From: Alphaproteobacteria bacterium
GTDB taxonomy: Bacteria > Pseudomonadota > Alphaproteobacteria > Acetobacterales > Acetobacteraceae
NCBI GenBank assembly: GCA_016869735.1
Contig: VGDL01000014.1
Coordinates: forward strand, 1-63,408
DNA length: 63,408 nt
Direction of reading: 5' to 3'
Every line of letters starts with the position of its first letter. Position 1 is the stretch's first letter. Shown piece by piece: positions 1 through 63,408 of this stretch. The notes under the pieces were generated by a model. The model made no database searches. It had not been told where the DNA came from and was given only the letters and a program-made list of their open reading frames with translations. A program made the translations under genes and the position numbers.

Positions 1-215
1 CGTTGTTTTGCGTGCTGCCGATTGGCACGCGCCCCGATTCGGTAGGGAAGCTTGAAGAAGGCGGCTGGCGCGGCGCTCCACAAAAGCATCTTATGGGATG
101 GAAGCTGCTTGGCACCACCGCCCTCGCCGGGGTGATTTGGCTGGCGCTGTGGTGGGTGATTGAAAGCGATTGGCTTTCTTTCCGTAGCGGCATCCTTGCG
201 ATGCCCACCAATTAA
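1..215 (+). CDS. DUF1467 family membrane protein, C-terminal part
   Basis: Only the last 71 residues are present; the reading frame runs in from before the window, with the first whole codon at base 3. It contains the family's loop (GTRPD, then GWRGAPQKH) and a final hydrophobic segment of about 20 residues (TALAGVIWLALWWVI) ending in ESDWLSFRSG. DUF1467 proteins are short inner-membrane proteins of alphaproteobacteria with no known function, commonly found just upstream of proS, as here. The assignment rests on motif memory and on this position. Confidence 0.75.
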   Translation, partial: LFCVLPIGTRPDSVGKLEEGGWRGAPQKHLMGWKLLGTTALAGVIWLALWWVIESDWLSFRSGILAMPTN

Positions 216-317
216 GCGAAAAACCGACCCGGAGGTCAGTTTTGCCTTATGTTCGGGCAATGTCAGTCTGGTAGCCGCTTTTTTGACCGTGCTCTTGGCT
301 CTTTTTGTTTGAACCTT

Positions 318-435
318 CGAAGCTGGTCCGCCATCCTGAACGCGAAAGGAAGATTGGTTTCTTCCTCTGTCGTATGACTGGCGTTTCCTCCCTAAACTTG
401 GGCCGCTGCCTTTGGGTAGCGGCCGTTTCTTTTGT
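318..435 (+). ncRNA. candidate trans-acting sRNA with CCUCCC element
   Basis: Seen: a small hairpin (GGAAGA/TCTTCC around 350-367), then an unpaired pyrimidine stretch with CCTCCCTAAA at about 387-396, then a 10-bp stem with tetraloop and a T-rich tail. This order (anti-Shine-Dalgarno CCUCCC segment followed directly by a Rho-independent terminator) is the layout of Hfq-bound alphaproteobacterial sRNAs such as the suhB-motif/mmgR and AbcR families. The family assignment is from memory and the 5' end is only inferred from a weak TTGACC box. Alternatively it is the 3' UTR and terminator of the preceding gene. Confidence 0.4.
401..435 (+). terminator. Rho-independent terminator
   Basis: Arms 401-410 and 415-424 form a 10-bp GC-rich stem with one G-T wobble and a TTTG loop, followed by GTTTCTTTTGT. 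It is the strongest plus-strand terminator in the first 10 kb and isolates proS from upstream transcription. Confidence 0.8.
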
Positions 436-615
436 AAAAGTTTGTTACGTCCGCTGGCAAGCACAAAAATGCCATAAATCAGACCGAAATGACGAATTGC
501 TGCGCCGCACAATAAGTTTGTGGTGTTTTCTTGCGTGGCGCGGCGGGTGATTCCCCCGCAGGCGCTTCTGGATTAGGGTGCGGCCGGCTGTGTGACACAT
601 TGAAGGATCAAAGCC

Positions 616-1929
616 TTGCGCCTTTCTCGCGCCTTTCTGCCGACGCTGAAGGAAACCCCGGCCGAGGCGCAAATCGCCTCTCATCGCCTCATGCTGCGGG
701 CGGGGCTGATCCGCCAGACCTCGGCGGGGATTTATGCCTGGCTGCCGGCGGGGCTGCGCGTGCTGCGGCGCGTTGAACAGATTGTGCGTGAAGAACAAGA
801 CCGCGCCGGGGCGCATGAAATCCTGATGCCGACCATCCAGCCGGCTGAGTTGTGGCGCGAAAGCGGGCGCTATGATGATTACGGCAAGGAAATGCTCCGC
901 ATCCGGGACCGGCATGAACGCGAAATGCTGTTCGGCCCGACCAATGAGGAAATGGTCACTGATATATTCAAGCAATTCGCCAAATCCTACCGCGATTTGC
1001 CGCGCAACCTGTATCATATCCAGTGGAAGTTCCGCGATGAGGTGCGCCCGCGTTTCGGCGTGATGCGCGGGCGTGAATTCCTGATGAAGGATGCCTATTC
1101 CTTTGATCTGACCAAGGAAGGGGCGCAGCATTCCTATCGGCAGATGTTCCTGGCCTATCTGCGGACCTTCGCGCGCATGGGTCTCAAGGCCATTCCGATG
1201 CGCGCCGATACGGGGCCGATTGGCGGCAACCTGTCCCATGAGTTCATCATCCTGGCGGAGACTGGCGAGAGCCAGGTTTTTGTCAGCCGCGATTTGCTGG
1301 AACGCGACGTGCTGGCCGAAGCGCCTGATTATGACAGTGATCTGACCGGGCAGATGGATTTCTGGACCAGCCATTACGCCGCCACCGAGGAAATGCATGA
1401 CGAAACCGCCTGGGCTGCACTTGCCGAAGACAAGCGCGTTTCCGCCCGCGGCATTGAAGTGGGCCATATCTTTTATTTCGGCACCAAATATAGCGCTGCG
1501 ATGGGCATGGCGGTGACGGGGCCGGATGGCAATGCGGTGATCCCGGAAATGGGCAGCTATGGCATTGGGGTGTCGCGTTTGGTCGGTGCGCTCATCGAAG
1601 CCAATCATGATGATGCCGGCATCAAATGGCCGGATGCGGTGGCGCCCTGGGCGGCGGCGATACTCAACCTCCGCCCCGGTGACGGGCCAACCGATACGCT
1701 GTGTGAGGCGCTTTACGCGCGGCTTGGCGCCGATAACGCGGTTTATGATGACCGCGCCGTGCGCGCAGGCGAAAAATTCGCCGATGCGGACCTCATGGGC
1801 TTTCCCTGGCAGGCCATTATCGGCCCGCGCGGCGCCGCTGCCGGCCGCGTTGAATTGAAGCGCCGCATGACCGGGGAGCGTGAGGAGGTCTCATTGGAAG
1901 ACGCCATCACCCGCATCAAGGGCGGCTGA
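616..1929 (+). CDS. proS: proline--tRNA ligase, short alphaproteobacterial form
   Basis: Charges tRNA-Pro with proline in the cytoplasm. The 437-residue protein begins [13 protein letters not shown], the usual start of the alphaproteobacterial form, which lacks the large editing insertion found in E. coli ProRS (about 570 residues). Class II synthetase features include the [10 protein letters not shown] stretch near residue 36, FGPTNEEM near 108 and [18 protein letters not shown] near 138. The start is TTG, chosen because it gives the conserved N-terminus and sits 8 bases after AAGGA. It is followed within 6 bases by lolC, a common pairing in this group. Confidence 0.95.
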
Positions 1930-1935
1930 GCGCAC

Positions 1936-3183
1936 ATGTTCAACGCTTTTGAGCGTATGGTCGCCTTCCGCTACTTGCGCGCGCGGAAGGGGGAGCGTTT
2001 CGTCTCGGTCATCGCGATTTTCTCGCTGGTTGGTATCGCGCTTGGCGTTGCAACACTGATCATCGTCATGAGCGTGATGAACGGCTTTCGCCATGAATTG
2101 CTCGGCCGCATTCTGGGCTTGAATGGGCATCTGGGCGTCTATGCGGTGGGCACTTCCTTCACCGATTTCGATGATGTGACGAAGCGCATTCGCGCCGTGC
2201 CGGGCGTGGTTTCCGCCACACCCATTGTCGAAGGGCAGGTGCTGATCACCTCGGATGCGGGTGGCGCTACGGGCGGTCTTGCGCGCGGCATCCGGCCAGA
2301 AGATTTGCGCGCGCGGCATCTGATTGCGGATGGTATTCGCTTGGGCAACCTGGATGCTTTTGAAGGTGAGGATGCCATCATTATAGGCCGGCGCCTTGCT
2401 TCCCGCCTGCGTGTTTCGGTGGGGGATAATGTGAGCCTGGTCTCACCCCAGGGCCGCACCACGGTTTTTGGCACGGTGCCGCGCGTGCGCGCTTATCGCG
2501 TGGTCGCTTTGTTTGATGTCGGCATGAATGAATATGACAGCAGCTTTGTCTTCCTGCCTTTGGAAGCCGCGCAGCTTTATTTCCAGCAGCGCGATGCCGC
2601 GACGCAGATTGAGGTTTTCGTGCAGGACCCAACGCGGCTGCGCGGCATTACACGGCAGATTCAGGAAGCGGCCGGCAGCCGCGTGATCGTGCATTCCTGG
2701 CAGGATGCCAATTCCAGCTTCTTCAATGCGGTGCAGGTGGAACGCAATGTAATGTTCCTGATCCTGACGCTGATCATCATCGTCGCGGCCTTCAATATTG
2801 TCTCAAGCCTCATTATGCTGGTGAAGGATAAGGGGCGGGATATCGCAGTGCTGCGTACCATGGGCGCGACCAAGGGCGCGGTGATGCGGATATTCCTGTT
2901 GTGTGGCGCTTCCATTGGCGTGCTCGGCACCGTGATCGGCTTCGTGCTTGGCTTGGTTTTTTGCCTCAATATCGAAAGCATCCGGCAATTCCTGCAATCG
3001 CTTTCGGGCACGGAATTGTTCAGCGCCGAGGTCTATTTCCTGACGCGCCTGCCCGCGATCCTGGACTACAATGAAGTGGCGCAGGTGGTGGCGATGGGGC
3101 TTGGCCTGTCACTGCTGGCAACCCTTTATCCTTCCTGGCGCGCAGCGCGGACCGATCCGGTGGAGATGTTGCGCAATGAATGA
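1936..3183 (+). CDS. lolC: lipoprotein-releasing ABC transporter permease LolC/E
   Basis: Membrane subunit of the complex that extracts outer-membrane lipoproteins from the inner membrane and hands them to LolA. The 415-residue protein has one N-terminal membrane helix (about 23-47), a large periplasmic domain, then three helices in the C-terminal third (about 270-295, 318-345, 380-400), the MacB/FtsX-like topology of LolC/E. The [14 protein letters not shown] motif that contacts the ATPase is present. One permease gene followed by lolD suggests a homodimeric permease, as in many alphaproteobacteria. It ends inside the start of lolD. Confidence 0.93.
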
Positions 3184-3856
3184 AGCGCCCCTTCGCTTGG
3201 CAGCCGTAGAACGCCGCTACCGCACGGAAGCGGGCGAATTGCCTGTTCTGCTCGGCGCTGATCTGACCATTGCGGCCGGTGAGATTGTGGCGCTGGTGGC
3301 GCCCTCTGGCACCGGCAAATCAACCTTGCTGCATCTGGCGGGTTTGCTCGAAAAACCCGATGGCGGAGAGGTCTTCATCGCCGGTCAGGCCGCCGGTTCG
3401 CTTTCGGATGAGGCGCGCACGGCCATCCGGCGCAATGCGATCGGCTTTGTCTATCAGTTCCATCATTTGCTGCCAGAATTCACGGCGGCCGAGAACATCA
3501 TCCTGCCCCAGCTCGCCGCCGGCAAAAGCCGGGCTGATGCGACCCAGCGTGCGAAGGATTTGCTCGGGATTTTCGGCCTGCAAGCGCGGCTGGATCATCG
3601 GCCAGGGAAGCTCTCGGGGGGCGAACAGCAGCGCGTTGCGATTGCCCGCGCGCTTGCCAATCAGCCGCGGCTTTTGCTGGCCGATGAACCAACCGGCAAT
3701 CTGGATGTCGGCACATCGGACCGCGTCTTTGCCGAATTGCTGGAACAGGTGCGCGGCCAGGGGCTGGCGGCGCTGATCGCGACGCATAACCCCGATTTGG
3801 CGCGGCGGATGGACCGTGTGGTGACGCTGCGCGATGGAAAGATCGTCAGCGCCTAA
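3176..3856 (+). CDS. lolD: lipoprotein-releasing ABC transporter ATPase LolD
   Basis: ATPase that powers lipoprotein release by the Lol complex. The 226-residue protein has Walker [10 protein letters not shown] (about 43-50), the signature [15 protein letters not shown] and Walker [13 protein letters not shown]. The segment after the Q-loop ([11 protein letters not shown]) is the hallmark separating LolD from other MacB-type ATPases. The chosen ATG overlaps the end of lolC by 8 bases, which implies coupled translation; longer in-frame extensions lie inside lolC and have no family similarity. Confidence 0.94.
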
Positions 3857-3859
3857 AAA

Positions 3860-4441
3860 CTAGCCCAGCAGCAACAGCGCGCCGAACCCCGCAATCGCCG
3901 CACCACCAAAGCGCAGCGCGCCCGCATACCGCGCGCTGGCAACACCAAGCGCCGCGCCAAGCCCATGCAGCAGTGCGGAGCCCGCCAGCATGCCAAAAGC
4001 GGTCGGTAGCGCGGCGCTGGCTATCTCCCCGCCATGCGCCAAGCCATGCACCAGCCCAGCCACCAGCACCAAGGGCAGCGCCACTGCCGCGCGGAAGGGC
4101 TGGGCCATCGCGATCATGGCGCCCAGCACAATCAGGCTGCCCGCCACCGCCGTTTCAACCAGGCCAAAGCCAAATCCGATGCCGCCTATCAGCGCCAGCG
4201 CAATGCCGCCCGCCATGCCGGCCAGGAAACCCAAAGGCGGCAGCCAGCCGCGCCGCCAGCCGAGCGAGGCCGCCCAAAGCCCAATCGCCACCATCGCCGC
4301 GACATGATCCGCGCCCATCAGCGGGTGGAGGAAACCCGCAACCAAGCCATGCTCATGCCCGGCATGAGCCAGGGCAGGACTGGCGCCGAAAGCAAGCGCA
4401 AGGAAGGGCTGGGCCGTCAGGGCAAGGCGGGGCAGGGACAT
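3860..4441 (-). CDS. HupE/UreJ family membrane protein
   Basis: A 193-residue, very hydrophobic protein with a signal-like N-terminus followed by HAGHEHG and the family motif HPLMGADHV near residue 45, then about six membrane helices. HupE/UreJ proteins are linked to nickel or cobalt entry for hydrogenase and urease. No hydrogenase or urease gene is visible in the window, so the metal is unknown. The ATG at 4441 is preferred over one 18 bases upstream because GGAG sits 8 bases before it. It converges on lolD with a 3-base gap and no terminator. Confidence 0.85.
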   Translation of the reverse strand: MSLPRLALTAQPFLALAFGASPALAHAGHEHGLVAGFLHPLMGADHVAAMVAIGLWAASLGWRRGWLPPLGFLAGMAGGIALALIGGIGFGFGLVETAVAGSLIVLGAMIAMAQPFRAAVALPLVLVAGLVHGLAHGGEIASAALPTAFGMLAGSALLHGLGAALGVASARYAGALRFGGAAIAGFGALLLLG

Positions 4442-4554
4442 GATTGGCGCTCCGGTCAAAATTCAAAATCCATCCTGATAGCGCATCGTGCGGCAGGCAA
4501 GGGCTTTTGGCTGTGCTAGGCTTTGGTCCCACGCGATTCCGGAACGCCAATTGC

Positions 4555-7500
4555 ATGCCCTTTGTTCATTTGCACACGCATTCGGCCTATTCGCTCTCGG
4601 AAGGCGCGATCAAGGCGGATAAGCTTGCCGCGCTTGCCGCCGCCGATGGCATGCCGGCGCTGGCGCTGACGGATACGGGCAATCTGTTCGGCGCTTTGGA
4701 ATTCGCGGAAGCCTGCGCGAAAAAGGGCGTACAGCCCATCATGGGCTGCCAATTGGGGCTTTCGCGCGCCAGCACGGATGCTGATCGTCCCGATGCGCTG
4801 CGGCTGCCGCCGGACCCGCTGGTGGCGCTGGCGCTCACGCCGCGTGGCTTGGATAATTTGCAGCGCCTGTCATCGCTTGGATTCCTGCGGGAAGATGCCT
4901 CGGGCAAGCCGGCCGTGCTGCTGGACCAACTTGCAGAACATGCCGAAGGGCTGTTTCTGCTGACGGGCGGCACGCTCGGCCCGATTTCACGCCTGTTGTT
5001 GGAAGGCCAGAAACCGGCCGCCGAGAAGCTTCTCGCGCGGCTCAAGGAAGCCTTTCCGGATCGGCTGGCGGTTGAACTCAACCGTCATGGGCGGGATGCG
5101 GAAGCGCGGCTGGAACCCGCTTTGCTCGCCTTGGCGCATGGCGCGCGGCTGCCGATCATCGCTGCCAATGATGTCTATTTCGCTGCCCCCGCCATGTATG
5201 AAGCGCATGATGCGCTGCTCTGCATCGCTGACGGCCGCACCATGGCGGAACGCGACCGCCGCCGCGTGACCGCAGAGCATTGGTTCAAAACGGCAGAAGC
5301 CATGCGCGCCCTTTTCGCGGATTTGCCCGATGCCTGCGACAATACGCTCGCCATTGCGCGCATGAGTGCGGTGATGACCGAAGCGCGCAAGCCCGAATTG
5401 CCGATCTGCCCCAAGGTGCAGGAAGGCAAGACAGAAGCCGAAACACTCCGCGCCATGGGCGAAGCCGGGCTGGAACAACGCCTGGATGCCACGCGCCCTG
5501 CGCCGGATGAGGCAACGCGTGCGCAATATCGCGAACGCCTGGCCTATGAAATCGGCGTTATCGAGAAAATGGGTTTTCCAGGCTATTTCTTGATTGTTGC
5601 TGACTTCATCCAATGGGCCAAGGCGCAAACACCGCCCATTCCGGTGGGGCCGGGGCGCGGTTCGGGCGCGGGTTCGGTCGCCGCCTGGGCGCTGTTGATT
5701 ACGGATCTCGATCCCATCCGGTTTGGCCTGCTGTTCGAACGCTTCCTCAACCCCGAACGCGTTTCCATGCCGGATTTCGATATTGATTTCTGCCAGGACC
5801 GGCGCGACGAGGTGATTGCCTATGTCCGGCGCGAATATGGCGAAGATCGCGTGGCGCAAATCATCACCTTCGGCAAGCTGCAAGCGAAAGCGGCGGTGCG
5901 TGATGTGGGGCGCGTGCTGGGCATGCCCTATGGGCAGGTGGATAAGATCGCCTCACTTATTCCGAACAATCCGGCGAAGCCTGTGACGCTGTCCCAAGCC
6001 ATCGAAGGCGAAGCGCGCTTGCAGGAAATGCGCGATAGCGACGAACAGGTTGCGCGGCTTTTGGATATCGCGCTGCAGGTGGAAGGGCTTTACCGCAATG
6101 CCTCCACCCATGCCGCCGGCGTGGTGATTGGGCGCAAGCCCTTGATTGAAACCGTGCCGCTCTATCGCGACCCGCGCTCCGAATACCTTGTTACGCAATA
6201 CTCGATGAAATACGCCGAGATGGCGAGCCTGGTGAAGTTTGACTTCCTTGGACTGAAGACCCTGACCGTCATTGAGCGCGCGCTCGACATTCTGAAAGGG
6301 CAGGGGATTGACGTGGACATCGCCGCCATCCCGCTGGATGACCCAAAAACCTATGAAATGCTCGGGCGCGGCGATGCCGCCGGCGTGTTCCAGTTTGAAG
6401 GGCAGGGGATGCGTGACTGCCTGCGGCAAATGCGCGCCAACCGCTTTGAGGATTTGGTGGCGGCGGTGGCGCTTTATCGGCCCGGCCCCATGGCGAATAT
6501 CCCGGCCTATTGCACCCGCAAACATGGCGAGGCGTGGGAGCCGCCGCATGAGGCAATCCGGCATATCCTGTCGGAAACCTATGGCATCATGGTCTATCAG
6601 GAACAGGTCATGCAGATTGCGCAGGATCTGGCCGGCTATTCGCTCGGCGCTGCTGACCTGCTGCGCCGCGCCATGGGCAAGAAGATCCGGAGCGAAATGG
6701 AAGCCCAGCGCAAGATTTTCTGCGATGGCGCGGAGGCGCGCGGCATTGAACCCGCCAAGGCGGCCGAGATTTTCGACCTCATGGAACGCTTCGCCGATTA
6801 CGGCTTCAACAAATCCCACGCGGCGGCCTATGCCTTGGTCAGCTACCAAACGGCTTGGCTGAAGGCCAATCACACGGTCGCCTTCCTCGCGGCTTCCATG
6901 ACGCTTGACCTTTCCAATACGGACAAGCTTGCGGGCCATATGCAGGAAGCGGCGCGGCTTGGCATTGCCGTGCTGCCGCCGGATATCAACCGCAGCGGTG
7001 CCGATTTCCGCGTGGAAGCGCGGGATGACGGCAAGCAGGCCATTCGCTTTGCGCTGGCTGCCGTGAAGCGCGTGGGTGAAGGTGCGATTCGCGATCTGGT
7101 GGCGGCGCGCGATAAGGGTGGTGATTTTGCCTCACTCGCGGATTTCGCGGCGCGGGTGGACCCCAAGCTGCTCAATAAGATGCAGATCGAAAACCTGGCC
7201 CGCGCCGGCGCTTTTGAATGCCTGGATGGCAATCGCGCCCGCGTCATGGCAGGGGCCGAGACCATTTTGCGCCGCGCCCAAGCCAGCGCCGAGGAACGTG
7301 ATAGCGGCCAGATCGGCCTTTTCGGCGCCGAGCCTGGCCGGCCAGAGGCGCTGCGCCTGCCGGATGTGCCAGATTGGCAGCCGCTTGATCGGCTTTCCCA
7401 GGAGGCTGAGGCGATTGGCTTTCATCTCTCCGCGCACCCCTTGGATGCCTATCGCCAGGCGCTGAAGCGGCTTGGCGTGGTGCCATCTTCCGCCATTGCC

Positions 7501-8004
7501 GATCGCGCAGGCCGCGGCGGTGGGCGCGTCAAGCTGGCCGGCACGGTGGTGAATGCCAAGGAACGCACGACCAAAACCGGCAGCCGTATGGCCTGGGTCC
7601 GGGTTTCCGACACGCATGGCAGTTTTGAAGTGACCTGCTTTTCCGAGGTGCTGAACCGCAGCCGCGAATTGCTCGGCGAAGGCAGCGCCATTCTGGTGAC
7701 CGCCGATTTGCGTATGGAAGGCGAAGCCTTGCGCCTGACGGCGACCGAGCTTGAAAGCCTGGATAAGGTCGCGGCCAATGCCGGTGGTGGGATTAAGCTG
7801 TGGCTTGAGGCTACCGCGACGCTCGACCCGATCCGCGCCTTGCTGACGCGCGAAGGCCGAGGCCGCGGGCGCGTGATCCTGGTGCCGCAGCTTGGCGCGG
7901 CGCAGGAAGTGGAAATCGCGCTACCGGGCGGCTTCAATGTCGGGCCAAGGCTGATGCAGGCCATGCGGGTTGTGCCGGGTGTGGCGCAGGTAGAGGAATT
8001 CTAG
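4555..8004 (+). CDS. dnaE: DNA polymerase III subunit alpha
   Basis: Replicative DNA polymerase catalytic subunit, 1149 residues. The N-terminal PHP domain starts VHLHTHSAYSLSEGAI (about 3-18) with GMPALALTDTGN following. The polymerase core has VGPGRGSGAGSVAAW and the catalytic aspartates in PDFDIDF (D407, D409). A helix-hairpin-helix region and a C-terminal OB-fold (about 1000-1080, VKLAGTVVNAKERTTKTGS) complete the DnaE1 layout. The ATG at 4555 is chosen because it places the PHP motif at the usual position; in-frame sequence upstream shows no similarity. Confidence 0.96.
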   Translation: MPFVHLHTHSAYSLSEGAIKADKLAALAAADGMPALALTDTGNLFGALEFAEACAKKGVQPIMGCQLGLSRASTDADRPDALRLPPDPLVALALTPRGLDNLQRLSSLGFLREDASGKPAVLLDQLAEHAEGLFLLTGGTLGPISRLLLEGQKPAAEKLLARLKEAFPDRLAVELNRHGRDAEARLEPALLALAHGARLPIIAANDVYFAAPAMYEAHDALLCIADGRTMAERDRRRVTAEHWFKTAEAMRALFADLPDACDNTLAIARMSAVMTEARKPELPICPKVQEGKTEAETLRAMGEAGLEQRLDATRPAPDEATRAQYRERLAYEIGVIEKMGFPGYFLIVADFIQWAKAQTPPIPVGPGRGSGAGSVAAWALLITDLDPIRFGLLFERFLNPERVSMPDFDIDFCQDRRDEVIAYVRREYGEDRVAQIITFGKLQAKAAVRDVGRVLGMPYGQVDKIASLIPNNPAKPVTLSQAIEGEARLQEMRDSDEQVARLLDIALQVEGLYRNASTHAAGVVIGRKPLIETVPLYRDPRSEYLVTQYSMKYAEMASLVKFDFLGLKTLTVIERALDILKGQGIDVDIAAIPLDDPKTYEMLGRGDAAGVFQFEGQGMRDCLRQMRANRFEDLVAAVALYRPGPMANIPAYCTRKHGEAWEPPHEAIRHILSETYGIMVYQEQVMQIAQDLAGYSLGAADLLRRAMGKKIRSEMEAQRKIFCDGAEARGIEPAKAAEIFDLMERFADYGFNKSHAAAYALVSYQTAWLKANHTVAFLAASMTLDLSNTDKLAGHMQEAARLGIAVLPPDINRSGADFRVEARDDGKQAIRFALAAVKRVGEGAIRDLVAARDKGGDFASLADFAARVDPKLLNKMQIENLARAGAFECLDGNRARVMAGAETILRRAQASAEERDSGQIGLFGAEPGRPEALRLPDVPDWQPLDRLSQEAEAIGFHLSAHPLDAYRQALKRLGVVPSSAIADRAGRGGGRVKLAGTVVNAKERTTKTGSRMAWVRVSDTHGSFEVTCFSEVLNRSRELLGEGSAILVTADLRMEGEALRLTATELESLDKVAANAGGGIKLWLEATATLDPIRALLTREGRGRGRVILVPQLGAAQEVEIALPGGFNVGPRLMQAMRVVPGVAQVEEF

Positions 8005-8046
8005 GCTGGCCTTTATTTTCCATAATATACCTTATGCGGAAATTAT

Positions 8047-8856
8047 ATGACCGAAACCCCGAGCCAAAATTCGCCTGACGCCAGGCTCCGCGCCCTGCTC
8101 GCCATCATGGCAAAGCTGCGTGATCCCAATGGCGGCTGCCCCTGGGATTTGATGCAGGATTTCGCCTCCATCGCGCCTTACACGATTGAGGAAGGCTATG
8201 AGGTCGCGGATGCCATCGCCGCCAATGACCCGGACAAGCTTTTGGATGAATTGGGCGATCTGCTGTTCCAGGTAGTCTATCACGCGCAAATGGCCGCCGA
8301 GCGCGGCTGGTTCGGCTTTGCCGAGGTCGCAGCTTCCATTTCTGACAAGATGATCCGCCGCCATCCTCATGTCTTTGGTGAGGAAGCCGCGCGCGACGCC
8401 GCCGCGCAAACCCGCGCCTGGGAGGCGCAAAAAGCCGCCGAACGCGCCGCGCGGGCGGAAAGCGGCGTGCTGGCGGGAATCCCGGATGGCCTCCCTGCCC
8501 TGACTCGCGCCGCCAAACTTACACGCCGCGCCGCGCGGGTTGGCTTTGACTGGCCCGATGCCGGCGCGGTTTTGGATAAGCTGGAGGAGGAGGCAGAAGA
8601 ACTCCGCAACGAACTGCAAGGCGCTGATAAGGCAAGACTTCAGGATGAGGTCGGCGACCTGCTTTTCGTGCTGGCCAATCTGGCGCGCAAGCTCGATCTG
8701 GACCCGGAAGCGGCGCTCCGCCACGCCAATCAGAAATTCACGCACCGTTTTGGCTACATCGAAGAACAGGCTGATCTTGCGGGAAAAAGCCTGAATGATA
8801 TGAGCCTGGAGGAGATGGAGGCGCTGTGGGTACAGGCAAAGCGTAGCGAAAAATGA
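8047..8856 (+). CDS. mazG: nucleoside triphosphate pyrophosphohydrolase MazG
   Basis: Hydrolyses nucleoside triphosphates to monophosphates plus pyrophosphate, a house-cleaning role that can also lower (p)ppGpp. The 269-residue protein carries two MazG domains. The first has GGCPWD, EEGYEVADAI and DELGDLLFQVVYHAQ; the second has EEEAEELRNEL and DEVGDLLFVLANLARKL. These acidic helices bind the metal. It lies 42 bases after dnaE on the same strand and converges on greB 33 bases further on. No clear terminator lies between them. Confidence 0.94.
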   Translation: MTETPSQNSPDARLRALLAIMAKLRDPNGGCPWDLMQDFASIAPYTIEEGYEVADAIAANDPDKLLDELGDLLFQVVYHAQMAAERGWFGFAEVAASISDKMIRRHPHVFGEEAARDAAAQTRAWEAQKAAERAARAESGVLAGIPDGLPALTRAAKLTRRAARVGFDWPDAGAVLDKLEEEAEELRNELQGADKARLQDEVGDLLFVLANLARKLDLDPEAALRHANQKFTHRFGYIEEQADLAGKSLNDMSLEEMEALWVQAKRSEK

Positions 8857-8889
8857 GAAAATCCGTCTAAAATACTTATCTTACGATTT

Positions 8890-9423
8890 TTATGGTGTCG
8901 GATAACTAATCCCCACCACCTCAATCTCCTCCATCCCGGCAGGCGTGCGCAGCCGCCGCATATCACCCACCCGCGCCCCCAGCAGCGCACGGGCCACCGG
9001 CGCCACCCAGGAAATCCGCCCGGCCTCGGCCTCTGCCTCATCCACGCCGACAATGGTGATCGTCACCTCGGCATCATCTGACGCGCGGGCATAGGTTACG
9101 CTGGCGCCGAAAAACACCTGGTCGCGCCGCGTCTGGTGCGCCGGGTCCACCACCTGCACCTTCTCAAGCCGCTTGGTGAGGAAGCGCACGCGCCCGTCAA
9201 TTTCGCGGAGCCGCCGCTTGCCATATTGGTAATCCGCATTCTCCGACCGATCCCCGAGCGCCGCCGCCCAGGAGACGGGGTCCACCACCTTCGGGCGCTC
9301 CTCCTCCCAAAGTCGCTTCACCTCGGCGCGGAGCGCGGCAGCGCCGGCGGGGGTCATGTAAAAGGGCGTGCCGGGGGGCAGGCCGGGCGGACCGGCCTCC
9401 TCATCCTCATCGGCGCCACTCAT
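8890..9423 (-). CDS. greB: transcription elongation factor GreB
   Basis: Rescues backtracked RNA polymerase by stimulating transcript cleavage. The 177-residue protein has an N-terminal coiled-coil hairpin (about 30-95) with the GDRSENADYQYGKRRLREID motif that marks GreB rather than GreA, and a C-terminal FKBP-like domain (about 105-177, ending RTPAGMEEIEVVGISYP). The ATG at 9423 overlaps the stop of the preceding phosphatase gene in an ATGA, indicating coupling; an 11-residue upstream extension is less likely. Confidence 0.9.
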   Translation of the reverse strand: MSGADEDEEAGPPGLPPGTPFYMTPAGAAALRAEVKRLWEEERPKVVDPVSWAAALGDRSENADYQYGKRRLREIDGRVRFLTKRLEKVQVVDPAHQTRRDQVFFGASVTYARASDDAEVTITIVGVDEAEAEAGRISWVAPVARALLGARVGDMRRLRTPAGMEEIEVVGISYPTP

Positions 9424-10250
9424 GGGGTAAAAAGCGCCTCCTGGGCGGCTTCCCAACTCGCGCGGTCCGGCGCGCAGATCAGCCCGCCCGAGGTCAAATG
9501 CGGGCCATAAGCGCTGCCATCAAAGCGCGCTGAATGCCCGCCGGCTTCGCGGTGGAGCAGCCAGCCCGGCGCATGATCCCAAGGCATCAGCTTATTATAG
9601 ACCAGCAAATGCGCATGCCCGCCGGCCGCCAGCCGATATTCATGCGCGGCACAGCGATAGGAAACCGTGCCCGCCAGGCGCGGCAAGCGGCTGGTGACGC
9701 GGGATTTCAGCGGTTCCGGCATATAACCCCAGGATATCGCGGCCACCATATCGCCCGGCGCGGCGGGGGTGGCCACGCGCAAATCGGCAAAGCGGCGCCC
9801 TTCCGCATCGGCAAGCCAGGCCCCCTGCCCGCGCAAGGCTATTGCCGTGTCATCACCGAGCGGATCATGGATCCAGGCGCCAATGATCTCACCGCGCCGG
9901 ATCGCAGCCGCCATACAGCCAAAAAGCGGCACGCCGGCAGCAAAATTCGCCGTGCCATCCACCGGGTCCACCACAAAGGCCAATTCCGCATCGGCCAGCC
10001 GCCCAAGTAGGGAAGGATCAGCCGCGGTCGCTTCCTCCCCCACCACCACGCAGCCGGGGAAAAGCTTGTGCAGCCCTGCGGTAATCACCCGCTCCGCCGC
10101 CTCATCCGCATCGGTCACCAGATCGAGCGGGCCGGTCTTGCTCCGCACCGCATCCGCCCCCAGGCGCCGGAAGCGCGGCAGGATTTCCGCCCGAGACGCC
10201 GCACGCAGCAGCAAGGCCAGATCGGCAGCCTGCGAGGCTGAAATGGTCAT
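9420..10250 (-). CDS. inositol monophosphatase family protein
   Basis: A 276-residue sugar or nucleotide phosphatase of the IMPase/FIG superfamily. Metal and phosphate ligands are visible: GPLDLVTDADEAAE (about 38-51), VVGEEAT (about 69-75), the VDPVDGTANF signature (about 93-102) and the C-terminal PWDHAPGWLLHREAGG. The substrate cannot be read from the motif; members act on inositol phosphate, histidinol phosphate, 3'-phosphoadenosine 5'-phosphate or fructose bisphosphate. It overlaps hflX upstream by 4 bases and greB downstream by 4 bases, so it is translated as part of that unit. Confidence 0.88.
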   Translation of the reverse strand: MTISASQAADLALLLRAASRAEILPRFRRLGADAVRSKTGPLDLVTDADEAAERVITAGLHKLFPGCVVVGEEATAADPSLLGRLADAELAFVVDPVDGTANFAAGVPLFGCMAAAIRRGEIIGAWIHDPLGDDTAIALRGQGAWLADAEGRRFADLRVATPAAPGDMVAAISWGYMPEPLKSRVTSRLPRLAGTVSYRCAAHEYRLAAGGHAHLLVYNKLMPWDHAPGWLLHREAGGHSARFDGSAYGPHLTSGGLICAPDRASWEAAQEALFTP

Positions 10251-11569
10251 TTCTGTCCCCGGCTTGCAAACCGCGCGCGATCCATGGGCGAAAGGCGCAC
10301 TTTCAGCCGCACCGCATCATCGGCATCCTGACGTTCCAGCACCTCACCATGCGCATGCAGCCAGGCAATGGCGGCACCATCAGACGGCGGCAGCACCGCA
10401 TCAATCACGACAAGTTGCGCCGAAAGCCTAGCATCAATCGCGGCACGAAGCGCGGGCAACCCCGCCCCGGTCAAGGCCGAGACCGCCACTGCATCCGGGC
10501 TCCGGCGTTCAACCGCATCAATGCCGCCCAGGATATCGGCCTTGTTCAACACTTCCAAAACGCGGTCGGGCCAGGCCTCATCTAAGGTCGCGTCCGGGCC
10601 ATCGGCCATGGCTTCCAAAACGCCCAGCACATCGGCGCGCTGCGCGGCACTATCAGGGTGGGCAATGTCGCGCACATGCAAAATCAGATCAGCGGCGGCA
10701 ACTTCTTCCAAAGTGGCGCGGAAGGCTTCGACCAATTGCGTCGGCAGATCGGAAATGAAGCCCACCGTGTCGGATAGGATCACATTGCGCCCGGATGGCA
10801 GCTTTATCGCGCGCATGGTGGGATCAAGCGTCGCGAATAGCTGATCCTGCGCATAGACCCCGGCCCCCGTCAGCGCATTGAACAGCGTTGACTTGCCGGC
10901 ATTGGTATAGCCAACCAGCGCCACCACCGGATAAGGCACACGTTCCCGTGCGCGGCGATGCAGGCCGCGCGTCCGCCGCACCTGATCCAATTCGCGCTTG
11001 AGCCGCACAATGCGGTCGCCGATCAGCCGCCGGTCAATTTCGATCTGACTTTCCCCAGGCCCCCCAAGGAACCCAAAGCCACCGCGCTGGCGTTCCAGGT
11101 GCGTCCAGGACCTGACAAGCCGCGTGCGCTGGTATTCCAGATGCGCCAATTCCACCTGCAAGCTGCCTTCGCGCGTGCGCGCCCTTTCGCCGAAAATCTC
11201 CAGGATCAGGCCGGTACGATCAATCACCTTGCAGGCCCAGGCGTGTTCCAGGTTGCGCTGCTGCACCGGGCTGAGGGCAGCATCCACAATCACCACGCCC
11301 ACTTGCTGATCAAGCAGCGCCCTTTTTTCCATCTCCACTTGGCCTTCGCCCATCAAGGTGGCGGGCCGCCTTTCACGCAGCGGATGGATCGCGGAATGGA
11401 CGATGGTGACGCCAATGGATGCGGCAAGGCCTATCGCCTCCGCCAGCCTTGCCTCTGCGGCGCGCTTCCCGCCTACATCGCCAATAGCGCTGCGTGCGGG
11501 CTTTTCGAAGGGAAGGATGACGGCGGCGCGGGTTGGGTACCCGGCGCCCTGTTCAGTAACCGCCGTCAG
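10247..11569 (-). CDS. hflX: ribosome-splitting GTPase HflX, probable CTG start
   Basis: HflX splits stalled or heat-damaged 70S ribosomes. The GTPase domain has GYTNAGKST, the switch region [20 protein letters not shown] and NKAD. The first canonical start (TTG/ATG near 11359/11356) would remove about 70 residues that are clearly Hfl[15 protein letters not shown] and a domain leading to MGEGQVE. Reading further upstream, the same frame stays open to a TGA and the only plausible start is CTG at 11569, preceded by GAGG with 6 bases spacing, giving 440 residues. The start overlaps the end of hfq, suggesting coupling. Confidence 0.85.
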
Positions 11570-11876
11570 AAATCACCTCTCTCTGCAAGGTCAGGCGTGT
11601 TTCTGAAGCCGGAGCGGCGGGCGCCGCGGCAGCAGGCGCTGCTGGCACACCATCAAACAATGAAATCGGCGCGCCGGGCATCACGGTGCTGATCGCATGC
11701 TTATAGACAAGCTGCGTATGGCCATCGCGGCGCAGCAGCACCGAGAAATTGTCAAACCAGGTAATGATGCCCTGCAATTTGACGCCATTCACCAGGAATA
11801 CCGTGACGGGCGTTTTGGATTTGCGAACGTGATTCAGGAAGACATCCTGCACGTTCTGGGACTTTTCAGCGGCCAT
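11553..11876 (-). CDS. hfq: RNA chaperone Hfq
   Basis: Hexameric Sm-like RNA chaperone that pairs small RNAs with mRNAs. The 107-residue protein starts [19 protein letters not shown]. The Sm1 motif includes [19 protein letters not shown] and Sm2 is [12 protein letters not shown]. After residue 72 comes an Ala/Pro-rich extension of about 30 residues, longer than the roughly 80-residue Hfq of many alphaproteobacteria. It directly precedes hflX, the standard order. The candidate sRNA at 318-435 would be a natural client. Confidence 0.96.
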
Positions 11877-11963
11877 GGGACCGGTCCTTCTTTTTGCTGG
11901 TCACCGACCAGGCACGGACCGACGAAAACCATTTCCGGCCGCCGGCGCGCTTAGTTTGGCATG

Positions 11964-12620
11964 TCAGGCTGGTTTGACAAGTGACGAAAGCGCGAGAGCC
12001 AATTCATGGCAATTGGCAAAGACCTGATCCGCCCCCGCAGCGGCAATGCCGCCATCATGCGCTGCATCCCCCATCAGCACGGCACGCAAGCCCGCGGCGC
12101 GCGCTGCCTGCATATCAAGCGCGGTATCTCCAACGTACCAGATGTCCGGCGCTGCATTCAGGCCAAGCGCCTGCAAGGCCATCAGAATCGGCGCGGGGTC
12201 GGGCTTGTCTGCCGCCGCATCGCCTGCACCAATCAGCGGGCCGAAATGCCTATCCCAGCCAAGATGCGCGGCCTCGGCGCGCAGCAATGGCCCTTGCTTG
12301 TTGGAAACCACGCCTAGCGGCAGGCGCCCTGCCCCGGCTTCCAGCGCTGCCGCCGCGCCCGGCATGGGTTGCAAAACCTGCAAATGGCAGGCGCGCACTT
12401 CGGCATAAAAGATATCGCGCGCCCTTTCCCATTCGTCGCCGAACAATTCAGGAAAGCTTTCGCGCAAGGCACGCCGCACATTGGCCAGCACCTGGGTGCG
12501 ATTCCAAAGCGGCAGGCCGAAGGCGCGAAAGGCCGCATTCAGCCCGGCCTCAATCGCGGCCCAGCCATCCACCAGCGTATTGTCCCAATCGAACAGGATG
12601 GCGCGCGGGGCGGTATTCAT
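11964..12620 (-). CDS. HAD family phosphatase
   Basis: A 218-residue HAD-superfamily hydrolase. Motif I is FDWDNTLVDGW (about 10-20), with the nucleophile and acid/base aspartates; motif II is VVSNKQ; the motif III/IV region is PDPAPI followed by VGDTALDMQAARAAG. The cap is of the helical phosphoglycolate-phosphatase type. The substrate is not evident. The start overlaps the end of the D-amino-acid transaminase gene by 4 bases, so the two are probably expressed together at the end of the ntr run. Confidence 0.85.
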   Translation of the reverse strand: MNTAPRAILFDWDNTLVDGWAAIEAGLNAAFRAFGLPLWNRTQVLANVRRALRESFPELFGDEWERARDIFYAEVRACHLQVLQPMPGAAAALEAGAGRLPLGVVSNKQGPLLRAEAAHLGWDRHFGPLIGAGDAAADKPDPAPILMALQALGLNAAPDIWYVGDTALDMQAARAAGLRAVLMGDAAHDGGIAAAGADQVFANCHELALALSSLVKPA

Positions 12621-13489
12621 GCCGCGTTGCGCATCGCCCCCTTCACATGCCGGGCGAAAATCTCGAAAAGCTTGCGCACAACGGGGCCGACTTCCCCATC
12701 CCCCACCGGCGCGCCATCAATCCTGGTGATGGGCTTCACGAAGGATGTGGCGGAGGTAATGAAAGCTTCCCGCGCATAGCGGAGTTCTTCCATGGAAAAG
12801 GCACGTTCTTCAAAGGCAATGCCGGCATCGCGCAATTCCGCCATCAGCGCCGCGCGGGTGCAGCCGGGCAGGATGGCGTCACTCAAGGGCCGGGTGCGGA
12901 TGGTGCCTGACGCATCAACAATCCAGAAGCTGGTCGCTGCCCCTTCCGTCACCATGCCGGAGGCTTCGTCATACAGCACCGCTTCAATGGCGCCCTTTTC
13001 GCGCGCTGCCTGACGCGCCAGGCAATTCGGCAGCAGATTGACGGTCTTGATATCGCAGCGCGCCCAGCGGAGGTCCGGCATGGTAATCGCCGCTGCCCCC
13101 CAGCGATCCACATTGGTGGGATAAGGGGCAATGCGCTTCACTGTCACCACCAAGGCGGGTGCGATGGGCTTGCTCGGGAAGGCATGATCACGCCGCGCCA
13201 CGCCACGCGTGACTTGCATATAGAGCAACCCCTCGGTCACGCGATTGCGCCTGGCGACTTCACGCAGCACCATCCTGAGCGACGCACGCGGCATCGGCAT
13301 CGGCAGCTGGATTTCGCGCAAGGATCGTTCCAATCGGGCCAGGTGCAAATCCTCATCAATGAAGCGGCCATCGTAAAGATGCACCACCTCATAAATGCCA
13401 TCGCCGAATTGATAGCCGCGATCTTCGATATTCACTGACGCATCGGGCTGCGCCACATAGCGGCCATTCACATAGGCGATACGCGACAT
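12617..13489 (-). CDS. dat: D-amino-acid transaminase (class IV aminotransferase)
   Basis: A PLP enzyme that interconverts D-amino acids and 2-oxo acids, for example supplying D-glutamate. The 290-residue protein starts with YVNGRYV and has EDRGYQFGDGIYEV (about 22-35), the catalytic-lysine segment RCDIKTVNLLPN (about 143-154) and EAVLYDEASGMVTEGAATSFW. These match D-amino-acid transaminase better than branched-chain transaminase. It lies 8 bases after ntrX, the same position it holds next to ntrYX in many alphaproteobacteria. Confidence 0.88.
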   Translation of the reverse strand: MSRIAYVNGRYVAQPDASVNIEDRGYQFGDGIYEVVHLYDGRFIDEDLHLARLERSLREIQLPMPMPRASLRMVLREVARRNRVTEGLLYMQVTRGVARRDHAFPSKPIAPALVVTVKRIAPYPTNVDRWGAAAITMPDLRWARCDIKTVNLLPNCLARQAAREKGAIEAVLYDEASGMVTEGAATSFWIVDASGTIRTRPLSDAILPGCTRAALMAELRDAGIAFEERAFSMEELRYAREAFITSATSFVKPITRIDGAPVGDGEVGPVVRKLFEIFARHVKGAMRNAA

Positions 13490-13497
13490 GGGGAACC

Positions 13498-14907
13498 TCA
13501 GGGAACGGGGGTTGAAGGCGTGCGGTCTTCCGCCTGCACGCCCAGGAATTTCAGCTTGCGATGCAAGGCGCTTCTTTCCATGCCAACAAAATTCGCCGTG
13601 CGGCTGATATTGCCACCAAAGCGCAGCAATTGCGCTTCCAGATATTGGCGTTCGAACACTTCCCGCGCATCACGCAGCGGCAGCGTCATGATCTCCGAAC
13701 TGCGATCGAGCGTCAGCACGGCGGGTGCTGCGGCACCGATCTGGGGCGGCAGCATTTCCGGGCGGATCGCTTCCCGGCTTTCACCCGGTGCCATGATCAG
13801 CAGCCAATCCATCAGATTGCGTAATTCACGCACATTGCCCGGCCAATCATAGGCCTGCATGGCGGCCAGCGTATCTTCCGAAAGCTCACGCGGCGCCATG
13901 CCGGTGGTTTCAATGGCGCGGGCCATGAAATGGCGCGCGAAAAGCGGCACATCTTCCCGCCTTTGCTTGAGCGGCGGCACACGAATGGGCACCACCGCCA
14001 GGCGATAGAACAAATCTTCCCGAAAGCGCCCGGCGGCGATTTCAGCAGAAAGGTCGCGATTGGTGGTGGCAATCACGCGCACATCCACCTTGACGCGCGC
14101 CCCCCCGCCAACACGTTCAAACCCCTGTTCCTGCAAGGCGCGCACGATCTTGCCTTGGGTTTCAAGCGGCATATCCGCGACTTCATCCAAAAGCAGCGTC
14201 CCGCCATGGGCGCGTTCCAGAACGCCGGCGCGGCGCGCCTGGTTTTTCGCATCCGCACCAGCTTCAACGCCGAATAATTCTTCTTCAAACCGCGCCGGGT
14301 TCAGAATGGCGCAATTCAGCACCACAAAGGGGCCATCGGCGCGGCGCGATTGCGCATGAATGCTGCGCGCCGCCACTTCCTTCCCCGCGCCCGCCGGCCC
14401 GGTCAGCAGCACGCGTGACCCGGTCGGCGCCACTTTTTCAATCGCGCCTCGCAATTGGGCAATGCCAGCGGATCGGCCGAGCAATTCGCTCTCTGGCCCA
14501 GCGCGCAGCCGAAGATCACTATTTTCGCGCTTGAGCCGCGCTGCTTCCAAGGCACGCGCCAACACCAGAAGCAGCTGATCCGATTTGAAGGGCTTTTCAA
14601 TGAAATCATAGGCGCCCTGCTGGATCGCCTGCACTGCGGTTTCAATCGTGCCATGGCCCGAGATCATGACCACCGGCAGCTGCGGTTCTTCGGCATGCAG
14701 CGCTTCCAGGATGCCAAGCCCATCCATGCGCGAATTCTGCAACCAGATATCCAGGATCACCAGGGATGGCCGACGCGCGCGAAACGCCGCCAATGCGCTA
14801 TCGGCATCATGCGCCTGACGCGTCTCAAACCCCTCATCGCTCAGGATGCCTTCCAGCAGCGCCCTGATATCGGGTTCATCATCAACGATCAGAATCTCAT
14901 GCGCCAT
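13498..14907 (-). CDS. ntrX: nitrogen regulation response regulator NtrX
   Basis: Response regulator partnered with NtrY, controlling nitrogen and redox genes. The 469-residue protein has a receiver domain with phosphoacceptor D53 (VILDIWLQ), an AAA+ domain (Walker A GPAGAGKE near 167; Walker B LLLDEVADMP) and a Fis-type C-terminal helix-turn-helix (GGNISRTANFVGMERSALHRKL). The sigma-54 contact loop GAFTGA is absent; the same place reads ELFGVEAGADAKNQARRAG. That absence is normal for alphaproteobacterial NtrX and implies it does not act as a classical sigma-54 activator. Confidence 0.95.
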   Translation of the reverse strand: MAHEILIVDDEPDIRALLEGILSDEGFETRQAHDADSALAAFRARRPSLVILDIWLQNSRMDGLGILEALHAEEPQLPVVMISGHGTIETAVQAIQQGAYDFIEKPFKSDQLLLVLARALEAARLKRENSDLRLRAGPESELLGRSAGIAQLRGAIEKVAPTGSRVLLTGPAGAGKEVAARSIHAQSRRADGPFVVLNCAILNPARFEEELFGVEAGADAKNQARRAGVLERAHGGTLLLDEVADMPLETQGKIVRALQEQGFERVGGGARVKVDVRVIATTNRDLSAEIAAGRFREDLFYRLAVVPIRVPPLKQRREDVPLFARHFMARAIETTGMAPRELSEDTLAAMQAYDWPGNVRELRNLMDWLLIMAPGESREAIRPEMLPPQIGAAAPAVLTLDRSSEIMTLPLRDAREVFERQYLEAQLLRFGGNISRTANFVGMERSALHRKLKFLGVQAEDRTPSTPVP

Positions 14908-14925
14908 GCGCGACCTTGCTGCCCC

Positions 14926-17193
14926 TCAATTTGCTGTATGCGCCGTCTTGGCGGCTGTTCCGTCAGATTGCCAGGGAGACTCGCCAAGCGGCAAGACCAA
15001 CCGCGCAACCGTGCCGGAACCCTCGGGCCGATCTTCCAAAACTACCCCACCGCCATGGTCCTCCATGATCTTCTTCACAATGGCAAGGCCAAGCCCGGTG
15101 CCCTTGGGTTTGTGGGTGACATAGGGCTCCGTCAGTCTTTCGCGCGGCTCCGCCTTGGGCAGGCCAATGCCATTATCGGTCACCTGGAAGGCAACCATGC
15201 CCCCTTCCACCAAAATGCGCGTTTCAATCCTGCCCGCTTCGCCGCCTTCGCGCATGGCAATGGCATCCGCCGCATTCTGCAACAGATTGGTCAGCGCCTG
15301 GCCGATCAGGCGCCGATCGCACTGCAGTTTCAGCGCCTCCGGCCCTGCTTGATTGTCGTAAGTGATTTCCGGATGCGCCGTGCGTTGCAGCACCAGCGCT
15401 TCCAACATCAGCCTATTGGCGTCTTCGGGCTTGATCACCGGCTGGGGCATGCGCGCAAAGGCCGAAAATTCATCCACCATGCGCCCGATATCTTCCACCT
15501 GCCGCACAATCGTATCCGTGCATTGGCGGAAGGTGTCCGGGTCATCGGTAATTTGGCGCAGATAGCGCCGCTTCAGCCTTTCGGCGGAAAGCTGGATGGG
15601 TGTCAGCGGGTTCTTGATTTCATGTGCAATGCGCCGCGCCACATCCGCCCAGGCGGCCTTGCGCTGCGCGGATTGCAATTCGGTAATATCATCAAAAGTC
15701 AGCACATAACCTTCGATGCGCCCGCCCAGCGTTTCGGTGCCGATCCGCGCCAATAGGGTGCGCCGCGCATTGGCGGGCCCAATCAGGATTTCCGCCACCC
15801 TGGGGCGTTCCGGATTGGCCTTTGCCGCATCCAGCAATTCCGCGAATTCCGGGGCGATGCGCGCAAAGGCAAGGCCAATCGCCGCATCCAGATCAACGCC
15901 AAGCAGGGCGCTGGCGGAACGATTGGGCAGCGTGACACGCCCTTCCCCATCAAGCCCGACAACACCTGCTGACACGCCGGACAGCACGGTTTCGGTGAAG
16001 CGCCGCCTTTCATCAATCAGGCTGTAGGCATTCATCAATTCGGCACGCTGCGCGCCAAGCTGGCTGGTCATGCGGTTGAAGGATCGTGCGAGGCGCGCGA
16101 TTTCATCATCCGCTTCCCCTTCTTCCACCTTGGTCGCCAGATCGCCGCCGCGCACGCGCTCAGCCGCCTGGATGAGGCGCGAAATGGGCCGCGCGATGCG
16201 ATTGGCCATCAGCAAACCAATCAGCACCGCGGCCAGCAGCACCAGCAAGGTGGCAATCGCGAAGATCAGGAAGAAGGTGATTTGCAGGCTGCTGCGATTG
16301 CGGTCCAGTTGATTGTATTCATTGAAGGAAATCTCTGTCCGCCGCATATGGCCCAAGACGGAAGGATCAAGCGGGCGGGTGATCAGCAGCACAAGACCCG
16401 GCGGGATATTCAACTGCACCATGGCGCGCACGCGCCCTTCCTCGGCCTCACTCGGCAGCACCACCACCTCGCCAGACCGCACCGCCTCCAGCGCCCAGGC
16501 CGGCGGCAAATCCACAAGATTCGATATGCCCAAACCGGCATTGGCCACCACCTGGCCCAGTACAGGTTCAAAAATGATCGAGCTTGTCAGCCCACGCAGA
16601 GCGGTATGGGTCGCCAGCAGCCGGGCGAAGGCCACGCCATTATCCGGCAGCAGGACCTGCGCCGCACGATTGAGGTCATTCGCCATGGACAGGATATCGG
16701 CGCGGATCGTGTTGCGATGCTCATCCAGATACCCGCGAGATGCCACCAGCGATGCTTCCAGCGTGTCGCGTACACGGTCACTGAACCAGGCCTGGATGCC
16801 AAGGTTGAAAAATAGCGCGGCGAAGCCCGCAACCAGCAGGGCCGGCACGGCGGCCACCACGCCAAACAGCAGCACAAGGCGCACATGCAGCCGCGACCCC
16901 GCAGCACCCCGCCGGCGTTCCAGCCACATCCGCGTGAGCCGCGCAGCGAGTGAGGCGACAAGCAGCAGCAAAAACGCAATATTTGCCAGGATAACCCCGG
17001 CCAATTGCCCTGCCCCGGTGGGTCCCACCGGGGTGCCACCCGAAAGGGCCGCAAACGTCGCAAGCCCAACACCAAGCGCCAATAGCGCCAACGAGACAGT
17101 GAAAACCCTGCCGGTGACAATATCCGCCAGCCGGGTAAAAAACCCGCGCGGCCGCAATGGGGCTTCCGCCAGCCCTTCGGCAGGCATGGTCAA
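14926..17193 (-). CDS. ntrY: nitrogen regulation sensor kinase NtrY
   Basis: Membrane sensor histidine kinase for NtrX, 755 residues. Hydrophobic helices lie near 30-52, 64-88 and 106-130, then a periplasmic sensor region (about 131-305), another helix (about 306-330), a HAMP domain (NRIARPISRLIQAAERVRGG, 331-350), a PAS domain (about 400-500), the phosphoacceptor H524 in RIAHEIKNPLTPIQLSAERL and a C-terminal ATPase domain with GIGLPKAEPRERL and KGTGLGLAIVKKI. It starts 22 bases after ntrC and ends 18 bases before ntrX. Confidence 0.95.
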   Translation of the reverse strand: MTMPAEGLAEAPLRPRGFFTRLADIVTGRVFTVSLALLALGVGLATFAALSGGTPVGPTGAGQLAGVILANIAFLLLLVASLAARLTRMWLERRRGAAGSRLHVRLVLLFGVVAAVPALLVAGFAALFFNLGIQAWFSDRVRDTLEASLVASRGYLDEHRNTIRADILSMANDLNRAAQVLLPDNGVAFARLLATHTALRGLTSSIIFEPVLGQVVANAGLGISNLVDLPPAWALEAVRSGEVVVLPSEAEEGRVRAMVQLNIPPGLVLLITRPLDPSVLGHMRRTEISFNEYNQLDRNRSSLQITFFLIFAIATLLVLLAAVLIGLLMANRIARPISRLIQAAERVRGGDLATKVEEGEADDEIARLARSFNRMTSQLGAQRAELMNAYSLIDERRRFTETVLSGVSAGVVGLDGEGRVTLPNRSASALLGVDLDAAIGLAFARIAPEFAELLDAAKANPERPRVAEILIGPANARRTLLARIGTETLGGRIEGYVLTFDDITELQSAQRKAAWADVARRIAHEIKNPLTPIQLSAERLKRRYLRQITDDPDTFRQCTDTIVRQVEDIGRMVDEFSAFARMPQPVIKPEDANRLMLEALVLQRTAHPEITYDNQAGPEALKLQCDRRLIGQALTNLLQNAADAIAMREGGEAGRIETRILVEGGMVAFQVTDNGIGLPKAEPRERLTEPYVTHKPKGTGLGLAIVKKIMEDHGGGVVLEDRPEGSGTVARLVLPLGESPWQSDGTAAKTAHTAN

Positions 17194-17215
17194 GCCATGC
17201 GGCGCTGCCGGATCG

Positions 17216-18652
17216 TCACGCGCCGCGCACCACGGGAAGTTCCAATTCCCGCAGCTTCTTCCGCAGCGTATTCCGATTGAGCCCGAGCATGGCCGCCGCC
17301 TTGATCTGATTGCCTCTTGTCGCGCTCAATGCCATGCGGAGCAAGGGGCGTTCAACCTCGGCGAGCACCCGGTCGTATAATTCCTTTACCGGCATGCCAT
17401 CCTTATGGGCCATCATGAAGCTGGCCAAATGGCGTTCCACGGCCTGTTCCAGCGTGATCGGTGCCGCCTGGCCATCAGGGCCAGCGACCGGCGCGGCTTC
17501 GGCAAGCTCCGCCGCCACGGCATCGGCGCCAATGACTTCCTGGGGATAAAGCGCTGCCATGCGGCGCATCAGGTTTTCCAATTCGCGCGCATTGCCGGGC
17601 CAGGCATGGGCCTTGAGCGCTTCCAAGGCTTCTGTCGCCAATTGCTTGGAAGGCAGGCCCGAAGCCCGGGCGCGGTCCAGAAAATGCCGCGCAAGCAAGG
17701 GGATATCTTCCAGCCTTTCGCGCAAGGGCGGCAGGCGGATCGGCACCACATTCAGGCGATAGAACAAATCCTCCCGGAATAGCCCCTGGCGGATCTGGTG
17801 GCGCAAATCGCGATGTGTGGCCGCCACAATCCGCACATTGGCCTTGATCGGCTGACGCCCGCCCACCGTGGTGAATTCGCCTTCCTGCAACACGCGGAGC
17901 AAGCGGGTCTGCGCTTCGGGGGGCATATCGCCAATCTCATCCAGGAACAGCGTGCCGCCGGCGGCCTGTTCAAACCGGCCAATGCCGCGATTGAGCGCCC
18001 CGGTGAAGGCGCCGCGTTCATGGCCGAATAATTCGGCTTCGATCAATTCGCGCGGGATCGCCGCCATATTGATGGCGACAAAGGGCCCGGCGCGGCGCTT
18101 GCCGTAATCATGCAGCGCGCGGGCGATCAATTCCTTGCCGGTGCCGCTTTCGCCCGTGACCATCACCGTCAGGTCGGTCGTGGTGAGCCGCGCCACGGTG
18201 CGGTAGATTTCCTGCATGGCAGCGGACCGGCCAATCAGCGGCAGCTTTTCGCCATCGGCATCCTCAGGCGGTGGCGCATCCGGCGGCGCGGCCAAGGCGC
18301 GCTCCACCGTGCCCAGAACTTCCTTCAAATCGAAGGGCTTGGGCAGGTATTCAAAGGCGCCGCGTTGGGTTGCCTTCACGGCGGTGGCGAAGGTGGATTG
18401 CGCGCTCATGACAATCACGCGCATCTCAGGGCGTACGCGGCGGATGCGCGGGACCAGATCAAGCCCGTTTTCGTCCGGCATGATCACATCGGTGATGACC
18501 AGATCCCCTTCGCCATCTTCCACCCAGCGCCAAAGCGTGGCGGCCGAGGATGTGGCGCGCACCTGATAGCCGGCGCGGCCCAGGGCCTGGCTTAATACCG
18601 TGCGGATGGCGCGATCATCATCGGCAATCAGGATGGTGCGGGGATCAGTCAT
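17216..18652 (-). CDS. ntrC: nitrogen regulation response regulator NtrC
   Basis: Sigma-54-dependent activator of nitrogen-scavenging genes, 478 residues. The receiver has phosphoacceptor D55 in [12 protein letters not shown]. The AAA+ domain has Walker A GESGTGKE, an intact GAFTGA loop (HERGAFTGA) and FLDEIGDMP. The C-terminal Fis-type helix-turn-helix reads [20 protein letters not shown]. The ATG at 18652 shares one base with the ntrB stop (TGATG), fixing the start; an upstream extension inside ntrB was rejected. Confidence 0.96.
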
Positions 18653-19773
18653 CAGGCGCTCTCCTGCCAACCCGCCGGGGGGGCGGGCATGGAAAGTTTG
18701 AATAGCGTGCGGCCAGGGCGTGAATCGCATTCAATCAGCCCGCCCAGATCGGTCACGAGTTTCGCAACCAGTGCCAGGCCAAGCCCCTGCCCGCCCCTTT
18801 TGGTGGAAACAAAGGGCTCGAACAGCGTCGCTTGGATTTCCTCGGGGATGCCTGGACCATTATCGCGCACCGTTACCAGCAGCGGCAGATGCACCCGTTC
18901 AGCCGATGTCGGCACCGCGATCCGCACCCCATGCTGATAGGCGGTAGAAAGCACGATCTCCCCATGGATTGGGTCCACCGCCTCGGCGGCGTTTTTCACC
19001 AGGTTCAGGAGGATCTGCACCAGAATATCGCGATTGCCCCAAATCGGCGGGAGCGATGGGTCATATTCTTCTGAAACCCGTAGATGCGCGGCAAAGCCGG
19101 TTTGTGCGATGCGCCGTACATGATCCAGCACCTGATGGATATTCACCGGCCCCAAATCCACGGGACGTTCGGAGAAGATATCAAACCGGTCCACCAGCCC
19201 GCGAATGCGGTCCACCTCATCCTGAATCAGGACGCAAAGTTCCTTATCCGCGTCTGGCGCATTCTGTTCAAGCAATTGCGCTGCACCGCGAATGCCGGAC
19301 AGCGGGTTCTTTACCTCATGCGCCAGCATTGCGGCCATGGCCGAGGCACCGCGCGCAGCACCCCGGAAACTGAGCTGCCGGTCGAGCATTTGCGCGGTTG
19401 ACCCATCCTGCAAGGTCAGCACCACAGCGCCTTCAATTTCATGCAAAGGCGCGCCATGGACGGAAACGCCCCGGCGATTGATGCGCGGGCTTTCCAACAG
19501 CAGGTCGTAATCCGACACCGGCGAATCAAAGCGCCGGATTTGCGCCAGCACTGCAAAGACGCGGTTATCCGGCGGCAGAATGTCGGTCAGCTTCAACTGA
19601 CAGAGCGCGCCGGCAGAAAGCCGGAAGAATTGCTCCGCCGCGCCATTGGCGAAGGTAAAGCGATCATCGGCATTCAGCACCACTGCCGGCACGGGCAAGG
19701 CAGCCAGCACCATGGCGCTATCCAGCCTGGGCGTGCTGCGATTGGTGGCGGCAAGTCCTGGGCGCGCATTCAT
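18652..19773 (-). CDS. ntrB: nitrogen regulation sensor kinase NtrB
   Basis: Soluble histidine kinase/phosphatase that controls NtrC in response to PII proteins, 373 residues. An N-terminal PAS domain (about 20-130) is followed by phosphoacceptor H152 in [19 protein letters not shown] and a HATPase domain with N-box [25 protein letters not shown] and [14 protein letters not shown]. There is no membrane segment. The start overlaps the dusB stop (ATGA), tying it to that operon. Confidence 0.95.
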
Positions 19774-20825
19774 GCGGCGATCTGCCCTTCCCCGGCTTCG
19801 CGGAAGGCATCGCGCACCGCGGTGACACCCTTTTCGATCAGCGGATCAAAGAAGCCGTCAATCAAAGCCCGCACCGCTTCCGCTGTGGTGGCGTGATTGA
19901 CCGCCACGCGAAACTCAGCCGAACCGGGCAATCCCTTGGAATACCAAGCGACATGCTTGCGCGCGATGCGAATGCCAGGCTCCGTGCCGTGATGTTCCAG
20001 CATGAGCGCGTAGTGTTCCAGCAGGATGCGCTTTTGCTCGGCAAGCGCGGGTTCTTCGGTGCGGATGCCGTGCATCAGATAGGCCGCGACCTGACCCAGC
20101 AGCCAAGGGCGGCCATAGGCACCGCGCCCGATCATGACGCCATCTGCGCCGGATTGGCGCAAAGCTTCCTCGGCATCTTCCATGGATAGGATGTCACCGT
20201 TAGCAATTACAGGGATTTGTGCGGCTTCTTTAACGCGTCTGATGAAGGTCCAGTCAGCCTGGCCCGTGTAGAATTGCTGGCGCGTGCGGCCATGGATGGT
20301 GACAAGCCGGATGCCGCATTCCTGCGCAATACGCGCCAGGCTGGGCGCGTTCAGGCTGTTATGATCCCAGCCCATGCGCATTTTGAGCGTCACCGGCACC
20401 GGCACGGCCTTCACCATGGCTTCCAGAATCCGCGCGGCGGCAATCTCATCGCGCATCAACGCGCTGCCGGCGCTTTGGCCCAAGGCGACTTTTTTGACGG
20501 GGCAGCCGAAATTGATATCCACCACCGCCGCGCCACGATCCACGACCAACTTGGCGGCTTCGGCCATGGTTGACGGGTCGCAGCCTGCCAATTGGACCGA
20601 GGCCGGGCCGCCAAACCCATCCAATTCGGCCATTTTCAGCGTTTGGCGATTTTCCCGCACCATGGCCTGAGAGGCGATCATCTCAGACACCACCATCGGC
20701 GTGCCGAGCGAGCGCGCGAGCCGCCGGAAGGGCTGATCCGTGACGCCTGACATGGGGGCCAGGATGACGGGCGCCGAAATGGCTAGACCGCCGAGGTCAA
20801 TCGACTTCAGAAAAGGCAGATTCAT
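19770..20825 (-). CDS. dusB: tRNA-dihydrouridine synthase DusB
   Basis: Flavoenzyme that reduces uridines in the tRNA D-loop, 351 residues. The TIM barrel opens with LAPMSGVTDQPFRRLAR; the catalytic cysteine lies in INFGCPVKKV; FMN-binding segments VTIHGRTRQQFY and IANGDI are present. The ATG at 20825 gives the conserved start MNLPFLKSIDLGG. It is the first gene of the dusB-ntrBC run, as in enteric and alphaproteobacterial genomes, and its promoter region holds a 23-bp palindrome. Confidence 0.94.
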   Translation of the reverse strand: MNLPFLKSIDLGGLAISAPVILAPMSGVTDQPFRRLARSLGTPMVVSEMIASQAMVRENRQTLKMAELDGFGGPASVQLAGCDPSTMAEAAKLVVDRGAAVVDINFGCPVKKVALGQSAGSALMRDEIAAARILEAMVKAVPVPVTLKMRMGWDHNSLNAPSLARIAQECGIRLVTIHGRTRQQFYTGQADWTFIRRVKEAAQIPVIANGDILSMEDAEEALRQSGADGVMIGRGAYGRPWLLGQVAAYLMHGIRTEEPALAEQKRILLEHYALMLEHHGTEPGIRIARKHVAWYSKGLPGSAEFRVAVNHATTAEAVRALIDGFFDPLIEKGVTAVRDAFREAGEGQIAA

Positions 20826-20839
20826 ACTGCACACACCAG

Positions 20840-20862
20840 TTTTGCATTTAATTTGTGCAAAA
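20840..20862. promoter_or_regulatory. palindrome upstream of dusB-ntrBCYX
   Basis: TTTTGCA at 20840-20846 and TGCAAAA at 20856-20862 form a perfect 7-bp inverted repeat around a 9-base AT-rich spacer, 14 bases upstream of the dusB start. The minus strand reads TGCAC-N8-TGCA, loosely like an NtrC site. A regulator-binding site is inferred; NtrC autoregulation is one hypothesis. Confidence 0.35.
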
Positions 20863-20903
20863 TACGCGAAATCCTCTGCCAAGACAACCTGTCTGTGGGT
20901 ACT

Positions 20904-20998
20904 TCGCAGGATTCATGCCGCGTGACTGGGCATGACCTTCGGCTGCAAGCACCTGCGGGTAAGGTGGAATCGCAGGATTCACGCCGCGTGACTGGGCA
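20904..20998. repeat. two 29-bp direct repeats between dusB and ispDF
   Basis: Copies at 20904-20932 and 20970-20998 (start TCGCAGGATTC, end GTGACTGGGCA) differ at one base and are 66 bases apart start to start. They lie between divergent genes. I see no coding capacity with family similarity and no further copy in the window. They could be operator sites or a small duplication. Confidence 0.7.
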
Positions 20999-21036
20999 GG
21001 GTGACGGATTGCGCCATTCCATCTTATGATTTGCCC

Positions 21037-22185
21037 ATGAAAACCGTGGCGCTTCTTCTCTCGGCCGGGCATGGCAGTCGTTTTGGCGCGGCGCAGCCCA
21101 AGCAATTTCTGCCCTTGCGGGGCCAGCCCGTGCTGCGTCATGCGGCCGAGGCGCTTTTGGCAGAAGGCTTGGTAGCCGTCCTGCAACCAGTGGCGCCCGC
21201 TGGTGAGGAAGCCAATGTTGCCAAGCTTTTGGATGGCCTGCCCTGCCTGCCCGTGGTGGCTGGCGGCGCCACGCGGGAGGAAAGCGTCCGCGCCGGCCTC
21301 ACCGCCATCGCCGCGCAGGCGCCAGATTTTGTGATGGTGCATGATGCGGCGCGCCCCTTTATTCCCAAGGGCACCATCCCTGCCCTGCTCGCCGCGCTTG
21401 AAGCCCATGCCGGCGCCATCCCGGCCCAGCCTGTTGCAGATACCTTGAAGCGCGTCGCGGGCGGCGTAATCGCGGCGACCATCCCGCGTGAGGGGCTGTT
21501 TCGTGCCCAAACCCCGCAGGCCTTTCGCTATCAGGTGCTTTGCGCCGCCCATGAAGCCCGCGCCGGGGCGGTGACGGATGACGCTTCCTTGCTTGAAGCC
21601 ATGGGGCAGCCTGTTGCCATTGTGGCGGGCAGTGAGCGAAATGTGAAAATCACCTGGCCAGAGGACCTTGCCCGCGTGGAAGCTGACATGATTGCCCGCA
21701 TGATACCGCGGACCGGCACCGGCTTTGATGTGCATCGGCTGGTGGCCGGGCGCCCCTTGATCCTTTGTGGCATCAATGTCCCGCATGATACTGGTCTTGA
21801 TGGACATTCTGATGCTGATGTCGGGCTGCATGCACTCTGTGACGCGATTTATGGCGCCCTCGCCGAAGGCGATATCGGGCGCTGGTTTCCGCCTTCTCAA
21901 GCGGATTGGAAGGATGCCGATAGCGCGGCCTTCCTGCGCCACGCGGCGGGACGGGTCGCGGCGCGCGGTGGCCTGCTGGTGCATGTGGATGTGACGCTGA
22001 TATGCGAAAGGCCTAAAATCGCCCCGCATGCGGATGCCATGCGCGCGCGCATCGCCGATTTGGCCGGGCTGGATATTGCGGCGGTTTCGGTGAAGGCGAC
22101 CACCACCGAACGGCTTGGCTTTACCGGCCGTGGTGAGGGTATTGCGGCACAAGCGGCAGCGACCATTCTGCTGCCGCTGCGTTGA
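21037..22185 (+). CDS. ispDF: bifunctional IspD-IspF isoprenoid enzyme
   Basis: Fused enzyme of the MEP isoprenoid pathway, 382 residues. The N-terminal half is MEP cytidylyltransferase ([12 protein letters not shown] near 5-16, [22 protein letters not shown]). The C-terminal half, from about 228, is MECDP synthase ([28 protein letters not shown] with its metal ligands, [17 protein letters not shown]). The fusion is common in alphaproteobacteria. The ATG at 21037 gives the standard [11 protein letters not shown] start; a GTG at 21001 would only add 12 unrelated residues. Confidence 0.95.
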
Positions 22186-22192
22186 AGCCGGG

Positions 22193-22825
22193 TCAGCCCA
22201 CCCCAAGCCCTTCTGGTGGCGGATTGGCGATCAACGCGGCATAGGCTGCGGCATTCTGAGGTTTGCCAATCAGATAGCCCTGCGCGCTGTTGCAGCCTTC
22301 CAGGATCAGAAGCCGCATTTGATCGGGGGTTTCCACCCCCTCCGCCGTTACCGCAATGCCAAGGCTGCGGCCTAGACCAATCACCGATCGCAGAATGGCC
22401 AGGCTTTGCGCGCTTTCCGGCAGATCCCGCACAAAGGACCGATCCACCTTCAGCCGATCAAAGGGGAAGGAGCGCAGCTGGGTCAATGACGAATAGCCCG
22501 TGCCAAAATCATCCATGGCGATATGGCAGCCCAGCGCGCGGATTGCCGCCAATTGCGAAGGCGCATCGCCGCTTGCCTGAAGCAGCACCGTTTCAGTCAC
22601 TTCCACTTCCAGGCGATGCGGGGCAAGCCCGCTTTCAGCCAATGCGGAGCGTAGTATCGCCACAAGGCGCCCGTCTTTGAATTGCGCCGGTGCAATATTG
22701 ACCGTAACCGAGAGGTTGCCGGCCCAAGCTGCGGCGGTGCGGCAGGCCTCACGGATTACCCATTCGCCAATGCGCGCCATCAGGCTAAGCTTTTCGGCAA
22801 GCGGCAGGAAATCAGCGGGTGGCAC
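22193..22825 (-). pseudogene. EAL domain, downstream half of an interrupted GGDEF-EAL gene
   Basis: The open part shown starts at a GTG, but the domain's reading frame continues upstream to the TAA at 22916-22918 with the true EAL beginning: LHYQPLIALP and GFEALIRWRHPETG. Every phosphodiesterase motif remains: EALIRW, VTET, MDDFGTGYSSL, LKVDRSFV, AEGVET and NSAQGYLIGKP. Initiation at the GTG would lose the EAL motif itself, so an active enzyme needs stop-codon readthrough or an unusual start. Otherwise this half is dead. It is in the same frame as the GGDEF half. Confidence 0.7.
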
Positions 22826-22915
22826 CAGTCCGGTTTCCGGGTGGCGCCAGCGGATCAGCGCCTCAAAACCTGTGAGCCGACCGGCAGGCAGGGCGATAAG
22901 CGGCTGATAATGAAG

Positions 22916-24028
22916 TTAAAATTGCTGGGCGCACACAGCATTGCGGAGCGCCGCTTCGGCATTGCGCTGTGCCTTGGCACGGGCATCCATATCCGCGCTG
23001 AAGCGGCACCAGCGCGGCGTTGCCTCCGCCGCCTCATGCTCAAGGCTGGAACGGGCGAGCCCGGCACAGCGCAGCAACAGGGATGCGTCATTGCCATCTT
23101 CCGGCGCCAGCACAAAGCCGAGTTGCGGGATCACGCTTACTGTCTCCCCCAGCACTAGATAGGGGTGGCCGAGCAGCCCGGTCAGGCGCCGGGCCATGGC
23201 CTCAGCCTGGGAGGCGGTGGAGACATCCGCCTGCAGAATGGCGAATTCATCACCAGAGAGGCGCGCAATAAGGTCAGTGCCACGAACCGCCGCGGAAAGG
23301 CGCCGTGCCGCGGCGCGCAGCAATTCCTCCTGCGCGGCATGGCCAAGATTGGTGGCAACATGGCGGAGCCCACTCAGATCCAGCACATGCACCGCAAGGC
23401 GGGCCGGGCGGCGGCCTGGTCTGGCAAGCGCGGTACTGACCCGGGCCACGAACATGGCGAAATCAGCAAGGCCCGTTACCGTATCAAACCCGCCACCGCT
23501 GGGCAGGTTGTTCCTTGAAATGATGGCCAAGGCCCATGTGCCGCTGCCGGCATGGCGAATGGTGAAGCCAAGGCCGGGCGCGCCTTCCAGGGCGATTTCC
23601 TGTTCATCTTCCGTCGGGTTCCAGGTGGCGGCGGCGCAGGCCTGCACCAGGGCAGCGGCGGCATTGGGTTCCAAGCGCGGGCTGCTATCAAGCAAATCCG
23701 AAAGACTGGTGAAGCGGGTCGCGGAACCGCGGCCAAGGCCGAGCAGGCTTATCGCGCCTTGGCCAAGCGCGCCGATCTGCAGGCTGGTATCGAAGGTCAG
23801 GCGATTATCCATCAGGCTCAGCCGCCCCCAGGCCTGACGCTTGGGGCGTGAATACGAACGCCCTTGCCCCATCGGCATGGGATGTAGGCCAAGCACAGTC
23901 TCATGCACTTCACTCCAGAACGGCTCCGCCTCAGGAAAGGCCAGCAAGGCCAAGGCGGCGCCATCCGCTATAAGCGGAGGAGGTGAAGGAAGAGTGGAGA
24001 GACCAACATGACGCACAAATACACGCAT
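22916..24028 (-). CDS. GGDEF domain protein, truncated by an in-frame stop before its EAL domain
   Basis: 370 residues. The N-terminal half (about 1-165) has no recognised domain. The second half is a diguanylate-cyclase fold (FDTVTGLADF, then RLSGDEFAIL); the active-site loop is SGDEF, not GGDEF, so activity is uncertain. The frame ends at TAA (22916-22918) just where GGDEF-EAL proteins continue from ...QQF into E-LHYQPL, so the stop most likely replaces a GAA codon. ATG 24028 (MRVFVRHVG) is preferred over an upstream ATG at 24097. No strong Shine-Dalgarno sequence is seen. Confidence 0.75.
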   Translation of the reverse strand: MRVFVRHVGLSTLPSPPPLIADGAALALLAFPEAEPFWSEVHETVLGLHPMPMGQGRSYSRPKRQAWGRLSLMDNRLTFDTSLQIGALGQGAISLLGLGRGSATRFTSLSDLLDSSPRLEPNAAAALVQACAAATWNPTEDEQEIALEGAPGLGFTIRHAGSGTWALAIISRNNLPSGGGFDTVTGLADFAMFVARVSTALARPGRRPARLAVHVLDLSGLRHVATNLGHAAQEELLRAAARRLSAAVRGTDLIARLSGDEFAILQADVSTASQAEAMARRLTGLLGHPYLVLGETVSVIPQLGFVLAPEDGNDASLLLRCAGLARSSLEHEAAEATPRWCRFSADMDARAKAQRNAEAALRNAVCAQQF

Positions 24029-24095
24029 AGGTTGTGTTTCGTATTTTGTCCACCCCAGACTGAAATTGCGTTGCAAAATGCGAGAGTGGAATAGC

Positions 24096-24128
24096 AAAAA
24101 AAGAGGGCCACCCCAGAAGGATGGCCCT
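24096..24128 (-). terminator. Rho-independent terminator after the thiolase-like gene
   Basis: On the minus strand a 10-bp stem (arms 24119-24128 and 24104-24113, one wobble) with a 5-base loop is followed by a run of seven T-equivalents with one interruption. It separates the thiolase-like gene from the GGDEF gene. Confidence 0.8.
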
Positions 24129-24238
24129 TAGGCAAGGTTGAGGAAGGCTAAGCTGCCAGGAGCGGGCTATCCCGCTACCAGACAAAATGAACTATGCATC
24201 AACCATGCCAGGATTTTAGGCGCGATTTTCGCCCGAAA

Positions 24239-25411
24239 TCACCCCGCGCGTTCCAAAATAGAGACATAATTCGCCACCGCCGCGCCGCCCATATTAAAGA
24301 CGCCAGCCAAGTCCGCGCGTGGCAATTGCATGGCCCCGGCCTGCCCGCAAAGCTGCATGGCCGCCAGCACATGCATGGAAACGCCCGTGGCGCCAATCGG
24401 GTGGCCCTTGGCTTTCAGGCCGCCGGAACGGTTCACCGGCAGCCTGCCGCCTGCTGCTGTCCAACCTTCCAACGCCGCCTTGCCGCCCTTGCCCTCGGGG
24501 GCCAGGCCCATCGCCTCATATTCAATAAGCTCGGCAATGGTGAAGCAATCATGGGTCTCGACAAAGGAAAGGTCAGCGACGCTGACCCCAGCCTGTTCAT
24601 AAGCGCGCTGCCAGGCGGTGCGCGCGCCATCAAAGCGGATGATATCGCGCGCGGCGATGGGCAGGTATTCATTCACTTGCACCGCGGCGCGGAAGCGCAC
24701 GGATTTGCCCATGCTGCGCGCCGTCTCCTCATCCGCCAGCACCAAAGCCGCCGCGCCATCGGATACCAAGGAACAATCGGTGCGCTTCAGGGGCCGCGCG
24801 ACATAGGGGTTCTTCTCACTCTCGTTGCGGCAGAACTCGAAGCCGAAATCCTTGCGCATCTGCGCCCAAGGATTGTCCACCCCGTTCTTGTGGTTCTTCG
24901 CCGCAATGGTGGCGAGCGCATCGGATTGATCCCCATGGCGCTGGAAATAGGCTTCCGCGATACGGCCAAACACGCCGGCAAAACCGCCTTCAATGTCTGA
25001 TTCCGTCTTGCGGTGGGAAGCGGTCAGCAGGATTTCACCAATTTTGGGGCCGGGGGTCGCGGTCATTTTCTCAGCACCCACCACCAGGGCGAAGCGGCCC
25101 CGCCCGGCGGCGATGAAATCCCGCGCGCCGTGAATGGCCGCACTTCCGGTGGCGCAGGCGTTTTCATAACGGGTGATGGGGCGGAAGCGCATTTCCGGCA
25201 CGCTTTGCAGCAAAAGCGAGGCCGGGAAGCCTTGGGGCGTAAAACCCTCCCCGAAAATACCAACAAAGCCGGCATCAATTTCGGCGGGGGAAATCCCGGC
25301 ATCCTCAATCGCGGCGCGGGCCACGCGGGCGATCAGGCTTTCCAGATCGGGTTCGCCTTCCAGCTTGCCAAAGGGGCTATGTGCCCAGCCGATGATTGCA
25401 GCTTCGGTCAT
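24239..25411 (-). CDS. thiolase family protein (SCP2-type acetyl-CoA acetyltransferase)
   Basis: A 390-residue thiolase-fold enzyme. The nucleophilic cysteine lies in TRYENACATGSAAIHGA (about 79-95); HDCF and GHPIGATG carry the active-site histidines. The sequence is closer to the SCP-2/lipid-transfer thiolase group than to PcaF or PhaA, so the role in acyl-CoA chain shortening or condensation is only a family inference. It stands alone, between a terminator downstream and the Hint-like gene upstream on the same strand. Confidence 0.85.
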   Translation of the reverse strand: MTEAAIIGWAHSPFGKLEGEPDLESLIARVARAAIEDAGISPAEIDAGFVGIFGEGFTPQGFPASLLLQSVPEMRFRPITRYENACATGSAAIHGARDFIAAGRGRFALVVGAEKMTATPGPKIGEILLTASHRKTESDIEGGFAGVFGRIAEAYFQRHGDQSDALATIAAKNHKNGVDNPWAQMRKDFGFEFCRNESEKNPYVARPLKRTDCSLVSDGAAALVLADEETARSMGKSVRFRAAVQVNEYLPIAARDIIRFDGARTAWQRAYEQAGVSVADLSFVETHDCFTIAELIEYEAMGLAPEGKGGKAALEGWTAAGGRLPVNRSGGLKAKGHPIGATGVSMHVLAAMQLCGQAGAMQLPRADLAGVFNMGGAAVANYVSILERAG

Positions 25412-25485
25412 GATGCTTCTCCGCGAAAATAGGGGGTGAGCCTAGCCAAACAGGGCCGCCCCTGAAAGAGCGAATGCGCCTGCAA

Positions 25486-26088
25486 TCATCTGCGCCTGCG
25501 TGGCAGCTTCAGGTCAGGCAAAGCATCGGCGTCGGGGCTTGGGGCCATGAAAGCCAGGGGTGCTGGCGGGATGGCGGCCTCGCCTTCTTCAGCTTCCAGC
25601 GCGATTGCGGCTGCCATCAGCGCGATCTGGTCGGTGATGGCGGTATCAACGGGTACACGCTGGAAGGGGCTGGGCGCCAGAAGCTGCGCCTGGCCCATTT
25701 CCAGCGTCGCGCCCTGGACCAGAATGCCGGCATGGCCTTCAAGCAGGATATCAATCGCGGTGAAATCCGCCGGTGATTCCTCCTGCTGGATGGCGATGCC
25801 ATCAACAAGATCACCAACGCGATAGGCCCGTCCCTGAAACACCACGCCCTGGCCGGGCAGCATCAAAAGATCCTCACGCGGGGCCATGGTGCCCAAAACG
25901 CCAGCCAATACCCGAATAAGCGGGCCGCGATAGGGAATTTGGCGAATGCCAAGCACGCGTTGAAACGGTGCCATGCCCGGCGTTACCGCCAGCAGCATCA
26001 TGCCAGGCCCAAGCCGGGCAGCGAGCCGATCCCCGCGCGATGTCATGACCCGCGCATCTGCGGCTATCCCCTTCATGATCATGCTCAC
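25486..26088 (-). CDS. degenerate Hint-domain (hedgehog/intein-like) protein
   Basis: A 200-residue protein of mostly beta character resembling the Hint_2 domain that closes many alphaproteobacterial secreted proteins. ARVMTSRGDRL matches the opening GTRIxTxxG block, and EDLLMLPGQGVVFQGRAYRVGDLVDG matches the SPDHAVxxDGxLIPxxxLVNG block. The expected nucleophile cysteine is glycine and the SPDH histidine is replaced, so self-processing is unlikely. It has no signal peptide or partner domain. Divergent from the GntR gene 136 bases away. Function unknown. Confidence 0.6.
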   Translation of the reverse strand: MSMIMKGIAADARVMTSRGDRLAARLGPGMMLLAVTPGMAPFQRVLGIRQIPYRGPLIRVLAGVLGTMAPREDLLMLPGQGVVFQGRAYRVGDLVDGIAIQQEESPADFTAIDILLEGHAGILVQGATLEMGQAQLLAPSPFQRVPVDTAITDQIALMAAAIALEAEEGEAAIPPAPLAFMAPSPDADALPDLKLPRRRR

Positions 26089-26224
26089 GGGCCTGCTGAC
26101 GACGCCTTTTGGAAACCAAACGTTTTCTTATCATTTCAGCATGCCCGATGAACAGGGGCCGGGCGCGGCATGCGATATGCTGATAAGGAAGGAATGACCG
26201 CTATTTCCACGGACCCCCTACCCC

Positions 26225-26902
26225 ATGCCGCTTGACCTTTCCGCCCCGGAAACCCGCCCAACCCTGGCTGAGGCCATTGCGGCGGCGCTTGCCGAGGCGA
26301 TCACCCGCGGCGAGATGCCGCCCGGGACAAGCTTGGAAGAAGAACGCTTGGCCCTTGCCCATGGCGCATCCCGCACCCCGGTACGTGAGGCGCTGCGGCT
26401 GCTGGTTGCAACCGGGCTTGTTGAACAGCGCCCGCGGCGTGGCGCCGTGGTGGCGCGGCCCGAGCCACGGCGCGTGGCGGAGATGTTCGCCGTCATGGCA
26501 GAGCTTGAGGCGATCTGCGCCAGGCTTTGCGCGGAAGCCCTGGTGCGCAAAGCGAAAACCAAATTAAAGGCGCGGCATGAGGCAATGGCGCGGCTTGTTG
26601 CGGCGCAGGATTTGCCTGGGTATCGCGCCGCCAATGTCGCTTTCCATGAGGCGCTTTATCAGGGTGCGGGCAATGCCTATTTGGCGGAATTGGCTGAGGT
26701 GACGCGCCGGCGGCTGGCCCCCTTCCGCGCCGCCCAGCTTGGGGGGAAGGATCGGCTTGCGGCTTCCCACGCTGAACATGGGGCGATCGTGGCGGCGATT
26801 TGCGCGGGCGATGGTGCGGCGGCGGCGGCGGCGATGCGCGCCCATTTGGCCGCGACTGAAGGCAGTTTGGGGATTATGGCGGGGCGCCAGCCAAGCAGCT
26901 GA
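26225..26902 (+). CDS. GntR-family regulator, FCD (FadR) subgroup
   Basis: A 225-residue transcription factor. The N-terminal winged helix-turn-helix reads GTSLEEERLALAHGASRTPV then REALRLLVATGLVEQ (about 38-75). The C-terminal all-helical FCD ligand-binding domain (about 90-215) has FHEAL and AEHGAIVAAICAGD, with the histidines that often bind a metal near a carboxylate ligand. It precedes the allophanate hydrolase genes by 120 bases, and a GTATAC palindrome lies in that gap, so it probably controls that operon. Confidence 0.9.
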   Translation: MPLDLSAPETRPTLAEAIAAALAEAITRGEMPPGTSLEEERLALAHGASRTPVREALRLLVATGLVEQRPRRGAVVARPEPRRVAEMFAVMAELEAICARLCAEALVRKAKTKLKARHEAMARLVAAQDLPGYRAANVAFHEALYQGAGNAYLAELAEVTRRRLAPFRAAQLGGKDRLAASHAEHGAIVAAICAGDGAAAAAAMRAHLAATEGSLGIMAGRQPSS

Positions 26903-26944
26903 AAGCCGCCTCAGGCTTGGGCAGATGCGAGGGTCGGCGCCTAG

Positions 26945-26968
26945 ATTGTATGCAGAACTGTATACAAT
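26945..26968. promoter_or_regulatory. putative GntR operator
   Basis: ATTGTATGC at 26945-26953 and GTATACAAT at 26960-26968 match as an inverted repeat at 8 of 9 positions with a 6-base spacer. The right arm also contains the self-palindrome TGTATACA. This fits the FadR-subgroup pattern (t.GTa.tAC.a). It lies between the regulator gene and the operon it would control. Confidence 0.55.
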
Positions 26969-27021
26969 AAGCCGCCTTTCAGGGGGTTTCGGCGCGGCAC
27001 AAGGTTTGCGGATAGGGCTTC

Positions 27022-28374
27022 ATGGATATGGCCGCCCTTTCCTTCCAAGGCTCTGGCTTGCATGCTGCCTATCGCGCCGGGCTATCGCCCGCTGCGGTGA
27101 TGGCCGAAGCCTTGCGTCGGCTGGAAGCCGCCAATGACCCTGGCATTTTCCTTGATGTGACACCGCCCGAGGCTGTGCAGGCCGCGATCAGCGCCCTGCC
27201 TGGCTTTGATCCGGTTGCGTATCCGCTATGGGGCCTGCCGGTGGCGGTGAAGGATAACATCGCTGTCGCGGGCCGCCCCATGACAGCTGCTTGCCCGGCT
27301 TTCAGCCATGTGCCGGCTGAGGATGCTGAAGTAGTGCGCCGCCTGCGTGCGGCTGGCGCCATCATTCTGGGCAAGACCAATCTTGATCAATTCGCGACTG
27401 GCTTGGTCGGCGTGCGCACCCCCTACCCCGTGCCCCGCAATGCGGCATCGGCTGATCATGTGCCGGGCGGGTCATCATCGGGTTCTGCGGTGGCTGTCGC
27501 GCGCGGGATTGTGTCGCTGGCGCTGGGCACCGATACGGCCGGTTCAGGGCGCGTGCCGGCAGCGCTGAATGGGATTGTTGGGCTGAAGCCTTCAGTCGGC
27601 GCGGTTTCCACGCGCGGTGTGGTGCCAGCCTGCCGCAGCCTGGATTGTGTTTCGGTGTTTGCGACCTGCCTGGATGATGCTTGGTCTGCGTTTCGCGCCA
27701 TGGCGGGTGAGGATCGCGCTGATCCTTTCAGTCGGGCGATTACCTGGTGTGAACCTGGTGTGGTGCCGGCGCGCATCGCGGTCCCGCGCGCGGTGGATAT
27801 ACATTTGGATGATGCCGCCGGGCGCGCGGCCTGGGCGGCGGCGCTCACTTTACTGCCTTCAGCCGCGGAAGCCGCGATTACGGACATGCTGAATGCGGCC
27901 AAGCTTTTATATGAGGGGCCTTGGGTTGCGGAACGCGCGGCGGCCTTTGGTGATTTCGCGCAGGGACATCCCGGCGCGCTGCATCCCGTGACGCAAAAAA
28001 TCATCGATGGCGCTGGTGGCTTCAGCGCAGTGGATGCCTTTCGCGGCACGTATAAGCTTGCCGAATATCGCCGCGTGGCCGAGGATTTCTTCGCCGCGCA
28101 TGAAGTGCTGGTGGTGCCATCCGTACCATGTTTCCCAACCCTCGCGGCGCTGGCGGCCGATCCCTTCGGGCCTAATGCTCGGCTTGGGGTTTATACCAAT
28201 TTCGTCAATCTGCTTGATCTGGCGGCGCTGGCGGTGCCGGGGCCGAAGCGCCCCGATGGGCTGCCCGCCGGTATTACGCTGATCGGCCCGCGTGGTTCAG
28301 ATGCCGCGCTGATGGCGCTTGCGCAGGCATTCACGCGCCGCGTGGCGGCAACAAAAAAGTCGGTGGCCGCATGA
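27022..28374 (+). CDS. atzF: allophanate hydrolase, amidase part
   Basis: Amidase-signature enzyme, 450 residues, equivalent to the N-terminal domain of AtzF, which deaminates allophanate (urea-1-carboxylate). The Ser-Ser-Lys triad region is visible: AVKDNIAV (about 75-82) and [15 protein letters not shown] with [13 protein letters not shown] (about 152-182). The C-terminal domain, normally fused, is a separate gene overlapping by 4 bases (ATGA). No urea carboxylase, biuret hydrolase or cyanuric acid gene is nearby, so the upstream source of allophanate is unknown. Confidence 0.88.
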
Positions 28375-28769
28375 TCGAAATTGTAGTTGTGGGCGCGCAT
28401 CTTTCTGGCCTGCCGCTCAATCATGAATTGGTAGCCGAAGGCGGCGTGCTGCGCCGCGCGGTGCTGACCGAGCCCTGCTACCGGCTTTACGCGCTGGCAG
28501 GTGGCCCGCCGCGCCGGCCTGGCTTGCTGCGTGTCGCGCCCGGGGCTGGTGCCGCAATTGCGACCGAGGTTTGGGCTTTGCCCGATGATGGCTTTGGCCG
28601 CTTTGTGTCGCGCATTCCCGCCCCGCTTGGCATTGGCACTTTGCTTTTGGCCGATGGCAGCCGGCCAAAAGGTTTTCTGGTGGAACCGGAAGGCTTGCAG
28701 GGCGCGGAAGAAATTTCCCGTTTTGGTGGCTGGCGCGCCTTCATGGCCAGCATCGCAACCCCCGCTTGA
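28371..28769 (+). CDS. allophanate hydrolase C-terminal domain as a separate protein
   Basis: A 132-residue protein matching the C-terminal domain of AtzF: it opens [18 protein letters not shown] and has CYRLYALAG and PAPLGIGTL. In fused enzymes this domain converts the amidase product and stabilises the dimer. The ATG overlaps the amidase stop, so the two chains are made in step and probably assemble. Because the split falls at the domain border and both ends are clean, this looks like a stable split gene and not a recent frameshift. Confidence 0.82.
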
Positions 28770-28794
28770 GGCTTCAACAAAAGGAGAATTCTTG

Positions 28795-29745
28795 ATGCAA
28801 CGTCGTCATCTTCTGGGTGCTATTGCGCTGGCACCCCTCGCCGCCCCTTCGATTGCGCGTGCGCAAGCTACGCGTACGGTGAAGATGGGATCGCTCCGGC
28901 TAATCCATTCCATGACACCGCATTTCTATCAGCGCTTCGCGCCGGCGGGGCTGAATATCGAAATCATCACTTTTGACAGCCCAACCGATGGCAAGAACGC
29001 GGTGGTGACACGCAGCGTTGATTTCGGCGGCTTTGGCATTGCGGCTGCGACGCTGGGTGCTGCGGCGGGTGAACCCGTTGTGGTGGTGGGCGCCTTCTGC
29101 AATCGTGGCATGGGCGTGATTGCCAAGGCCGGTTCGGGGATCAGCAACATTGCCGGGCTGCGCGGCAAGCGCGTTGGCATTTGGCCGGGTTCCACCCAGG
29201 AAGTCTTTATCCTGGAGCGTTTGCGCCAGAACGGCATGAATGTGCGTGACATCACAAGCGTGCGTGTACCCTTTGGCGAAATGCACGCCATGCTCTCCCG
29301 CGGTGATATTGATGCCTATGTGGGCGCGGAACCCGCCCCTGGGCTTTCGCTCTCATCCGGTGTCGGTCAATTGGTTGAATACCCCTATGGTACCGCCATG
29401 GGTGGCCTGAATATGATTTTCGCCACATCGGAAGCGATGGTTGCGCAGGATCCTGCCCTGGTGCGGACCATGCTTGGCATCCATCGTCGCGCCAGCGAAT
29501 ACATGATGGCGAATAAGGCAGAAGTGGCGGAGGCGACTGTGCGCATTTTGGGCGCGCACCGTGCCGCTGTTGACCGGGCGCTGGCTGAAAACAATGTCGA
29601 ATATATCTGGAAGCTTGACGATACGGTGATGACGCAGGCCCGCACCTATGCTCAGCAAATGCTGGAAATGCGCCAAATCCGGGCGCTGCCGAATTTCGAT
29701 AAACTGTTGAACCCGCGCTTTTCCAACGAAGTCGCGACTTCCTAA
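28795..29745 (+). CDS. NitT/TauT-type ABC transporter substrate-binding protein
   Basis: A 316-residue periplasmic binding protein with a twin-Arg-like signal (MQRRHLLGAIALAPLAAPSIARA), then a type 2 periplasmic fold related to SsuA/THI5: SVDFGGFGIAAATLG, GLRGKRVGIWPGS and MLSRGDIDAYVGAEP. This family delivers nitrate, sulfonates, taurine or thiamine precursors. Placement after allophanate hydrolase points to a nitrogenous ligand. The start at 28795 is 8 bases after AAGGAG. Confidence 0.9.
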   Translation: MQRRHLLGAIALAPLAAPSIARAQATRTVKMGSLRLIHSMTPHFYQRFAPAGLNIEIITFDSPTDGKNAVVTRSVDFGGFGIAAATLGAAAGEPVVVVGAFCNRGMGVIAKAGSGISNIAGLRGKRVGIWPGSTQEVFILERLRQNGMNVRDITSVRVPFGEMHAMLSRGDIDAYVGAEPAPGLSLSSGVGQLVEYPYGTAMGGLNMIFATSEAMVAQDPALVRTMLGIHRRASEYMMANKAEVAEATVRILGAHRAAVDRALAENNVEYIWKLDDTVMTQARTYAQQMLEMRQIRALPNFDKLLNPRFSNEVATS

Positions 29746-29756
29746 AGGCTGGAGTG

Positions 29757-30605
29757 ATGAGCGCGAGTGTAGCCGCCGAAGGATCGGCGGGGGAAAAAAA
29801 ATCCCGGCCAGGGCGGATGCTCTGGTCGCGGGCCAAGGCGGTTTTGCTTGCGCTGATTGTGCCGCTTGCCTTGCTATTAGGCTGGCATTTGGCGGTGAAG
29901 GCGGGGATGACGCGACTTATCCCCTCTCCCGCCGATGTTGCTAAACATATGGTGGATTTTGCGGTTGGCGGTATTTGGGATGATGCCTTCTCGGCAACGC
30001 TGCATATTCACTTGTTTGCTTCCATGACGCGGGTTTATGGCGGCTTCGCGCTGGCCGCGCTGGTGGCGGTGCCGCTTGGGTTGCTGATTGGTCGCAATGA
30101 ACAGGTGCGCGCGCTACTTGATCCCTTTTTGCAATTGATGCGGCCCATTCCGGTCACGGCCTGGTTGCCGCTTTCCATGATCCTGTTTGGTCTTGGGCCG
30201 CGTTCAGCCTTCTTTCTGGTCTTTCTGGGCGCCTTTTATCCCATCCTGCTGAATACAGTGTTTGGGGTTCGGAGCGTTGAAAAGCGTCTGTTTGAAGCGG
30301 CTTCCATGCTGGGCTGTTCCGGCACGGCTCAATTTTTCCGCGTGGTGCTGCCGGCGTCACTGCCTTCCATCTTCACCGGGCTTCGCCTTGGCCTGGGGCT
30401 TGCCTGGTTCGTGATTGTGGTGGGCGAGATGACCGGCGTGCCGCAAGGGCTTGGCGCCGTGATCATGGATGGCCGCACCCTATCGCGCACCGAATTGGTG
30501 ATTTGCGGCATGATCGTGATCGGCATTGCCGGCTTCATTTCCGACCGCATCGTTGTTGCCATCATGAACCGTCTGCTGCGCTGGAGCCCTTCACACCATG
30601 GCTGA
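29757..30605 (+). CDS. NitT/TauT-type ABC transporter permease
   Basis: A 282-residue inner-membrane permease of the SsuC/TauC group with six helices, starting near residue 27. The EAA loop that docks the ATPase reads EAASMLGCSGTAQFFRVVLPASLP (about 180-200). The GTG three bases upstream is an alternative start; the ATG is preferred. It lies 11 bases after the binding-protein gene and overlaps the ATPase gene by 8 bases. Confidence 0.92.
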   Translation: MSASVAAEGSAGEKKSRPGRMLWSRAKAVLLALIVPLALLLGWHLAVKAGMTRLIPSPADVAKHMVDFAVGGIWDDAFSATLHIHLFASMTRVYGGFALAALVAVPLGLLIGRNEQVRALLDPFLQLMRPIPVTAWLPLSMILFGLGPRSAFFLVFLGAFYPILLNTVFGVRSVEKRLFEAASMLGCSGTAQFFRVVLPASLPSIFTGLRLGLGLAWFVIVVGEMTGVPQGLGAVIMDGRTLSRTELVICGMIVIGIAGFISDRIVVAIMNRLLRWSPSHHG

Positions 30606-31371
30606 GCTTCCCATTCTTGATCTGCGCCATGTTGGCAAGGTTTATGAGCTGAATGACCAGCGCATCGAAGCCTTGCGGGATGCCAATCTGGTTGTCGAGA
30701 AGGGCGAATTTGTCTGCCTGATCGGCGCTTCCGGCTGCGGTAAATCCACCTTGCTGCGTATTGTCGCTGGGTTTGAGCCGCCGAGTGCTGGTGAGGCCTT
30801 GATGTGGGACAAGCCCATCGCTGGCCCCGCGCCTAATCGCGGCATGGTGTTTCAGGATTACGGGCTTTTTCCTTGGCTTTCCGTACGGCAAAATATCGGC
30901 TTCGGCCCGGCATCGCGTGGGCTGCCCAAGGCTGAGCTGCGGAAGTTGGTGGATCGCTTTGTGGATATGGTTGGCCTCACGCGCTTTGCCGATGCCTATC
31001 CGCATCAGCTCTCAGGCGGCATGAAGCAGCGAGTCGCCATTGCGCGTGTGCTTGCGAATGATGCGGAGATGGTGCTGATGGACGAGCCCTTCGGCGCGCT
31101 AGATGCCATGACGCGGGAACGCTTGCAGGATGAATTGCTGGATATCTGGCAGCGCACGAAACTCACCGTGCTATTCGTCACGCATTCGATTGAGGAGGCG
31201 ATTTTCCTGGCTGACCGTGTGGTGGTGATGGAACCGGGGCCGGGGCGCATCGCCAGTGAGCATCGCATTGAGTTGCCGCGCCCGCGCGATGTTTCCTCAC
31301 CGGAATTCAACGCGGTGCGGCGTGATCTTTCGGCGCGGTTGCATAGCCATCATGGGAAGAAGGCGGCGTGA
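30598..31371 (+). CDS. NitT/TauT-type ABC transporter ATPase
   Basis: ATP-binding subunit, 257 residues, similar to SsuB/TauB. Walker A is GASGCGKST (about 42-50), the Q-loop is [11 protein letters not shown], the signature is [15 protein letters not shown] and Walker B is [11 protein letters not shown]. It overlaps the permease gene upstream and the CE4 deacetylase gene downstream (4 bases), so all are one unit. Together with the previous two genes it makes a complete importer. Confidence 0.93.
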
Positions 31372-32252
31372 CAAACCCTGTTGAGCGTCTACGCTATACC
31401 GCGCCTTCCGATCGCCCGCGCCATAGCCTGCCGGGGGGGCAGAAACTGATCCTGTGGCCGGTGGTCAATATCGAAAACTGGCTGATCGAAAACCCCATGC
31501 CGCGCCAGGTGCTGGTGGCGCCAACCGCGGCGGTGCTTCAGCCTGATTTGCCGAATTGGGCTTGGCATGAATATGGGATGCGGGTTGGCTTTTGGCGTTT
31601 TCTGGAAATGTTCGAAAAGCACAGCATACGCCCAACACTTTCCATCAACGGCAGCGTGATTGGCGCCTATCCGCGTGTGGCCGCCGCCGCGCGCGATGCC
31701 GGCTGGGAATTCATGGGCCATGGTTGGGTGCAGGTGCCAACACATAAAATGCCTGATCAGCGGGAGGCCATCAGCCGCACCGTGAAGACCATCGCCGACT
31801 TCACGGGCCGCGCCTGCCACGGCTGGTTGGGGCCTGGGCTGACCGAAACACTGGAAACACCCGATCTGCTCGCCGAGGCTGGCATCACGTGGCTCGGTGA
31901 TTTCTTGGTGGATGATCTGCCCGCACGTGTCGCGACCGCGCATGGGGAACTGCTGTCCCTGCCCTATTCGGTGGAGCTCAACGATATCCCCGTGGTGATG
32001 ATCCAGCACCATGATGAGGCGGAATTGCCCCGCCGCGCCCGGCTGCACGCCAAGCGCCTGATTGCGGAGGCTGAGGCTTCTGCTGGCGTGAAGATCATGT
32101 GCATCGCGATCCACCCCTATATCTCGGCGGTGCCGCATCGGATTGACGCACTGGCGGCGCTTTTTGCCGAATTGACGGCTGATCCGCGCGTGATCTGCAT
32201 GCAAGGTGATGAGATTGCCGCCTGGTATCGGGCGAGTGGGGATGGGGCGTAA
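31368..32252 (+). CDS. polysaccharide deacetylase-fold (CE4) hydrolase
   Basis: A 294-residue NodB-homology enzyme without a signal peptide. Metal-binding histidines are likely in FMGHGWVQVPTH (about 115-126), and HPYISAVPHR occurs near the C-terminus. The sequence resembles the cytoplasmic branch that includes PuuE-type allantoinases more than cell-wall deacetylases. With the allophanate hydrolase and importer it may open an imported amide or ureide ring; that is inference. The GTG start overlaps the ATPase gene by 4 bases. Confidence 0.8.
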   Translation: MTNPVERLRYTAPSDRPRHSLPGGQKLILWPVVNIENWLIENPMPRQVLVAPTAAVLQPDLPNWAWHEYGMRVGFWRFLEMFEKHSIRPTLSINGSVIGAYPRVAAAARDAGWEFMGHGWVQVPTHKMPDQREAISRTVKTIADFTGRACHGWLGPGLTETLETPDLLAEAGITWLGDFLVDDLPARVATAHGELLSLPYSVELNDIPVVMIQHHDEAELPRRARLHAKRLIAEAEASAGVKIMCIAIHPYISAVPHRIDALAALFAELTADPRVICMQGDEIAAWYRASGDGA

Positions 32253-32254
32253 GC

Positions 32255-32279
32255 GGGCCCCGGATGGTCCTTCTTTTTT
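32255..32279 (+). terminator. possible terminator after the allophanate/ABC operon
   Basis: A short 5-bp stem (32255-32259 with 32266-32270, one wobble) is followed by TTCTTTTTT. The stem is short, so termination may be partial; it lies just after the CE4 gene and before iorA. Confidence 0.45.
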
Positions 32280-32416
32280 GATCTTTCAATTCATTTGCCG
32301 TTCAGGTTAGCCTTCCGATACAGATTCCTGATGTTCCTGAGACGGTCCTGGAATGCCTCATGCCGACCAAGCCGCCTTTGGGGTCAGGCATAACGGAATG
32401 GCAAGTGGGGGCAGAA

Positions 32417-32878
32417 GTGGCGAAACTCAATGTAAATGGCCGTGTGGTTGATATCCAGGTCGAAGAAGATACACCGCTGCTTTGGGTATTGCGCGAACAG
32501 CTTGGCATGACAGGCACGAAATATGGTTGCGGGGTCGCGCAATGCGGCGCCTGCACTGTGCATGTGGATGGTGCCGCCCTGCGCGCCTGCGCTATGCCGG
32601 TTTCAGCCTTCAATGAAGGCCAGAAGATCGTCACCATTGAAGGGCTTTCGCCCAATAGCAGCCACCCCATTCAGCAGGCCTGGCTTGCTTTGGATGTGCC
32701 GCAATGCGGCTTCTGCCAGTCCGGCATGATCATGGCAGCCAGCGCGCTGCTAGCGGCTAACCCCAAACCGACCGAGGCACAAATTCGCGAGGAAATGACG
32801 AATATATGTCGTTGCGGCACCTATAATCGCGTCATTGCCGGAATCCAGCGCGCTGCTGGCATCGGCACAAGCGGTTGA
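32417..32878 (+). CDS. iorA: isoquinoline 1-oxidoreductase-type small subunit, [2Fe-2S] protein
   Basis: A 153-residue electron-transfer subunit of a molybdenum hydroxylase. The plant-type [2Fe-2S] cysteines are in [17 protein letters not shown] and LRAC; the second cluster cysteines are in QCGFCQSGM and ICRCGTYNR. The GTG at 32417 gives the usual AKLNVNG beginning; an ATG at 32360 in frame would add 19 unrelated residues. It precedes iorB by 14 bases. IorA has no signal peptide and would be exported together with the Tat-targeted IorB. Confidence 0.88.
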
Positions 32879-32892
32879 GGGGGAGAAGCATC

Positions 32893-35088
32893 ATGAATGC
32901 CATCACAAACCCTTCCCGCCGTGGTTTGCTCGCGACGGTATCCTCAGCCCTTGGTGCCTTCACCTTCGGCTTTCATGCGCCTTTGGTGAAATCCGCCGCC
33001 GCGCAAGGCAGCGCTGGGGTGCCTGAAATCAATGTCTGGGTCGTGGTGCGGCCTGGTGACACGGTCGTGATCCGCATTGCGCGTTCGGAAATGGGGCAAG
33101 GCACGCTGACGGGCCTCGCGCAATTGGTTGCCGAGGAATTGGAATGCGATTGGTCCAAGGTGACCACGGAATACCCAACACCGGGGCAGAACCTTGCGCG
33201 CAACCGGGCCTGGGGGAATATGTCCACGGGCGGCAGCCGCGGCATTCGCGACAGCCATGATTATGTGCGCAAGGGCGGCGCTGCGGCGCGGATGATGTTG
33301 GTGCAGGCGGCGGCCAATGGCTGGGGTGTTGCAGCCGGCGAATGCAGCGCGGCCAATAGCATGATTACGCATGGCCCAAGCGGGCGCAGCACCAGCTTCG
33401 GTGCTGTGGCGGCGGCGGCGGCACGGCTGACCCCGCCCACCGATATTCCGCTGAAGGACCCGAAGAATTGGAAGATTGCCGGCAAATCAATTGCGCGGCT
33501 GGATACGGCGGAAAAGCTGAATGGCAGCCAAGTCTATGGCATGGATTTACGCCTGCCCGGCATGCTGAATGCGGCGATCCATGCCTGCCCGGTTTTTGGC
33601 GGCAAGATCAGCGCCATTGACAGCAAGGCAGCCGAAGCCATGCCCGGTGTGAAGCATGTGCTGCGCGTGGGTGACAATGCCGTGGCGGTGGTCGCTGATA
33701 CCTGGTGGCGCGCCAAAAAAGCGCTGGATGCGGTTAAGATCACCTGGGATGAAGGGCAGCATGCCAGCGCATCCTCCGCTGCCTTTGCCGAGGTGATCAA
33801 GGCCGGGCTGGATGCGCCCGAAGCGGCGGTCGGCAATCGGAATGGTGATGCGCGGGCAGCGCTGGTGGGCGCGGCCAAGCGCATTGAAGCGGTTTATGGC
33901 TATCCGCATCAGAACCATGCCTGCATGGAAGTGATGAACGCGACAGCGCTTTGGACGCCGGAGCGTTGCGAGGTTTGGACGCCAACGCAGAATGGTGAAG
34001 CGGCACTCGCTGCAACTGCCGAAGCCGCCGGCCTGCCGCCGGCGCGGTGTGAGGTGCATAAGATCCACCTTGGCGGCGGCTTTGGGCGGCGCGGCGCGGT
34101 GCATGATTGGGTGCGCCAGGCGGTCACGATTGCCAAGCAAATCCCCGGCACACCGATGAAGCTGATCTGGTCGCGCGAAGAAGACATGCTGCAAGGCCGC
34201 TTCCACCCGGTGACCATGTGCAAGTTGCAAGGTGGCTTGGATGCGCAGGGCAATCTGGTTGGTTTGCATATGCGCATTTCCGGCCAATCCATTGTGGCTG
34301 GTATTTTCCCGCAGAATATCCGTGACGGGCGCGACCCGGTAGCCTTCCAGGGGCTGAATGCCCGCGGCGGGGAAGCGGATATTGGTTATACCATTCCGAA
34401 TCTTCTGATTGATCACGCCATGCGCAACCCGCATGTGCCGCCGGGTTTCTGGCGCGGGGTGAACCTGAACCAGAACGCGATTTATCTGGAATGCTTCATG
34501 GATGAATTGGCCCATGCGGCGGGTAAGGACCCATTGGCGTTTCGTCGTGCGTTGATGGGCAATCACCCGCGCCATTTGGCGGTGCTGAACGCTGTGGCGG
34601 AACGCGTCGGTTGGGGAAATACCGCCGCGCCTATCAATGGCCAGCCAGTTTTCCGTGGCTTGGCGCAGACGCATGGCTTCGGCAGCTATGTCGCTGCCTG
34701 TGCGGAAGTTTCTGTCAGCGACACGGGTGACCTTAAGGTTCATCGCATCGTGGCCGCGACGGATTGCGGCCATGCGGTCAATCCGCAGCAGATTGCAATG
34801 CAGGTGGAAGGGTCCTTCGTCTATGGGCTTTCAGCCGCGCTGCATAGCGAATGCACAGTGAAAAATGGCAGGATCGAGCAGGCGAATTTCGATACCTATC
34901 AGGTGCTGCGCATGGATGAGATGCCGAAGGTTGAAACAATCATTCTTCAATCTGGCGGCTTCTGGGGCGGGGTTGGTGAACCCACCATCGCGGTCGCTGC
35001 CCCTGCGGTGCTGAACGCAATCTTCGCCGCGACCGGCAAGCGCGTGCGGGATTTGCCGCTGAAGCATGCTGACCTCAGGCGAGCGTGA
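32893..35088 (+). CDS. iorB: isoquinoline 1-oxidoreductase-type large subunit, molybdopterin protein
   Basis: Molybdenum hydroxylase catalytic subunit of the xanthine dehydrogenase family, 731 residues. It begins with a Tat signal (SRRGLLATVSSALGAFTF). Cofactor-binding segments include EMGQGTLTGLAQLVAEELEC, HLGGGFGRRGAVHDWV and GGVGEPTIAVAAPAV with the catalytic glutamate. Known relatives hydroxylate N-heterocycles or aldehydes; the substrate here is unknown. Its stop overlaps the GTG start of soxX by 4 bases, so it is coupled to the Sox genes. Confidence 0.9.
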   Translation: MNAITNPSRRGLLATVSSALGAFTFGFHAPLVKSAAAQGSAGVPEINVWVVVRPGDTVVIRIARSEMGQGTLTGLAQLVAEELECDWSKVTTEYPTPGQNLARNRAWGNMSTGGSRGIRDSHDYVRKGGAAARMMLVQAAANGWGVAAGECSAANSMITHGPSGRSTSFGAVAAAAARLTPPTDIPLKDPKNWKIAGKSIARLDTAEKLNGSQVYGMDLRLPGMLNAAIHACPVFGGKISAIDSKAAEAMPGVKHVLRVGDNAVAVVADTWWRAKKALDAVKITWDEGQHASASSAAFAEVIKAGLDAPEAAVGNRNGDARAALVGAAKRIEAVYGYPHQNHACMEVMNATALWTPERCEVWTPTQNGEAALAATAEAAGLPPARCEVHKIHLGGGFGRRGAVHDWVRQAVTIAKQIPGTPMKLIWSREEDMLQGRFHPVTMCKLQGGLDAQGNLVGLHMRISGQSIVAGIFPQNIRDGRDPVAFQGLNARGGEADIGYTIPNLLIDHAMRNPHVPPGFWRGVNLNQNAIYLECFMDELAHAAGKDPLAFRRALMGNHPRHLAVLNAVAERVGWGNTAAPINGQPVFRGLAQTHGFGSYVAACAEVSVSDTGDLKVHRIVAATDCGHAVNPQQIAMQVEGSFVYGLSAALHSECTVKNGRIEQANFDTYQVLRMDEMPKVETIILQSGGFWGGVGEPTIAVAAPAVLNAIFAATGKRVRDLPLKHADLRRA

Positions 35089-35537
35089 GGGCAGCGCGGT
35101 TTCTGGCAAGCCTGATGCTGGCCATCGCAATGCCTGCCATGGCGACGGCTGATGCAACGGTGCTGGCAGATGATGCGGTGGCGCAATCGCTCACGGGTAA
35201 CGCGGGTGATCCGCAGCGCGGGCGCGCCATCATTGCCGATCGGCAGAAGGGGTTGTGCCTGCTCTGCCATAGCGGGCCATTCCCTGAGGAACCGCTCCAA
35301 GGCAATCTGGCGCCGAGCCTGGAAGGTGCCGGCAGCCGCTGGAATGAAGGCCAGCTACGGCTTCGCCTGATGGACAATAAGCGCATTAATCCAGAGAGTA
35401 TCATGCCTGCCTATCATCGGATCGAAGGCTTGAATCGCGTGGGGGCCACCTGGCGTGACAGGCCGGTATTAAATGCGGCAGAGATTGAGGACGTGCTGGC
35501 CTTTCTGATGGGGCTGAAGGCGGAGAAGGCGCCATGA
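35085..35537 (+). CDS. soxX: SoxX, monohaem cytochrome c of the Sox system
   Basis: A 150-residue periplasmic protein with a signal peptide ending near ATADA. One haem site, CLLCH (about 58-62), with GDPQRGRAIIADRQKGLC before it and the distal Met region NPESIMPAYHRIEGLNRVG, matches SoxX. With SoxA it forms the cytochrome that oxidatively links thiosulfate to SoxYZ and passes electrons on. The GTG start lies inside the iorB end; its stop overlaps soxY by 4 bases. Confidence 0.9.
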   Translation: MRAARFLASLMLAIAMPAMATADATVLADDAVAQSLTGNAGDPQRGRAIIADRQKGLCLLCHSGPFPEEPLQGNLAPSLEGAGSRWNEGQLRLRLMDNKRINPESIMPAYHRIEGLNRVGATWRDRPVLNAAEIEDVLAFLMGLKAEKAP

Positions 35538-35971
35538 CGATCTCTCGCCGCATTTTGCTAGCCGCGCCGGGGGCGCTGTTGCTGCCGGCGACAGCGCGGG
35601 CGGATCAGCAAAAGCTTACGGCAGCCTTGCGGGAGTTCACGGGTGGTCAGCCAATACGCGAAGGGCGTATCAGGCTTGAAGTCTCGCCGCTTGTCGAAAA
35701 CGGCAATGCGGTGCCGATTTCGGTTGCGGTGGAATCACCCATGACGGCGGCGGATCATGTGCGCCGCATTGGCGTTTTCAATGAACGCAATCCGCAGCCC
35801 AATGTCATTACCGCGCAATTCGGCCCGCGATCAGGCCGCGCCTATCTTGCCACGCATATTCGCTTGGCAACTTCTCAGGCTTTGGTTGCGGTTGCAGAAA
35901 TGAGTGATGGCAGTTTCTGGTCGCAGCGCGTTGACGTGGTGGTCACCCTGGCCGCCTGCATCGAGGGTTAG
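35534..35971 (+). CDS. soxY: SoxY, sulfur carrier subunit with unusual C-terminus
   Basis: A 145-residue carrier with a Tat-like signal (TISRRILLAAPGALLLPATA). The immunoglobulin-like domain includes VENGNAVPISVAVESPM and AYLATHIRLATSQALVAVAEMSDGSFW in separate strands. In characterised SoxY the chain ends GGCGG, the swinging arm whose cysteine carries the sulfur. Here it ends TLAACIEG: a cysteine is present but the glycine arm is not. It sits 3 bases before soxZ, its partner. Confidence 0.85.
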   Translation: MTISRRILLAAPGALLLPATARADQQKLTAALREFTGGQPIREGRIRLEVSPLVENGNAVPISVAVESPMTAADHVRRIGVFNERNPQPNVITAQFGPRSGRAYLATHIRLATSQALVAVAEMSDGSFWSQRVDVVVTLAACIEG

Positions 35972-35974
35972 GCC

Positions 35975-36295
35975 ATGGCGCGTGTGCTGCTGCGGGTCCC
36001 GGCATCGGTGGAGAAAGGCGCGGTGATTGAAATGCGCGCGCTCATTCAGCACATCATGGAAACCGGCTATCGCCCGAATGCTGAAGGTGTGGTGCAAGCG
36101 CGCGATATCATCTGGAAATTCACCTGCCGCTATGATGGGGAGGTTGTCTTCAACGCAACCCTATCACCGGCCATAGCGGCCAATCCCTTCATCGCCTTTA
36201 CCACCGTTGCGACGCAATCAGGCCCCGTCAGCTTCACCTGGGAAGGTGATAACGGATTCAGACAGACCGAAACGCGCCATATTACCGTGACATGA
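35975..36295 (+). CDS. soxZ: SoxZ, partner of SoxY
   Basis: A 106-residue immunoglobulin-like protein with no signal peptide, exported with Tat-targeted SoxY. Family features: ARVLLRVPASVEKGAVIEMRALIQHIMETGYR at the start (read as two strands) and FTWEGDNG near the end. It stabilises SoxY as a heterodimer. The stop overlaps the soxA start by 4 bases. Confidence 0.92.
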   Translation: MARVLLRVPASVEKGAVIEMRALIQHIMETGYRPNAEGVVQARDIIWKFTCRYDGEVVFNATLSPAIAANPFIAFTTVATQSGPVSFTWEGDNGFRQTETRHITVT

Positions 36296-37044
36296 AGCGC
36301 ATCCTAATCGCGCTACTGGCTTGCTGTTCGGTGGCTGGCGCTGAAGAAAGGCGTTCCGGTCTTTTGGATATGCGCCCAGAAGCACAGGCGATGCAGCGCG
36401 ATGACAGCATGAACCCAGGCATGTTGTGGGTTTTGGATGGGGAAGCGCTGTGGGGCCGCAAGTCCGCACCCGCCGGGCAATCCTGCGCCGATTGCCATGG
36501 TGATGCGGCGGCCAGCATGCGCGGCGTGGCGGCGCGTTATCCCGCTTTTGATCAAGCAAGCGGTGGTGCGATTGATCTTGCCGGCCGCATCATCCAGTGC
36601 CGCGAAACACGACAGGGCGGCGCGACCTTGGCGCGTGAAAGCCAGGAATTATTGGCGCTGACCAGTTTTGTCGCGCATCAATCACGCGGCTTGCCGATTG
36701 CACCATCAGATGATGCCGGCATGCGCGCCACGCGTGACCTTGGGCAGCGCATTTACATGACGCGGATGGGACAGATCGATCTATCATGTGGGCAATGCCA
36801 TGATGATCATGCGGGGCGCAGGTTGGCCGGCAGCATCATTCCCCAGGGGCACCCGACCGGCTATCCAATCTATCGTCTGGAATGGCAGTCCTTGGGGTCT
36901 TTGCAGCGGCGCTTGCGCGGTTGCATGGTTGGCGTGCGCGCGGAGCCCTTCGCTTATGGGTCGGCTGAATTCATCGCCATTGAAGCCTATTTGATGGAAA
37001 GGGCACGCGGGATGGAAGTTGAAACACCCGCGATCAGGCCGTGA
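36292..37044 (+). CDS. soxA: SoxA, dihaem cytochrome c of the Sox system
   Basis: A 250-residue periplasmic cytochrome with a signal peptide of about 17 residues (MKRILIALLACCSVAGA). Two haem sites are present, CADCH (about 64-68) and CGQCH (about 166-170), and the active-site cysteine that takes the persulfide and ligates haem is in GCMVGVRAEPF (about 210-220). This is the dihaem form. All parts needed for SoxXA activity appear intact. It ends the iorAB-soxXYZA unit, 18 bases before the convergent exporter gene. Confidence 0.92.
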   Translation: MKRILIALLACCSVAGAEERRSGLLDMRPEAQAMQRDDSMNPGMLWVLDGEALWGRKSAPAGQSCADCHGDAAASMRGVAARYPAFDQASGGAIDLAGRIIQCRETRQGGATLARESQELLALTSFVAHQSRGLPIAPSDDAGMRATRDLGQRIYMTRMGQIDLSCGQCHDDHAGRRLAGSIIPQGHPTGYPIYRLEWQSLGSLQRRLRGCMVGVRAEPFAYGSAEFIAIEAYLMERARGMEVETPAIRP

Positions 37045-37062
37045 TGAGCGTTCCACCTTTTT

Positions 37063-37845
37063 TCACAGCAGAAATCCCCGCACCAGACCAAACATTCCCG
37101 TGCAGAACAGAATGGTCAAAGCCACCTGCCGATAAAGCTGTTCATTGCCAAGGCCCTGGAAGGCGCGCCCGCCCACCCAGGCGCCAAGCACCATCAAGGG
37201 CAACAAAATCACCGCGCGAATGAGCGCCGTAACGCCGGCGACACCGGAGGCCATGACAATCGCAATCAGCAGAAACTGCGTCAGGAAGTAATAGGTGACG
37301 ATATTGGCGCGGTTCACTTGTGGCGGGTCATTGCCCGATAGCAGATAAAGCAGCACAGGCGGGCCGCCGACGCTGGTGGTGGCCATCATCGCCCCTGAAA
37401 CAGCACCAACCAGAATGGTGGCAGGCTGGCTTCTGCGGCCTTTGTAGCGCCAGCCGGTCCACATGATGACCACAAAAAAAACGATCACCGCGGAAACCGC
37501 TGTGATGATCGCATTCTTGTCCACATTCGCGAGCAACCAGACACCAAGCGGCATGGCAGCGCAGGCTGCGATGCTCATGGGCGTAAGCAGCTTCCAATCG
37601 GCCTGATGACGCACCTGTGGAAAAAGCTGCAAGGAGACGATCAATTCAATCGCCACCACCGTCACCACCATATCCGCCGATCCGAACAGCATGGCAAAAA
37701 TTGGCGCCATGAGCATTGCCGAACCAAAGCCGGCAAAGCCGCGCATCAGCCCCGCGACGAAGGTCACCCCAAGCGCCGCCCAGATATCGATCCCGTCAAA
37801 AATCGGCGCGAGATGGGCAAGGATATCGGGCACGGGATCAGGCAA
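37063..37845 (-). CDS. TauE/SafE family sulfite or sulfonate exporter
   Basis: A 260-residue TSUP-family membrane protein with about seven to eight helices. The two repeats typical of the family are visible: GLMRGFAGFGSAMLMAPIF (about 31-49) and VGAVSGAMMATTSVGGPPVL (about 145-164). These transporters move sulfite, sulfoacetate or similar anions. Facing the sox genes, export of an oxidised sulfur product is a sensible guess. The start drawn is a TTG that overlaps the upstream gene by 8 bases; a GTG at 37833 would give no overlap. Confidence 0.87.
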   Translation of the reverse strand: MPDPVPDILAHLAPIFDGIDIWAALGVTFVAGLMRGFAGFGSAMLMAPIFAMLFGSADMVVTVVAIELIVSLQLFPQVRHQADWKLLTPMSIAACAAMPLGVWLLANVDKNAIITAVSAVIVFFVVIMWTGWRYKGRRSQPATILVGAVSGAMMATTSVGGPPVLLYLLSGNDPPQVNRANIVTYYFLTQFLLIAIVMASGVAGVTALIRAVILLPLMVLGAWVGGRAFQGLGNEQLYRQVALTILFCTGMFGLVRGFLL

Positions 37846-38533
37846 TTTCGCGGATCAGCTTCCGCTTCACCGCCTGGCCGAAACTATTGAAATCCTCAGC
37901 CACGATGTAGAAGGCGCCTGGGCCGCCAATTACCTGATCGCGGAAATAAAGATCCAGATTGGCTGGTGGTGGCCGGCCAAAGGTCGGGCGGTCATTCACG
38001 ATCGGCAGGCCATTGATGATAATCCCCTCCGCCACGGCTTCATCGCGCAGCACGGTAACCGGCGGGCCGCTATTGTTCAGCCCATCGCCAGAGATGTCTA
38101 TGACGCGGCGTGTCGCCTCAAATGGGCAGGCGGCCAATTCGCGCCTCGCATGGATGATGGCGCCAGAAATGGATGTCCAGCGCAGTGAAGCGCGCGGTGC
38201 TTGCACCAGCGCCGTCGCCCAATTGCGCGCATCCGCTTTGGTCGCGATGCGTGTCCAGGGTAGCACCGTGCGCTGATAGTCAATCCCTGCCCATTCGATA
38301 TAGACCAAGCCAATGGCGCCGATCATGCCGCCGCGAATGGCCGCCAGCACCGCCGGATCGGTCACTGCATCGCGATAGCCTTCGCGCTGCAGCTTCGCCT
38401 CATCCTCATCAATGGAGCGCGACACATCCACCGCCAGCACCAGCGCCACGTCAACGGGTTCTTCCGCGCGCACCCTGGTCGTGGTAGCAAGGACGGCGCC
38501 CCCAGTGGCGGCCAGAAGCCTGCGACGAAGCAT
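37838..38533 (-). CDS. DUF1194 protein, von Willebrand A-like, exported
   Basis: A 231-residue protein with an Arg-rich, Tat-like signal (MLRRRLLAATGGAVLATTTRVRA), then a VWA-like domain with the metal-site motif LAVDVSRSIDEDE (about 33-45) and VIDISGDGLNNSG. DUF1194 is widespread in alphaproteobacteria with no assigned role; the fold suggests protein binding in the periplasm. It overlaps or abuts the TauE/SafE gene downstream, so the two are co-transcribed. Confidence 0.85.
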   Translation of the reverse strand: MLRRRLLAATGGAVLATTTRVRAEEPVDVALVLAVDVSRSIDEDEAKLQREGYRDAVTDPAVLAAIRGGMIGAIGLVYIEWAGIDYQRTVLPWTRIATKADARNWATALVQAPRASLRWTSISGAIIHARRELAACPFEATRRVIDISGDGLNNSGPPVTVLRDEAVAEGIIINGLPIVNDRPTFGRPPPANLDLYFRDQVIGGPGAFYIVAEDFNSFGQAVKRKLIREIA

Positions 38534-38583
38534 AAAGCGCCCCCTTGGCTAAGCCCTTTGATGCTGCCGAAGCCAGGCGTGAA

Positions 38584-39738
38584 TTACAAGTTCTTCAGCA
38601 CCACATCCGCCACACGCGCGGCGTCTTCTTCATTCATGTAGGCATGCATGGGCAAAGACAGCACCTGGCCCGCCAGACTCTCACTGATGGCAAGCGGCGG
38701 CGCTACGCCAGCAAAGGCGGCCGCGTGATGCGCGGCATAGGCCGGCTGGCGATGCAGGGGTTTCGGGTAATAAATGCCACTTCCGATGCGTTCGGCTGTC
38801 AGCGCGGCCTGGAGCTTGCTGCGTTGGTGGCTGCCACGCAGGCGGATGGTGTAAAGTCCCCAGGCATTCACCGCCCCCCCGGGCGCGGCCTGGATACCGA
38901 CCTTGCCACCCAAGGCTGCGTTATAGACCGCAGCGATCTTCGCACGCATGGCGAGTTCGCCTTCCAGCAGCGGCAGTTTTGCGGCCAGGATGGTGGCCTG
39001 GATCGTATCAATCCGACCATTCATGCCGGTGCGTTCAACCTCATAACGGGTCTTGCCCTCGCCATGGGTGCGAAGGCTCCGATACAATTCCGCCCGCGCC
39101 GGATCATCCGTGATCAAGGCGCCAGCATCCCCATAAGCGCCAAGCGTCTTGGTGGGGTAGAAGGACAGCGCGGCGGCATGTCCCCAACGCCCAAGCTTTT
39201 TGCCATTGACGCTGCTACCAAAGGCCTGCGCGGCGTCATCCAGCGCGAACATGTCTTCTCGGGCGCAAATCGCCTCAATCGCCGGCCAATCCGCTGGCAG
39301 GCCGAATAGGTCAACGCCCACCACTGCGCGTGGGCGAAGCACGCCGCGCCGCTTCACTTCTTCAATCCGCCGCTCAAGGTCGGCGATATCCATATTGTAG
39401 CTGTATTTATCCACATCCACGAAAACCGGCGTGGCACCCAGAACCAGCGGCACTTCGGCTGTCGCGGTATAGGTGAAGGCCGGCAGAAAAACCGCATCCC
39501 CGCGCCCGATCCCTTCCGCCATCATGGCGATTTGCAGCGCATCCGTCCCCGATGAAACACCCACGCAATGCGCCGCACCAGCAAAGGCCGCGAGGCCCGC
39601 TTCAAGTTCCGCCACTTCGGGGCCCATGATGAACCGCCCCGAATCGAGCACCGCGGCAATGCGCCGATCAAGCTCTGGCCGGATCAGCTTTTGCTGAGCC
39701 ATAACATCAAACAATTGAATGGGGCGGGGTTCGCTCAT
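38584..39738 (-). CDS. DegT/DnrJ/EryC1/StrS family aminotransferase
   Basis: A 384-residue PLP enzyme that aminates nucleotide-linked keto-sugars, usually for surface polysaccharides. Family motifs: VSSGTDALQIAMMAEGIGRG (about 59-80), FTYTATAEVP, DDAAQAFGS, and the PLP lysine in SFYPTKTLGAYGDAG. The ATG at 39738 (MSEPRPIQLFDV) fits the family start; a 33-residue extension upstream is not conserved. No other sugar-nucleotide gene lies alongside. It shares the strand with the DUF4214 gene 106 bases upstream. Confidence 0.9.
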   Translation of the reverse strand: MSEPRPIQLFDVMAQQKLIRPELDRRIAAVLDSGRFIMGPEVAELEAGLAAFAGAAHCVGVSSGTDALQIAMMAEGIGRGDAVFLPAFTYTATAEVPLVLGATPVFVDVDKYSYNMDIADLERRIEEVKRRGVLRPRAVVGVDLFGLPADWPAIEAICAREDMFALDDAAQAFGSSVNGKKLGRWGHAAALSFYPTKTLGAYGDAGALITDDPARAELYRSLRTHGEGKTRYEVERTGMNGRIDTIQATILAAKLPLLEGELAMRAKIAAVYNAALGGKVGIQAAPGGAVNAWGLYTIRLRGSHQRSKLQAALTAERIGSGIYYPKPLHRQPAYAAHHAAAFAGVAPPLAISESLAGQVLSLPMHAYMNEEDAARVADVVLKNL

Positions 39739-39844
39739 CAGGCACAAGACCCTTTCGAAGACTAAGGGCCGAAATTGAACCCCAAAGGCCCGCCTGCCAA
39801 GGCTTGGACCGTCAATATTTCTTTCCGCCTGTTTCAAGGCGAAA

Positions 39845-40264
39845 TTATGGATCAGGCCGGGATGTCAGGGTTTGTTCCAGCAGGGCGATGCGCGCGGCAC
39901 GCAATTCGGCCAAGCATTCCAACATGGGCGCTTCAAGGGCAGCAAGCCGCGCCATATCCAGGCCACCCAGGCTTTGGCGGAAAAGCCGAAGCAAATCCTC
40001 CGGCGCTATTGCCTGCGCGGCGGGGGAAGATGCTTCAGCGTCATCGCAGATGATGTGTAACGCTTCACCTTGGCGGCGCGCTTCGCTGCTGCCGGCCATA
40101 TCCTCAATCAGGCGGCGGCGGCAGGTGGGGTCAGCCTCAATCTTGTCGCGGTAATGGCGATAGCCGCCTTCATCCGGCCCGCGCAGCAGGATGCGGCGAT
40201 AGAGCTTGACGATGAATTCATGGTCGGACCCCTGCATGAGGTCCTTGCCCTTGAGCACGCGCAT
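39845..40264 (-). CDS. DUF4214 domain protein
   Basis: A 139-residue protein. The first half contains a DUF4214-type segment, FIVKLYRRILLRGPDEGGY (about 17-35), which occurs in surface proteins and glycosyltransferases, followed by a helix-rich tail. There is no signal peptide. The neighbouring DegT aminotransferase suggests a polysaccharide or glycosylation link, but that is weak. Confidence 0.65.
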   Translation of the reverse strand: MRVLKGKDLMQGSDHEFIVKLYRRILLRGPDEGGYRHYRDKIEADPTCRRRLIEDMAGSSEARRQGEALHIICDDAEASSPAAQAIAPEDLLRLFRQSLGGLDMARLAALEAPMLECLAELRAARIALLEQTLTSRPDP

Positions 40265-40327
40265 GAAGCTCTTCCCATGATGAAACGATCAGGTCTGCAG
40301 CCTTATCCCGGCAAAGTTTCCGTGGCG

Positions 40328-40768
40328 TCAACGGCGGGCTTCAAAGAAGCTGCGCAAAAGGGCGGCGCATTCGCCTTCCCGCAGGCCGCCTACCACTTCC
40401 GGCTGGTGATGGCAGGATGAAGCGGCGAAAACCCGCGCCCCATGATCCACGCCCCCGCCCTTCGGATCATAGGCGCCAAAAACCACCCGCGCGACACGAA
40501 AGAAGGAAGCCGCCTGGGCGCACATGGGGCAGGGTTCCAACGTGACTGTCAGGGTGCAGTCGCCAAGGCGGGTCTGGCCCAACCGCGCGGCGGCTGCGCG
40601 CAAAGCCAGCATTTCGGCATGGGCAGAGGGGTCATGGCGGGCTTCCACCTCATTGCCGGCGCGCGCCAGCACTTGGCCGGATTTGTCGGTCACCACGGCA
40701 CCCACCGGCACCTCACCACGTTCAGCGGCGGCGTGGGCTTCCTCCAGGGCGATTTCCATCGGCGTCAT
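40328..40768 (-). CDS. tadA: tRNA-specific adenosine deaminase TadA
   Basis: Converts wobble adenosine-34 to inosine in tRNA-Arg(ACG); 146 residues. Zinc and proton-shuttle residues are in PSAHAEMLAL (about 48-57) and TLEPCPMCAQA (about 76-86). The substrate loop FGAYDPKGGGVDHG and the C-terminal helix FFEARR agree with TadA rather than guanine or cytidine deaminase. It is divergent from the amidotransferase-like gene 80 bases away. Confidence 0.93.
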   Translation of the reverse strand: MTPMEIALEEAHAAAERGEVPVGAVVTDKSGQVLARAGNEVEARHDPSAHAEMLALRAAAARLGQTRLGDCTLTVTLEPCPMCAQAASFFRVARVVFGAYDPKGGGVDHGARVFAASSCHHQPEVVGGLREGECAALLRSFFEARR

Positions 40769-40848
40769 GGCGCCTTCCTGCCTTGCCGGGGCTTGGTGGT
40801 CCAGGGGGCGCGATTCCCTTTGCGTTCGTATTGGCCTAAAGATGCATC

Positions 40849-41565
40849 ATGAGATCCCTTCCCTTGATTGGTGTGACCCTCGATTCCGAAGAGGCCGGCG
40901 GCTGGTCCAAGCTGCCCTGGTATGCGCTTCGGCGGAATTACTTCTCGGCCATTGTCGCGGCGGGGGGCCTGCCGGTGGCGCTGCCCCATCACCCCGAAAT
41001 GGCGGAAGCCTATCTGGAGGAGGTGGATGGGCTGATGGTGACGGGCGGCGCCTTTGATGTTGACCCTGCCCTTTGGGGTAGTGGTGCGCCGCATCCCAAG
41101 GTGACGCTGAAGCCAGGCCGGACGGATTTCGAAATGGCAGCGACGCGCGCCGCACTTGCGCGCGACAAGCCCGTGCTTGGGATTTGCGGCGGGCAGCAAT
41201 TGCTCGCGGTGGCGCTTGGCGGGCGCCTGATCCAGCACATTCCGGATGAGGTGCCGGGCGCTTTGGCCCATGAACAACCCAATCCGCGCACGGAACCGGG
41301 GCATGAGGTAACCATCACCGAAGGCAGCATGCTGTCCCGTATTGTCGGCAAGCCGCGCATGGCGGTGAATTCCGCGCATCACCAGGCTGTGGCAAGCATT
41401 GGCGATGGCGGCGTGGTGAATGCGCTGGCGCCCGATGGCGTGATTGAGGGGATTGAGCATCCGGGATATCGCTTCGCGCTTGGGGTGCAGTGGCATCCGG
41501 AATATGGCGTTGATCCTGATGATCCGGCGATTTTCCGCGCCTTTATTGCGGCCTGCCGCGCATGA
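40849..41565 (+). CDS. gamma-glutamyl-gamma-aminobutyrate hydrolase family (PuuD-like)
   Basis: A 238-residue class I glutamine-amidotransferase-fold hydrolase. The nucleophile is in VLGICGGQQLLAVALGG (about 107-123) and the His/Glu pair in GVQWHPEYGV (near 210). PuuD releases GABA from gamma-glutamyl-GABA in putrescine breakdown, but no other puu gene is nearby, so the substrate is uncertain. It overlaps the pseudouridine synthase gene by 4 bases. Confidence 0.86.
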   Translation: MRSLPLIGVTLDSEEAGGWSKLPWYALRRNYFSAIVAAGGLPVALPHHPEMAEAYLEEVDGLMVTGGAFDVDPALWGSGAPHPKVTLKPGRTDFEMAATRAALARDKPVLGICGGQQLLAVALGGRLIQHIPDEVPGALAHEQPNPRTEPGHEVTITEGSMLSRIVGKPRMAVNSAHHQAVASIGDGGVVNALAPDGVIEGIEHPGYRFALGVQWHPEYGVDPDDPAIFRAFIAACRA

Positions 41566-42437
41566 CGGACGAAGACGTTACCGAAGCCGATGGCCCGCGC
41601 GGCGAACGCATTGCGAAGTTTCTTGCCCGCGCCGGTGTGGCTTCCCGCCGCGATGCCGAAAAGCTGATCGCGGAAGGGCTGGTGCGGCTGGGCGGCAAGC
41701 TGGTGACCAGCCCGGCGACTTTTGTCGCGCCGGGTGACGCGATCATTGTGAATGGCAAGCCTGTCGCCATGCCGGAACGCACGCGGCTGTTTCGCTACCA
41801 CAAGCCCACCGGCTTTGTGACGACGCATCGTGATCCTGAAGGCCGGCCCACGGTTTTTGCCAATCTGCCGCAAGGTCTGCCGCGCCTGGTTTCTGTTGGG
41901 CGGTTGGACCTGACCAGCGAAGGCTTGCTGTTGCTGACCAATGATGGCGCGCTGGCGCGCAGGCTGGAATTGCCGGCCAATGGCTGGCTTAGGCGCTATC
42001 GCGTGCGCGTGCATGGCAAGATCGAAGAACGCACCCTTGCTGGACTTGCGCGCGGGGTAACGGTGGAGGGCGTGGCTTATGGCCCGATCGAAGCCGGGCT
42101 GGATGCACGGATGGGCACCAATGCCTGGCTGACCGTTGCATTGCGGGAGGGCAAGAACCGCGAAATACGGAAAGTCATGGCGAATCTTGGGCTGGTGGTG
42201 ACGCGCCTGATCCGCACCGCCTATGGCCCTTTCCAACTGGGCTCCCTGCCGCGGGGCGCGGCAGAGGAAGTGAATGCCAAGGTTTTGCGTGAGCAATTGG
42301 GCCTTGATGCACCAAAGCGCGGGCGTGAGGCAGCAGCCGAAGAACCTGCAGCGCCCGAGGTTCCTGAGGGCAAACCGCAACGCCCCCCCCGCGCCCGCCA
42401 TGCCGGGCCGCAAACGCCGCGTCGCGGCAAGGGCTGA
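41562..42437 (+). CDS. rRNA pseudouridine synthase, RsuA/RluB family
   Basis: A 291-residue enzyme: N-terminal S4 RNA-binding domain (ERIAKFLARAGVASRRDAEK, about 15-34), catalytic domain with the aspartate in VGRLDLTSEGLLLLTNDG (about 107-124), and KNREIRKVM. The C-terminal tail of about 40 residues is Pro/Arg-rich and likely disordered. RluB (23S U2605) is the best guess over RsuA, RluE or RluF. It overlaps puuD-like by 4 bases and rsmD by one base (TGATG). Confidence 0.88.
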   Translation: MTDEDVTEADGPRGERIAKFLARAGVASRRDAEKLIAEGLVRLGGKLVTSPATFVAPGDAIIVNGKPVAMPERTRLFRYHKPTGFVTTHRDPEGRPTVFANLPQGLPRLVSVGRLDLTSEGLLLLTNDGALARRLELPANGWLRRYRVRVHGKIEERTLAGLARGVTVEGVAYGPIEAGLDARMGTNAWLTVALREGKNREIRKVMANLGLVVTRLIRTAYGPFQLGSLPRGAAEEVNAKVLREQLGLDAPKRGREAAAEEPAAPEVPEGKPQRPPRARHAGPQTPRRGKG

Positions 42438-43018
42438 TGCGCATCATTGCCGGGCGCTGGAAGGGGCGCGCACTTGTCGCCCCGCCAGGAATTACCACTC
42501 GCCCCACCAGTGACCGCGCAAGGCAGGCGATATTCGATCAGCTTTGGCACGCGCCCTGGGCGGGGCGTGCTGTTTTTGAAGATGCTGTGGTTCTGGATGG
42601 TTTCGCCGGCACTGGCGCCATGGGGCTTGAGGCGCTTTCGCGCGGTGCGGCGCGGGCCTTTTTCATGGAACAGGATCGTGCTGCCTTGGCAGCGCTGCGT
42701 TTGAATATCGCCGCCTGCAAGGCGGGTGATGCCGGCCGCGTGATTGCGGGGGATGTCACTGCGCCGCCCATCGCCGCCACACCTTGCAGCCTGGTGTTTC
42801 TGGACCCGCCCTATGGCAAGGGCCTGGTGCCGCGCGCCCTTGGCGCCTTGCAGGCCAAGGGTTGGATCGCACCTGGCGCACTGATCATTGCCGAAACAGG
42901 GCGCGATGAAGAAGCGGTTATGGTTGCTGGTTTTGAAATACTCTCCATGCGGGAACATGGCGCCGCGCGGCTTGCCGCCCTGCGCGCTGCCCCGGATTGC
43001 GGAGAAGCCGCATCCTGA
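42437..43018 (+). CDS. rsmD: 16S rRNA (guanine-966-N2)-methyltransferase
   Basis: A 193-residue Rossmann-fold methyltransferase acting on the small ribosomal subunit. It begins MRIIAGRWKGRALVAPPG; RPTSDRARQAIFDQL and the SAM loop DGFAGTGAMGLEALSRGA follow, and the catalytic motif is VFLDPPYGKG (about 117-126). Translation is probably coupled to the pseudouridine synthase, making a small rRNA-modification operon. Confidence 0.94.
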   Translation: MRIIAGRWKGRALVAPPGITTRPTSDRARQAIFDQLWHAPWAGRAVFEDAVVLDGFAGTGAMGLEALSRGAARAFFMEQDRAALAALRLNIAACKAGDAGRVIAGDVTAPPIAATPCSLVFLDPPYGKGLVPRALGALQAKGWIAPGALIIAETGRDEEAVMVAGFEILSMREHGAARLAALRAAPDCGEAAS

Positions 43019-43046
43019 TAGGCTCCTTCGAAAAGGGAGGATCATC

Positions 43047-44000
43047 ATGCGTAATCTGCTGCTTGCTGGGCTGGCTGCCCTTGCCCTTTCTGGCCCTGTC
43101 TTGGCGCAGGACCGCACGGTGCGTGTCATTAGTGGTTTCGCTGCCGGCGGCACCGGGGATTTGATGGCACGGCTGATCGCCGAATATGCCGCACCGCATT
43201 TGCCCGCGCGTGGCGTGGTGGAAAACCGCACTGGCGCCAATGGACTGATCGCCGCGGAAGTGGTCGCGCGCAGCGCGTCGGATGGCGCGACTGTGTTACA
43301 ATGCCCGATGGGCACCATGACCATTACGCCCAATCTGCCAGGGGCGAGCCTGCCGGTTGATCCGCGCACGGAAATGACCGGGATCGTGAATGTTGCCCTT
43401 TCCACCTATGGCTTGGTGGTGGCCGCCAATGGGCCGCATAAGGATGTGGCGGGGTTGCTGGCCGCAGCGCGCGCCAAGCCGGGTGGCTTGACCTATGCCT
43501 CAGCCGGAGTGGGTTCGGCGCAGCATCTTTCGGTGGAATTGCTCAAGGCCAAGGCAGGGCTAGATATTGTCCATGTGCCTTACCGCGGCGCGACGCCGGC
43601 GGTTGTGGATATTTTGGGCGGGCGCGCGGATTTCATGATCACCAATTTGGGTGATGTGATGCGCCAGATCCAAGGCGGCGAATTGCGCCTGCTGGCGCTG
43701 GGGGACAAGGCGGGATCGCCGCTATTTCCGCAGGCGCGGCCAATTTCCGATTGGGTGCCAGGGCTTGAAATGGCCGGCTGGTTTGGTGTTTGCGGCCCGC
43801 GCGCCATCACCGCCGATGCAGCACGCGCCTGGAATGACGCCATGAAGAAGGCGCTTGAAAACCCAACCTTCCGGCAAAGGCTGCTCGATTCCGGCCTGAC
43901 ACCAAATTTCGAGGATACGGCCAGCTTCAACCGCCGTATCGCAAATGATCTGAAATCCTGGGGTGAGGTTATCCGCGCGGCGGGCATCAAGGCGGATTGA
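43047..44000 (+). CDS. Bug/TctC-family periplasmic solute-binding protein (1)
   Basis: A 317-residue exported binding protein. Signal peptide MRNLLLAGLAALALSGPVLA, then the Bug pattern: VRVISGFAAGGTGDLMARLI, VENRTGANGLIAAE and HVPYRGATPAVVDILGGRAD (about 180-199). These proteins bind carboxylates or amides for tripartite transporters, but no tctA or tctB is adjacent. The start follows GGGAGG by 6 bases. A dienelactone-hydrolase-like gene follows 12 bases on. Confidence 0.9.
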   Translation: MRNLLLAGLAALALSGPVLAQDRTVRVISGFAAGGTGDLMARLIAEYAAPHLPARGVVENRTGANGLIAAEVVARSASDGATVLQCPMGTMTITPNLPGASLPVDPRTEMTGIVNVALSTYGLVVAANGPHKDVAGLLAAARAKPGGLTYASAGVGSAQHLSVELLKAKAGLDIVHVPYRGATPAVVDILGGRADFMITNLGDVMRQIQGGELRLLALGDKAGSPLFPQARPISDWVPGLEMAGWFGVCGPRAITADAARAWNDAMKKALENPTFRQRLLDSGLTPNFEDTASFNRRIANDLKSWGEVIRAAGIKAD

Positions 44001-44012
44001 CGGGCGCGCGCT

Positions 44013-44753
44013 ATGATCGAACACATCATTGATATCCAAACCCGCGCCGGGGTGATGGAAAGTTTTATTTGCCATCCCGAACGCCAAGGCCCCTTCCCTG
44101 CCGTGCTGATGCTGATGGATGCGCCCGGCATTCGCGAAGAACTTTACGACATGGCGCGGCGCCTGGCCGCGACCGGCTATTACGTTGTGCTGCCCAATCT
44201 TTATTACCGCGCCGGACGAGATTCGAAATTCGGCCCCGGTGTGCTGACGGTCGGCGACACAGAACGCGACCGTATGCGCGCCATTCGCACCAAAATGACC
44301 ATTCCGCCGGTGATGGAAGACATCGCCGATATGCTTGGTTTCCTTGACCAGCAGAAACACGTGCGCCCTGGCGCCGTTGGCGTGCATGGCTATTGCATGA
44401 GCGGGCCTTACGCATTGGCCGCCGCAGCGCGCTATCCGGGCCGCATCGCTGCCGCTGCTTCCTTCTATGGCACCTGGCTTGTGAGCGATGCGGTGGAAAG
44501 CCCGCATCTGACTTTCGGGCAAGGCAGCGCGGAACTTTATATCGCCTGCGCCGAACATGATGAATTGGCGCCGCTTCCCATGGTGGATGAATTGCGCGCG
44601 CTGTTTGAAGCTTCTGGCGCCAAGGGAGAATTGGAAGTCTACCCGACAGTCCATCACGGTTTCGCTTTTCCCGGCCGCTGGTGCTTCGATAAGCCAGGGG
44701 CAGAACGCCATTGGGAAAGATTGATCGCGCTTTATCGGCGCTGTTTGGGATAA
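44013..44753 (+). CDS. dienelactone hydrolase family protein
   Basis: A 246-residue alpha/beta-hydrolase of the DLH group. The nucleophile is a cysteine in VGVHGYCMSGPYALAAA (about 122-138), with the acid near DELAPL and histidine in TVHHGFAFPGR. No signal peptide. It lies between two Bug-protein genes, so it may act on the ester or lactone one of them brings in; the substrate is unknown. The first in-frame ATG gives a complete fold. Confidence 0.87.
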   Translation: MIEHIIDIQTRAGVMESFICHPERQGPFPAVLMLMDAPGIREELYDMARRLAATGYYVVLPNLYYRAGRDSKFGPGVLTVGDTERDRMRAIRTKMTIPPVMEDIADMLGFLDQQKHVRPGAVGVHGYCMSGPYALAAAARYPGRIAAAASFYGTWLVSDAVESPHLTFGQGSAELYIACAEHDELAPLPMVDELRALFEASGAKGELEVYPTVHHGFAFPGRWCFDKPGAERHWERLIALYRRCLG

Positions 44754-44767
44754 GGAAAGGCAAGATC

Positions 44768-45736
44768 ATGCCAGTAGCAACACGTCGGGCTTTTCTGGCC
44801 GCAGCCAGTGCAAGCCTTGCCGCGCCCTCTCTGGCGCAAACTCAGGCTTGGCCCAATCGGCCTGTCCGGCTGATCAGCCCCTTTGCACCTGGTGGGCCAC
44901 AGGATATCCCCGCGCGCTTCATGGTGGAATTTCTGATGCCGCGCCTGGGTCAGCCGGTGATCTATGAACACCGCGCTGGCGCTGGTGGTGCGCTTGGTGC
45001 ACAATATGTCGCACAGGCAACCGATCATCACAGTTTCCTGATAACCTCATCTTCCATTGCAACCTTGCCCGCTATGCGGCGTGACCCAGGGCTTGATCCG
45101 CTGACCGATTTGCAACCTGTGACATTGGTGACTGATGCGCCGTTGTTGATTTCAGGAAGACCCAATGGTGCGCCCGATTTGGCGAGCTTCCTGGCACGGG
45201 CCAAGGCCAATCCCGGTAAGGTTTCCTGGGGCAGTTCGGGGGTTGGGTCAGCTACGCATCTGGCGGGCGCGCTTCTGATGCAGCGTGCCGGAGTTGAATT
45301 GCTGCATGTGCCGTATCGTGGCGCCGCGCTTGCAATGAATGCACTGCTCGCGGGTGATATTGACAGCATCATCACCGATGTTTCGATCCCGCTTGAACAT
45401 TTGCGCGCGGGAACGTTGCGCCCGCTTGGCGTCACCGGCACAGCGCGCGCGCCATTGCTGCCAAATGTGCCGGCCATCATTGAACAAGTGCCGCGTTACA
45501 GCGTGCCTTTCTGGTTTGCGCTGATGGCGCCAAAGGCGATGCCGCCTGAACCAATTGCGCGCCTGCTTACGGAACTGGCGCCTTTGGCCGTGCCGGAGAG
45601 CGAGCTATCCCGCCGCATGGCTGATCGTGGTTCGCTATTGCTGCTGAATGGCCCGGCACCTTTGGCGGCGCGCCTGCGTGACGAAATCCCGCAATGGCGC
45701 CAAGTGGTGGCCGCCGCCGGCATTCAGCCCGAATAG
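44768..45736 (+). CDS. Bug/TctC-family periplasmic solute-binding protein (2)
   Basis: A 322-residue binding protein with an Arg-containing signal (PVATRRAFLAAASASLAAP). Bug motifs: WPNRPVRLISPFAPGGPQD, YEHRAGAGGALGAQYVAQAT and HVPYRGAALAMNALLAGDID. It differs from copy 1 in the ligand pocket region, so a different substrate is likely. It is 14 bases after the dienelactone-hydrolase-like gene. A 7-bp hairpin without a T tract follows the stop. Confidence 0.9.
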   Translation: MPVATRRAFLAAASASLAAPSLAQTQAWPNRPVRLISPFAPGGPQDIPARFMVEFLMPRLGQPVIYEHRAGAGGALGAQYVAQATDHHSFLITSSSIATLPAMRRDPGLDPLTDLQPVTLVTDAPLLISGRPNGAPDLASFLARAKANPGKVSWGSSGVGSATHLAGALLMQRAGVELLHVPYRGAALAMNALLAGDIDSIITDVSIPLEHLRAGTLRPLGVTGTARAPLLPNVPAIIEQVPRYSVPFWFALMAPKAMPPEPIARLLTELAPLAVPESELSRRMADRGSLLLLNGPAPLAARLRDEIPQWRQVVAAAGIQPE

Positions 45737-45804
45737 CGCGAAAGGTTTTCGTTCGCGCCTGGGACCACGACATCAAGAAAAAACAGGAATAGGGAGAAAA
45801 TGAT

Positions 45805-46764
45805 ATGAAACGCCGGCACATGCTTCTTTCCGCCCTTGCTGCCCCGGCCATTGCGCCGGGGCTTGCGGCAGCGCAGGCCTTTCCATCGCGCCCAATCACG
45901 CTGTTGGTGCCTTTTCCGCCAGGCGGTGCGACTGATGTGCAAATGCGCGGCTTTGCAGAAGCCGCATCACGCGCCTTTGGCGTCCAAGTGCTGACGGAAA
46001 ATCGACCTGGCGCTGGGGCGACATTGTCCGCCGCCGGCGTCGCCCGCGCCCGGCCTGATGGCTATACCATCGCGCAATTCCCATTGCCGGCCATGCGCCT
46101 GCCCTTCATGCAGCGCATGCCCTTCAATCCGCGCACTGATTTCACGCCAATCATGCATCTGACAGGCTATCTGTTCATCATGTGTGTGCGTGGCGATAGC
46201 CCTTATAAAAGCTGGTCTGATCTTGTTGCCGATGCACGCCGCCGCCCTGGCGAGGTACGCATCGGCAATACCGGTGCCAATGGCACGCCACATCTCGCGA
46301 ATATTGACCTGGCTACAAGGGAAAACCTCGATATCGTGCATGTGCCCTTCCGCGGTGAAGGTGATGCCGTGCCAAGCCTGCTGGGCGGGCATATCGAAGC
46401 ATGCTCCACCGGTTCGGGCACGCTGCCGATGATTCTTGAAGGGCGGCTGCGCGCACTGAATGTTTGGACGCGTCAGCGCAGCAAGAAACTGCCGGATGTG
46501 CCGACGCTGCTTGAACTTGGCTATCAGGATATGGTGATCACTTCACCTTATGGGCTGATGGGGCCAGCCGGGATGGACCCGGATATTATCGAAAAGCTTC
46601 ATCAAGGTTTCCGCACCGCGCTGCATGATCCCGCGCATCTTGCGACACTCGATCGGTTGGATATGCCGGTGGAATACCTTAACCCTGCCGACTACGCCGC
46701 CTTCATCAAGCGTACGATTGATGAGGAAGAGGCACGCGTGACCCGGCTTGGCTTGCGCGGCTGA
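45805..46764 (+). CDS. Bug/TctC-family periplasmic solute-binding protein (3)
   Basis: A 319-residue binding protein: signal MKRRHMLLSALAAPAIAPGLAAA, then FPSRPITLLVPFPPGGATDV, TENRPGAGATLSAAGVARA and HVPFRGEGDAVPSLLGGHIE. It follows copy 2 by 68 bases, giving a row of two binding proteins with no permease. The next gene is convergent 49 bases away. Confidence 0.9.
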   Translation: MKRRHMLLSALAAPAIAPGLAAAQAFPSRPITLLVPFPPGGATDVQMRGFAEAASRAFGVQVLTENRPGAGATLSAAGVARARPDGYTIAQFPLPAMRLPFMQRMPFNPRTDFTPIMHLTGYLFIMCVRGDSPYKSWSDLVADARRRPGEVRIGNTGANGTPHLANIDLATRENLDIVHVPFRGEGDAVPSLLGGHIEACSTGSGTLPMILEGRLRALNVWTRQRSKKLPDVPTLLELGYQDMVITSPYGLMGPAGMDPDIIEKLHQGFRTALHDPAHLATLDRLDMPVEYLNPADYAAFIKRTIDEEEARVTRLGLRG

Positions 46765-46813
46765 ATTGTAACGTGGCGGTCCGAGCCAAGCAGAATCCCA
46801 GGGGACAGCTTGC

Positions 46814-47461
46814 TTAAATCGCTGCCGGTGCCTTGAAGGTGCCTTCCTTCGCCAAATCCGCCGCGCGCCACAGATACCAGGCGGCGGTGGTGCGAAACGG
46901 CGCCCAGGCTTCGCCGATTTTCCCCAGCACCTTGGGCTTTGGCTGTTCATCCAGACCGGCCGCGATGCGGTAGCCTTCGCGCACGCCGAAATCATCAACG
47001 GGCAGGATATCGGTGCGACCAAGGGTGAAGATCAGCAGCATCTCCACCGTCCAGCGCCCGACACCGCGGAGCGCGACCAGCCTTTCGATCAGCACTTCAT
47101 CTGAAAGGCGGCGGGCGGCGGCGCGATCAGGGATAACGCCAAGCGCAGCCTTTTCGGCAATATCACGAATGGCAAGAACCTTATTCGCCGAAAGCCCAGC
47201 GCTGCGCATCGCATCCGGCGCAAGGGCCAACACAGCCTCTGGCGCGGGAAAGCCCGGTTCTGGGCAAAGAGCGATGAAACGACCGAGAATGGCTTCCGCC
47301 GCGCGGCCATGCACTTGCTGATGCGCAATGGCGCGCACCAGCGCCTCGTAGGGTTGGCGGCGCGCTGGCTTCAGCGTGCAAGGGCCAACTTGGCGGATCA
47401 CACGCTTCAGCACGGCATCACGCCGAAGATGGCGCAACGCCTCTGGCGTGCCGAGGCTCAT
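46814..47461 (-). CDS. DNA-3-methyladenine glycosylase II, AlkA-like
   Basis: A 215-residue base-excision glycosylase that removes alkylated purines. The helix-hairpin-helix is LVALRGVGRWTVEMLLIF (about 122-139) and the catalytic aspartate lies in ILPVDDFGVREGYRIAAG (about 146-163). It lacks the N-terminal beta domain of E. coli AlkA (282 residues), as in the compact bacterial form. The ATG at 47461 overlaps the stop of the TRAP permease gene. Confidence 0.88.
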   Translation of the reverse strand: MSLGTPEALRHLRRDAVLKRVIRQVGPCTLKPARRQPYEALVRAIAHQQVHGRAAEAILGRFIALCPEPGFPAPEAVLALAPDAMRSAGLSANKVLAIRDIAEKAALGVIPDRAAARRLSDEVLIERLVALRGVGRWTVEMLLIFTLGRTDILPVDDFGVREGYRIAAGLDEQPKPKVLGKIGEAWAPFRTTAAWYLWRAADLAKEGTFKAPAAI

Positions 47462-48735
47462 CGGAAGACCAGCTGCGGCAGTGCCAAGGTGATCCAGGGC
47501 ACATAGGTAATGATCAGCAACGCCGAAAAAATCACGCCGATGAAAATCCACAAATAGCGCATCATCTCATCAACACCGCAGCGAGCCACCTGCGCTGCCG
47601 CAAATAGATTGACGCCAAAAGGCGGCGTGATCATGCCAAGCGCCAGATTGACCACCATGATGGTGCCGAAATGCACCTGATCAATGCCAAGGCGTTCCGC
47701 CGCTTCCGCGAAAATCGGCGCCAGAACAATGATCGAAGCTGACCCTTCAACAAACATGCCGACAACAAACAGGAACAGATTGACTGCCAGAAGGTAAAGG
47801 CCAGCGCTGTCAAAGGATGTTGCCATCCATTCTGCCGCCGCATCCGGCACGCCCTGGCGGTTGAGCAGCCAGGAAAACACCGCCGCACAGGCGATGATGA
47901 AAAGGATAACGGCGCTGGAAATGACGGATTTCTTGAAGATTGGGAAAAGGTCGCGCCAGGCGATTTCCTTATGCACGAAAAGCCCAACGATAAGCGCATA
48001 AATCACCGCAATGACCGAAGCTTCGGTGGGCGTTGTCACGCCTCCATAAATGCCCCCCAGCACCACGAAGGGCATGAAAAGCGCGAAGCCAGCTTGGTGC
48101 GTGGCGGTCAGGAAGGACAAACGCCCAACACCATCTTCCTTGCCCCATCCCTTGATGCGGCACCAGATCAGGACAGTGGCTATCAAAGAACCGCCAATCA
48201 ATACGCCCGGCCCGAAGCCCGCGATGAACAATTCCGGGATCGAGGTTTGCGTGGTGACCCCATAAAGAATCATCGGAATGGAAGGCGGGATGATGACGCC
48301 AAGCTCAGCCGCCGTTGCTTGCAGCGCAGCGGCGAAGGCTACCGGATAGCCAGCACGCACCAAAGCCGGGATCATGATGGCGCCGATGGCAAAGGTGGTC
48401 GCGACGCTACTGCCGCTGATGGCCGCGAAGATCATGCAGGTGATGACGCAAGTGGCCGGCAGCCCGCCCTGAATGCCACCCACGATGGAACGTGCGAATT
48501 CCACCAGCCGGCGCGAAATGCCGCCAACCTCCATCAAATTTCCGGCAAGGATGAAAAACGGAATGGCCGCCAGCGGAAAGCGATCCAACGAAACAAAAAG
48601 CTGCTGCGCCACCACCACCAACGGGAAATTCGTGAAGCCATGAATGCCGATAATGGCGGCAAGGCCGATGGCGACGGCAACCGGAATGCTGGCGGCGAAA
48701 AGCACCAGCATGACGGTGAGCATGGTGCCGCTCAT
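47458..48735 (-). CDS. TRAP transporter large permease (DctM)
   Basis: A 425-residue, about 12-helix membrane subunit that couples sodium entry to uptake of the DctP ligand. Typical DctM stretches: LAAIPFFILAGNLMEVGGIS (about 52-71), GSSVATTFAIGAIMIPAL and MGMITPPFGVNLFAA-like LGMITPPFGVNLF near the end. The start at 48735 (MSGTMLTVML) overlaps the dctQ stop by ATGA; a longer frame inside dctQ was rejected. Confidence 0.92.
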   Translation of the reverse strand: MSGTMLTVMLVLFAASIPVAVAIGLAAIIGIHGFTNFPLVVVAQQLFVSLDRFPLAAIPFFILAGNLMEVGGISRRLVEFARSIVGGIQGGLPATCVITCMIFAAISGSSVATTFAIGAIMIPALVRAGYPVAFAAALQATAAELGVIIPPSIPMILYGVTTQTSIPELFIAGFGPGVLIGGSLIATVLIWCRIKGWGKEDGVGRLSFLTATHQAGFALFMPFVVLGGIYGGVTTPTEASVIAVIYALIVGLFVHKEIAWRDLFPIFKKSVISSAVILFIIACAAVFSWLLNRQGVPDAAAEWMATSFDSAGLYLLAVNLFLFVVGMFVEGSASIIVLAPIFAEAAERLGIDQVHFGTIMVVNLALGMITPPFGVNLFAAAQVARCGVDEMMRYLWIFIGVIFSALLIITYVPWITLALPQLVFR

Positions 48736-49328
48736 ACCGCGGACTCCAATTCTTCTGAGCGTCTGTCGAGAAAATGCGCCAGCGAGCCAAGCATGGCGAA
48801 AACCGCGCCGATAGGTATCGCGGCATAGCCCCAGGCCATGGAAACCTCCAGACCCGCCATTTCCTGGAATTTCACGCGTTCTGCCATGGTCCAACCGAAC
48901 CAAAACATGACACCGAGCATGAGAAGAATGCTCGTCAGCGAAACCCCTTCAAGAATGCTGCGCAACAAGCCGCGCGATAGGCGATGGGCGATATCAATCG
49001 AAACCAGGGCGCCAGCGCGAAGCGCCACCGCAAGCCCGATAAAGGCCATCCAAATCAACGCGGTGCGGACCAAAGCTTCAGACCAGACGGAAGGCGTTTC
49101 TGTGGCAAAACGGGCTACCACCTGCCAAAGCCCGGCGAAGATGGCGACTGCAAGTGCAAGACACGCGATGATGGCGGCGATGGTGGTGCTGAACCTATCA
49201 AGCTTCAGAACGCCGCCCCGCAGTCGCGCCCGCAGACCATTACCGGATTTCAGCCAGAAGGCGAAAACCAAGGTCATGAGTGTTGCCAAGGCGGTCACCT
49301 GCAAGGGCAGGGTATTCATCGCATTCAT
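48732..49328 (-). CDS. TRAP transporter small permease (DctQ)
   Basis: A 198-residue membrane protein with four main helices and the motif ALIWMAFIGLAVALRAGALV (about 88-107) that marks DctQ, followed by IDIAHRL. It pairs with DctM. A second ATG three codons in is an alternative start. It is separated from dctP by a 90-base gap that holds a Rho-independent terminator, so it is probably expressed at a lower level than the binding protein. Confidence 0.9.
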   Translation of the reverse strand: MNAMNTLPLQVTALATLMTLVFAFWLKSGNGLRARLRGGVLKLDRFSTTIAAIIACLALAVAIFAGLWQVVARFATETPSVWSEALVRTALIWMAFIGLAVALRAGALVSIDIAHRLSRGLLRSILEGVSLTSILLMLGVMFWFGWTMAERVKFQEMAGLEVSMAWGYAAIPIGAVFAMLGSLAHFLDRRSEELESAV

Positions 49329-49342
49329 CGCGCGATCCTATG

Positions 49343-49366
49343 AAAAAGGGCGCGTGCTGCGCGCCC
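49343..49366 (-). terminator. terminator/attenuator between dctP and dctQ
   Basis: On the minus strand, GGGCGCG (49366-49360) and CGCGCCC (49354-49348) form a perfect 7-bp stem with a 5-base loop, followed by five T-equivalents (49347-49343). It falls inside the transporter operon, so partial termination would favour the binding protein over the permeases. Confidence 0.75.
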
Positions 49367-49418
49367 ATGAAGTGGCGCCTGACGGAGGCAAGCCATCAGG
49401 CGCCGTAACACGCAGCGA

Positions 49419-50393
49419 TCAGTTCGGCTTCCATTCACGAATGCGGCGCAGTGTCGCTGCATCAAGCGTGCGCTCCCATTCGGCGAAGGCGGGTGCCAGC
49501 GCGGTTTGGAAGGCCGCAGTATCCACCTGCGTCACCACCGTCATGCCACGGCGGCGCAGTTCCGCAACACCGCTCGCGTCATCGGCCGTCACGCGGTCCC
49601 GGTTCGCTTTTTGCGCGGCGCGCGCCGCTTCCTGGAACAGGGCGCGATCAGCGGCAGAAAGCTTGCCGATCATGCCTGGATTGCAGATCATGACTGATGG
49701 CGAATAGACATGGTTCGTCAGTGTCATGAATTTCTGAACCTGGTTGATGTTGTTCGCCACAATCACGGAGATCGGGTTTTCCTGACCATCCACCGTGCCC
49801 TGTTGCAGGGCGGGGATCAATTCGCTGAAGGCCATTGGGGTTGGCAGCGCCCCCAGCGTTGAAAAGGCGCGCATATGCACCTGATTTTCCATGGTGCGCA
49901 CCTTAAGGCCACGCATATCGGCTGGTGCATTAACTTCACGCCGCGAATTGGTCAGATGGCGGAAGCCGTTCTCCGTCCAGATCACCCCAACCAAGCCGCG
50001 CGCCGGGAAGCGCGCCAGCACGGCGGAACCGATATCGCTATCCAGCACGCCGCGCGCATGGGCAGCATCGCGGAACAGGAAGGGCACGTCGAAAACGCGC
50101 ACTTCAGGCACGAAGTTCCCGACCGGGCCCGTGGAGGTAAAGGTGCAATCCAGCGTGCCAATCTGCACGCTTTCAATCATTTCGCGTTCATTGTCATTGC
50201 GCTGCACCACCACGCGGTAGCGGTTATTGGTCAGACGTTCAAAATTATCCTTGAAGGTAGAAGCGCCAAGCCCAGTATGGCTATTGGGCGGCAACCCGTG
50301 CTGGATGGTGATTTGCGGTTGCGCGACAGCGGGCAAAGCAAAAAGCGGCGCGGCCAGCCCTGCGGCCAGCGTCATGCGACGAAAAATGGACAT
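49419..50393 (-). CDS. TRAP transporter substrate-binding protein (DctP)
   Basis: A 324-residue periplasmic binding protein with a signal peptide (RRMTLAAGLAAPLFALPAVA). TRAP features: FNxL-like FKDNFERLTNNRYRV, the carboxylate-binding arginine segment GLKVRTMENQVH (about 144-155) and ELIPALQQGTVDGQENP (about 168-184). Ligands are usually organic acids. It is first in the dctPQM set; a weak 6-bp hairpin lies between it and the upstream Bug-protein gene on the same strand. Confidence 0.92.
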   Translation of the reverse strand: MSIFRRMTLAAGLAAPLFALPAVAQPQITIQHGLPPNSHTGLGASTFKDNFERLTNNRYRVVVQRNDNEREMIESVQIGTLDCTFTSTGPVGNFVPEVRVFDVPFLFRDAAHARGVLDSDIGSAVLARFPARGLVGVIWTENGFRHLTNSRREVNAPADMRGLKVRTMENQVHMRAFSTLGALPTPMAFSELIPALQQGTVDGQENPISVIVANNINQVQKFMTLTNHVYSPSVMICNPGMIGKLSAADRALFQEAARAAQKANRDRVTADDASGVAELRRRGMTVVTQVDTAAFQTALAPAFAEWERTLDAATLRRIREWKPN

Positions 50394-50454
50394 AGTTTCT
50401 CCTTGTTGTTGGAATGGTTATTCAGCAGGGTAACAAGAGTAGCCAAGACCTCGG

Positions 50455-51432
50455 CTATTCGATCTTGATGCCGCTGTCACGTGCCACCTGGCCCCAGCGT
50501 TCCGCATCGCGATCCAGCCAGGGCTGCAGTTCGGCGCTCGGGATCACCAGGGGTTCGGTATGATGCCCGCGCAAGCGGTTCAGCATTGCCTCATCCATGG
50601 ATTTGTTGAAGGCATCCTGCAAGCGCGCCAGGATCGGCGCAGGCACGCGCGATTGCGTAAATACGCCGTTCCAGACACTCAAATGGTAACCCGCAACACC
50701 TTCTTCCTGAAGGGTCGGGATATTCGGCAGGCTGCCGATCCGCCGGTTCATGGTGATGGCAAGACCCTTCATGGACCCTTGCACGATATGCGGGGTGGAT
50801 GTGGCCGAAGCGTCAAACAACAGGTCCAAATCGCCGGCCAGCATGGCTGCCACAGCGGGGGCGGAGCCGCGATAGGGCACATGGACAAAATCAACGCCCG
50901 CGAGCTTTTCAAGCATCACAAGCGACAGATGCGCTGATGACCCGTTGCCCACGGTGCCAAACAGCATTTTGCCCTTTTCGGCCTTGGCGCGCGCAATGGC
51001 TTCGCGCGCATTGGCCGGGTTGTAACGGCGCGGCAGGCAGGACAGGACATTGGGCATATCCGCCATCATGCCTACCCCCACGAAAGCCTTGCGCGGATCA
51101 AAGCGCGGATCGGGGTAAAGGATCGGGTTCACCCCCTGCGTCGCCATGGTGCCAAGAAACAGGGTATAACCATCGGGCTCAGCCTGGGCGGCGGCCATGG
51201 CGCCAATATTGCCGCCGGCGCCGGCGCGGTTTTCAACAACAACCGGCTGACCCAGATGCCGTGCCATGGCCTCGGCCGCGAGGCGGCCCATGATGTCGGT
51301 CACGCCACCCGGCGGATAGGGCACAATGATTCGCAAGGGCTTGTTCGGAAAGGCGCCTTGGGCATGAACGGCCGGCGCGGCAAGCATACCGGCGGAAAGC
51401 GCCAAAGCGGCGCGGCGGGTGAAAATTGGCAT
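50455..51432 (-). CDS. Bug/TctC-family periplasmic solute-binding protein (4)
   Basis: A 325-residue binding protein: signal MPIFTRRAALALSAGMLAAP, then FPNKPLRIIVPYPPGGVTDI, VENRAGAGGNIGAMAAAQAE and HVPYRGSAPAVAAMLAGDLD. Two adjacent ATGs exist; the second (51432) has 6 bases spacing from GGGAGG and is preferred. It lies 61 bases upstream of dctP on the same strand, so a Bug protein and a TRAP system may share one transcript. Confidence 0.9.
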   Translation of the reverse strand: MPIFTRRAALALSAGMLAAPAVHAQGAFPNKPLRIIVPYPPGGVTDIMGRLAAEAMARHLGQPVVVENRAGAGGNIGAMAAAQAEPDGYTLFLGTMATQGVNPILYPDPRFDPRKAFVGVGMMADMPNVLSCLPRRYNPANAREAIARAKAEKGKMLFGTVGNGSSAHLSLVMLEKLAGVDFVHVPYRGSAPAVAAMLAGDLDLLFDASATSTPHIVQGSMKGLAITMNRRIGSLPNIPTLQEEGVAGYHLSVWNGVFTQSRVPAPILARLQDAFNKSMDEAMLNRLRGHHTEPLVIPSAELQPWLDRDAERWGQVARDSGIKIE

Positions 51433-51495
51433 CATCAGCCTCCCTTTGAAATTTCTTGGTGCCAAACTGTGCGGCCTTGGCGCCGGATGCAAGCC

Positions 51496-52899
51496 CTAAC
51501 TGAATAACGCCATCACCCCCCAGCCAATCACCAGCACCGCTGCAAGGGATGGCCATAGCAAGCGCCAAAGCTGGGCAGGCCTGGTGCCATCCGCCAGTAA
51601 GCCGCAGACCATGGCGGTAACGGCAAAGGACATGCCCGCCCCCGCCGCACCGACAAAATTATGCACACCAGGCGCCAGCGCCGGCGGCAGCCCAGTCGCC
51701 AGGCCAAGCTTGTATTGCACAGGCATCAGCGCAGCATTGGACCCGACATTGGTGCCCGTGACGATACCCGCCATCAGCCCCAGCGGCGGCACGGCATAAG
51801 GTGCCAGCGGGCCAAGCGCGGCAGCCGCTTCCCGTGCCAGGGCGGCGGTGGCGCCGCTTTCACCCATCCAGCGCGCCAGCAGCACGTAAAGCAGCATGAT
51901 CAGCGCCGGCCGCGCACCGCGCTTGATGGCCCCTTCCGCCAGACCAAGCGCCCCGACCCGGCGCGCCAATAACAGAAGCGCCACCGCCGCCAAGACCAGG
52001 GAGACATGCGTCAAGGGAAAGGCGGGCAAATCCGCAAAGGGCTGCCAAGCGGGCGGGTTTGGCACGGCCCGCGCCAGCAATAGCGCCAGCGTCAGCGCGG
52101 CATAAGGTGCCAGTCGCGCCAGAGCGCGGCGCCAAGCAGCGCCATCCTGCGGCGGGTCAAGCCGCCACAAGGCAAAGATCAGCGGCAGGCCGGTTGCGAT
52201 GACGCCAATCACCTCAAAGGGAAGCAGCCAATGGCAGGCCACAAGCAGCACTGCCACCACGCCAAGATGGCAAAGTTGCGCCAGCCTTTCCCCGCGTGGC
52301 ACCGCAATGCCCGCCGCGCGGCATAGCCGCCACAGCACCGGCCCCAGCAGCAGAAGCCAAAGCGCATTGGGCAGCGCGGTGATGCGCACAACCTCCTGCG
52401 CTGGCAGGCCGATCAGCGCCGCGCCGAGCAGCGACCCAGGTCCAAGCCCGCCCCAAGGAATCAAGCAAAGCGCCAATAACGCCATGGCCCCCGCCGGCGC
52501 GCCCAGAACGCCCATGGCGCGCAGGCTCGCGAGCGCGAAAACCGCACCCACGCCAAAACCTGTGACGCTTTCCAGAAAGCAGCCCAGCAACAGTGTAGCG
52601 ATGAAAATACGCCTTGGCGTCGCGGCGCTGCCCTGGCGCCCCCCCTCACCTTCCGCGACCGCCGCGTGGAATAAAAGCCCTGCAAGCACAACGCCCATGG
52701 GTTGCAGCGCGAGGTAGGCGCCGCGCAGGATTTGTTCGCCAAGGAACCAGGGCAGCGAAACACTGGCCGGGAGCGAGACCAGCGCCGCCGGAATGGAAGC
52801 CACCAGCGCTGCCAGCACCGCGGGGATTGGCGCCACGCGCCCGGAAAACAACAGTCCAATCAGCAGAAGCAGCGGCAGCGCTTGGAGGGAGAGGACCAT
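51496..52899 (-). CDS. L-lactate permease-family transporter
   Basis: A 467-residue membrane protein with about 12-13 helices, of the LctP family (lactate and glycolate proton symporters). Recognisable parts: FLESVTGFGVGAVFALASLR (about 106-125), ARWMGESGATAALAREAA and TGTNVGSNAALMPVQY (about 390-405), the last two close to family signatures. It is shorter than E. coli LldP (551 residues). It follows the MBL-fold gene by 6 bases on the same strand. Confidence 0.85.
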   Translation of the reverse strand: MVLSLQALPLLLLIGLLFSGRVAPIPAVLAALVASIPAALVSLPASVSLPWFLGEQILRGAYLALQPMGVVLAGLLFHAAVAEGEGGRQGSAATPRRIFIATLLLGCFLESVTGFGVGAVFALASLRAMGVLGAPAGAMALLALCLIPWGGLGPGSLLGAALIGLPAQEVVRITALPNALWLLLLGPVLWRLCRAAGIAVPRGERLAQLCHLGVVAVLLVACHWLLPFEVIGVIATGLPLIFALWRLDPPQDGAAWRRALARLAPYAALTLALLLARAVPNPPAWQPFADLPAFPLTHVSLVLAAVALLLLARRVGALGLAEGAIKRGARPALIMLLYVLLARWMGESGATAALAREAAAALGPLAPYAVPPLGLMAGIVTGTNVGSNAALMPVQYKLGLATGLPPALAPGVHNFVGAAGAGMSFAVTAMVCGLLADGTRPAQLWRLLWPSLAAVLVIGWGVMALFS

Positions 52900-52905
52900 G
52901 TGGCC

Positions 52906-53889
52906 TCACGCAGATAGGGTAAAGGTTTTGCCGACGGCAGCGGGCACCACCATCGCCTCCCCATAGGTGCGTTCCAGCGCATTCACCGCGCGCCAGCCGG
53001 TGCAATGCGCGGGGAACAGATAGCTCAGGCCAAAGCCACCCAAATCGCGCACCGTTTCCGGGATCACGCGTTCATTGGTGCCAGACAGATGAAAGCCGCC
53101 CATCGCGGCATAAAGCGGCAGATCAGGAAAGCGCTGGCGCGCGGCATGCAGCACATTGACAATGCCGGTGTGCGAACAAGCGGAAAACACGATCAAGCCC
53201 TTGCCGAGCAAATGCAGCGCCATGAAGCGTTCATCGGAAAGCCATTCATCCGGCTCCCAGGGGGTGTTTTCATCATCGCGCGCCATCTGTCCGGGGAGGC
53301 CGGTTTCGTAAGCGGTGGTGCGGGGGATTTCACCGCTGACATAAAACCCATCGGCGATGATGTGTTCATCGCGCACCACAACAGGCGTGGCACCCATGGC
53401 GGCCCAGGCTTCCGGCTGCGGCACCCTATCCATCGGGAAAAACCCGCCATCGGCCTGGCGGCTGGCGCGTTCGCGGAACATGCCGGGGTGCAGGTAAAGC
53501 GGGACGGTGCGCCCACCATTGGCCGCGCGCGTCATTTCTATCGCCTTGGGCAGGCCGCCGGCATGATCCCAATGGCCATGAGACAACACCATGGCCTCGA
53601 TCGCCGCGAAATCCACGCCAAGCCGCGTGCCATTGCGTTCCACCGCGTAATCTACCGGCCCACCATCAAACAGCACCGTGCGAGATTTTCCGCCGATTTC
53701 GGCGCGCACAACCAGCGAAAGCCCGTGATTGGCGCAACAAAGCGCGCCACCCATGGTGCGCTTCATCCCCTGGCGTTGCAGGCGCACCCATTCGCGCGTG
53801 ACGAAACTCGGCGTCGAGGAAAGGCTATCGGTGACATTATCCACCAGCACCGTGATTTCGATGCGATCCACTGCAATGGGGTCTGCCAT
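52906..53889 (-). CDS. metallo-beta-lactamase-fold hydrolase
   Basis: A 327-residue MBL-fold protein. The metal site is SHGHWDHAGG (about 103-112), with FSACSHTGIVN and LFPAHCTGW supplying further ligands. The family resembles the archaeal and bacterial enzymes annotated as dihydropterin ribofuranosyl-aminobenzene phosphate synthase-like; real substrates are mostly unknown. It sits between the EamA exporter (12 bases upstream) and the permease. Confidence 0.85.
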   Translation of the reverse strand: MADPIAVDRIEITVLVDNVTDSLSSTPSFVTREWVRLQRQGMKRTMGGALCCANHGLSLVVRAEIGGKSRTVLFDGGPVDYAVERNGTRLGVDFAAIEAMVLSHGHWDHAGGLPKAIEMTRAANGGRTVPLYLHPGMFRERASRQADGGFFPMDRVPQPEAWAAMGATPVVVRDEHIIADGFYVSGEIPRTTAYETGLPGQMARDDENTPWEPDEWLSDERFMALHLLGKGLIVFSACSHTGIVNVLHAARQRFPDLPLYAAMGGFHLSGTNERVIPETVRDLGGFGLSYLFPAHCTGWRAVNALERTYGEAMVVPAAVGKTFTLSA

Positions 53890-53901
53890 GGTTTCCTCCG
53901 T

Positions 53902-54780
53902 TCAAGTCTTTCGGCGCGTCTCGGCAATGGTGATGACCAGCGCGCCGGCCAGGATGATGCCGCCGCCAAGCCAGGTCCAGGGATCAGGCACCTCGCCAAA
54001 GAAAATCCAGCCAAAGCCAACCACGGGCAGCAGGCGGAGATATTGAAAGGGCGCGACAGCGGAGGCTTCTCCCGCGCGATAGGCGGAGGTGAGTAGCCAG
54101 ATGATGCCGGGCGTGGTGATCGCGAAGGCAAGCAGAAACAGAAAATCAAAAGCGGCAACCGGCGTGAAGGCGGAAATCGCGAAAGGCAGCATGCCAAGGC
54201 TGGTCACCACACCAACCCAGGCAAGGACGGTTTCATTGCGCTCCGTCTGCGCCAGCATGCGACTGGTGAGCGTAATGCCGCACCAACTGGCCGCTGATGC
54301 CAGGGCAAGCACGACGCCGATGAAGGAAATCTCTGCCCCCGGCCTGAGCATCAGCACCACGCCCAAAAACCCTGCCATGGTGCCAATCCAGCGCGCCGTG
54401 CCGATATGTTCCTTCAGCACTGGCCCAGCGAGCAGCGTGGTGAACATGACATTGGTGAAGGACAGCACGGTTGCGGTCGCGAGATCGAGGAAAACAAAGG
54501 ACAGGAAGTAAAAGCCCCAGGTCAGCAGGCTGGCCACGCCACGCAGGATATGCAGCCCGCGCCTTTGGGTTTGGAAAACCGCCAAGCCGCCTTGCAGCAA
54601 AAGCGGCATGACCCAGAGCAATTGCCCGAAGGAACGCGCAAAAAGCTGCATCGCGGTCGGAATGCCGCGGTCATTCATGTGGCGAATCGCCAGCGCTTCG
54701 CCGGCAAAAAGCATGGCGGCCAAGCTCATCAATACGGCGCCGCGCAGATTGCCTGGCAGGCTATTCAAGCGCGGCATCAT
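53902..54780 (-). CDS. DMT-superfamily EamA transporter
   Basis: A 292-residue membrane protein with ten helices in two EamA repeats (about 12-140 and 155-285). SFVFLDLATATVLSFTNVMF and PFQYLRLLPVVGFGWIFFGE are the end-of-repeat motifs. Members export amino acids, purines or metabolites; the substrate is unknown. It is divergent from the ketopantoate-reductase-like gene with a 120-base gap. Confidence 0.88.
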   Translation of the reverse strand: MMPRLNSLPGNLRGAVLMSLAAMLFAGEALAIRHMNDRGIPTAMQLFARSFGQLLWVMPLLLQGGLAVFQTQRRGLHILRGVASLLTWGFYFLSFVFLDLATATVLSFTNVMFTTLLAGPVLKEHIGTARWIGTMAGFLGVVLMLRPGAEISFIGVVLALASAASWCGITLTSRMLAQTERNETVLAWVGVVTSLGMLPFAISAFTPVAAFDFLFLLAFAITTPGIIWLLTSAYRAGEASAVAPFQYLRLLPVVGFGWIFFGEVPDPWTWLGGGIILAGALVITIAETRRKT

Positions 54781-54900
54781 GGGTGGGGCAAAGGCAAGCG
54801 GGCGATTCCGCGAAAGGATGTTAGGTTACGCTGCGGCTTTGTCCTGCCCTTGGCAAGGGAGGATGCTTTGCTGCAGCTTGTTCGGCCCAAGGAGATTGCG

Positions 54901-55965
54901 ATGACAAGTGAAGCCGAACAACGCGCCATCCGTGACGCCGTGGATCACGGCCCCATCCTGATATGGGGCGCGGGTGCCATTGGCGGCACCATCGGCGCGG
55001 CGCTGGTGCGTGCGCGCCATGCCGTGGTGTTTGTGGATATTGTGGACGATCATGTCGCGGCAATCCGCGAGCCGGCAATGGGCCTTACCATTGAAGGTCC
55101 TGTGGACCCGCACCGGATTTCCGCCCCCGCCTATACGCCGGCCACGCTGAAGGGCCAGTTCCGCCGCGTGCTGCTCTGCGTCAAGGCGCAGGATACGGAG
55201 GCTGCCTGCCACGCCATCGCGCCGCATCTGGCGCCTGATGGCTATGTGGTGTCCCTGCAGAACGGGCTTTGTGAAGCGCTGATGGCGCCCATTCTGGGTG
55301 AGGTGCGCACCATTGGCTGCTTTGTCAATTTCAGTGCCGATTGGCTCGCACCGGGGCGGATCATCTATGGCGGGCGCGGTGCGCTGGTGCTTGGTGAATT
55401 GAATGGGGTCATCACGCCGCGTCTGACGGCGTTGCACCGGATGCTGCGTGATCATTTTGAACCCGATGCAATCATGACAGACAATATATGGGGCTATCTT
55501 TGGGGCAAGATCGCCTATAGCTCCATGCTTTATACGCAGGCGTTGGGCGAGAAAGGCATTGCCGATGCGCTCGCGCGGTCAGAATTGCTGCCGCTGTGGC
55601 GGCGGCTTGGGCAGGAAGCCATGGCTGTGGCGCGTGCCGAAGGTGTTGCGGTTGGCAGCTTCAATGGCTTTGATCCGGCGGCGTTTGCGCCTGATGCGAC
55701 TGAAACCGCTGTGGCGGTTTCCATTGCCGCCATGGTGGAATTCAACCGCCCCAATGCGAAAACCCATTCCGGCATTTGGCGCGACCTTTGGGTGCGCCGC
55801 CGCCGCACGCCGGTGGATGCGCAAATCGCGCCTGTCCTTGGCATTGCCGCGCGCCATGGCATCCCCTGCCCCACCATCACGCGGCTGGTTCAGATGATCC
55901 ATGAATGTGAGGCCGGGTCGCGCCCGGCCTCGGATGATAATTTGCTTGAATTGATGCGAAACTAA
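54901..55965 (+). CDS. ketopantoate reductase family (2-dehydropantoate 2-reductase)
   Basis: A 354-residue NADPH-dependent reductase. The nucleotide-binding loop is IWGAGAIGGTIGAALVRA (about 20-37); the catalytic lysine region is KIAYSSMLYTQA; SLQNGLCEAL is also typical. PanE makes pantoate for coenzyme A, but many members have other substrates and this one is longer than E. coli PanE (303 residues), so the function is left at family level. Start ATG 54901 follows AAGGAG by 7 bases. Its stop overlaps that of the convergent M20 gene. Confidence 0.87.
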   Translation: MTSEAEQRAIRDAVDHGPILIWGAGAIGGTIGAALVRARHAVVFVDIVDDHVAAIREPAMGLTIEGPVDPHRISAPAYTPATLKGQFRRVLLCVKAQDTEAACHAIAPHLAPDGYVVSLQNGLCEALMAPILGEVRTIGCFVNFSADWLAPGRIIYGGRGALVLGELNGVITPRLTALHRMLRDHFEPDAIMTDNIWGYLWGKIAYSSMLYTQALGEKGIADALARSELLPLWRRLGQEAMAVARAEGVAVGSFNGFDPAAFAPDATETAVAVSIAAMVEFNRPNAKTHSGIWRDLWVRRRRTPVDAQIAPVLGIAARHGIPCPTITRLVQMIHECEAGSRPASDDNLLELMRN

Positions 55966-57107
55966 TTGAGCGTCGTCAGCAGCCCCGCCATCAGCTTTGC
56001 GCGCGGCACCAGGCTATCAATCAGCACATGTTCTTCCAGCGTATGTGCCAGCGCGCCTTGCACACCAAGCCCATCCAGCGTGGTGATACCAAGCGCGCCG
56101 GTGAAATTGCCATCGGACCCGCCACCGCTTGATTGGTGATTGATGTCAAAGCCAATCGCCTGCACGATTTCCCGCGCATGGCGATAAAGCGCCATCACCT
56201 TTGCATCGGGCTCCCACACCGGGCGCGTGACGCCGCGTGTCACTTCCAACTGCACATCATTGGTGGAAGCGCGCAGCGCCAGCATTTTGGCGACTCCGGC
56301 ATCAAGGTCTTCCTGGCGTTTTGCCATGGAAAGCGCTTCCGCTTCCGTGGTTGTCGTGACGCAATTCACCCATTGCCCGCCATGCAGGACACCCACTGAA
56401 AAGGTGCAATCCTCGGTGGTCATATCCTCAATCGCGAGGATCTGGCGGCACATTTCCTTGATCGAGCTCCGCCCTTCCGCGAGCCGCGCCCCAGCATGGG
56501 AAGGCTTGCCGGTGGTCTTCAGGTTGAAGCGCGCAATGGCATAGCGCCCGGTGACAACGCCACCATCGGGCCGCGCCGGTTCCGGCACCAGTACGAATTT
56601 ATGCCGTGCCGCTTCGGCTTCGATCAGGTCACGCGTGGAAGGGCTGCCGATTTCCTCATCACTGGTCAGCAAGATCGTAACGGGCAGCGGTGTTGCAATC
56701 TTCGCCGCGATGATCTGGCGCATGGCTTCCACCGCCAGCACGGTGCCGCCCTTCATATCCAGAATGCCGGGGCCATAGCAGCGATTGCCGTCACGCCGGA
56801 TCGGCAGTTTTTCGAGCGTGCCGATCGGGTGCACCGTATCCAAATGCGCCATCACCAGAATGCCCGGCGCGCCATCCCCAGCCGGGTGCGGAAAGCGCGC
56901 GCGCACGCAATCACCAAGCCCCATGCGCCCCGGAATGCGGTCAATCCGCGCACCCAGCAGCGCCAGATCGCGCGAAGCCAAATCCATCATGCCATTGACA
57001 GCGGCCGCATCGAAGGTCGGGCTTTCGCAAGCCGCCCAGCGCATCAGCCGGGCAAGGATGTCATCAGCATCAAAAGGCAGGGCAAGGGCGGCGGCGGCGT
57101 CAGGCAT
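55962..57107 (-). CDS. M20 family metallopeptidase (CPG2/ArgE-type)
   Basis: A 381-residue zinc hydrolase. Ligands and catalysts: VMAHLDTVHP (about 97-106), ILDMKGG (about 126-132), LTSDEEIGSPSTRD with the general base (about 157-170) and SSGGGSDGNFTGALG. The layout matches the carboxypeptidase G2/ArgE group that cleaves acyl-amino acids or folyl-glutamate. There is no signal peptide, so it acts in the cytoplasm. It diverges from the racemase gene. Confidence 0.9.
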   Translation of the reverse strand: MPDAAAALALPFDADDILARLMRWAACESPTFDAAAVNGMMDLASRDLALLGARIDRIPGRMGLGDCVRARFPHPAGDGAPGILVMAHLDTVHPIGTLEKLPIRRDGNRCYGPGILDMKGGTVLAVEAMRQIIAAKIATPLPVTILLTSDEEIGSPSTRDLIEAEAARHKFVLVPEPARPDGGVVTGRYAIARFNLKTTGKPSHAGARLAEGRSSIKEMCRQILAIEDMTTEDCTFSVGVLHGGQWVNCVTTTTEAEALSMAKRQEDLDAGVAKMLALRASTNDVQLEVTRGVTRPVWEPDAKVMALYRHAREIVQAIGFDINHQSSGGGSDGNFTGALGITTLDGLGVQGALAHTLEEHVLIDSLVPRAKLMAGLLTTLN

Positions 57108-57231
57108 GGTGGTTCCGGGTCCCGTGATTGATCATCAGTGAAGCCTGCGGCGATGCGCTGCGAAGGGCAAGGGGGAACTCGGCAGCTTCAGGGCGTCGTG
57201 TTATGCAATGGCTCAAACAAGGAAGCCGCCC

Positions 57232-57969
57232 ATGCGCCTTTTGGTCGCCAATGCCAATACCACCGAAGCAATTACCGAAACCTGTGCCGCGGTGGCGCGC
57301 GCTGCCGCTGCACCGGGCACCGAGATCATTGGCGCCACGCCGCGCTTTGGCCCTTCGGTAATTGCAACACGCGTCGAAAATATCATTGCAGGCCACGCCT
57401 TGCTGGAGGCTTTGGCCGAACATGCCGGCCGTGTGGATGCGGTGCTGCTCGCGGTCAGTTTCGACACAGCCTTGGACGCAGCGCGCCAGATGATGCCCTG
57501 CCCGGTGCTTGGCATGACGGAAGCGGCAGCACTCACCGCCTGCATGATGGGCGGGCGCTTTGGCCTGATTACCTTCGGCAATGTGGAACCCTACCGCGAA
57601 TTGATCGCGCACCACGGGCTTTCCGCGCGGCTCGCGGCGCTGGCCGGGCTGGACGCGACCCCGCCCGAGGCGCTCGCCAATCCAGAAGGTGTGGCGGAGA
57701 AGCTGCGGATCGCCGTTGAGGGGCTGGCGGCGCAGGGGGCGGATTCTGTGGTGCTAGCCGGGGCGGGCCTGGCCGGGTTTGACCAGCGCCTGGCCGGGCG
57801 CGCTGCCTTGCCGCTGTTTGATGGCATTCGTTGTGGGGTGAAGCTTGCGGAAGCGCTTGTGGCGCTGAAGCCGCCTCGCACGCAAAGCGGTTCCTATGCC
57901 GCACCGCAAGGGCGCCTTAGCCAGGGTTTGACGCCAAGCCTTGCGGCACTGTTGCGTGGCAATGGCTGA
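57232..57969 (+). CDS. aspartate/glutamate/hydantoin racemase family protein
   Basis: A 245-residue protein of the Asp/Glu/hydantoin racemase superfamily. Two catalytic cysteines normally face each other; here plausible segments are LLAVSFDTALDAARQ, where the first cysteine position holds S/F, and VLAGAGLAGF, where a cysteine is also missing. Racemase activity is therefore doubtful; the group also contains maleate isomerases and decarboxylases. The ATG at 57232 has AAGGA 8 bases before it; an earlier ATG at 57208 lacks one. Confidence 0.8.
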   Translation: MRLLVANANTTEAITETCAAVARAAAAPGTEIIGATPRFGPSVIATRVENIIAGHALLEALAEHAGRVDAVLLAVSFDTALDAARQMMPCPVLGMTEAAALTACMMGGRFGLITFGNVEPYRELIAHHGLSARLAALAGLDATPPEALANPEGVAEKLRIAVEGLAAQGADSVVLAGAGLAGFDQRLAGRAALPLFDGIRCGVKLAEALVALKPPRTQSGSYAAPQGRLSQGLTPSLAALLRGNG

Positions 57970-58002
57970 CGTTAGCGACAAAGCCCATGCGCCTGGGCGG
58001 CC

Positions 58003-60030
58003 TTAGTCGCCGACCAGACCACGCTTGCGCAACAGCGCATCCACCTGCGGCGGCCTTCCGCGAAACGCAGTGTAAAGCGCCATGGGGTCAGCCGTATCGC
58101 CGGCTTCAAATATGCTTTTGAGGCGTGCGGCGAGGTCTGGGTGGAAGGGATCGCCCGCTTCCTCAAACGCCTCAAACCCATCGGCATCCAGCACTTCAGC
58201 CCAAAGATAGAAGTAATAGCCCGCCGCATAGCCATCACCGGAAAACAAATGGCTGAAATGGATCGGGCGATGGCGGAGCGCCATGCCTTCTGGCATCCCG
58301 ATCTCGGCCAGGAAATCGGCTTCGAATTCTTCCAGAGTTAAGTCTTCCGGCGACTTATGCCGATGCAGCGCAAGGTCAATCAAGGCGCAGGAAAGATACT
58401 CCACCATGGCAAAGCCCTGCCCATCATTGCGCGCGGCCAGCAGGCGGGCCAGCAGCGCCTCATCCAGCGCGGCGCCGGTTTCATGATGCCGCGCATGGGT
58501 TTGCAATGTCTCAGGCAGGCTCAGCCAATTCTCCATGACCTGGGATGGGAATTCGACAAAATCGCCCAGCACGGCAGTGCCGGATTGGGATGGGTAGCGC
58601 GCGCGGCTCATCAGCCCATGCAGCGCATGGCCGAATTCATGGAACAATGTGCGCGCCTCATCAAAGGAAAGCAGCGTTGGTGTGGCGCGCGCCAAATTAT
58701 TGTTGTTGATGATGATGGGCGCGGTGCGGCCATTCAGCGCATCCGCCACACGAAAACTGCTCATCCAGGCACCGGAGCGTTTGCCCGGGCGGGCGTAATT
58801 ATCCAGTAGCAATAACCCCACATGCTGGCCGGCTTCGTCCAGGGCCTCAAAGCCGCGGACATCCGCATGGTAGCGCGGGATCTCGGCGCGTTCTTCGAAA
58901 TGCAGGCCAAACAGGCGCCGCGCAGTATGGAAAATGGCGCGCATCATGGCTTCCAATTCGAAATGCGGTTTTAGCGCTGCGCCATCGAAATTATGCTTGG
59001 CCTGCCGCGCGCGTTCAGCCCAATAGCGCCAATCCCAAGGTTCAATCGCGCCGTTATGGCCGGCGGCTTGGGCGAAGGCTGAAAGTTCGGCTTTTTCAAC
59101 CGCGATGCGACGCTTGGCGGGTTCCCAACAGGCGCGGAGCAAGCCCTCGGCCGCCGCGGGCGATCCCGCCATGGTGTCACGCAGGCGGAAGCTGGCGAAA
59201 TCGGCTTCACCCAATAATTTCGCGCGTTCGCGCCGCAGCACCAGGATTTCACGGATCAACGGGGCATTTTGCCGCCCCGCTGTCAGCGCACCCCGCGCGG
59301 CAAAACCGCGCCAGAGCCTTTCACGCAAATCACGCCTGGCGGAGAAGGTCAGGAAGGGTTCGGCGGAAGACCGCGACAGGGTGAAGACATAACCATCAAC
59401 CCCAGCCGCCGCCGCCGCTTCCCGCGCGGCCTGACGGGCGGATTCGGGCAGGCCATCCAGATCAGCCTCGGTCAGCGCCATGCGCCATTCATTCTCATCG
59501 GCCAGCACATTTTGCCCGAAGCTGGTGTGCAGCGTGGCAAGGCGTGTCGAGATCTCCGAAAGCCGCGCACGCGCCTTGGCATCAAGCCCCGCGCCAGCGC
59601 GCATCAGGCGAAGATAAAGCCGTTCGAGCAGCCGATGCTGATCGGGCGCCAGCGCCAAGCCTTCGCGCTGTTGGTGCAGCGCGGCAACGCGGCGGAAAAG
59701 CGCCGGGTCAAGTGCGATGGCCATGCGATGGGCGGCAAGTTTGGGGGCGATATCACGTTCAACCTTTTGCAGCGCTTCGGTCGCGTGGCTCGCCGCCAGG
59801 TTGAAAAACGTCGCACCGATACGGCTGAGTAAGCGCCCGGCGCCTTCCAGCGCTTCCACTGTATTGGCGAAGCTTGGCGCGGCGGGATTGGCGCCGATTT
59901 CTGCGATCTCGATGCGATGCGCTGCCATGGCGGCTTCAAAGGCGGGCGGGAAATGCGCAGGCTCAATCGCGCCGAAGGGCGGCAAGCCGAAGGGGGTATT
60001 CCAGGGGCTCAGCAAAGGGTTTTCACTCAT
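58003..60030 (-). CDS. M3 family oligopeptidase (oligopeptidase A/Dcp type)
   Basis: A 675-residue cytoplasmic zinc peptidase that degrades oligopeptides, including cleaved signal peptides. The zinc motif is LFHEFGHALHGLMS (HEFGH near residue 463), with the third ligand in the following GTAVLGDFVEFPSQVMENW stretch. Upstream, PLLSPWNTPFGLPPF at the N-terminus and GAWMSSFRV are typical. The length agrees with OpdA (680). It stands alone, divergent from a Bug-protein gene. Confidence 0.92.
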   Translation of the reverse strand: MSENPLLSPWNTPFGLPPFGAIEPAHFPPAFEAAMAAHRIEIAEIGANPAAPSFANTVEALEGAGRLLSRIGATFFNLAASHATEALQKVERDIAPKLAAHRMAIALDPALFRRVAALHQQREGLALAPDQHRLLERLYLRLMRAGAGLDAKARARLSEISTRLATLHTSFGQNVLADENEWRMALTEADLDGLPESARQAAREAAAAAGVDGYVFTLSRSSAEPFLTFSARRDLRERLWRGFAARGALTAGRQNAPLIREILVLRRERAKLLGEADFASFRLRDTMAGSPAAAEGLLRACWEPAKRRIAVEKAELSAFAQAAGHNGAIEPWDWRYWAERARQAKHNFDGAALKPHFELEAMMRAIFHTARRLFGLHFEERAEIPRYHADVRGFEALDEAGQHVGLLLLDNYARPGKRSGAWMSSFRVADALNGRTAPIIINNNNLARATPTLLSFDEARTLFHEFGHALHGLMSRARYPSQSGTAVLGDFVEFPSQVMENWLSLPETLQTHARHHETGAALDEALLARLLAARNDGQGFAMVEYLSCALIDLALHRHKSPEDLTLEEFEADFLAEIGMPEGMALRHRPIHFSHLFSGDGYAAGYYFYLWAEVLDADGFEAFEEAGDPFHPDLAARLKSIFEAGDTADPMALYTAFRGRPPQVDALLRKRGLVGD

Positions 60031-60191
60031 GGTCCTAGGATGGGGCTGCGGGCGCGCGCCGTCGAGGGGCTTTCGCTATTCTCTTAAGGTCCGGCTTGCG
60101 CTAAAGACAGGACGTCGGGCCAATTGGCCGGGGAAAATCACAAGGCCGGGGCGTAGCCAACGCCCTGCCAGCACTAGGGAGAGAAACATCA

Positions 60192-61163
60192 ATGATGCAA
60201 CGCAGGACAGCGCTGAGCTTGGCCTTGGCAGCGGGGCTTGCGCCCAATGTGGCGCGCGCCCAGGCATGGCGCCCAACACGGCCGGTGCGCCTGGTGGTGC
60301 CCTTCGCGCCAGGTGGGTCGAATGACATTGTGGGGCGCATCATTGCCGAAGCAGCCGGCAATATTCTGGGCCAGCCCGTGGTGGTGGAAAACCGTGCCGG
60401 CGCGGGCGGCGTGATTGGCGCGGAAAATGTCGCGCGCTCCCCGGCGGATGGCTACACGGTGCTGATCAATAGCGCCCATGCCTCCGTACCGGCGCTGGTT
60501 GCGCGCGTTCCCTATGACACCATCAATGATTTTGTCGGCATCGCAGTGGCCGGATTCTCGCCACATGTGCTGGTGGCCAATCCGCGCACGCCGGCGACAA
60601 CAGCGGCGGAATTGATTGCCTTGCTGCGCGCCAATCCTGGCAAATTTAACTTTGCCTCGGCTGGGATCGGCAGCGGCGTGCATCTGGCGGGTGAGATCTT
60701 CCGCGGCATTAGCGCTGCACAATTCGAATTGGTGCATTATCGCGGTGGTGGCCCGGGGGTGGCCGCGCTGGTGAGTGGTGAGGCACAATTCGGCACACCG
60801 ACCATGGCATCATCACTTGGTCAGGTGCGCGGTGGTGGTCTACGCGCTCTTGCTGTGGCGTCCAGCCAGCGGAGCCCCGCCTTGCCGAATGTGCCAAGTG
60901 CCACCGAGGCCGGCATTCCGGGCTTCATTTTTGAAGAGTTCTTCCCAATGCTGGCGCCCGCTGGCACCCCGGCGCCAATCGTGGCCGCTTTGGGTTCCGC
61001 GTTCCAGGCGGCCATTCAGCAAAGCGCGCCGCGACTGAATGAATTGGCCGGCGTAGTGCCGCGCGCGGGCTATGAAACGCCGGATCAGGTGATGAACTTG
61101 GTGCGTGCTGGGGTGAAGACCTACACTGATGTGCTGCGCGCTGCAGGCGTGGCTCCGGCTTAA
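60192..61163 (+). CDS. Bug/TctC-family periplasmic solute-binding protein (5)
   Basis: A 323-residue binding protein: signal MMQRRTALSLALAAGLAPN and cleavage near VARA, then RPVRLVVPFAPGGSNDIVGR, VENRAGAGGVIGAENVARSP and HYRGGGPGVAALVSGEAQFG. It is the fifth such protein in 18 kb, again without a permease. A clear terminator follows, so it is a single-gene transcript. Position before the pcaF-like gene hints at an aromatic or dicarboxylic acid ligand, but that is weak. Confidence 0.9.
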   Translation: MMQRRTALSLALAAGLAPNVARAQAWRPTRPVRLVVPFAPGGSNDIVGRIIAEAAGNILGQPVVVENRAGAGGVIGAENVARSPADGYTVLINSAHASVPALVARVPYDTINDFVGIAVAGFSPHVLVANPRTPATTAAELIALLRANPGKFNFASAGIGSGVHLAGEIFRGISAAQFELVHYRGGGPGVAALVSGEAQFGTPTMASSLGQVRGGGLRALAVASSQRSPALPNVPSATEAGIPGFIFEEFFPMLAPAGTPAPIVAALGSAFQAAIQQSAPRLNELAGVVPRAGYETPDQVMNLVRAGVKTYTDVLRAAGVAPA

Positions 61164-61180
61164 CGTCGCTTGAGTAATTG

Positions 61181-61212
61181 GGGCGCGCCCCGCGTTGGGC
61201 GCGCCTTTTTTT
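61181..61212 (+). terminator. Rho-independent terminator
   Basis: GGCGCGCC at 61182-61189 and again at 61198-61205 (the sequence is its own reverse complement) form an 8-bp stem with an 8-base loop, followed by seven T (61206-61212). It ends the Bug (5) gene, 15 bases before the thiolase start. Confidence 0.9.
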
Positions 61213-61226
61213 GAGGAATTTTCACC

Positions 61227-62429
61227 ATGCCCGAAGCCTTTATCTGCGCTGCCCTGCGGACACCTATCGGCCGCTACGGCGGGAGCCTTTCTGCGGTGCG
61301 CACCGATGATCTTGGCGCGGTGCCATTGAAGGCGCTGATGGAACGCCACCCTTCCGTTGATTGGGCGTCGGTGGATGATGTGATTTTTGGTTGTGCCAAT
61401 CAGGCCGGTGAGGATAACCGCAATGTCGCGCGCATGGCGCTGCTGCTGGCCGGCCTGCCGCAAGCCATCCCCGGCAGCACTGTGAACCGGCTTTGTGGTT
61501 CCGGCATGGATGCGGTTGGCATTGCCGCACGCGCCATTCGCGCCGGTGAGGCGGAATTGATGATCGCGGGCGGCGTTGAAAGCATGTCCCGCGCGCCTTT
61601 CGTCATGCCCAAGGCTGAAAGCGCCTTTTCCCGCAGCAATGCGATTTACGACACCACCATTGGCTGGCGTTTCGTGAACCCGGCCATGCATAAGCGTTAC
61701 GGTACGGATTCCATGCCGGAGACTGCAGAGAACGTCGCTGCGGACCATCATATCGCGCGTGAGGATCAGGATGCCATGGCGCTCCGTTCCCAGGCGCGCG
61801 CCGCTGCGGCGCAGAAGACTGGCAGGCTGGCGAAGGAAATCGTGCCGGTGACCATCCCTTCCCGCAAGGGTGATCCGGTGGTTGTGAGCGCTGATGAACA
61901 TCCGCGCGAAACCTCCATGGAGGCTCTTGGCAAGTTGAAGCCGGTGGTGAAGCCGGATGGATCGGTGACGGCGGGCAATGCCTCGGGTGTGAATGACGGC
62001 GCCTGCGCTTTGATCATCGCGAGTGAAGCAGCGGCCAGACGCCATGGACTGACGCCGCTCGCGCGATTTGTTGGTGTGGCCACAGCGGGTTGCGCGCCGC
62101 GCGTGATGGGGATTGGGCCGGTGCCGGCCACACAAAAACTGTTTGCGCGGCTTGGCATGACGCAAGATCAGATGGACGTGATTGAATTGAATGAGGCCTT
62201 TGCGGCGCAGGGCCTTGCCGTGCTGCGCGGGCTTGGCATTGCCGATGATGATGCGCGGGTGAACCCAAATGGCGGCGCGATTGCGCTTGGTCATCCCTTG
62301 GGCATGAGCGGCGCGCGGCTGATTGCGACCGCCACGCATGAAATGCAGGAACGCAAGCTGAAGCGTGCTTTGGCCACCATGTGCATCGGCGTGGGGCAAG
62401 GCATTGCGACGGTGTTGGAACGGGTTTGA
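61227..62429 (+). CDS. pcaF: 3-oxoadipyl-CoA thiolase (PcaF-like) / acetyl-CoA acyltransferase
   Basis: A 400-residue thiolase. It opens with [20 protein letters not shown] and [18 protein letters not shown], which are typical of PcaF. The nucleophile is in [14 protein letters not shown] (about 86-99), then [12 protein letters not shown], and the C-terminal active-site blocks [19 protein letters not shown] and MCIGVGQG. PcaF ends the beta-ketoadipate pathway by splitting 3-oxoadipyl-CoA into succinyl-CoA and acetyl-CoA; no other pca gene is in the window, so the exact substrate is inferred. Confidence 0.88.
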
Positions 62430-62514
62430 CGTACCGTTCCCCGCCATAAGCTTGTCATGGAGAAGCCACGATCTGCGGCTTCTCTGAAGCTCGGTCCATG
62501 AGGGTTTGTCAGTT

Positions 62515-62820
62515 ATGATTTTTCGAGTCTTGTGCTTCGGATTTTTGCTCTGCTCCAGCGCTGCCATGGCGCAGCAAATGGTCCCAGCGCGCAACGGTTC
62601 CTGCCCTTCCGGTTCCAGCCATGCAGGTTCCGGCTATTGCCGATCTTCATCCGGCGCCGGGTTTGTCGCTTCACAAAATGGTTCCTGCCCTTCTGGCACA
62701 AGCCATGCCGGGGCTGGATATTGCCGGACGGATGGGCGCAACGAATATGTGCCAAGCCGCAATGGTTCCTGCCCTTCGGGCACCAGCCATGCCGGCGCGG
62801 GGTATTGCAAGGGGCGGTAA
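62515..62820 (+). CDS. small secreted protein with three Cys repeats
   Basis: 101 residues, function not recognised. Signal peptide MIFRVLCFGFLLCSSAAMAQ, then three near-identical units, each NGSCPSG(S/T)SHAG(S/A)GYC, at about 30-45, 55-70 and 82-97, joined by linkers rich in Ser/Ala/Arg. Each unit has two cysteines, so three intra-unit disulfides or a metal site are possible in the periplasm. The ATG at 62515 is preferred over an in-frame TTG at 62506. Downstream, 28 bases on, is a 61-residue gene. Confidence 0.75.
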   Translation: MIFRVLCFGFLLCSSAAMAQQMVPARNGSCPSGSSHAGSGYCRSSSGAGFVASQNGSCPSGTSHAGAGYCRTDGRNEYVPSRNGSCPSGTSHAGAGYCKGR

Positions 62821-62848
62821 GGCCGCGCCGGACAAGGGGAAGCCAGCT

Positions 62849-63034
62849 ATGCAAGCCATCGGCAAGGCCCTTGGCCAAAGCCTTGATCGGGCGACCTATG
62901 CTGGCTATCGGCTGGGCTTTGAAGCGGCGCGGGAAGAAGCGGCTTTGCTCGCGGAAATGGCGGGGCATGTGGCTTTGGCGGCGCAACTTCGCGCCATGCG
63001 GCCTTTGCCGGACAAGGGCGAGAAAAAAGCGTAA
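62849..63034 (+). CDS. small helical protein of unknown function
   Basis: 61 residues, mostly helix-forming (QAIGKALGQSLDRATYAGYR, then EAAREEAALLAEMAG and HVALAAQLRAM). No signal peptide or known domain. The start at 62849 is preceded by AAGGGGAAG; the frame extends upstream through the previous gene in another frame, which I do not accept as coding. It probably shares a transcript with the Cys-repeat gene. Confidence 0.5.
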   Translation: MQAIGKALGQSLDRATYAGYRLGFEAAREEAALLAEMAGHVALAAQLRAMRPLPDKGEKKA

Positions 63035-63091
63035 GGCGCGGGGCATACGTTGTTTTATTCAGGCAAAGGGCGCGGCCTATTCGTACACAAT

Positions 63092-63124
63092 AAAAAACCC
63101 CACTGCACGCTAGGTGCAGCGGGG
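63092..63124 (-). terminator. bidirectional terminator
   Basis: Arms 63098-63108 and 63114-63124 form a stem of 4 + 6 bp with one mismatch and a 5-base loop. The minus strand continues into six T-equivalents (63097-63092), the plus strand into CTTT. It would end the lipoprotein transcript and also stop the opposing small gene. Confidence 0.75.
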
Positions 63125-63137
63125 CTTTAAGATCTCA

Positions 63138-63157
63138 CGCTGCCAGAACAGGCAGCG
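63138..63157. repeat. 7-bp inverted repeat, middle hairpin
   Basis: CGCTGCC (63138-63144) and GGCAGCG (63151-63157) are perfect complements around AGAACA. It has no T tract, and lies between the palindrome at 63161-63204 and the terminator. Confidence 0.7.
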
Positions 63158-63160
63158 ATA

Positions 63161-63204
63161 ACAACGCCCTAGGCGAACGCTAAAGCGTTAACCTAGGGCG
63201 TTGT
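63161..63204. repeat. 44-bp near-perfect palindrome
   Basis: Outer arms of 13 bp (63161-63173 with 63192-63204) are perfect. An inner 6-bp stem (63176-63181 with 63184-63189) is also perfect, with one 2-by-2 internal mismatch and a 2-base loop. It begins 4 bases after the stop codon of the minus-strand lipoprotein gene. No T tract follows directly, so it is not itself a standard terminator. Confidence 0.85.
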
Positions 63205-63208
63205 AAGA

Positions 63209-63379
63209 TCAGCCGCGGGCCCGGCGGGCCGGGGCCGGCGCCGGCGCGGGGGCCGGAGCAGGGGCCGGCGCGGGTTCGGAAGCGCAAGCAGCGAGCAGCG
63301 CGGCCGGGGCCAGGATCGCGACGGCCGCAGCCTTACGGAGCAGCGCCTTGCGGGTCATTTCTTTGGAGTCAGTGTTCAT
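63209..63379 (-). CDS. small Ala/Pro-rich lipoprotein
   Basis: 56 residues. A short charged N-terminus (MNTDSKEMTRKALLRKAA) leads to a hydrophobic stretch and the lipobox LLAAC, predicting lipidation at Cys32. The mature part is a run of Glu-Pro-Ala-Pro repeats ending in RRARG. A second ATG at 63358 could be the start and gives a more usual signal length. It may be a small envelope lipoprotein; function unknown. Its 3' side holds three stacked hairpins. Confidence 0.65.
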   Translation of the reverse strand: MNTDSKEMTRKALLRKAAAVAILAPAALLAACASEPAPAPAPAPAPAPAPARRARG

Positions 63380-63408
63380 GTTGCACATCCAGGTTGCTAG
63401 AGACTAGG

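What the first reader, a model, noticed from the sequence alone, without database searches (positions are those of the whole stretch)
32417..37044. Molybdenum hydroxylase iorAB coupled to soxXYZA, with no soxB or soxCD
Seen: iorB overlaps soxX by 4 bases, soxX overlaps soxY, soxZ overlaps soxA; one plus-strand unit of six genes. Known: the classical thiosulfate pathway needs SoxXA, SoxYZ, SoxB (thiol sulfate hydrolase) and often the molybdenum enzyme SoxCD; IorAB normally hydroxylates N-heterocycles or aldehydes and passes electrons to a cytochrome. Inferred: either SoxXA serves as electron acceptor for IorAB, or IorAB, SoxXA and SoxYZ together process a carrier-bound organosulfur or heterocyclic substrate. 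I do not know a described system of this make-up. The facing TauE/SafE exporter fits an anionic sulfur product.
Basis: partly seen in the sequence, partly recalled or inferred. Interest (0 to 1): 0.75.

Follow-up and report, generated by a model that had tools for sequence, protein, structure and literature searches.

The report
Molybdenum hydroxylase with Sox carrier module
A widespread but unexplained bacterial gene module pairs an aldehyde-dehydrogenase-like molybdenum enzyme with a modified sulfur-carrier protein, and in this organism it also appears to hold the only copy of a cytochrome that the ordinary thiosulfate pathway needs.

Summary
The operon is real: iorA, iorB, soxX, soxY, soxZ, soxA, with the overlaps described. 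It is not unique: of 80 related loci, iorB accompanies the carrier in all 77 that reach far enough, and the whole set is together in 74 of 75 testable. An fccB flavoprotein is near in 44 of 59. The carrier belongs to NCBIfam TIGR04487 ("AACIE arm"), not to GGCGG-type SoxY. All six genes are under purifying selection. IorAB's closest solved relative is an aldehyde dehydrogenase.

"No soxB or soxCD" is true locally, not for the genome: contig C60 carries soxY(GGCGG)-soxZ-soxB-cyt-fccB-soxC-soxD but no soxXA, and the window's SoxX and SoxA are the genome's only ones over cut-off. All 8 soxB-bearing genomes of this lineage, and one other, have a single SoxA, so SoxXA probably serves two carriers. 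Against this, one genome has soxYZB and no detected SoxA.

SoxB is in 19 of 50 module genomes among relatives and 15 of 19 in a phylum draw, so it is neither required nor excluded. The make-up is in print for Starkeya novella (2013), whose authors doubted a function. The substrate is unknown; I favour a small thiol/aldehyde compound.

The parts
32417..32878 (+). iorA-like small [2Fe-2S] subunit of a xanthine-oxidase-family molybdenum enzyme, GTG start
   Evidence: Fer2_2 97.2 bits; best solved relative 8gy3_B, small subunit of aldehyde dehydrogenase, E 2.3e-47; GTG start conserved in the window and 6 aligned relatives
32893..35088 (+). iorB-like large molybdenum-cofactor subunit with twin-arginine-like signal; GGVGEP region present
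   Evidence: MoCoBD_1 and MoCoBD_2; best solved relative 8gy3_C, E 9e-82; GE[PS] in 75 of 75 near-full-length rows (that this Glu is the catalytic one is recalled); no NCBIfam equivalog reached its cut-off
35085..35537 (+). soxX, monohaem cytochrome c
   Evidence: TIGR04485 74.3 bits, cut-off 61; only SoxX over cut-off in the genome, two further matches are below it
35534..35971 (+). soxY paralogue, 'AACIE arm' carrier; arm AACIEG, carrier Cys142 (35957-35959), Glu144 (35963-35965)
   Evidence: TIGR04487 203.9 bits, cut-off 172; C142 and E144 invariant in 33 aligned rows, C-x-E in 84 of 84; in wider draws the Cys stays but the acid varies
35975..36295 (+). soxZ
   Evidence: Pfam SoxZ 82.8 bits; TIGR04490 70.5, just under the cut-off of 76
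36292..37044 (+). soxA, dihaem type (two CxxCH), active-site Cys kept (RGCMVGVRAEPF); only SoxA found in the genome
   Evidence: TIGR04484 223.4 bits; best solved relative 1h31_A, a dihaem cytochrome c; only SoxA over cut-off
32253..32416 (+). probable promoter/leader of the module, separating it from the upstream allophanate hydrolase/ABC/deacetylase genes (inference)
   Evidence: 164-base gap with a GTTC[AG]GGTTAGC element (32300-32311) kept in 7 of 7 aligned sequences (window and 6 relatives) among diverged sequence; consensus scan found no sigma-70-like site there and no excess of terminators over shuffles
37063..37845 (-). TauE/SafE-like transporter facing the module; neighbour in the window's lineage only, not part of the conserved module
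   Evidence: Pfam TauE 87.3 bits; found beside the module only in loci of the window's lineage

Best explanation
This is a conserved periplasmic oxidation module, separate from thiosulfate oxidation: IorAB (aldehyde-dehydrogenase-like molybdenum hydroxylase) + SoxXA + a SoxYZ carrier without the GGCGG arm, usually with an FccAB/SoxF-type flavocytochrome. Proposed working: SoxXA oxidatively couples a small sulfur compound (an organic thiol, or sulfide handled by FccAB) to Cys142 of SoxY; IorAB hydroxylates the aldehyde-type carbon that goes with it, either on the carrier or as a partner product; electrons leave through c-type cytochromes. In this lineage the genome's classical soxYZB-soxCD cluster has no SoxXA of its own, so the module's SoxXA must also load the GGCGG carrier if the Sox pathway oxidises thiosulfate at all. 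Shown: gene content, conservation, retained residues, selection, no second SoxXA found. Inferred: location in the periplasm, the chemistry, the substrate, and the sharing of SoxXA.
For: iorB accompanies the carrier in 77 of 77 testable of 80 loci, whole set in 74 of 75, and iorAB in 7 of 7 phylum-draw loci fetched whole. iorA/iorB order differs in L060, L073, L077 and fccB stands in three places (between iorB and soxX, after soxA, or upstream on the other strand), yet the set stays together. Carriers without GGCGG form one clade, 105 rows, support 100/99, apart from 24 GGCGG rows. Carrier Cys 84 of 84; SoxA dihaem 80 of 80. dN/dS 0.045 to 0.20 for the six genes against three close relatives. 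IorB/SoxY distance correlation 0.88 in 70 loci, 0 of 500 permutations as high; the permutation does not allow for the species tree. No SoxB found in 31 of 50 module genomes and 4 of 19 in the phylum draw. B. diazoefficiens: only soxY1 of locus I is essential for thiosulfate oxidation, soxY2 is not (passages of PMC5748708); that soxY2 is of this arm type is my inference (Bradyrhizobium sp. LHD-71 has the module). Shared SoxXA: 8 of 8 soxB genomes of this lineage have a single SoxA, against at least 2 over cut-off in 12 of 12 other soxB genomes of the set; G145 shows the same split. In a quick tree four soxB-linked SoxA fall among the module's SoxA.
Against: SoxB is present in 15 of 19 module genomes of the phylum draw, so a link with thiosulfate oxidation is not excluded. 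G147 (100% complete) has soxYZB-cyt-fccB-soxC and neither a SoxA at E 1e-30 nor a non-GGCGG match at E 1e-40, so lack of SoxXA need not mean sharing. The acid of the C-x-E arm is not universal: in the family draw 16 of 20 non-GGCGG arms have C-x-E, 2 C-x-D, 2 neither; in the phylum draw 14 of 19 C-x-E, 1 C-x-D, 4 C-x-I. S. novella barely expressed its second cluster on glucose, methanol or thiosulfate (PMC3797975). Of 121 flanking proteins none of the 25 commonest Pfam families points to a substrate. fccB is not local in the window and was not found in 15 of 59 fully flanked loci. L070 keeps iorAB and soxYZ without soxX/soxA.
Confidence: 0.45

Rival explanations
1. The window's soxXYZA is simply the displaced first half of an ordinary thiosulfate pathway completed by soxYZB-soxCD on C60; iorAB is a neighbour of no matter.
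For: The only SoxXA found in the genome is here, and soxB/soxCD are on C60. SoxB is found in 15 of 19 module genomes of the phylum draw.
Against: C60 has its own GGCGG soxYZ, so the AACIE pair is surplus; no SoxB was found in 31 of 50 module genomes; iorB is kept in 77 of 77 testable loci and is more conserved (median identity 0.69) than the Sox proteins (0.57 to 0.61).
Confidence: 0.2
2. SoxXA is only the electron acceptor of IorAB; SoxYZ is a passenger.
For: Aldehyde dehydrogenases of this kind pass electrons to cytochrome c (recalled); in the window soxX directly follows iorB with no other cytochrome between.
Against: Carrier Cys kept in 84 of 84, SoxA active-site Cys in 79 of 80; many lineages also keep a separate small cytochrome beside fccB.
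Confidence: 0.15
3. SoxYZ here is a sulfur donor that restores the labile Mo=S ligand of exported IorAB (enzyme maintenance, not substrate carriage).
For: Xanthine-oxidase-family enzymes need a terminal sulfido ligand (recalled); related SoxYZ-like carriers sit beside other periplasmic dehydrogenases (PMC11237559, PMC12997753), though those use PQQ, not molybdenum.
Against: Many enzymes of this family work without SoxYZ (recalled); no direct test was possible.
Confidence: 0.1
4. The cluster has no functional significance, as its discoverers suggested for S. novella (while allowing for untested growth conditions).
For: Very low expression under the conditions tested (PMC3797975).
Against: dN/dS 0.045 to 0.20, retained active-site residues, presence in records labelled Alpha- and Betaproteobacteria and one labelled Rokuibacteriota.
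Confidence: 0.05

Closest known systems
Second sox cluster of Starkeya novella, soxX2Y2Z2A2F2 plus xanthine-oxidase-family molybdenum enzyme Snov_1975/1976 (PMC3797975)
   Same: Same components, no SoxB/SoxCD in the cluster; a complete Sox cluster elsewhere in the genome
   Different: S. novella has SoxAX in both clusters; here SoxXA was found once. SoxF/fccB is local there and on C60 here. Its sequences were not compared here.
Classical Sox thiosulfate-oxidising system (SoxXA, SoxYZ, SoxB, SoxCD)
   Same: SoxXA with active-site Cys, SoxYZ families and carrier Cys
   Different: AACIE arm in place of GGCGG; no soxB/soxCD in the cluster; a xanthine-oxidase-family enzyme where SoxCD (sulfite-oxidase family, recalled) would stand
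Molybdenum aldehyde dehydrogenase (PDB 8gy3)
   Same: Best solved match for both IorA and IorB, nearly full length
   Different: No dedicated multihaem cytochrome subunit in the window operon; soxX and soxA stand there instead
Quinoprotein dehydrogenase-associated SoxYZ-like carriers (TIGR04557; PMC11237559, PMC12997753)
   Same: A SoxYZ-type carrier tied to a dehydrogenase of small organic molecules
   Different: There a YZ fusion with SoxH and PQQ enzymes; here separate Y and Z with SoxXA and a molybdenum enzyme

Membership tests
TIGR04487 SoxY-related AACIE arm protein | Score over the curated cut-off of 172 bits | tested here: met
   203.9 bits
TIGR04487 SoxY-related AACIE arm protein | AACIE-type C-terminal arm | tested here: met
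   The protein ends AACIEG
Classical Sox thiosulfate system | SoxY with GGCGG arm | tested here: not met
   Window SoxY 89.1 bits to TIGR04488, cut-off 125; the C60 SoxY has GGCGG
Classical Sox thiosulfate system | SoxB in the same cluster | tested here: not met
   0 of 80 related loci hold a soxB or soxC match over 150 bits; own genome has soxB on C60 only
Classical Sox thiosulfate system | SoxXA with haem motifs and active-site Cys | tested here: met
Classical Sox thiosulfate system | Oxidises thiosulfate | not testable with these tools
   needs bench work
Isoquinoline 1-oxidoreductase (IorAB) | Closest characterised relative is isoquinoline oxidoreductase, which hydroxylates N-heterocycles | tested here: inconclusive
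   No IorAB among the solved matches; both subunits match aldehyde dehydrogenase 8gy3 best; activity not testable
Molybdenum aldehyde dehydrogenase (8gy3 type) | Molybdenum and 2Fe-2S subunits of this type | tested here: met
   E 9e-82 and 2.3e-47
Molybdenum aldehyde dehydrogenase (8gy3 type) | Own multihaem cytochrome subunit in the operon (feature recalled) | tested here: not met
   The operon's only c-type cytochromes are soxX and soxA
S. novella second sox cluster | soxXYZA + xanthine-oxidase-family Mo enzyme without soxB/soxCD | tested here: met
   against passages
S. novella second sox cluster | SoxF-like flavocytochrome in the cluster | tested here: not met
   Absent from the window operon; cyt and fccB are on C60
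S. novella second sox cluster | Sequence kinship of the proteins | not tested
   the S. novella sequences were not fetched

The most novel reading that the evidence does not exclude
A molybdenum hydroxylase of the xanthine-oxidase family works on a substrate tethered to the Cys of a dedicated SoxYZ carrier, loaded by SoxXA: a carrier-bound organosulfur oxidation pathway that runs without SoxB and SoxCD. In this lineage one SoxXA loads two different carriers, one for thiosulfate and one for the unknown substrate.
Probability: 0.27. Interest if true: 0.82.

Novelty: new variant of a known kind. Interest (0 to 1): 0.6.

Why it matters
If right, Sox chemistry is broader than thiosulfate: a widespread carrier system (Mesorhizobium, Methylobacterium, Bradyrhizobium, Roseomonas-like and other bacteria) serves an unknown, probably organic, sulfur substrate. 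Presence of soxX, soxA or soxY in a genome or metagenome would then not by itself mean thiosulfate oxidation. The single SoxXA beside two carriers gives a clean genetic test of how specific SoxXA is for its carrier.

Tried and rejected
Considered and rejected: (1) the module as a unique feature of this strain; (2) TauE and the upstream allophanate hydrolase/ABC/deacetylase genes as parts of the module: close matches to them stand beside it only in the window's lineage; (3) IorAB as a true isoquinoline enzyme: the best solved match is an aldehyde dehydrogenase; (4) a substrate clue in flanking genes: of 121 flanking proteins from 32 loci the commonest Pfam family is cytochrome c (6), then response regulators (5), and the 25 families shown name no common substrate (NCBIfam tally). 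A hint of 3-(methylthio)propionyl-CoA ligase (4 proteins that also match many other acyl-CoA ligase models) was followed in ten proteins that I picked by eye; none of them matched it, so it stands unexplained and was dropped; (5) a terminator at 32255: found by the scan, but the scan found no more sites than shuffles and the stretch is not conserved. (6) The acid of the C-x-E arm as a hallmark of the whole family: true of 84 of 84 near relatives, not of the wider draws.
Full report
WHAT IS THERE. SoxX and SoxA pass their curated cut-offs, SoxZ falls just short, and SoxY passes TIGR04487 'SoxY-related AACIE arm protein' while failing the true-SoxY model. SoxY ends in AACIEG, not GGCGG. IorA and IorB match the two subunits of a solved aldehyde dehydrogenase best (8gy3) and reach no NCBIfam equivalog cut-off. 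IorB and SoxY begin with twin-arginine-like signals (read from the sequence), so the system is most likely periplasmic (inference).

THE REST OF THE GENOME. SoxB (780.6 bits) is on contig C60 and SoxC (612.9 bits) near it; two SoxC-like matches below cut-off lie on C80 and C55. C60 reads soxY(GGCGG)-soxZ-soxB-cytochrome c-fccB-soxC-soxD, the FccB being a flavocytochrome c sulfide dehydrogenase relative. No soxX or soxA is there. Searches with two SoxA models and one SoxX model find only the window's copies over cut-off. The genome is 99.04% complete in 131 contigs, so a missed copy is unlikely, not impossible. 'No soxB or soxCD' is therefore a local truth.

IS THE ADJACENCY CONSERVED? A pattern scan found 148 relatives of the carrier, and the best 80 were kept. 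iorB is found in 77 of the 80; the other three (L020, L030, L047) end within 2 kb upstream. soxX, soxZ and soxA are all present in 76 of 80; of the four exceptions three end at a contig edge and L070 is a real one. Taken together, 74 of the 75 loci that reach far enough on both sides hold iorB, soxX, soxY, soxZ and soxA. None of the 80 holds a soxB or soxC match over 150 bits. fccB, usually with a small cytochrome, lies between iorB and soxX, or after soxA, or upstream; it is present in 44 of the 59 loci with more than 6 kb on both sides. The window's lineage is among those without it. A draw of 398 genomes of the phylum gave 20 with TIGR04487 matches at E up to 1e-45, the own genome included, 15 of them over the cut-off; soxX, soxZ and soxA stand beside all 20, with iorB or fccB at the edge of the stretch. 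Seven were fetched whole and all seven have iorAB.

DOES IT NEED SOXB? SoxB is in 19 of 50 module genomes among the relatives (50 of the 80 loci were given; completeness is not told for these; of the 31 without, 20 are not labelled as metagenome-assembled). In the own-family draw of 120 genomes, 20 have a non-GGCGG arm among the matches (arms read), with SoxB in 5 of those 20 and 15 of the other 100. Three more such arms surfaced only through SoxA (L158, L159, L168), so 20 is a lower bound. In the phylum draw SoxB is in 15 of 19: 10 of 10 in family f8, 4 of 4 in f66, 1 of 1 in f2, 0 of 4 in f13. So the module is neither bound to SoxB nor foreign to it; the 15 of 19 is a result against full independence.

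ONE SOXXA, TWO CARRIERS. Of the 12 nearest relatives (L002-L013) 7 have SoxB, and each of the 7 has exactly one SoxA; with the own genome that is 8 of 8. The 12 other SoxB genomes of the same set each have at least two SoxA over cut-off. Three of the 7 were fetched around SoxB and have the same C60-type cluster without soxXA. In the family draw, 16 of 20 SoxB genomes have SoxA on the SoxB contig; the exceptions are the own genome, G145, G147 and G163 (SoxA sought at E up to 1e-30). G145 (100% complete) has soxYZB and cyt-fccB-soxCD side by side, and its only SoxA elsewhere with soxX, soxY, soxZ and a piece of iorB at the edge of the stretch: a second case. G147 has soxYZB-cyt-fccB-soxC and no SoxA found, a counter-example; G163 is only 88% complete. 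Some SoxB operons of the family (G071, G095, G137) read soxX-Y-Z-A-B, with a SoxA that falls among the module's SoxA in a quick tree (many weak branches), and their SoxY groups with the C60 SoxY. The simplest history is loss of soxXA from the classical operon and reliance on the module's copy: inference.

CONSTRAINT. Carriers without GGCGG form one clade (105 rows, 100/99) apart from GGCGG (24 rows). In the near relatives the carrier Cys and the Glu two residues on are kept in 84 of 84. Further out the Cys stays in all 39 non-GGCGG arms read, but the acid does not: family draw 16 C-x-E, 2 C-x-D, 2 neither, of 20; phylum draw 14 C-x-E, 1 C-x-D, 4 C-x-I, of 19 (some read by eye because the script's pattern caught an earlier Cys). 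SoxA has two haem motifs in 80 of 80 and the active-site Cys in 79 of 80 (77 by pattern, 2 by eye; L032 is cut or shifted); IorB keeps GE[PS] in 75 of 75. dN/dS of the six genes against L005, L008 and L012 lies between 0.045 and 0.20. Median identity is highest for IorB (0.69) and IorA (0.68).

HOW IT PROBABLY WORKS. SoxYZ binds thiosulfate by an oxidative disulfide (stated in PMC5748708); SoxXA as the catalyst of that step is established knowledge. The loss of the flexible GG around the carrier Cys makes the SoxB and SoxC active sites poor partners (inference), and in most members an acid beside the Cys would disfavour an anionic cargo such as thiosulfate (inference, weakened by the C-x-I members). 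An aldehyde-dehydrogenase-like enzyme suggests a carbon substrate, FccAB a reduced sulfur one; together they suggest a small thiol/aldehyde compound. None of these steps is proved. The rivals are an ordinary split Sox system, plain electron transfer to SoxXA, sulfur supply to the molybdenum site, and no function.

WHAT IS IN PRINT. Starkeya novella's second cluster soxX2Y2Z2A2F2 with Snov_1975/1976 is the same make-up; its SoxAX and SoxYZ were not detected, one SoxF-like subunit was seen at low level, and transcripts were very low; the authors suggest no functional significance but allow for other growth conditions (passages of PMC3797975). PMC4003848 notes its type 1 dihaem SoxA (passages). 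In Bradyrhizobium diazoefficiens only soxY1 is essential for thiosulfate oxidation (passages of PMC5748708). PMC11237559 (section 24 part 1 and passages) links fused SoxYZ carriers with alcohol and methanol dehydrogenases; it removed SoxY without GGC, so AACIE was outside it. PMC12997753 (passages) describes such a carrier in the ped cluster. PMC4782131 (passages) reports flavocytochrome c beside SoxYZ in SAR324. The passages I saw of PMC11582611, PMC7565565 and PMC10708946 held nothing on the module. I found no paper that names the AACIE arm, surveys the module or gives its function, in searches of an open-licence library only; most subscription papers are not in it, and of most listed papers I saw only the listing.

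VERDICT. A real, conserved, functionally unknown variant of Sox chemistry. The gene make-up is already known for one organism; the breadth, the arm and the single SoxXA are what this report adds.

Noticed in passing
L082 (own contig C60), 98-4519, minus strand: Cas9-like (RuvC_III, HNH_4), Cas1 and Cas2 genes (Pfam) lie about 2 kb upstream of the classical sox cluster.
   Followed up: partly
window 27022-28769: Allophanate hydrolase is split into two overlapping genes (amidase part and C-terminal domain), also in relatives such as L005; beside it stand an SsuA-like ABC transporter and a PuuE-like deacetylase. Possibly a urea- or ureide-type nitrogen pathway.
   Followed up: partly
L070 7252-10764: iorAB with a non-GGCGG soxYZ but no soxX or soxA found in the 20 kb locus: the one fully flanked exception of 80, useful for testing which parts are needed.
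   Followed up: no
L198 (G147, contig C305): soxYZB-cyt-fccB-soxC in a genome reported 100% complete, with no SoxA found at E 1e-30.
   Followed up: partly
L183-L186 (G490, G477, G243, G388; family f13): Carriers with an AACLIG/AACVIG arm (no acid), below the TIGR04487 cut-off, in four genomes that all lack SoxB; iorAB present in the two fetched (L192, L193). A sub-group worth separating.
   Followed up: partly
L190, L191 (G370, G547): Genomes of only 1.9 and 2.0 Mb (unnamed; the size suggests streamlined freshwater Betaproteobacteria, a guess) keep the module as well as SoxB, with no fccB seen in the 16 kb fetched.
   Followed up: partly
L109 21416-22150: A methanethiol S-methyltransferase (mddA) gene about 8 kb downstream of the module on a Methylobacterium plasmid; one case only.
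   Followed up: no
window 32300-32311: A GTTC[AG]GGTTAGC element kept upstream of iorA in the window and 6 relatives among diverged sequence; a possible promoter or regulator site.
   Followed up: no
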